Source: a virus. From it: DNA of 23,058 nucleotides. The first letter of the stretch is position 1. Each line of letters starts with the position of its first letter. A program made the position numbers and the translations under genes. The notes beneath the pieces are model-generated. The model saw nothing but the letters and a program-made list of their open reading frames with translations. It was not told where the DNA came from and made no database searches. Positions 1 through 23,058 of the stretch are shown here, piece after piece. The stretch covers positions 1-23,058 of the IMG/VR virus record IMGVR_UViG_3300042691_007563, one strand, 5' to 3'.

Positions 1-203
1 GGCTCAATGCTAAAGGCCGTGCCTCCTACAATCGTGCGAACCCCGGTAAGCCGGGCCTCAAGGCACCTCAACCCGAGGGAGGCCCGCGCCGGGATTCGTT
101 CTGCGCCCGCATGAAGGGCATGAAGAAGAAGCTGACCAGCGCCAAGACGGCCAACGACCCCAACAGCCGTATCAACAAATCACTTAGAGCATGGAACTGC
201 TGA
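1..203 (+). CDS. Small basic phage protein, C-terminal part (5' end outside window)
   Basis: An open frame enters the window (first complete codon at base 3) and runs 66 residues to TGA at 201-203. It is rich in Lys, Arg, Asn and Gly, with a core reading SFCARMKGMKKK followed by a DPNSRINKSLRAW-type tail and a final Cys. I recognise this pattern (SFCARM...LTSAKTANDP...R.NK.LR.W.C) as a small conserved protein of many environmental tailed phages whose function is unknown; it is usually found among packaging, head or lysis genes. One base separates it from the next start, so it is the visible beginning of the plus-strand operon. There is no membrane segment or catalytic motif. The true start lies to the left of base 1. 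Function is not assigned. Confidence 0.75.
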   Translation, partial: LNAKGRASYNRANPGKPGLKAPQPEGGPRRDSFCARMKGMKKKLTSAKTANDPNSRINKSLRAWNC

Positions 204-204
204 G

Positions 205-381
205 ATGCCGCTAGTCAAGGGTAAGTCTGACAAGGCTGTGAGCAAGAACATCAGTACGCTGGTTGGCGACTTCGAGAAGCGGGGCCGCATCGGCACCTCG
301 AAGCCAGCGAATAAGGCGGCGGCTACCAAGCAGGCCGTGGCGATTGCCCTTCAGAAAGCCGGAAGGCAGAAGGCTAAGTAA
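205..381 (+). CDS. Conserved small basic phage protein (58 aa)
   Basis: ATG at 205, TAA at 379-381, 58 residues. The N-terminal MPLVKGKSDKAVSKNISTLV and C-terminal KQAVAIALQKAGR segments match a very common small phage protein pattern (MPLVKGKS...SKNI..L...G....QAVAIAL..AG). Its function is unknown. It is strongly basic and lacks Cys and hydrophobic helices. The middle (about residues 21-38, GDFEKRGRIGTSKPANKA) is longer than the copies I remember, where the two conserved halves lie closer together. It starts one base after the previous stop. The codons for its last residues (QKAK) contain AGAAGG eight bases before the holin GTG, so its tail doubles as the holin ribosome binding site. Confidence 0.8.
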   Translation: MPLVKGKSDKAVSKNISTLVGDFEKRGRIGTSKPANKAAATKQAVAIALQKAGRQKAK

Positions 382-798
382 GTGGCTGGCCCCCTGCTGG
401 CCCTGCTGCCGACGCTGCTGCCCGCGCTGACGGAAGTGCTGGACCGGGTGGTGCCTGACCAGGCTGCGGCGGCCAAGGCCAAGCTAGAGATGGAAGCTAG
501 GCTGCTAGAGGCGGCGACCGCGCAGGCTTCGCAGCAAACCGAAATCAACAAAATTGAAGCGGGCCACCAGTCCATCTTTGTTTCGGGTTGGCGCCCATAC
601 ATTGGGTGGGTTTGCGGCATGGCGATTGCGTGGGCCTTCCTTGTGGCACCGATGCTGTCGTGGCTGCTGCCCGTGATGGGTGTGGTGGCGGCGGTGCCCC
701 CGCTTCAGACGGAGTTCCTGCTGGAACTGGTGTTCGCGATGCTGGGCCTAGGCGGCCTGCGTACCTTTGAGAAGCTGAAGGGCGTGGCAGCAAAGTGA
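382..798 (+). CDS. Holin, GTA/phage 3TM type
   Basis: 138 residues from a GTG that directly follows the preceding TAA. Holins accumulate in the inner membrane and at a set time open it so that the endolysin reaches the cell wall. The protein has an N-terminal hydrophobic segment (about 4-20), an amphipathic Ala/Glu/Gln-rich helix (27-60), then WRPYIGWVCG at 70-79 leading into hydrophobic segments at about 74-104 and 110-127, and a LGLGGLRTFEKLKGV end. The W-R-P-x-I-G-W and GLRTFEK signatures are those of the 3TM-type holin family also found in gene transfer agents (GTA_holin_3TM). It overlaps the endolysin start by four bases (GTGA), the usual holin-endolysin coupling. AGAAGG at 368-373 is the probable ribosome binding site. 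Family assignment is firm; lysis timing is inferred. Confidence 0.88.
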   Translation: MAGPLLALLPTLLPALTEVLDRVVPDQAAAAKAKLEMEARLLEAATAQASQQTEINKIEAGHQSIFVSGWRPYIGWVCGMAIAWAFLVAPMLSWLLPVMGVVAAVPPLQTEFLLELVFAMLGLGGLRTFEKLKGVAAK

Positions 799-1277
799 AC
801 TACTGGACGTATCTGAGGGGAGGCAAGAAGGAAGTGGCCGAGCCTGCGCCTGTGTTGGAGTATGCGTCGTGGGAACTGGTGCCTGCGGGCGTGTGGGTAT
901 GGCCGAACTTCAGGCCGCGCGAACTGGCGTGCAAGGGCACGGGCCGCATCCGGTTGCAGCGCAAGGCTGTCGAGGCGTTGCAGGATCTGAGGCATAGGAT
1001 CGGCCAGCCTATGCGTATTGCTTCTGCTTACAGAAGTGCAGAACATAATGCAAGGGTGAAGGGCTCGCCTACTAGTCGGCATATGACCGGCGATGCATTC
1101 GATGTGGTGATGGACGGCCATGACCCCGTCGCATTCGAGACGGCTGCGAGAGAGGCGGGATTTCGCGGCTTCGGGTACTATCCGGAATCTAATCCGCCTT
1201 TCATGCACATCGACATGGGGCCTGCCCGCAAGTGGGGCACCCCCTTTCCCAAGAAGGACACCAGCCGTGAAGCGTAA
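795..1277 (+). CDS. Endolysin, peptidase M15A family (zinc D-Ala-type peptidase)
   Basis: 160 residues from GTG 795, overlapping the holin stop. The domain (about 37-142) is the M15A zinc peptidase fold that cleaves peptide cross-links in peptidoglycan. Visible zinc-ligand motifs are SRHMTGDAFD (His96 and Asp103, pattern S-x-H-x(2)-G-x-A-x-D) and FMHIDMG (His138). The RIASAYRSAEHNARV segment (74-88) is the typical conserved strand-loop before the first histidine. No signal peptide is present, in keeping with export through the adjacent holin's lesions. No i-spanin/o-spanin pair is visible next to it. The C-terminal KKDTSREA is encoded by DNA that includes AAGAAGG at 1251-1257, nine bases before the GTG of the next gene, which overlaps this one by 11 bases. 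An alternative name is D-Ala-D-Ala carboxypeptidase-like lysin. Confidence 0.88.
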   Translation: MNYWTYLRGGKKEVAEPAPVLEYASWELVPAGVWVWPNFRPRELACKGTGRIRLQRKAVEALQDLRHRIGQPMRIASAYRSAEHNARVKGSPTSRHMTGDAFDVVMDGHDPVAFETAAREAGFRGFGYYPESNPPFMHIDMGPARKWGTPFPKKDTSREA

Positions 1278-2271
1278 AGTCAAGTTCCAAGAGGGAGGCG
1301 CTGTCGAAGAGTCGCCCCGCAACCGCAAGCTCCGCGAGACGATGGAGAAGTTCGGGCGCGAAGGTAAGCGCACTGGACTGGCGGAGCGTGCCCGCGAACG
1401 TCAACGGGCTGAACGTAGGGCCGCTGCCCTGCGAGACGTCGAGCGCCTCAATCCGGGCCAGGGTGCAGCAGAGGCAGAACGCCGTGCTGGCCGCGCAGTT
1501 CCCGAACGCCGCCCTGACTTCACGACTGACCCGCGAGGCACGACGCGCAGTGGTGCTGCGACGGGTCGCGAGATGGTGTCCAGCCGCGAGGCGATGCCCC
1601 GCCCGTCTGCTAGTCGCGCGCTTGCTGAGGTTGCTACGCCCCGGCAGATGCCGCTTGGTCGTGTGCGTCCTCCGGTCGGCGGCAACATAGCCACGCTTGC
1701 TGCGGGTACTGCGGCTGCGGCTGCTGAACCAATGGTCGATTACGGTCGTCGCTTCATGGAACGCCGGGGTGCCGAGGCTGACGCCCGCCGCGAGGCGAAC
1801 CTCCAAGCTTTCCGGGATCAGCAACAGGAGCGGGTGACAATGGAGCAGGGCATGGGCGAGGCTCCGCAGCGAATGCCGACGCCGCGACCGGCTGCTCCCC
1901 GTCCTGCGTCAGCCCCGGCTCCGCGTCCCCGTGTGCGGGAGATGACGGCTGACGAACTGAATGAGATGGAGCTTCGTCGCATTCGGGCAGAGCGCCAGAT
2001 GGAAGAAGACGATGCCCGCGAACGTCGCCGTGCCCGCGAAGAACGCCAGATGGGCGGCTCTGGTAATATCGGGGCGGCGTCGGCTCGTGAACGTGGTGAG
2101 ACAGTTGGCCCGGCAGGCGACTATAACTTCCGAAAGGGTGGTATGGTCAAGCCGAAGAAGATGATGAAGGGCGGAGTGGTGTCCAAGCCGAAGGCTGGTG
2201 CCACGAAGTCCAAGTCGAAGCCGATGCCCGCCTTCAAGAAGGGCGGCATGATTAAGAAAGGTAAGAAGTAA
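1267..2271 (+). CDS. Arg/Glu-rich protein with Lys/Gly (KGG) C-terminal tail
   Basis: I choose GTG 1267 (334 residues) because it is preceded by AAGAAGG at nine bases and because the resulting N-terminus, MKRKVKFQEGGAV, resembles that of the next gene (MKYREGGAV). An upstream in-frame ATG at 1120 would lie inside the endolysin gene. No known domain is recognised. Visible parts: Arg/Glu-rich probable helices (14-60), a low-complexity middle, a Pro/Ala/Arg stretch (200-224), a charged coiled-coil-like helix (226-260), a GGSGN...ERGE...VGP module (263-282) and three [KR]-GG-[MV]-[VI] repeats (289-330) ending in KKGKK. The 263-282 module also occurs in the 1118-residue protein on the other strand. 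The basic tail suggests nucleic acid or virion association, but that is inference. Confidence 0.75.
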   Translation: MKRKVKFQEGGAVEESPRNRKLRETMEKFGREGKRTGLAERARERQRAERRAAALRDVERLNPGQGAAEAERRAGRAVPERRPDFTTDPRGTTRSGAATGREMVSSREAMPRPSASRALAEVATPRQMPLGRVRPPVGGNIATLAAGTAAAAAEPMVDYGRRFMERRGAEADARREANLQAFRDQQQERVTMEQGMGEAPQRMPTPRPAAPRPASAPAPRPRVREMTADELNEMELRRIRAERQMEEDDARERRRAREERQMGGSGNIGAASARERGETVGPAGDYNFRKGGMVKPKKMMKGGVVSKPKAGATKSKSKPMPAFKKGGMIKKGKK

Positions 2272-2609
2272 TGCCCGGCACTATGAAGTATAGGGAGGGC
2301 GGCGCGGTTCGTAAGCGTAGTCCGCAGCCCAGTCCCCGACCAAGGGCGTCGCCGCCCCCGCGTTCGCCGGGCATGACGGAGGAAGAGGTGCTGAAGGATC
2401 GTTCTTCCCGAAGCCCAAACATTCGTGAGCCTATGATGCGAGAGGGTGACGCGCGCTTCGACTTTGGGCGCGAAGGAATGAGAGATCCCTCGAACTTCGA
2501 GGGTATGTTCAATTTGCGGGAACAGCGCCGCACTGAACCCACTCGACTTAAGAAGGGTGGCGTCGTGAAGAAAGCCAATGGTGGCATGATTAAGAAAGGG
2601 TGTAAGTGA
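2271..2609 (+). CDS. Small basic protein, paralogue-like ends to the preceding gene
   Basis: 112 residues; ATG at 2271 overlaps the preceding TAA by one base. An internal ATG at 2283 (MKYREGGAV) is a possible alternative start. The N-terminal EGGAV and the C-terminal KKGGVVKKANGGMIKKGCK mirror the ends of the preceding 334-residue protein, while the middle (Pro/Arg-rich at about 15-35, then a charged segment with FDFGREGM and SNFEGMFNLREQ) is different. No catalytic motif is visible. The ribosome binding site is AAGAAAGG within the previous gene's lysine tail, nine bases from the start. The gene looks like a shortened relative in which only the ends are kept. Function is unknown; a structural or nucleic-acid-binding accessory role is a guess. 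Confidence 0.7.
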   Translation: MPGTMKYREGGAVRKRSPQPSPRPRASPPPRSPGMTEEEVLKDRSSRSPNIREPMMREGDARFDFGREGMRDPSNFEGMFNLREQRRTEPTRLKKGGVVKKANGGMIKKGCK

Positions 2610-2785
2610 TGATGCGTTCTAATATGGGCAAGCAGGTTACGCAAGGCCCGATGAAGAAGAAGGCTGGCGGCAAGGTTGCTGCTGGCAAGCCGGTCAAGAT
2701 GCAGAAGGGTGGCAAGGTGCCGTGCGCGCAGTGCCCGAACCCGGCAGCTTGTCGTAAGGCTGGCCGCTGCCTTATGGCTGGCTAA
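2609..2785 (+). CDS. Lys/Gly-rich mini-protein with four C-terminal cysteines (58 aa)
   Basis: ATG at 2609 overlaps the previous TGA (TGATG), and TAA at 2783-2785 overlaps the next ATG. The first 36 residues are Lys/Gly/Met-rich with AGGKV and QKGGKV units. The last 20 contain C-x2-C-x5-C-x5-C (Cys39, Cys42, Cys48, Cys54), a possible compact zinc or disulphide knuckle. AAGAAAGG in the preceding gene's tail lies nine bases from the start and repeats the signal used for the gene before. Perfect one-base overlaps on both sides and the KGG composition shared with both upstream neighbours support a real gene, although it is short. Function is unknown. Confidence 0.68.
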   Translation: MMRSNMGKQVTQGPMKKKAGGKVAAGKPVKMQKGGKVPCAQCPNPAACRKAGRCLMAG

Positions 2786-2970
2786 TGGCTAAGAAGCCCG
2801 AAAGCCGGGTGAACGAAGCGGGCGTCTACACGAAGCCCGGTATGCGTAAGTCCTTGTTCGAACGCTTGAAGGCGGGAGGCAAGGGCGGCAAGCCGGGTCA
2901 GTGGAGCGCCCGCAAAGCTCAGATGCTCGCCTCAGAATACAAGGCGAAGGGCGGCAAGTACCGTGACTAA
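2785..2970 (+). CDS. Conserved small phage protein (GKPGQWSARKAQ type, 61 aa)
   Basis: 61 residues from ATG 2785. The core YTKPGMRKSLFERLKAGGKG followed by GKPGQWSARKAQMLASEYKAKGG is a pattern I recognise from many environmental phages and some giant viruses ([YT]-x-P-x-x-R-x-x-[LI]-x-x-x-x-x-[AG]-G-x-K-G-G-x-P-G-Q-W-S-A-R-K-A-Q). Its function is not known to me; I recall that it belongs to a named domain of unknown function but will not cite a number from memory. It is basic and probably a short helical DNA- or protein-binding unit. It overlaps the endonuclease VII start by eight bases. Confidence 0.82.
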   Translation: MAKKPESRVNEAGVYTKPGMRKSLFERLKAGGKGGKPGQWSARKAQMLASEYKAKGGKYRD

Positions 2971-3391
2971 GTCCTGCCTCCACTGCAAGCAAGAGAAAGA
3001 ACTGACTGAATACTATCAGTTCTATGACAAGTGGACGGAGCGCAAATTTTATAGCTCGCGTTGCCGTCCATGCCATTTGCTGTATAAGCACACTAACCCA
3101 AACACTAAGCGTAATCGCAAAGCCGAAAAGCTGAAGCTGCGCTACGGGTTAGAGCATAGCCAGTGGGAAGAAATTCGCAAAGAGCAGAATTATTCCTGTA
3201 TGATTTGCGGTATCGAAGAGACGGCGTTGGGTAGGAAGCTGGACGTAGATCATTGTCACGCTACCGGAGTAGTGCGTGGCGTTCTTTGCAACCCCTGCAA
3301 CACGGTTCTGGGCCATGCTCGCGACAAGATTGAAGTCTTAGAAGCTGCCGCCGAATACCTCAAGCAAAATGCGAAAGGCTATAAGTCGTGA
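2963..3391 (+). CDS. Recombination endonuclease VII family (HNH-type, His-Me finger)
   Basis: 142 residues from GTG 2963. T4 endonuclease VII (gp49) resolves branched DNA before packaging; free-standing relatives are common in phages. The nuclease half shows a paired zinc site (Cys79, Cys82 and Cys109, Cys112) with DHCHATG at 96-102 and VRGVLCNPCN at 104-113, matching the T4 enzyme's Asp-His-x-His and zinc-adjacent Asn. The N-terminal 40 residues carry an extra zinc ribbon (Cys5, Cys8, Cys34, Cys37), which many small phage homologues share. The gene is visibly richer in A+T than its neighbours, and it interrupts a run of very small conserved proteins, so separate acquisition is plausible. It may act in packaging or as a mobile nuclease; the sequence does not decide. 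Confidence 0.88.
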   Translation: MTKSCLHCKQEKELTEYYQFYDKWTERKFYSSRCRPCHLLYKHTNPNTKRNRKAEKLKLRYGLEHSQWEEIRKEQNYSCMICGIEETALGRKLDVDHCHATGVVRGVLCNPCNTVLGHARDKIEVLEAAAEYLKQNAKGYKS

Positions 3392-3633
3392 AGGCCCCGC
3401 AGAAGTCGCTGGTCGATTGGACCAAGCAGAAGTGGCGCACCAAGTCGGGCAAGCCCAGTACGCAGGGACCGCAAGCTACGGGTGAACGGTACTTGCCCGA
3501 GGCCGCTATTAAGGCTATGCCTGCCTCGACTTATGCGGCGAGTAGCGCGGCGAAGCGGAAGGCGACGAAGGCTGGCAAGCAGTTTTCTAAGCAGCCTGCC
3601 AGCGCCGCCGGTATCGCGAAGAAGTTCCGCTAG
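3388..3633 (+). CDS. Conserved small phage protein (WTKQKWRTKSGKPS type, 81 aa)
   Basis: 81 residues from GTG 3388, overlapping the nuclease stop by four bases (GTGA); GAAAGG lies nine bases upstream, inside the nuclease gene. The segments DWTKQKWRTKSGKPSTQGP, GERYLPEAAIKAM and KRKATKAGKQFSKQP form a pattern repeatedly seen as a small protein of unknown function in environmental phages. It is highly basic, with no Cys and no hydrophobic segment. It is the last plus-strand gene. Its TAG (3631-3633) shares the palindrome CTAG with the TAG of the convergent minus-strand gene. Confidence 0.82.
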   Translation: MKAPQKSLVDWTKQKWRTKSGKPSTQGPQATGERYLPEAAIKAMPASTYAASSAAKRKATKAGKQFSKQPASAAGIAKKFR

Positions 3634-3648
3634 AACGGGTACTCTTCG
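3617..3648. terminator. Weak two-part dyad across the convergent stop codons
   Basis: CGAAGA (3617-3622) can pair with TCTTCG (3643-3648), and inside it GTTC (3624-3627) can pair with GAAC (3633-3636) around the shared CTAG. There is no T tract on either side. It is the only candidate for a bidirectional stop signal between the two operons, and it lies inside both coding regions. The imperfect pairing makes this weak. Confidence 0.25.
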
Positions 3649-5774
3649 GGGGCCGTGTAGTTGTTGACGGTCTGCTCCCAGATGAGGGCGCCCGCACCCT
3701 CGCCGTGGAACTTTACGGAAATGCGGTTCTCGACAAGCCAACGATTCCACTGACCGAGGTCTTGCATGGCAGCGACGAGTTCGCCGGTTGTCAGGAAGGA
3801 CCGTTCTTCTGCGCCCAGCGTCACGCGCATGAGTTGCTGCTTGACGGAATCCTTGTCGGTGTCTTCCGGGTAGAAGAAGTCGTAGCCGTAGAACTCGAAG
3901 CGGCGGAAGCCCATGATGAAGGCCAGCATAGGAATGCGGGTAGCGGAACAGGTGCCGCCCGCAATGATGAGGCCGGTGTCGAAGGCCGGGGGCCTAGCTT
4001 CGAGGGTGCTTTGAGTGTGGGCGTGCCAGCCAAAGAGTTGGGCACCCTTCTCTTCGAGGACAGCCCGCACCGAGGGGTGCGTCATGGTGGCGAAGAGGAA
4101 GCGGTCTTCGGGGCCGACGCTTGCGAAGAGGTCCGTGCGGACGATGCCGTGCGTGGACTTGCCATCGACCGGGCGCGGATCAAGGATGACGGTCCAGTCG
4201 GGCGTGATACCGGCAGCCTTCAGGACGGGCAGGGAGTGCTTGACCGCGAAGACGGTAGCACCTGCGGCCTGACGAGTGCGGATCTCTTCGAGGAAGTTGG
4301 GTAGGGTGGGGCCTGCACTGACGAAGAGGGCAACGCCTTCGTGCGCCTGGTAGGAGCCGATCCAAGTTGGAATGGCGGCAGCGTTGTCCGCAATATGCTG
4401 GAGCTGTTCGCCCTTGTCAACAGAGTCGACGGGCTTTACTTGGATGCGGGTGCGGAGGTCAGGCAGCGGGTAGCCGTCGCGGACGACGAGGCCGAACGAG
4501 ATGGTCTGGGTCAGGCCCGCGTAGCCGTCGCCGCTGGTGATGATCCGCTTCTGGCCCGCGATCTCCTTGATGACGCGGCGCGGACCTTCCGGTGCGCCCT
4601 CTTCCTCATTGACGATGACGTCATCGAAGACGATGAAGGGAACGTGCTTCAGGCATTCGTAGTCCGACTTGGTCGTCTCGTAGGAGTGGCCGCCGTCGAT
4701 GTAGGCGAAGGTGGCGTCGGCTACAATGGAGGTGGAGGCGGGCAGCGTTTCGAGTGTGTTGCCCTTGATAAGGGAGAAGGCGAAGGTCAGACCCTTGCGG
4801 GCCATGAGGCGGCTGTAGTTGTTGAGGCGGTTGTGGACAATCCAAGAGTCCGCGTGGGGCTTGGTGTGGCCCTCATGGACGCGGTCGTTGCCGCCCTCGA
4901 AGGTGTCGAAGCCGACGTAGGACACGGTCTTGACGCCGGTAGCGAAGGCCGCTTCGGCCATCTGGACTGCGCGGCTGCCGTTCCATGTGCCGACTTCCAC
5001 AATGCGGGCAGCGTTGGTTGCGTCGATGGAGGAGGTCAGAAGTTCGCATAGCGTTTCATAGCGGGCCGGGGCGCCGAGTGCGGGGTTGGCAATGGTCTGC
5101 TTGTCGGGGCCTTTGTAGTGGACCATGTAGGCCGCGAGCGGAGATTGGTGGAAGGCATCGAGGCCGAGGCAGCCGGGCGACAGGTTCTTGACTTGCAGGC
5201 CGTGCGCCTGGTGCAGCAGGGTGATGCGGTCAAGGATTGCGTTGTCGTGCGCCTTCTTGTAGTGGAAAGCTTCCAACGAATTGTAGAGGCCCCAGTAGTC
5301 GGCTAGGAGGGAGGCACCCTTGACGGTAGCCAGATTGAAGGCGAACCACGAACCTTCGCTTTCCTTGACCGTGCGTCGGTACAGGTAGGTCAGGTGGAAG
5401 GCGTCGTCGAAGAGTTCGCCAAGGAGGTCGGCGTCGACGGGCCGCATGGTTTCGGTGTCCGCGTCGATGAAGCCGATCCAGTCTAGGGAGGGCGTCACGC
5501 TGGAGGCGAGGGCGACTGCCTTGAAGCAGTAGTCGAGGGACGGGCCGTCCTTGGCCTTGGCACCGAGGTGGGCCTTGAGCTTCTGGAAGGAGGCCGTGTC
5601 TTCGAGGGCGCGGAACTGAATGCCGGGGAAGGAAGGGACCTTGCCTTCGAGGTCGTGGTGCCAGATTTCAAGTTCGATATCGGCGGGCCAGAACTTCTTG
5701 AAGGACTCGGCAAAGCGCAGGCCATACCGTTCCCAAGAGTTGGGGCCGATGGTGGTGATGATCTTAGCGCGCAT
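3630..5774 (-). CDS. Three-domain glycan enzyme: glycosyltransferase / SAM methyltransferase / Maf-like (DUF115)
   Basis: 714 residues; ATG at 5774 lies 11 bases inside the upstream glycosyltransferase gene, with GGAG nine bases before it. Residues 1-225 look like a GT-A glycosyltransferase: IITTIGPNSWERYG at the start and a metal-binding D-x-D motif IGFIDADTE (Asp104, Asp106). Residues 240-420 are a class I methyltransferase: VEVGTWNGS (260-268, SAM-binding loop), GFDTFEGG (288-295), YIDGGHSYE (358-366) and VFDDV (382-386), as in Methyltransf_24. Residues 478-650 resemble DUF115/Maf motility-accessory glycosyltransferases: FVSAGPTL (484-491), SLPVLKAAGITPDWTVILDP (514-533) and FYGYDFFYPED (628-638). 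Maf proteins add nonulosonic acids to flagellin in bacteria. Here the fusion probably builds or caps a glycan; acceptor and sugar are unknown. No secretion signal is visible. Confidence 0.78.
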   Translation of the reverse strand: MRAKIITTIGPNSWERYGLRFAESFKKFWPADIELEIWHHDLEGKVPSFPGIQFRALEDTASFQKLKAHLGAKAKDGPSLDYCFKAVALASSVTPSLDWIGFIDADTETMRPVDADLLGELFDDAFHLTYLYRRTVKESEGSWFAFNLATVKGASLLADYWGLYNSLEAFHYKKAHDNAILDRITLLHQAHGLQVKNLSPGCLGLDAFHQSPLAAYMVHYKGPDKQTIANPALGAPARYETLCELLTSSIDATNAARIVEVGTWNGSRAVQMAEAAFATGVKTVSYVGFDTFEGGNDRVHEGHTKPHADSWIVHNRLNNYSRLMARKGLTFAFSLIKGNTLETLPASTSIVADATFAYIDGGHSYETTKSDYECLKHVPFIVFDDVIVNEEEGAPEGPRRVIKEIAGQKRIITSGDGYAGLTQTISFGLVVRDGYPLPDLRTRIQVKPVDSVDKGEQLQHIADNAAAIPTWIGSYQAHEGVALFVSAGPTLPNFLEEIRTRQAAGATVFAVKHSLPVLKAAGITPDWTVILDPRPVDGKSTHGIVRTDLFASVGPEDRFLFATMTHPSVRAVLEEKGAQLFGWHAHTQSTLEARPPAFDTGLIIAGGTCSATRIPMLAFIMGFRRFEFYGYDFFYPEDTDKDSVKQQLMRVTLGAEERSFLTTGELVAAMQDLGQWNRWLVENRISVKFHGEGAGALIWEQTVNNYTAPEEYPF

Positions 5775-6534
5775 CGGCGTAGGCTCCGAGGAGTTCGTTG
5801 GTCCAGAAGTTGTCGAAGGGGGTGGGCTCGCGGTCGATCATGCCTGGCACGGGCGGCCCGTAGGTGAAGTGGATTCCGTTGATGGGCAGGGGGCGGTGCG
5901 CGCCTTCGGCGGCAAGCCCGGCTTCGGTGGTGGGGCTGTAGTTGGGAACCCAGTGCCACGACTCGGAGAGGTAGCCAATGTCGGAATCGTCCAGCCACTC
6001 GAAGCCGTGGAGGTAACTGCCGGGAGCGGAGTTCACCATCTCAAAGGTGGGCAGCTTCTTGGACTTGAGGTTCCACAGCATGAGGGCCGACCACATCTTG
6101 CGGTGGTAGCGGGACTGGCGCTGGCCGTCCATCTTCACGGTGGTCGTCGGGTTGAAGTTGTGGGGCACGACCATGACCGTCTTGGTGGGATCGGCTTGGC
6201 GCGTCAGCTTGTGGATATCGTCGAGCCACAGCCAGTCGCAGTCGGTGAAGAGTGCCCAATCGGTCACGCCGTCGGACTGTGCGACAATGGGAGTGAGGAA
6301 GCGGGAGTGGGAGAACTGGACGCTGAACGGACGCCCATCTCGTTCGTCGAGGTAGGAGCCGTCTTCGCAGATGCGCCATGGCCGGTCGAAGAATTGGCGG
6401 CGGCGCAGGTCCAGATGTTCGAGGTGCCGGATTGTCAGCGGCTTGCTGGCATAGGCACGGGCCGAGGATTCGGTGACGCGCAGAGCCTCCGGTTCACGGT
6501 GGTCCACGCCGATGTAATAAGCGAAGTTTGTCAT
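5764..6534 (-). CDS. Glycosyltransferase, GT-A fold (DCD motif)
   Basis: 256 residues from ATG 6534. I prefer this to an in-frame ATG at 6570, which lies within the promoter -35 box and adds 12 residues outside the family pattern. MTNFAYYIGVDHREPEAL at the N-terminus, FSVQFSHSRFLTPI (70-83), WALFTDCDWLWLDDI (93-107, D-x-D metal and nucleotide-sugar site), a KMDGQRQSRYHRKMWSALML segment and YLHGFEWLDD match a family of bacterial and phage glycosyltransferases with a nucleotide-diphospho-sugar transferase fold. The C-terminal INGIHFTYGPPVP carries the late His of these enzymes. It is the first gene of a two-gene unit with the three-domain enzyme downstream, overlapping by 11 bases. No ribosome binding site precedes it and the promoter is almost touching the start, which suggests a leaderless message. 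Acceptor and sugar cannot be read from the sequence. Confidence 0.82.
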   Translation of the reverse strand: MTNFAYYIGVDHREPEALRVTESSARAYASKPLTIRHLEHLDLRRRQFFDRPWRICEDGSYLDERDGRPFSVQFSHSRFLTPIVAQSDGVTDWALFTDCDWLWLDDIHKLTRQADPTKTVMVVPHNFNPTTTVKMDGQRQSRYHRKMWSALMLWNLKSKKLPTFEMVNSAPGSYLHGFEWLDDSDIGYLSESWHWVPNYSPTTEAGLAAEGAHRPLPINGIHFTYGPPVPGMIDREPTPFDNFWTNELLGAYADAR

Positions 6535-6560
6535 GGGGCGTAGGATACTATTCCGCCCCA
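6534..6560 (-). promoter_or_regulatory. Perfect 7-bp inverted repeat over promoter spacer and start codon
   Basis: TGGGGCG (plus strand 6534-6540) and CGCCCCA (6554-6560) are perfectly inverted around 13 bases. One arm includes the first base of the glycosyltransferase ATG; the other lies in the promoter spacer. It could be an operator, or an RNA hairpin formed only in read-through transcripts from the upstream structural genes. Confidence 0.4.
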
Positions 6561-6570
6561 CAACTGTCAA
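6542..6570 (-). promoter_or_regulatory. Sigma70-type promoter for the glycosylation genes
   Basis: On the minus strand TTGACA (6570-6565, a perfect -35 box) is followed by a 17-base spacer and TATCCT (6547-6542, 4 of 6 for -10). Transcription would start near 6535, one base before the ATG at 6534, so the message would be leaderless. The promoter fills the 50-base gap behind the 1595-residue gene. The match is by eye only. Confidence 0.6.
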
Positions 6571-6584
6571 CTATTTAGTGAGGC

Positions 6585-9500
6585 TTATTGGTTGCGCCAC
6601 TGAGAACGCTCGATCATTTCCTGTGCGGCAGGTCGAGCGGGAACACGGGTGCCCGGAACAAGAACTTCAGGCGAGCCCCTGCCCAGCAAGTCTTGGCGGG
6701 CGCGGGTGACGATTGCCGGTTCGTTGATACGGACTTGGAACTGGGGCGGCTTGTCTTCTTGTTCGCGTTCGATCTCGGCTTTGCGGGCACGGTACTGGGA
6801 CATGAAGCGTTCGACAGCGGCGTCGTCGCCGGTTCGCTGGGCTTCCATTGCGCGCATGACGTAGCGGGACAGTTCGATGTTGGCGCGTTCGGTTGCGTCG
6901 CGAGTAGCGGTGTTCAGTTCGCGAGCGCGATTGGCGGTGCGCCGAATGTCAGCGAACTCGGGTGGAGAGAAGCCGATGGCTTGACGGGCCGCTGCCGGTA
7001 GGATACCGGATTCATCGGCAGCGCGGACTTGTTCGGGCGTGATGATGCGGCCCTGCCGCTTGGTAAACTGCTCTTGGTCGATTGCAAGCTGGCCGCCCTT
7101 GGCTACGTTGGCGAAGGCGGTAGGCAGCAGCGCGTAGGACAGGCCCCAATAGTCGCCCAGTTGCCAGGCTTGATAGGCGTCCAAGCCCTTCTGGACTAGA
7201 CCGCCGACCGGGCCGAGGGCAGAGAGGACGTCCCATTCGGTGACGCTGCCTTGGGGAAGGGGGTCGATCTTGAGGCGGCTGTTCAGGCTGATGGAACCCC
7301 AAGCGTGAGGGAAGCCGTAGCTGAGGGCGGATGCGAGGAAGTTGTTGCCAAGGGCGTTTTCAAGTTCTTGTTCGTAGTCCACGATGTCATCGAACGCCAG
7401 CTTGAGGACGGCTTCGGTGAGGTCGCGCATGCGTTCTGCGAGAGGGAGGGACCAGACGCCAGCGAGGGCGACTTGAGCGGCAACCATGGCGGCGAACTGG
7501 AGGGCGGCGGCGCGGGCCATGGTGGGGTCGTTCTTGCGAAGGCCCTCGATGGTTTGCTTGGCGCTGCGAGCATACAGTTCCATCAGCTTGAAGACAGGTG
7601 ACATGAACTGCGTCATCATTTCAGCGACCGGGTGGAAGCGTTGGATGAGAGCGCGGTCTTCCTTGGTGGAGCGGAAGTTGGTGTCGCTGGTCACGCCTTC
7701 AGCGTATTCGTAGGCGTTGTTGTAGGTGCGATTGTCGAGGCGGCCCGCGCGTGCCATAACTTCAGGGCGTGCCTTGGCGAGACGGTAGGCCGCGAGGAAG
7801 GCGGTGGCACGGTTGGTTTCGTCAACGGTTGCCAGCATTCGACCGGACAGATCGAGGACCTTGTTGAAGTTATTGGCGAAAGCGGTGGCGTCGCGGTCTG
7901 CGATACCGGCGTTGCGAATATCGGAAGCGGAAATGGTGCTGCGGAGTTCGACGGTCTGGACCGGGTTGAGGCGGCCTTCGCGGAGAGCGCGCTGGAGAGC
8001 GGTGACTTCGTCGGCTTTCAGGGTGCCGCGCTGAATGAGGCGCTTGGTCTGATCCATTTCCTTGCCGAACACGCGGAGCGCATCGAGCGTACCGTAAACG
8101 TCCTTGGCCGCAGATCCGTAGTAGCGGAAGGAAGCCGGGCCACCACCATCGCGCAGCAGGCGGGGCACGAGAACGGTCGGGTTCTGCGTCATCTGAATGG
8201 CGGCGGTACTGATGTTAAAGCCGAGGAACATGAAGAACGCGAGAGCGCGGCCAGTACCGAAGGCTTCAGTGGGGGTGGTGCTGTAGTCTAGGAGGTCGTT
8301 CCAGTACTGACGTTCTTCGCTGTTGTAGCCGTCGAGTGAACGGTTGAAGTCGTCTTGGACGGTGCGGCGAGCCTGGACTTTGGACGCGGCAATGAAGTAC
8401 TTGGGCAGGGTGTCACGGATATAGTCGGTTGCGTTTTGCGGGGTGACGGCCCGGAGCAGGTCGTTGTTCGGGCGGAAGATGCGATCCATCTGCGCCTTGT
8501 CGATTTCCTTCGACATGCGAGCGATGATCTGCTTGGCTTCCTTGCCGCTGACCTTGCTGAGTTCTTGGAGGTACTGGGCGATGAAGTCCCCGTCGCGGCG
8601 CAGATCGGCGGCACGGGAATCGTTCTCGGCTTCGACGCCACGCTGCATGACACGGAAGCGGGAGGTGTCGGGGAACTCTTCGCGGAGTGCGCGGATGGCG
8701 TCGGCTTCCGGGTCGCGCTGAATGCCCAGCTTTTGGCGGGCCTTGCGGACGCCGCGCACCGGATCGAAGAAGTAGATGCGAACCAGCCTTTCTTTGCCGC
8801 CCGGCTGACGTTCGTAGGCTGCGGCGAAGTGCGTGCCCGTTGAGATTTGCGGGAAGAAGAGGGGATCGCGCCTAGCATTCAGGCGACGGACTTCGCGGGC
8901 ACCATCTTCGGAAGCGGCGCGCAGTTCGGCATCTGACATCTGGGTGACGAGACGGTCGCCCTTGGTGCGCTGGAAGGCTTCGAGGCGTGCACGGTCTTGG
9001 GGCGTCGTGGCGTTGGCCGGATTGAAGAAGCGGGTCGTGTATGCGTCAATGTAGTAATCGAGCATACGTTGGCCAGCTTGCAGTAGTCCGTCCATAGCAG
9101 CGTTTTCTTCTGCTGTAAAGGCGTTGCGGTCGGGTGCTTGCTTGCGACTACGCGCTTCTTGCAGGGCTAGTGCGATGCGTGCCTGCGAAGCGGCAGGCAG
9201 TGCGAGGGCAGGCTCGAAGAGTTGGGTGGCCTCGTTGAGGGCGGCGTGGTTGCGGACATACAGCCGGTCCATCTGGTCCGCAGTAGCCCGGTAGCGGGGC
9301 TGCTTGCCGAAGGTGGCGATAGGCGAAGCGAACCACTTGCCGAAGAAACCGCCACGGAAACCGTCTTCAATCTGCTTGTCGAGGATGCGGCGCTGCTTCT
9401 GAATGCCTTCGTTCTCTGGCGTCGAGAAGACAGCCTCTTCAACGGTGTTGGTGGGAGCGCCCGCTCCCGTGCCGGGACTGGCTGCGGCAGTAGCTTCCGC

Positions 9501-11372
9501 CAGCGGCACCGCTTCCGGTGCGGGAGGAACAGTTGCGCCGGGCGCAGCCGCTTGCGGGGCAGGAACGGTCTGGCTAAATGCAGCCGACGACGGAACCGCC
9601 GCAGGGGGCTGGGCCGGGGCGGCAGCAGCAGGAGCAGTAGGAGCAGCGGTAGGTGCAGCGGCGGCAGCAGCAGCAGGCGCAACAGGAGCGGCAGGTGCAG
9701 ACAAGGCCGGTGCTGGGGCCGGTGCTTCTACGGTAGGGGCAGGCTGGGCGGCAGGGGCGGCGGCAGGGGCTTGCGGGGCAGGCGGTGCTGGCGCAGCTTG
9801 CGGGATCGCCGCCCCTTCGGTGGCCGGGGGAACGGGGCCGGTTGTAGGGGCAGCGGCTTCTGGCGCGGGTGTCGGCGTGGGTGTAGGTTGCGCCGGGGCA
9901 GGGGTGCCGTAGTTGACTGCATACTTGGTCGGGCTCTCCTTCCTAATGACGCCGGTAGAGGCAAGAGCTTCGAGTTGGTTAGCGACGGCTTTGACTTCTG
10001 CCTTGGTGACACGGGCAGGATCAATGTCGCGGGAGGCGAGGGCCGCCTTGGCAACGGCAGTAGGGGAGAAGGCGTTGAGATTCAGGTCGCCCCGGTTTGC
10101 AGCCTCGGCTAGATTGCTGACCGCGTCGGAGACGTTGGGCTGGTTGGTGTCGGGGATACGCGGGAAGAACTCGGTGAGGGCCTGCTGGCGGGTCTGCTGG
10201 ACAGACTGCTCCCAGTTGGATATGCGCGCAGCGTTCACGAAACCAATGGCTGCTTCGGGCGTGGCGAGCGTGGCGGGCGGAGTGAACTGCGGGTTTTCGG
10301 CAAGGAAGGCGTCGGCTTCCTCGCGGGTCGTGAAGGCTTCGGGCCGGTCGGGAATGGCAAAGGGTGCTGGCCGGGCGGGCGCAGGAGCTTCGGGTGTCGG
10401 AGTGGCGGCAGCGGGAGCGGGAGCGGCTTCGGGAATGGCGGGCGCAGCTTCGGGGGCAGGACGTTCGCCAAAGGCACCGCGCAGCGCACCGCCCGTTACG
10501 CCGCCAGCAGCCGCGCCGCCAAGGGCAGCCTCAAGATATTCACGGCCAGCGCCACCTTCCCGTGTGAAGACAGGGAGGCCAGCCTGTTGACGTTCGAGGG
10601 CGGTCTGGGCAAGTTCGACGGGGGCTTCGATGCCCGCGCCAACAGCAGCACCAGTTGCGACACGCCGGGCAAGACCTTGGCCAGCGGCTTGGGCGGCTTC
10701 GGTAGCGGGACGGCGGAAGACGCGGGCTGCACCGAGAGAGGCAATGTCAGCAACGCTTTCGAGGGGAGCTTGGATGGCGGCAGCGCGGGCAGCAGCACCG
10801 GGGCTGGTGATGTCGCCGCTCTCTTGGATCTGGCGCTCGATGTTAGTGCCGAAGAGTAGCGGGAAGGCAGCGGCAGTGCCGCCGATAATACCGCCGCCAA
10901 TGATACCGGGCAGGCCGAGGGGTGTGCCCAACTTTGCTCCCGTTAGTGCGCCGCCTAGGCCAGCAGCGGTAGCGGGGAGGGAACCGGCGACCGCTTCGGT
11001 GGTTGCGCGGGCAGCACTGCCAACGCCGGTAACGTCGGTGAAGGCTTGGCGCAGTTCGGAGGGGAAAGCGGTTTCAGCTTGGAGTTGTTGCTCGACGCGG
11101 CCCTCACGACCGAACCGTTCTAGGTTGGGGGAGCCGACCGCACGACCAAGCCCTTCGGCTGCTGAATATAGGCTGCTTTGGAATTGGTCGATGCCTGCGC
11201 TGGCACCTTGACGAAGGGAGGTGCCAAGGCCAAGTTGGGTGCGCCGCCAAGCGTCGAACTCTTCGGGACGGTTCTGCTGGAACCAACGGCGACCAGCCTG
11301 GGCGGCAACGCGAGGATCGTCAGTGCCCTCTACGTCAACGAAGGTGTTGTCGTTGAGTTGGACGCGGATCAT
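6585..11372 (-). CDS. Very large internal/ejection-type virion protein (large polyvalent protein-like)
   Basis: 1595 residues from ATG 11372, overlapping the upstream stop by four bases (ATGA). Residues 1-300 are Ala/Gly-rich with long hydrophobic stretches (134-175, 231-250, 281-300), as in podophage proteins injected into the cell envelope with the DNA. Residues 303-340 are Pro/Ala-rich. About 435-488 (FSPTAVAKAALASRDI to KYAVNY) could be a small winged-helix. Residues 490-640 are an almost pure Pro/Ala/Thr linker. Residues 650-1595 are a helical region with ETNRATAFLAAYRLAK (1185-1200) and RFHPVAEMMTQFMSPVFKLM (1245-1264), resembling the C-terminal regions of phage large polyvalent (PLxRFG/LPD38-type) proteins, then a hydrophobic segment (1286-1310). 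No lysozyme or transglycosylase motif was seen. The last structural gene position matches T7 gp16-like proteins. Ejection is inferred. Confidence 0.72.
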   Translation of the reverse strand: MIRVQLNDNTFVDVEGTDDPRVAAQAGRRWFQQNRPEEFDAWRRTQLGLGTSLRQGASAGIDQFQSSLYSAAEGLGRAVGSPNLERFGREGRVEQQLQAETAFPSELRQAFTDVTGVGSAARATTEAVAGSLPATAAGLGGALTGAKLGTPLGLPGIIGGGIIGGTAAAFPLLFGTNIERQIQESGDITSPGAAARAAAIQAPLESVADIASLGAARVFRRPATEAAQAAGQGLARRVATGAAVGAGIEAPVELAQTALERQQAGLPVFTREGGAGREYLEAALGGAAAGGVTGGALRGAFGERPAPEAAPAIPEAAPAPAAATPTPEAPAPARPAPFAIPDRPEAFTTREEADAFLAENPQFTPPATLATPEAAIGFVNAARISNWEQSVQQTRQQALTEFFPRIPDTNQPNVSDAVSNLAEAANRGDLNLNAFSPTAVAKAALASRDIDPARVTKAEVKAVANQLEALASTGVIRKESPTKYAVNYGTPAPAQPTPTPTPAPEAAAPTTGPVPPATEGAAIPQAAPAPPAPQAPAAAPAAQPAPTVEAPAPAPALSAPAAPVAPAAAAAAAPTAAPTAPAAAAPAQPPAAVPSSAAFSQTVPAPQAAAPGATVPPAPEAVPLAEATAAASPGTGAGAPTNTVEEAVFSTPENEGIQKQRRILDKQIEDGFRGGFFGKWFASPIATFGKQPRYRATADQMDRLYVRNHAALNEATQLFEPALALPAASQARIALALQEARSRKQAPDRNAFTAEENAAMDGLLQAGQRMLDYYIDAYTTRFFNPANATTPQDRARLEAFQRTKGDRLVTQMSDAELRAASEDGAREVRRLNARRDPLFFPQISTGTHFAAAYERQPGGKERLVRIYFFDPVRGVRKARQKLGIQRDPEADAIRALREEFPDTSRFRVMQRGVEAENDSRAADLRRDGDFIAQYLQELSKVSGKEAKQIIARMSKEIDKAQMDRIFRPNNDLLRAVTPQNATDYIRDTLPKYFIAASKVQARRTVQDDFNRSLDGYNSEERQYWNDLLDYSTTPTEAFGTGRALAFFMFLGFNISTAAIQMTQNPTVLVPRLLRDGGGPASFRYYGSAAKDVYGTLDALRVFGKEMDQTKRLIQRGTLKADEVTALQRALREGRLNPVQTVELRSTISASDIRNAGIADRDATAFANNFNKVLDLSGRMLATVDETNRATAFLAAYRLAKARPEVMARAGRLDNRTYNNAYEYAEGVTSDTNFRSTKEDRALIQRFHPVAEMMTQFMSPVFKLMELYARSAKQTIEGLRKNDPTMARAAALQFAAMVAAQVALAGVWSLPLAERMRDLTEAVLKLAFDDIVDYEQELENALGNNFLASALSYGFPHAWGSISLNSRLKIDPLPQGSVTEWDVLSALGPVGGLVQKGLDAYQAWQLGDYWGLSYALLPTAFANVAKGGQLAIDQEQFTKRQGRIITPEQVRAADESGILPAAARQAIGFSPPEFADIRRTANRARELNTATRDATERANIELSRYVMRAMEAQRTGDDAAVERFMSQYRARKAEIEREQEDKPPQFQVRINEPAIVTRARQDLLGRGSPEVLVPGTRVPARPAAQEMIERSQWRNQ

Positions 11373-12115
11373 CGAATAGGGTTGCCTCGTGCATCAATGC
11401 GGGCGGCAGGCGCGGGAGGGGCGGTTACGTCGACGGCGCTGGGAGTGGGGGCTCCGCCCGATTGGATTTGCGCGGCACCCTCCAAGATTTGACGGACGCG
11501 GTTATCGCGGAACTCATTGCGGCGGCGTTCGCGTTCGGCGGCCTGCGCGGCACTCTCAGGCATACCGGATGCCGGATTGGGAAACCGCTGGCGAGCTTCC
11601 GCGTCGGCTTGGCTGACGATTTGTGCGTAGCGTTCGGGCGTGATCTGGCCGCGAGGACCGCCCGCGCCAGCACCGCGACCGCCCTGCCTGTAGTATTCTG
11701 CGAGGGCACGGGCCTGCTCGGCTTGTGCGGCGCGGTAAGGCGCATTAGCCTCAAGTTCTTGGCGGCGCAGGGCGAGTTCTTCGCGGCGACGTTGTTCTTC
11801 AATGTCGAGAGCGCGTTGTTGGCGTTCGGTTTCTGCGAGTTGGCGGAGGCGGTCGGTGCGGGAGCGTTCACCTTCGGCTTGCGCGCGAGTGCCTGCGGCG
11901 AGGTTCGTGAAGAAGTTGGGGCTGCCGGATGCGAGCATACCAGCGCCAAACTCCCGCATGCGGGTCAGGTTCTCGCCTTCCAGTTCACGGGCTGACCGCT
12001 CGCGGAGCATGTCAAGGAGCGAGCGCGGCTGCGCCTGTCCGGAAGGAGCAGGAGGGCCATACACTTGCTGGTCGCTAAAGTTGGGGTCCAGATAAATGTC
12101 GCGCGGATTTACCAT
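11369..12115 (-). CDS. Coiled-coil protein, candidate internal virion protein
   Basis: 248 residues from ATG 12115, with AGGA eight bases upstream. The N-terminal 60 residues include LLDMLRERSARELEGENLTR. FGAGMLASGSPNFFTNLAAG (56-75) is a small hydrophobic Gly/Ala segment like those at the start of podophage inner-core proteins. Residues 76-142 form a long charged helix (Arg/Glu/Gln/Ala), almost certainly a coiled coil. After a Gly-rich hinge comes a second charged helical stretch and a Pro/Ala tail. No catalytic motif is present. It overlaps the 1595-residue gene by four bases and sits between two other candidate internal proteins, so a T7 gp14/gp15-like ejection role is a reasonable guess from position. 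Confidence 0.65.
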   Translation of the reverse strand: MVNPRDIYLDPNFSDQQVYGPPAPSGQAQPRSLLDMLRERSARELEGENLTRMREFGAGMLASGSPNFFTNLAAGTRAQAEGERSRTDRLRQLAETERQQRALDIEEQRRREELALRRQELEANAPYRAAQAEQARALAEYYRQGGRGAGAGGPRGQITPERYAQIVSQADAEARQRFPNPASGMPESAAQAAERERRRNEFRDNRVRQILEGAAQIQSGGAPTPSAVDVTAPPAPAARIDARGNPIR

Positions 12116-12124
12116 GTGCTATTC

Positions 12125-13072
12125 CTAGAACAAGCCACGGAGAAAATCAACACCAGTTCTTACGTTGGAGATAAGCCCTGGTAGTTGGGTAGCCCCGCCG
12201 ATAATAGTGCTGAGAGGATTGGCGCCGGGCGTTGTCGTAGATTGAGAACTGCCGATGCCCAAGTTGGAGGGGCCGAGGCCCAAAGAGCCGCGCAGAACTT
12301 CGATGCCGCGCGTCGGGTAGTCGCGTTCTTCCTCGAAGGCCTGGCGGAGGACGTCGAGATTGCGCTGATTGAGGCCCTGTTGCATACCGCCGATCTGGAG
12401 AAGCGGATTGACTTCCGTGCCGAAGCGGGCAGCGGTCTGGTTGAGGCCTGTGCCCAGTTGGCCGAGGGCCGTCGAGTAGAGTTCAGGGATGCGCTGCTGA
12501 TCGGCGCGGAACTGAGTGAGGGCGTTGTTGTAGGCGGCAGCCTGTTGTCGGGCAGTCTCTTCGCCGATGTTACGCTGGGTCGAACGCTCCAGTTCGGACT
12601 CGGAGATAGCCTGACGGGAGCCGCCGAAAGAGCCGGTGCGGGCCGACTGCTGACCGAGGCGAAGACGTTCACGGGCAGCCCGTTCCTCGATTTCGCGGAT
12701 AGCAGGGTCGAGGACCGCCTGTGTGTAAGGCGACATGTACTCTTGGATGTTGACGTCAGGCAGCCGCTGTGCCATCCCGGTCGTGGCGGCAATGCCCTGC
12801 TGAGTTAGCTCGGGGGTCAGGGCGCCAAGGGCACCGGACTGCTGGGCAAGCTGCCGCGTCGTACCGAAACCGGCGAGTTGGTCGGGCGTGAAGCCAGCGA
12901 CACGCGGCTGGTTGTAGAGAGGGAAGGGTTCGTTGGCGAACGCGCGGGCGCGCTCCATCAAATCCTTGCGCGCAGCCTCAACATCAGGCGGAACCTGCGG
13001 AGTAGTGGCTTGCGTATTAGTTTGCCTGCCGGTGCCAAAGATGCTGTTTACGGCATCGCTAAGAATGCTCAT
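12125..13072 (-). CDS. Helical structural protein, candidate internal/ejection protein
   Basis: 315 residues from ATG 13072, which overlaps the preceding TGA. The centre, [20 protein letters not shown] followed by [20 protein letters not shown] (about 111-153), is a strongly conserved pattern I associate with structural proteins of environmental podophages: a YxxPY motif, then an Ala/Arg helix and a GSFGGSRQA turn. The rest is Gln/Ala-rich helix (160-250). The C-terminus is Gly/Ser-rich (262-300) and hydrophobic at the end ([16 protein letters not shown]). No enzyme motif or signal peptide is visible. Gene order (1118-residue protein, this, coiled coil, 1595-residue protein) suggests an ejection complex component, but direct evidence is absent. 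Confidence 0.65.
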
Positions 13073-16000
13073 CGGCCAAGACTCCTCTTGAGGATTTCGC
13101 CAACGGGCAGAGGACCGGCTTGGCGCGTAGTACCGGTCTTGGCGTCGCGAATCTGTCGCATCAAATCATAAAGGCGTCGTGCGCCCGCATTGGAAGAACC
13201 GTCGCCCAGCATGGACACGACGTCAGCAGGGACAACGAACTCGCCATCCGAAAGCGCCGCAGCACGGCGACCATTGATGGAAGTGGGGATCAGATCGTCG
13301 AGGCCGCCACCGGGACCAATGGCAATCTTGCCGCCGCCCGCCAGCGGAACAAGCCCGCCCCCAGCAAACGCGACTAGGCCGCCTTCCTTGTAGCCGCCAT
13401 CACCGCCACCGCCGCCATCACCGCCACCATCGCCGCCATCACCACCGGCATCGCCGCCAGCATCGCCACCGGCACCTTCACCATCGCCAGCGCCTTCGCC
13501 TTCGCCTTCACCTGCCGCTTCACCGGCAGCGGCTTCACTCGCGGCGGCTTCGGCGTCTGCGGCAGCAGCTTCACTTGCAGCGGCTTCTGCGGCGGCAGCT
13601 TCAGCAGCGGCAGCCTCGGCAGCAGCGGCTTCTGCGGCTTGGGCTTCTGCTTGTGCTTCCGCTTCTGCTTGCGCGGCGCTAACAGCCCCGCCCATACCGG
13701 GCATTCCGTCAAGGCCAGCGAGGCCGCCAAATTCGCCGGGAGGTCCGACGGCTTCGCCACGTTCGGCAGCGGCGGCTGCACCAAAGTTACCGGAGCCGCC
13801 TGCCGTGGGGCTGGTGCCAAAGCCGTAACTGCCGGTTTGGCCGGGCTCCGTGGTTGCGAGGCCCTGCTCCATTGCATTAACTTCGGCTGCCGAGAAGCCG
13901 GAAGGGGCGGCGGCGGGACCTGCTGCGGCGACAACTTCCTCAGTAACTGGAACACCAAAGCGCGCAGCTTCTTCGCGGTTGAGGGCGCGGTCAATGATCT
14001 CATTGAATTGGGTTTGGGCTGGCGTACCGATAAGCCCTTGGGACATGTTGCCTATGACAGAAGAGAGCGTGCCAATTTGCTCTTCAGTGAACCCCATTGC
14101 TGCAAGTTCGGCATTAAGGGCGTTCACATCGGAGAGAGTTCCCAGCGCGCCAAGTCCCAAGCCAAGGCCGGGCACGCCCGTCAAGGCTCCTGCTACGGCG
14201 CCAATAGTTTGGCCTGCGCGTCCATAAGGAGCCGTCCCGAAAGTGCGCCCCTCTGTAGTAAGGTTGGCGAGATTGGACAGGGCACCCGTCGGAGCGAACG
14301 AGCGGGCGTCTTCCGGGATCGTGTCCATCATCTCTACGCTGAGGGCACCTTCGTCCGCAAGATTCTCGTAGTCTTGGTCGACAGCGGTTACGTCAGGCTC
14401 CGCCCCAACTTCCTCTTGCCCAAAGAGTCCTTCGGTTACAGGCGCGTCAGGGTCAAGATCCTGTATGATATTGGACATCGGAACGACATCCATCCTAAAG
14501 TACTCAGGCTGTATGATACTGACAGGCTCTTCAACAACGTCCGCTCTATCGAAAAAATCTTGCCCCCAACTAAATATGCCCTGAGCCCAATCAGCAAGTT
14601 GTTGCGCGCGACTGAAAGCTTCCTCACGCTGCGCTTGTAACTCCGGATTCTCAGGGTCACGCGCAAGATCATCGTCGAAAGCCGCAGCAGCAGCAATAGC
14701 AGCGTCTCGTTGCTCCCTTGCATTTTGCATTACCGATTCTACATAATCCCGCTGTTGCTCTAGGGATTCAAATTGTTGCTCTTGCCGCTCCTCTTGTTGC
14801 TGCTGCCGCTCCTCTGGTTGCTGCTGCTGAGGCTGGCTCTGGGTTTGCGTAGGAGTCGCAGTGGCAACAGTGGCAACATTCTGCGTGGCGACATTCTGGT
14901 TAGCGGTGGTGCCGCCGGGGGCGGAGGCTTGGGCGTTGGCTACGTCAGCGAGGCTGCCAAGATCGCCCAGATCGCCAAGGCCGCCAACGGTGCCGGGCGC
15001 GGGGGCCGCAGTGTCTTGAGTCTGGGCAGCAGGCTGCTCGGTTGCTTGCGTGGTAGCGGTCGTGCTAGGGGTGCCAGTCGGCTGTCCCGTTTCGCCCAAG
15101 TTAGTGATACCGCCGTCCTGCTGCTGCTGCTGTGCCGTGGTGTCCTGCGAGACAGCCTGGTCGGGCGAGGTTGTTTCGGCGGGCTGGTTACTGACAGTGG
15201 TTTCGGTGGCAGTGCCCGGCAGGCCGGATAGGCCCGTGTCGGTCGGGGTGCCGCCTTCGGAAACGGTTTGCGTGTCAGTAGAGACAACTTGGCCCGGCGT
15301 TTCTGTGGAGACAGGCGTCGTCGTCGGAAGGTTGCTGAGTGCGCCTTCGTTGGTAACGGTGCCAGTGTCGGTAACGGTTCCCGCGTCGGTGACGGTGGTG
15401 GTGGTGCCTCCTGCAACAGGGGCTTCGCCAATTCCTTCGAGGGCGCCAAGACCAGTGCCTTGTTCGCCAGTAGTGCCGCCTGTCCCGCTCTGCCCCTGAC
15501 CGACCGTGGTGCCCGTGCCGCCAGTTCCGGTGCCGGTGCCACCAATGTCACCTAGACCGCCGCCTGTGCCGGTTCCAATACCAGTGCCAGTTTCAGTGCC
15601 GATGCCGGTTCCGGTTCCAGTCCCTGCTTCGGCGCCAGTGCCGCCAGTGCCCGTCCCAACTCCGGTGCCGCCAGTGCCGGTGCCACCAATGTCGCCCAAG
15701 CCGTCGCCAGTCCCGGTGCCTGTACCGCCGCCAGCAGTTTCACCGCCGAGAGCGGGGCCTAGATTGTCAAGGCTGCCAGTACCTATCGTGACGGTTTCTG
15801 TTGGAGGAGCCGGGGGCGCGACGGGTGCTACAGGCTCAATCGGCGTGATTGGGGGAATGGGCGCAACCGGAATAACAGGGGGCGCGGGCGGCACGACAGG
15901 CGGCACAACCGGGGGTACAACGGGCGGCACGACGGGCGGGGCGGGAGGTGGAGCCGGGGTCGTAGGCGTGGTGGGCAGATCGGTTAAGCCTCCGCCGCCT

Positions 16001-16425
16001 GTGCCACCACCACCACCGCCACCGCCTTCAGCGGGAGGGGGAGTGGGCGTTACGGAGACAGGAGGGGCTTGACGGTAGCGGAAGAAAGACGGGATGCTGC
16101 CGGTCATAGCAGCGGTAAAGGGATCGAAAGAGCCGGGGACGGGAGGCGCGTAAGTGCGATAGACCGTACTCTCAGGGGGAGTAAGGGTCAGCGTAGGAAT
16201 GGTGAAGGGATTGACGCCGTAGTTGATGGGGCGGCCCATCGTGTAGACGGTTTCGTCGGGGAAGCCCATCGTGCGGACTTCGTCTAGGCCCGCGAGGCCG
16301 CCAGTGGCAGCGATGGGTTGCGGCGCGAAAAGCTGGCCTTCAAAGGGCATGCCAGTATTGACAACAGAAACATCGGTTTCTGCGGCGGGAAGCGCGAATG
16401 GGGAGATAGACATGATGTCGGACAT
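13069..16425 (-). CDS. Giant low-complexity virion protein with repeated GLxDL motifs
   Basis: 1118 residues from ATG 16425 with AGAAGG six bases upstream. Parts: an ordered-looking N-terminus (1-120); Pro/Val repeats (160-200); Gly/Thr repeats (232-340); a Ser/Thr-rich zone (341-480); Gln-rich helix (525-560) leading into a charged helix (561-620); an acidic segment (630-705); a hydrophobic Gly-rich segment (736-765); a GGSGN...ERGE...VGP module (876-894); Ala/Glu repeats (916-970); Gly/Asp repeats (975-1010); EGGLV and GGGLV units; and a C-terminal domain with [20 protein letters not shown] (1057-1076) and a [13 protein letters not shown] helix. LSDGE[FY]V-type ends occur in phage tail-associated proteins. 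Short motifs such as GLGDI, ALSNL and GLAGL recur about 13 times. It probably belongs to the tail or inner core; function is unknown. Confidence 0.68.
13515..13680 (-). repeat. Ala/Glu (AEAAA) coding repeat
   Basis: A tandem run of roughly 15-base units coding A-E-A-A-A and relatives (residues about 916-970 of the 1118-residue protein). On the plus strand it appears as GCGGC/GCAGC and GCTTC units. Imperfect copies and GC richness make length change by replication slippage possible without losing the frame. Confidence 0.65.
15442..15729 (-). repeat. Two-copy 144-base repeat in the Gly/Thr zone
   Basis: The 19-base string TGCCGGTGCCACCAATGTC occurs at 15531-15549 and again at 15675-15693, exactly 144 bases (48 codons) apart, each coding GDIGGTG. 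The surrounding Gly/Thr-rich 48-residue units (about residues 233-280 and 281-328) are imperfect copies of each other. The outer boundaries are approximate. Confidence 0.6.
15887..15934 (-). repeat. Four tandem 12-base units (VVPP repeats)
   Basis: Four consecutive 12-base units, GGCGGCACGACA, GGCGGCACAACC, GGGGGTACAACG and GGCGGCACGACG on the plus strand, code V-V-P-P repeats near residues 164-180 of the 1118-residue protein. They form a small in-frame tandem array. Confidence 0.75.
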
Positions 16426-16444
16426 GGCAAACCTTCTGATGCGT

Positions 16445-16473
16445 ATTATAGCATAGGGGAATTAGAAAGTAAA
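16445..16473 (-). promoter_or_regulatory. Extended -10 sigma70 promoter before the 1118-residue gene
   Basis: On the minus strand TGCTATAAT (16453-16445) is a perfect extended -10 element. A 17-base spacer separates TATAAT from TTTACT (16473-16468, 4 of 6 for -35), which lies just past the stop of the 91-residue gene. Transcription would begin near 16438, with AGAAGG (16437-16432) as ribosome binding site and ATG at 16425. It would boost the low-complexity, internal-protein and ejection genes. Confidence 0.6.
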
Positions 16474-16474
16474 C

Positions 16475-16750
16475 CTAGCGGACATCGACGAAGTTGGATG
16501 CTTGTAGGGCAATGAGAAGTTTGCCTACAATGTTGGTAAGTTGTGCTAGTGTGGGTGGCGTGTTCATGTCGATGGTAGTGGGCGCGCTGACGGTTCCGGT
16601 CACGATGAATTGGGGGCGAGTGCGGCGCCCCGGATCGAAGAGGTCGCTCTGCTCCAGAACGCGGATGAGTTGGTTCCAGGTTTCGCGGGAAGCCGGGTCC
16701 CAGTCTGGGGGAGCGGCAGGGAAGCTTCGCGAGGAGATGCGGCGGGTCAT
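16475..16750 (-). CDS. Small conserved phage protein (NQLIRVLEQ type, 91 aa)
   Basis: 91 residues; ATG 16750 overlaps the TGA of the gp10-like gene (ATGA), and the stop TAG is at 16475-16477. The segment TWNQLIRVLEQSDLFDPGRR (24-43) is a pattern found in small proteins next to tail genes in environmental podophages. A TGTVSAPTTIDM stretch (51-62) is followed by an amphipathic helix, LAQLTNIVGKLLIAL (68-82). It contains no catalytic residues and no signal peptide. Its coupling to the tail protein suggests a structural or assembly role, which is inference. It is the last gene before the promoter at 16445-16473. Confidence 0.75.
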   Translation of the reverse strand: MTRRISSRSFPAAPPDWDPASRETWNQLIRVLEQSDLFDPGRRTRPQFIVTGTVSAPTTIDMNTPPTLAQLTNIVGKLLIALQASNFVDVR

Positions 16751-18603
16751 CGCTTGCCGTCAGGCTCAATTGCCATGCGGAACTGGCCCATCCGCCACGG
16801 CAAATCGGAAGAGGTGGAGGACTGGATTTGGAGGGAGAGTTCACGGCCTCGCAGGCGCAAGGAAGTTTTCTGGGTGGTGCCCGTGACGTTGAAGGGACCC
16901 TTGGTGATGACGGGGCTGCCCGGATATTTGCGTGCGCGCAAACTGATTTGGAGGATGCCCGAGTAGGGCGTGTTGTCGCTGAGGTTGGAGAAGTCGGGCA
17001 CGAACTTGTTAACGAAGAGGATGTTGTCGCCCGCCTCTTGATCGAAGTATGCGCCCTCTAGATTGGCCGCGAGAGTGTTGCCGTTGTCCGTGTAACCGCG
17101 CTCTTGGTAGTAGAGATTGCTGGCGGAGGTGGCGGTGGCGAGGGGGTAGTTGAAAGTGCCAATGTCTTCCCACGCGGTGCGGTTCATGGTCCCGATAGAC
17201 CAGTGGTTCTCGCGCGTATTGTAAATGACGTAGCGGTCGTTTTCTCCGTCGGGCGAGTCGCGGGACGGGTAGAACCAAATGACCTCGTCGAACGTGGCAT
17301 TGGTGCCCGCGTAGATTTTGTCCAAGTTGAACTCGTCGAGATTGTCGTAGACGTAGCGGAGGACTGTGCAGCCGAGAGGCTGGAGACGTCCGTCGTATTT
17401 GAAGAACTGGCCGCTAGTCGACATCCAGTAGAGAGCGCCACCGTATTCGATGGCAGCATTGCGGCCAATGACTCCACAGCGTTCGCCTGCTGCCGTGAAC
17501 CCGAAGACGTCGTTGCCACCGATATAGGACTGGATGAACAGGTCGTTGTCGGTTAGGATGGCGGTCTTGTCGTTGACGCGGTTGACGGCGCGAACTTCGG
17601 AGCCACGGCTAGGCAGCGGGTAATCACCGGCTGTGTTGGTGGCGGTGGGCGTCCAGTCCGTGAAGTCTTCTTGCGAACACCAGCGAATGAGAAGCGGGCT
17701 GTAGTTGCCAGAGATGTCGTGGGTGCCGTAGAGAAGAACGTGTCGCGCCTCAGAGGCAATGCGAACGATTTGGTTCACGGACGGCGCGGCAGTAACTACA
17801 ACGGCCCGGCTTGTGATGTTGGCGCTGGTGCTCCAGTACATAAGGGGACCGTCGGAGGGAACGGCCATTATGTCGGTGCCCCACAGATCAAGCGACCAGA
17901 GACGGAGCGGGACGCTGAAGGTGCCGCCAGATGCGCCCCACCCGAAGTTGCCGCCCCAAACGCCCGTGCCCCAGCCCGCTTGCAAAAGGGTGTTGGCATT
18001 GCCAGACGGGTAGTTGAGGCCGATTGTGGCGGGACCGCCCGTGGTAAGGGAGGTGGCAGCCGCCGTGACACCCGTGCTTATAACGAAGCTGTTGGTGTTA
18101 ATGACGCTAACTTGATAGGTGGCGGTGGTGCTGACGGTCGGACAGATAAGGATGTTGCCGCCGATAGTAGCGGAGACAGAGACGATCTCGATGAGGCTGC
18201 CGGTTGTCAGACCGTGACTAGGGACGGAGACAATGACGTTGGTAGAGCCCGCCGTTGTGGACAGGATGTTGGTTGAGGAAACGGTGGAAGTGAGGGGCGT
18301 GATGTTGTAGAAGGAGGAAAGCTCGCTGGAGAACAGGCCCGCATCGGTGCCGATTACGGCAGCAGCAGTTCCCAGTCGGCTGCGGACAGAAGCAATGTCG
18401 CGCGCGGTCCCGAAGATTTTGCCTGCTTGGGAAGGGTCTACTGCAAGCTGCCAACCGCCGAGAAGTTCGGGGCGCCCGTAGCGAAAGCGGATTTTGTCGG
18501 CGTCAGTCCAGAAGCCCCCGGCGTCTAGGCGCGTCTTCTCCTTGACGACGCCGACTTCGAAGTTTAGTTCGGTGAGCTTCTGATCCTGAAAGGTCGCTGA
18601 CAT
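16747..18603 (-). CDS. Tail hub/nozzle-type protein, P22 gp10-like (DNA stabilisation)
   Basis: 618 residues from ATG 18603, overlapping the preceding stop by one base (TAATG). Proteins of this type close the portal channel and form the beta-propeller tail hub or nozzle in P22- and T7-like phages. Propeller-like strands include GGFWTDADKIRFRYGRPELL (29-48), AVIGTDAGLF, LLIRWCSQEDFTDWTP, CGVIGRNAAIEYGGALYWMS, DEVIWFYPSRDSPDGENDRY and YNTRENHWSIGTM, typical of phage stabilisation proteins. A Ser/Thr-rich beta insertion at about 105-190 (VPSHGLTTGSLIEIVSVS) looks like the small HGLxxGdxV domain inserted in many tail proteins. A WG.G.WGG.FGWG segment (210-223) follows. Length is well above P22 gp10 (about 470 residues), largely because of the insertion. 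The family call is good; gp10 versus T7 gp12 equivalence is not settled by reading alone. Confidence 0.8.
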   Translation of the reverse strand: MSATFQDQKLTELNFEVGVVKEKTRLDAGGFWTDADKIRFRYGRPELLGGWQLAVDPSQAGKIFGTARDIASVRSRLGTAAAVIGTDAGLFSSELSSFYNITPLTSTVSSTNILSTTAGSTNVIVSVPSHGLTTGSLIEIVSVSATIGGNILICPTVSTTATYQVSVINTNSFVISTGVTAAATSLTTGGPATIGLNYPSGNANTLLQAGWGTGVWGGNFGWGASGGTFSVPLRLWSLDLWGTDIMAVPSDGPLMYWSTSANITSRAVVVTAAPSVNQIVRIASEARHVLLYGTHDISGNYSPLLIRWCSQEDFTDWTPTATNTAGDYPLPSRGSEVRAVNRVNDKTAILTDNDLFIQSYIGGNDVFGFTAAGERCGVIGRNAAIEYGGALYWMSTSGQFFKYDGRLQPLGCTVLRYVYDNLDEFNLDKIYAGTNATFDEVIWFYPSRDSPDGENDRYVIYNTRENHWSIGTMNRTAWEDIGTFNYPLATATSASNLYYQERGYTDNGNTLAANLEGAYFDQEAGDNILFVNKFVPDFSNLSDNTPYSGILQISLRARKYPGSPVITKGPFNVTGTTQKTSLRLRGRELSLQIQSSTSSDLPWRMGQFRMAIEPDGKR

Positions 18604-19046
18604 TAGAACGTCTCAGTGATACGGATGCCGTAGTTATTGAGGAGGCCCGCCATCAGATCGAGTGTGGTAACACTTGTATTAACGATGAGGGCGGGGCCGG
18701 TGGCAGGCAGGACAGTGCCGGAACCGGCGCCCTGCTTGACCGTGATGTTGAAGGCCCCGCTCGTGTTCCGCACAAAGATGTAGGTCTTGGGGGAGGCGGG
18801 GACGATAATGTTCGCGTTGGCAGTAAGCGTGCCCTCGACTAGGAGGATGGCGCAGCGAGCCTGGTCGGGCAGCGCGTTTGCCGTGGTGAGCGTGGTGTCA
18901 CCAGCGGATACGCTGACGGTCGCGATACCGGCTACAGCGGCGGCGATGAGGTCGAGGTTGTTGTTGGTCTTGATGCCCCAGGTGGTGGCATTCTCGCCCG
19001 TCGCTTGGAGTTCTAGGCGAAGGAGCGGATCAAAGGTAGAGGGCAT
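18603..19046 (-). CDS. Short tail-fibre anchor domain protein (147 aa)
   Basis: 147 residues from ATG 19046. The sequence LLRLELQATGENATTWGIKT followed by NNNLDLIAAAVAG (8-40), then TTANALPDQARCAILLVEGT and YIFVRNTSGAFNITVKQGAG (about 89-108), is the N-terminal domain of many podophage tail fibres (pattern LxLQ.TG.N..TWG..TN.NLD.I..A). Usually this domain attaches a much longer fibre to the tail; here the protein ends after the domain with YGIRITETF. It may be a stub of a fibre, a small trimeric spike base, or an adaptor for another protein. It overlaps its neighbours by one base on both sides and lies immediately before the gp10-like tail hub, which fits tail attachment. Confidence 0.8.
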   Translation of the reverse strand: MPSTFDPLLRLELQATGENATTWGIKTNNNLDLIAAAVAGIATVSVSAGDTTLTTANALPDQARCAILLVEGTLTANANIIVPASPKTYIFVRNTSGAFNITVKQGAGSGTVLPATGPALIVNTSVTTLDLMAGLLNNYGIRITETF

Positions 19047-19306
19047 TACTTGCGTTCCCCGAGGATGCGTGTTACTTTGTCGTCAATCCTATTTAGCACA
19101 GTTGTCAGTTTGTTTTCAAGGTCAGACACTACCTCGCGGGTAGCGAAGTCCTTGTTGACTTGAGCAACGTGCTGGTGATGGAGTTCTTGGAGGTGGTCGC
19201 ACTTCTTCTGCACGCTAGAAATCTCCCGCTGGAGATAGGCTCCATAGGCCAGAAGGAGCGGCCACAGAAACGTCGAAACGAAATCGAATAGGAGCTTGAT
19301 GTCCAT
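19046..19306 (-). CDS. Membrane-anchored coiled-coil protein (86 aa)
   Basis: 86 residues from ATG 19306, with AGGA eight bases upstream. An N-terminal hydrophobic helix, about residues 5-24 (LLFDFVSTFLWPLLLAYGAY), is followed by a charged coiled-coil region, REISSVQKKCDHLQELHHQH to KLTTVLNRIDDKVTRILGER. The layout, one N-terminal transmembrane anchor plus a periplasmic-length helix, is that of an inner-membrane spanin (Rz-like). It also resembles small proteins of unknown function found beside tail genes. It is far from the holin/endolysin pair and no o-spanin lipobox is embedded in or next to it, so the spanin call is only a possibility. Its single Cys35 could form a disulphide-linked dimer. 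Confidence 0.65.
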   Translation of the reverse strand: MDIKLLFDFVSTFLWPLLLAYGAYLQREISSVQKKCDHLQELHHQHVAQVNKDFATREVVSDLENKLTTVLNRIDDKVTRILGERK

Positions 19307-19316
19307 GACGGGGGTC

Positions 19317-19628
19317 CTATGAAGGCGAAGACATCGAGGGAGTCCAAGTGACTTGCGTCACAATGATCTCGCCCCCGTCTTCTAGCAAAAGGAATGCCCC
19401 GTTTTCTTGGGCAAGGTAGGCTGTTAGCGAGGCTTGCTGGCGACCGTCGGGAACCTTGCGGGATTCTAGGCGCGGACGGGGAGGCTTGTTTTGCGGGTGC
19501 CTCTTGGCGTCGTAGATACCGTCGTAGCAGGAGGAACAGACGACTAGGTTCGTGGATTCCTTACGAAGCTTGCGGCGGTGGTACTTCTGTCCGCATCTGT
19601 CGCACAAGGACCAAACAGGAAGCGACAT
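19317..19628 (-). CDS. Zinc-ribbon protein A with LLLEDGG extension (103 aa)
   Basis: 103 residues from ATG 19628, two bases after the stop of its upstream paralogue. Residues 6-63 form a zinc ribbon with CDRCG (Cys9, Cys12) and VVCSSCYDG (Cys31, Cys34), followed by KRHPQNKPPRPR and VPDGR. This part is about 69 percent identical (40 of 58 positions by hand) to the neighbouring protein B. The C-terminal 40 residues are unique to this copy and include NGAFLLLEDGGEIIVTQ (76-92), a short beta motif (LLLEDG) seen at many sites in phage structural proteins. Function is unknown; the location among adaptor and tail genes suggests a virion or assembly protein. Confidence 0.75.
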   Translation of the reverse strand: MSLPVWSLCDRCGQKYHRRKLRKESTNLVVCSSCYDGIYDAKRHPQNKPPRPRLESRKVPDGRQQASLTAYLAQENGAFLLLEDGGEIIVTQVTWTPSMSSPS

Positions 19629-19630
19629 GA

Positions 19631-19849
19631 CTAGGAACCATAATTGGTTTGGTCAGGGCGCCCATCGGGCACAGGCTTCAGTTCGCGGCGCGGCTTGGGC
19701 GACTTGTTTTGCGGATGACTCTTGCGGTCGTATAGGCCGTCATAGCAGGCGTAGCAGACTACGAAGTTGGTTGTTTCCTTGCGGAGGTCGCGACGCTTGT
19801 AGTCGAAGCCGCAGCGGTCACATACCGACCACATGTCCATGACGGACAT
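19631..19849 (-). CDS. Zinc-ribbon protein B (72 aa)
   Basis: I place the start at ATG 19849, which overlaps the TAA of the adaptor gene (TAATG). An in-frame ATG further upstream at 20002 would lie inside the adaptor gene. The 72 residues carry CDRCG (Cys10, Cys13) and VVCYACYDG (Cys32, Cys35), then KSHPQNKSPKPR and VPDGR, ending shortly after. It is a tandem paralogue of the 103-residue protein but lacks its LLLEDGG extension. An internal Met (MDMW) is an alternative start. The zinc ribbon is firm by motif; the role is unknown. Confidence 0.75.
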   Translation of the reverse strand: MSVMDMWSVCDRCGFDYKRRDLRKETTNFVVCYACYDGLYDRKSHPQNKSPKPRRELKPVPDGRPDQTNYGS

Positions 19850-20502
19850 TAGGGTTGCCCTGCGATGGTGTTCTCCGGAGAACCGTTGTAGCGATTGACG
19901 GTGTCGGAGCGGCGGGCGCGGGAGAACTCGTTGTTGAGGACCGCGAGTTCCTCGTCGAGAATGCCCTTCCAGATGGTGGTGCCAGCCGCGTTCTTCGTCC
20001 ACGCATTCGCATACAGCATGGTCGCCGCGAAGAAGGCAGCGTCGGTGTACTGCGAGAAGTAGTTGGAGGGGAAGGCAGAACTAAGGACGGTGACGCGGGG
20101 AATGTATTCGATGAGGGCCGTGGTGTCGGACGGCGGCGTCGGCGCCAGATAGATGGAGGCGTTGTCCTTGGGCGCATAGTACTTGGAAGGGGCGACCGAT
20201 GTGTAGTCGGGCCAATATGCGGTTAAGAACTCGTTGTTCTGTTCAAGCAGATTGTTCCAGCCGCCCGTCGCGCAAACCTGAATGGACTTGAGGACAAGCA
20301 GGTCGGCAGGAAGCGCCAGTGTCCGGTTGGACGCACTGACAGAGATTTCGGTGAAGCGGATAATGTTGACGGGATCGAGGCGCCGTTGCAAGTGGGCTTG
20401 GGCGCGTTCGATGATGGAAGGGAGGGCAGAGACGAACTCTTCGGAGTCCTCTTCCATGTTGGCGATAACATCGTTGCTGAGGGACGAGTAGGTGTAGGGC
20501 AT
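19849..20502 (-). CDS. Head-tail adaptor protein (SU10/T7 gp11-like)
   Basis: 217 residues from ATG 20502, overlapping the preceding TGA by one base. Adaptors form a dodecameric ring under the portal that connects it to the tail. The N-terminal helical region PSIIERAQAHLQRRLDPVNI (28-47) followed by RTLALPADLLVLKSIQV, the central beta part PSKYYAPKDNASIYLAPTPP (105-124), ALIEYIPRV, and the helix YTDAAFFAATMLYANAWTKN (151-170) follow the order seen in phage adaptor proteins (helix, LP.D.L...I.V, Y....N.I.L.P.P, Y.P..., C-terminal helices). It lies just downstream of another adaptor-like gene and upstream of the tail hub. The family is confidently recognised by pattern; stoichiometry and partners are inferred. 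Confidence 0.8.
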   Translation of the reverse strand: MPYTYSSLSNDVIANMEEDSEEFVSALPSIIERAQAHLQRRLDPVNIIRFTEISVSASNRTLALPADLLVLKSIQVCATGGWNNLLEQNNEFLTAYWPDYTSVAPSKYYAPKDNASIYLAPTPPSDTTALIEYIPRVTVLSSAFPSNYFSQYTDAAFFAATMLYANAWTKNAAGTTIWKGILDEELAVLNNEFSRARRSDTVNRYNGSPENTIAGQP

Positions 20503-21167
20503 CAGCGGATTCCGATTCTAAGCCGGAAGGGGCCGCGTTCACGATCTTCTCGCATTGCCGCCTTTAGCTGGGCATCGTACTCGCCCTTGAGCAGAAGCAG
20601 GCGACCGGCATCAACGCGGTTGCCACGGCGCAGACCGATCCAGTAAGCGAGGCCATAAGTGATGGCGGGCAGGAACCGGCGCGGTACGTCGATGTTGTCG
20701 AAGGCGCGCAGCGTGTCGTCAGCGTTCTTCTGGATGGTAAGGACGATGGTGTAGGTCTGGTCAGGCAGCGGCCAGAAGTGCATGATGTTGGAGTCGCGGC
20801 GCCGGTCCCACCAGAAGCGCGTCGGGCGACCGGTCTGGGACTTGGTAGGAATTTCTGCCCAACGCTCATAGCCATCACGGTCCAACAGGATTTCGGTTGA
20901 ACTGGTTTCGACACTTGCGGTAAGAACGTCGGAGATGGACTGCCCGAACGTCAGCGTGGATACGGACGCTGACACGGGCACGGTGGTGGTTTCGATCTTG
21001 TGAAGGAGGACGTTCTGATTTTGAATGCTGGTTAGCATGTAGTCAAGGCCGCGCCTCGCGCTAATCAGTTCGTCCGCAAGAACAGGGCCGCCGCCAACCA
21101 TGGCAGCAGCGTCCTGCAAGATGTCGTCGAAGGTAGGGTCGAAGGAGGCTACGCCGCTGGTTGCCAT
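20502..21167 (-). CDS. P22 gp4-like tail accessory/adaptor protein
   Basis: 221 residues from ATG 21167; AGGAGT precedes it at about seven to eight bases. Key segments: an N-terminal helix with ADELISARRGLDYMLTSIQN (31-50), STLTFGQSISDVLTASVETS (69-88), DGYERWAEIPTKSQTGRPTR (98-117), HFWPLPDQTYTIVLTIQKN (130-148) and DNIDVPRRFLPAITYGLAYW (157-176). This is the usual layout of P22 gp4/tail accessory factors: two N-terminal helices, a beta core with W.EI..K...GRP, and a VP..F..A..YGLA helix. It would sit between portal and tail. A second, different adaptor follows directly downstream, so this phage may use a two-ring neck. Confidence 0.77.
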   Translation of the reverse strand: MATSGVASFDPTFDDILQDAAAMVGGGPVLADELISARRGLDYMLTSIQNQNVLLHKIETTTVPVSASVSTLTFGQSISDVLTASVETSSTEILLDRDGYERWAEIPTKSQTGRPTRFWWDRRRDSNIMHFWPLPDQTYTIVLTIQKNADDTLRAFDNIDVPRRFLPAITYGLAYWIGLRRGNRVDAGRLLLLKGEYDAQLKAAMREDRERGPFRLRIGIR

Positions 21168-21179
21168 TGGCGCGACTCC

Positions 21180-21494
21180 TTACACGACTCCGTAAATGGT
21201 AACGAGCGGACCGCCACCAGCATAGGAAGTGCGGACGAAGGGAACGTCAAGACCGAAGGGGACGATGGTGCTGGCCGAGTTTGCAGACACTTCAGCGAAG
21301 GCGATCCACGGACCATCAGTGGTTGGTGCGGCTTCGAGGAAGATGGACGGGCCTGCGGCAGCACTCTTCTGCACGAAGAAGGCGCGGACTGGCGTACCAT
21401 CGAAACGGTAATCGAGGTCGATGGCCGGGCTGGTCGTGGCCGCCGAAGTCGATACTTGAAAGGGGATGAGGCGAATAGTCTTAATGGCGGGCAT
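21180..21494 (-). CDS. Small beta-rich structural candidate (104 aa)
   Basis: 104 residues from ATG 21494, with AGGAG six bases upstream, a strong site typical of well-expressed virion genes. The sequence alternates short beta-like stretches (IKTIRLIPFQVS, VRAFFVQKSAA, IFLEAAPTTDGPWIAFAEVS, PFVRTSYAGGGPLVTIYGVV) and is compact, with no Cys and no membrane segment. I do not recognise the family. Position between the capsid region and the first adaptor suggests a head-decoration, head-completion or stopper protein, but this is inferred from neighbours only. A strong hairpin precedes the gene. Confidence 0.62.
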   Translation of the reverse strand: MPAIKTIRLIPFQVSTSAATTSPAIDLDYRFDGTPVRAFFVQKSAAAGPSIFLEAAPTTDGPWIAFAEVSANSASTIVPFGLDVPFVRTSYAGGGPLVTIYGVV

Positions 21495-21516
21495 CTGGGA
21501 CTCCTATGGCAAGGAA

Positions 21517-21544
21517 GGCAGACCCTACCTAAGTAGAGCCTGCC
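21517..21544 (-). terminator. 12-bp intergenic hairpin after the 147-residue gene
   Basis: The minus-strand RNA can pair GGCAGGCTCTAC (21544-21533) with GTAGGGTCTGCC (21528-21517) around the loop TTAG. The 12-bp stem has two G-U pairs and begins nine bases past the stop codon. TTCCTT follows, so the U tract is poor. It may act as a partial terminator, processing site or 3' stabiliser, and lies just before the next gene's AGGAG. Confidence 0.6.
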
Positions 21545-21552
21545 GTACCTTG

Positions 21553-21996
21553 TTAGATAATCACGACATGGACGATAACGGAACCAGCCGTGACCGTACC
21601 GCTGTCGATGGAGACGATAGCCTGCACCGTGGTATCAGCCGTCAGCCGGATAGCGTTGGCCGAAACCTGGGCCTCCGTACCAGCGTAGGCGCGGCGACCG
21701 CCCGTGTTGACAGTGGTCGCAGCATACAGGATACCCGTAGACGTCGGGGTGCCCACACGCATATTCGTAGTCGTGTTGTTGAAGGGCGTCGTGATGTCGA
21801 GAACGCACTCATAGAAAGCGGCGCCCGCCGGAGCCACGAACAGCGGAATGGTCGTAGTGCCAGTCGCCGTACCCGTGCGCGCCGTGTTCACCACGACCGA
21901 GTAGTGGCCGGGAACAGCAGCTTCCACAAGATTGACGGGCTCTGGACCCGGCGGCTCGTGGTTGCGGATATTGAGTGGAAAGCTAAACGAGGTCAT
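21553..21996 (-). CDS. Beta-rich structural candidate downstream of the capsid gene (147 aa)
   Basis: 147 residues from ATG 21996, with AAGGAG six bases upstream. It is Thr/Val/Ala-rich and predicted mostly beta: HYSVVVNTARTGTATGTTTI (31-50), PAGAAFYECVLDITTPFNNT (56-75), TGILYAATTVNTGG, then TTVQAIVSIDSGTVTAGSVI ending in VHVVII. No Cys-rich, catalytic or membrane features are present. I do not recognise a named family. The position directly after the major capsid gene, strong ribosome binding site and flanking hairpins suit an abundant head-decoration or capsid-cementing protein. That function is inference. Confidence 0.62.
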   Translation of the reverse strand: MTSFSFPLNIRNHEPPGPEPVNLVEAAVPGHYSVVVNTARTGTATGTTTIPLFVAPAGAAFYECVLDITTPFNNTTTNMRVGTPTSTGILYAATTVNTGGRRAYAGTEAQVSANAIRLTADTTVQAIVSIDSGTVTAGSVIVHVVII

Positions 21997-22022
21997 CTGA
22001 TTCTCCTTGAGAATGGAGGAAA

Positions 22023-22038
22023 GGGGACCGAAGCCCCC
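22023..22038 (-). terminator. UUCG-tetraloop hairpin after the major capsid gene
   Basis: On the minus strand GGGGGC (22038-22033), TTCG, GTCCCC (22028-22023) make a 6-bp stem with a C(UUCG)G loop, among the most stable small RNA hairpins. It starts seven bases after the capsid stop, and TTT then CC follows. It is a weak intrinsic terminator or a 3' stabiliser for capsid mRNA. Confidence 0.62.
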
Positions 22039-22044
22039 AATCCA

Positions 22045-22959
22045 TTAGGTGGAACCAGAGGAACCGTACCACTGACGCCAGTCAGACCAACCGAAGCTGT
22101 AACGCTCGCGGGCCTTGTAGCGCATGTTGCCGGTCAGGAAGTCCACATCGTCCTTCGTAGCCAGCGGGGCGCGGACGAACATCTTGGTGCCGTTCGGAAC
22201 GTCCGTCCGAATGAACCAAGCGTTCGGGTCCGTGAACCGGTGGTTGACGGTGTAGCCCTTCGAGAACAGGCCCATGTCCTTCAGCGCGTTCGTGTCGTTG
22301 TCAGCCGTACCGACCCGGAGATCCGAGAACAGGATGCGGTGAGCAACGAACTGAAGCTGCGGCGGAATGTGCAGGCTCACGGCGCGAGCGCCGATCAGCA
22401 GGCCACGGTCATCCTTGGTCAGCGAGATATTGATGAGCGCCGCTTCAAGAGCCGTTTCGGACAGGTCGGTGCTGACCCGGTTGGACTGCGTACCAGCAGC
22501 AAGGGTCGGGTGGCTGGCCGAGAACAGCGGCTGACCGTCACCGCCCGCGTACAGCGAGCTAGTGGAGAAGCCGTTGTTGTAGACGTTCGCCGCCTTGACC
22601 TGCTTGGCATTCGCCATCGCGCGGCCCATCGCGTTCGCCTTCATCTTACCCGTGGTGCCATAGAGGTTGTCCTCGATAGCTTCCTCGGTGATGGCAAACG
22701 CCATGGCAACCGTTTCGTGGGTGTACCGGCTGGTCCAAGCTTCCGACGCGGTGTCGAAGAACACCTGATCGCCTTCCGTCTTGACCGGGGCCGTACCAAA
22801 GCCCGTCATCAGCACTTCTTCTTCGAACGAGCGATCCGACTTCTCAACATCGAAAAGCGGGGTATGCTCGTTGTCAATGCTCTTGTAAGCAGTGCCGAAG
22901 ATAGCATTGAGGCCGGGGACAAGCTGCTTCGCGAATTGGGCGCGAGTCAAAATAGCCAT
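22045..22959 (-). CDS. Major capsid protein, Mu gpT-like (HK97 fold)
   Basis: 304 residues from ATG 22959; GGGGG lies about eight bases upstream. The protein would form the icosahedral shell. The N-terminal region MAILTRAQFAKQLVPGLNAI, followed by TPLFDVEKSDRSFEEEVLM (33-51), and the central helix-strand run AMAFAITEEAIEDN (85-98), then GDGQPLFSASHPTLA (140-154), match Mu-type major head subunits (pattern E..e.mtGfg, I.eE.i.D..y, DG.pLFs..H). The C-terminal portion has KDDVDFLTGNMRYKARERYS and W.DWR.W, as in related podophage capsids. No protease domain or scaffold is fused. The hairpin after the gene may allow higher capsid expression. Confidence in the family is high; exact HK97 subfamily would need structural comparison. 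Confidence 0.85.
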   Translation of the reverse strand: MAILTRAQFAKQLVPGLNAIFGTAYKSIDNEHTPLFDVEKSDRSFEEEVLMTGFGTAPVKTEGDQVFFDTASEAWTSRYTHETVAMAFAITEEAIEDNLYGTTGKMKANAMGRAMANAKQVKAANVYNNGFSTSSLYAGGDGQPLFSASHPTLAAGTQSNRVSTDLSETALEAALINISLTKDDRGLLIGARAVSLHIPPQLQFVAHRILFSDLRVGTADNDTNALKDMGLFSKGYTVNHRFTDPNAWFIRTDVPNGTKMFVRAPLATKDDVDFLTGNMRYKARERYSFGWSDWRQWYGSSGST

Positions 22960-22975
22960 TTTCTATATCCCCCTA

Positions 22976-23058
22976 TTAAGCCGCAGAAACCTGCTGGAGG
23001 ATCGGGCCATTCAGCTTCACGACCAGCACCGGGAACGGATCGCCCCAAGCGTTGTCAG
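22976..23058 (-). CDS. C-terminal end of an unidentified structural-cassette gene (start outside window)
   Basis: Only the last 26 residues are present, ending in TAA (22978-22976), 16 bases before the capsid ATG. The visible piece contains NAWGDPFPVLVVKLNGPI and ends LQQVSAA. It is beta-like rather than the charged helix expected for a scaffold. It is too short to name; its position suggests a head gene. Confidence 0.55.
   Translation of the reverse strand, partial: DNAWGDPFPVLVVKLNGPILQQVSAA

Follow-up and report, generated by a model that had tools for sequence, protein, structure and literature searches.

We describe here a phage protein of 714 residues in which a GT-A-type glycosyltransferase (GT), a class I SAM methyltransferase (MT) and a DUF115/MptE-like domain are joined in one polypeptide, and show that this fusion is a recurrent architecture, not a one-off. 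Its gene lies in a virus record of 23,058 bases, which we refer to in full as the window, and overlaps a second glycosyltransferase-like gene (GT2). Together, the two genes would make up a late-operon cassette that builds an O-methylated glycan, with virion proteins as the most likely acceptor, a reading to which we assign roughly an even chance.

The original prediction, made from the letters of the window, had called the same three domains, and all three calls hold in Pfam searches and in the matches of an AlphaFold model. The motifs it had quoted are likewise found at their residues, these being D104-A-D106, VEVGTWNGS (259-267), YIDGGHSYE (358-366), ITPDWTVILDP (523-533) and GYDFFYPED (630-638). 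The minus-strand orientation of the open reading frame (ORF) is a detail absent from that prediction (Table 1). Built on 32 diverse members, the model has a mean pLDDT of 80 and a pTM of 0.46, so that the domains are modelled fairly well while their relative placement and orientation are uncertain; it supersedes an earlier and poor model (pLDDT 68) made from close homologues only. Searched against the PDB by sequence, the whole protein returned chance matches only, and no PHROGs family covers the protein as a whole. A PHROGs "DNA methyltransferase" family touches its middle weakly, over a generic Rossmann stretch.

Table 1. Coordinates of the features discussed, as positions in the window.
Feature	Positions	Strand	Basis
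Three-domain gene, 714 aa, GT - MT - DUF115/Maf-like	3630..5774	-	Pfam; fusion kept in 95 distinct complete proteins
Domain 1, GT-A fold, GT6/GT8-like, residues 1-227	5094..5774	-	Fold match of model
D104-A-D106 (DxD) motif	5457..5465	-	Invariant in window clade
Domain 2, class I SAM methyltransferase (Methyltransf_24 / TylF-MycF type), residues 236-435	4470..5069	-	PF13578 and fold
D360, first putative metal ligand of MT	4695..4697	-	Aligns with IDA motif of TrmR
D384-D385, putative metal ligands of MT	4620..4625	-	Align with VDN motif of TrmR
Domain 3 with N-terminal segment, residues 441-714, DUF115/MptE-like, Maf-like transferase domain	3633..4454	-	PF01973, PDB profile, fold
L531-D-P-R534 motif	4173..4184	-	Invariant in 95/95
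G606-G-T-C609 motif	3948..3959	-	GGT in 95/95, then R613 in 95/95
GT2, second glycosyltransferase-like gene, 256 aa from ATG	5764..6534	-	phrog_28018, E 8e-51
1595-aa internal virion / DNA-transfer-like protein (putative role), directly upstream of GT2	6585..11372	-	phrog_11358
Major capsid protein (Mu gpT-like)	22045..22959	-	Pfam/PHROGs; 57% identical to phage DSL-LC04
Holin and M15 peptidase lysis genes, other side of cassette	382..1277	+	Pfam/PHROGs

For the first domain, residues 1-225 matched no Pfam family, and the GT domain alone found chance matches only in the PDB by sequence. The model of residues 1-227 (pLDDT mostly 75-94, with 37-63 in some loops), on the other hand, superposes on BoGT6a (PDB ID: 4ayl) with a Z of 14.5 and a rmsd of 3.5 for 182 aligned residues (target 210), and also matches the GT6-type alpha-1,3-galactosyltransferase and ABO transferases, as well as the GT8-type glycogenin and LARGE1. 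Besides the fold, it shares with the GT6 family the DxD and a similar W/A-H-D motif. The DxD is present in 86 of the 95 family members, replaced by DPM or DPH in eight and by NTN in one, the last resembling the metal-independent bacterial GT6 enzymes, where NxN takes the place of DxD (PMC3961637). As those enzymes work without metal, the subclade that has lost the DxD need not be inactive, though, judging from the sequences, the GT or MT domains may be inactive or altered where the second Asp of the DxD or the MT metal ligands are lost. Where BoGT6a has an H-D-E motif with the catalytic Glu (His190-Asp191-Glu192), the window protein has HD at 176-177 followed by N178, and its relatives have G, S or A at this last position, an equivalence judged by eye and not by structural alignment. 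The HD itself is invariant in the window clade. Since the residue after it is not Glu, we class the domain as GT6-like and do not file it as GT6.

The middle domain matches PF13578 (Methyltransf_24) at residues 259-377 (E 3.2e-9, 38.1 bits against a cut-off of 26.3). Here, the model of residues 224-434 resembles CalS11, a TDP-rhamnose 3'-O-methyltransferase (Z 16.3), MycF (Z 15.8), SpnH and COMT-like enzymes, and on this modelled structure sugar O-methyltransferases (CalS11, MycF) are its nearest relatives. Glu260, Gly262 and Asp290 are identical in all 95 proteins, and the acidic D...DD triad of the TylF/MycF/CalS11 enzymes (D360/D384/D385) is complete in 51 of them, including the window clade, within which it is invariant. 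Position 384 is Asp in 90/95, while position 360 is Asp in 56 and Gly in the other 39, which therefore lack the first metal Asp. A further difference from the TylF/MycF/CalS11 group is that the MT is here fused inside a glycosyltransferase.

The C-terminal part has a clear DUF115 match, as the original prediction had proposed, with PF01973 (MptE-like, formerly DUF115) found at residues 481-637 (E 1.1e-13, 51.8 bits against a gathering cut-off of 34.6) and also above cut-off in the relatives tested. By sequence profile, its sole relatives in the PDB are the Maf protein 5mu5 (E 0.0012) and MptE 8sd5 (E 0.01, together with its MBP fusion), and the model of residues 447-691 matches this archaeal MptE with a Z of 15.8. 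When the MT and the third domain are taken jointly, they align to Maf 5mu5 with a Z of 20.9 over 347 residues and a rmsd of 13.5, a value that probably reflects domain placement in the model. (A mention of DUF115 in a BREX paper was rejected as a prefix match to DUF1156, which is a different domain.) Maf proteins consist of a Rossmann-like N-terminal domain, in fact a degenerate Rossmann fold with weak methyltransferase similarity, a central PF01973 domain and a C-terminal helical bundle (PMC11339370). Residues 60-503 of 5mu5 align to 234-701, so two of the Maf domains have counterparts, and the phage protein ends there with no C-terminal bundle. On the modelled structure, the MT-DUF115 pair may thus be an intact version of the first two Maf domains.

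This likeness raises the alternative that the third domain is a true Maf, moving CMP-activated nonulosonic acid onto protein, an analogy that the original prediction had drawn in suggesting that the fused protein could cap a glycan. We consider this unlikely. While the PF01973 match, 5mu5 as the best PDB relative by sequence, the joint alignment with it and a weak NCBIfam PseD match all speak for a Maf, the PseD/Maf score is 18.2 bits against a cut-off of 670, the C-terminal helical domain is absent, MptE is about equally close and shares the GG-x-R motif, and the phage domain has an invariant LDPR/STH/GGT signature of its own. In addition, no CMP-nonulosonate genes were seen, and one relative carries a GDP-mannose 4,6-dehydratase instead. 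The claim of nonulosonic capping is consequently unsupported, though these shortfalls lower the case for the domain being a Maf and not that for its acting as a transferase like Maf. Compared with the Maf/PseE-type flagellin glycosyltransferases, then, the central PF01973 domain and a preceding Rossmann domain are shared, whereas the phage protein has an extra N-terminal GT-A domain, an apparently intact methyltransferase and different invariant motifs, and no flagellin genes accompany it. With archaeal MptE, a 6-hydroxymethylpterin diphosphokinase, the third domain shares the fold, a GG...R...GxD pattern and an N-terminal helix, but the phage protein lacks a pterin/folate context and is fused to glycan enzymes.

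Conservation is strongest in this third domain, which we regard as the most constrained part of the protein because its sites stay identical across the 95 distinct proteins; this applies to 29 of the 33 sites checked. Identical throughout are S486, G488, V511-K-H513, L531-D-P-R534, G538, S540-T-H542 and R546 and, further along, G582-W583, A585, G606-G-T608, R613, G630, D632, G664-E665 and D672. Closer to the window, the full-length gene recurs in 25 further IMG/VR contigs at 71-92% identity and in one at 62-63%, thereby extending to other viral contigs the fusion first seen in the window. These homologues are of nearly equal length and retain all three domains, and the DUF115 motifs are invariant among them, as are Asp104, Asp106 and the SAM-loop residues, the loss of which would have spoken against the domain calls. 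Purifying selection acts on every part: within the window clade, median dN/dS is 0.10 in the GT, 0.13 in both the MT and the third domain, and 0.12 in the linker. These values bear on the idea that only the third domain is catalytic, as an MptE-like diphosphokinase or other small-molecule enzyme, with the GT and MT as relics or scaffolds. Its being by far the most conserved domain, the existence of one clade without the MT and the loss of the DxD or metal ligands in some clades would fit such an idea, but the DxD, HD and MT triad are invariant in the window clade, the GT and MT show the same dN/dS as the third domain, GT6 enzymes of the NxN type need no metal for activity (PMC3961637) and no folate/pterin genes were seen nearby. 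We thus judge it very unlikely.

The IMG/VR scan with the window protein matched 37 loci. Taken over all loci retrieved, the 95 distinct contig-complete GT-MT-DUF115 proteins fall into 61 clusters at 95% identity, 20 at 70% and 9 at 50%, and 18 complete GT-DUF115 proteins lack the MT. Searches with distant members showed that many more viral contigs encode the three-domain architecture, with identities of about 30%, and at least 599 carry the third-domain signature. An apparent two-domain (GT-MT) form, L036, was rejected, as it ends at a contig edge and its close relatives carry all three domains. By tblastn, the fusion is absent from 50,697 deposited phage records, where an uncultured podovirus and Pelagibacter phage Mosig have its GT part alone. 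Among 84,980 species genomes of bacteria and archaea, scanned twice, no more than two MAG contigs matched; since the genes around both are phage-like, there is no convincing cellular version of the three-domain protein. A UniProt entry from an uncultured Caudovirales phage (A0A6J7X5Q0; 714 aa, 84% identical) belongs to the same family and is already deposited, though its name, "Methyltransferase domain containing protein", covers one domain and leaves the GT and DUF115 parts unnamed. A search of the open-access literature found no paper on the three-domain family; its sequences are thus deposited yet, as far as that search reached, undescribed.

The component domains also occur apart. At two loci (L307 and L309), the parts of the fusion are present as separate genes in one cluster, in the manner of a Rosetta stone. 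This comprises GT2 (ending at the locus edge), a 284-aa GT-A protein, a second MT, a 220-aa MT matching the MT profile, a 302-aa third domain and, judged by eye, another MT-like and another GT-like protein. The stand-alone third domain begins at the conserved segment that links MT and third domain in the fusion. In a tree of the third domain, the MT-less proteins group in a single clade (100/100) placed inside the three-domain proteins (93/96), for which a single loss of the MT is the best explanation.

More conspicuously, GT2 accompanies the fusion almost everywhere. In the window, it overlaps the start of the three-domain gene by 11 nt (the listed ORF opens at a TTG at 6570; the ATG start was checked), which agrees with the adjoining second glycosyltransferase and upstream virion genes of the original prediction. 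Candidate virion proteins of the window include, besides the capsid and 1595-aa proteins, a cement protein, a 618-aa protein and a 1118-aa protein rich in Thr and Pro. Its homologue ends less than 150 nt from the fusion start in 90 of 93 testable complete three-domain proteins; for the remaining three the distance upstream is a few hundred nt. A GT2 homologue is likewise upstream of the MT-less proteins (17/17 testable). Homologues of GT2 in cultured phages are annotated as nucleotide-diphospho-sugar transferase or glycosyltransferase. The pair follows the gene for the putative 1595-aa virion protein, which sits where phage DSL-LC04 has its DNA transfer protein, and the lysis genes lie beyond on the opposite strand, so the window holds GT and MT genes in one phage locus close to virion genes. 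Marine-type relatives have the pair ahead of the holin gene, frequently separated from it by a second methyltransferase gene. The capsid protein is 52-57% identical to those of DSL-LC04, HTVC023P and CRP-901 type phages, which places the window phage near them. No tRNA was found in the window or relatives.

As to the sugar, a relative (G007, the phage of L192) encodes a GDP-mannose 4,6-dehydratase (E 1e-105), and the same scanned ORF set holds a mannose-6-phosphate isomerase-type cupin. This dehydratase and the likeness of the MT to deoxysugar methyltransferases are weak pointers to a deoxyhexose derived from GDP-mannose, and away from a nonulosonic acid. In the window clade, none of the 25 scanned ORFs of a 63-kb relative is a nucleotide-sugar gene, so host donors would be used.

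From these observations we propose that a lytic-type podovirus makes the fused protein along with its virion genes, as a soluble enzyme with several functions in glycan assembly. It would be translationally coupled to GT2 and the two proteins would act together, contributing three transferases and one O-methyltransferase. Domain 1 would transfer a sugar from a nucleotide-sugar donor by means of a DxD-bound metal, with GT2 transferring a sugar too; domain 2 would O-methylate the sugar, probably a deoxyhexose; and domain 3, as a nucleotide-dependent transferase, would most likely form the bond to the final acceptor or add a further residue.

We favour virion proteins as that acceptor over a surface glycan of the host, and the cassette is flanked by an internal virion protein gene on one side and lysis genes on the other. 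The competing reading, that the LPS O-chain, capsule or S-layer glycan is altered for superinfection block or to keep progeny from sticking to debris, strikes us as the less likely of the two. A role in O-antigen change is often given to phage GTs and is argued for those of pelagimyophages, SAR11 myophages with many GT8 genes (PMC7029224); GT8-type GTs act on lipo-oligosaccharides, and the homologous cluster of Mosig, which adjoins DNA-metabolism genes and not virion genes, holds a sulfotransferase-like gene and several glycan enzymes. Against this, the cassette has no membrane protein, flippase or polyprenol GT (no membrane segment was found in the three-domain protein or GT2, and both look soluble), surface exclusion would come late from a virion-lysis block, and Maf-type domains modify protein Ser/Thr (PMC11339370).

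DNA glucosylation by phage GTs is known from T4, and the cassette might by analogy glycosylate and methylate phage DNA bases against host restriction. However, neither the window nor the scanned ORFs of relatives showed a gene for base hydroxylation or hypermodification, the MT fold matches small-molecule and sugar O-methyltransferases, the genes sit in the virion block and the "DNA methyltransferase" match is to a generic stretch. We regard DNA as a most improbable target.

Returning to virion glycosylation, a bolder and more tentative version is that the third domain founds a new phage transferase family initiating O-glycosylation of virion proteins, with SxG / VKH / LDPR / STH / GWxA / GGT as its invariant signature. 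GT2 and the fusion would then be a complete two-gene protein-glycosylation system with its own methyl capping, one that is spread broadly among podoviruses of aquatic samples that have not been cultured and is not known from cultured phages.

The family is large among environmental viruses and missing from the 50,697 deposited phage records. Structural proteins of phages have been said to be seldom identified as glycosylated (PMC5852040); if virion glycosylation is true here, sugar-coated particles would be common among podoviruses of the environment, with possible effects on adsorption, decay and recognition. The two-gene set, providing three transferases along with an O-methyltransferase, would be a compact enzymatic tool, and the split, MT-less and fused versions are a ready series for probing the role of each domain.

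Among known systems, the closest in gene content are the cluster O mycobacteriophages, in which three tandem GTs and an O-methyltransferase are reported to modify capsid and tail-tube proteins (PMC11600133, citing Freeman 2023). The same enzyme set, three transferases and one O-methyltransferase per locus, is what makes a virion protein of the phage itself the most likely acceptor. While the mycobacteriophage genes are separate, GT, MT and DUF115 are fused here and only GT2 stands alone. Unfused relatives of the cassette are found in cultured phages. Pelagibacter phage Mosig has GT2, a stand-alone GT and MT as neighbouring genes (gp188-gp190), yet its MTs are of another type, with no match to the MT profile of the fusion. 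In Caulobacter phage CcrColossus, a GT2 homologue, a DUF115-like protein and an MT (gp126-gp131) lie between tail and lysis genes, gp126 being a shorter and weakly similar DUF115 protein, and this phage offers a culturable relative of the cassette.

The GT domain of the fused protein, in which the window carries a DxD motif (D104-A-D106) and an HD motif (residues 176-177), is not uniform among relatives. In one subclade (L174, L179, L180, L182, L184, L186, and L187), DPM or DPH replaces DxD and the HD motif is absent, and here the domain may be inactive or altered. Beside the cassette in the window, an Endonuclease VII-like gene, present in some close relatives and absent from others, and a small gene run convergently toward the end of the three-domain gene. 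In marine-type relatives, a small gene immediately precedes GT2, the separate glycosyltransferase-like gene, and the L203 copy is clearly an Hsp20 family chaperone. The phage-like contigs of L203 and L204 were binned into Sneathiella and Flavobacteriaceae MAGs, respectively.

Features of the window and of cassette relatives
Feature	Location	Strand	Remark
Endonuclease VII-like gene	window 2963-3391	+	
Small gene	window 3388-3633	+	
Virion-block proteins with long Thr/Pro/Gly/Ala-rich low-complexity stretches	window 13069-16425; 6585-11372	-	
Small gene immediately 5' of GT2	L203:6732-7160; L102:3686-4150; L177:3743-4186		marine-type relatives
GDP-mannose 4,6-dehydratase gene	L221:5805-6902	-	phage-encoded; record G007, 59 kb phage contig
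Mannose-6-phosphate isomerase-like cupin gene	L204 contig 11042-11383	-	called by eye
Unfused cassette	L307:1-5894		
CcrColossus cassette relative	L068:3641-8194		gp126-gp131

As for acceptors, the low-complexity stretches of the two virion-block proteins reach 51% S+T+P per 80 residues and are possible O-glycan acceptors, though high GC yields such composition too. The GDP-mannose 4,6-dehydratase gene is distant from the cassette, though within the same record.

The cassette also occurs unfused. At the phage locus represented by L307 and L309, a single gene cluster holds GT2, GT, two or three methyltransferases, a further GT-like gene, and a stand-alone third domain, each as its own gene. Likewise, in the cultured jumbo phage CcrColossus of Caulobacter, a homologue of GT2 is grouped with genes for a DUF115-like protein and a class I methyltransferase and with a GT9-annotated gene, with tail genes on one side and lysis genes on the other; this cassette relative is open to testing.
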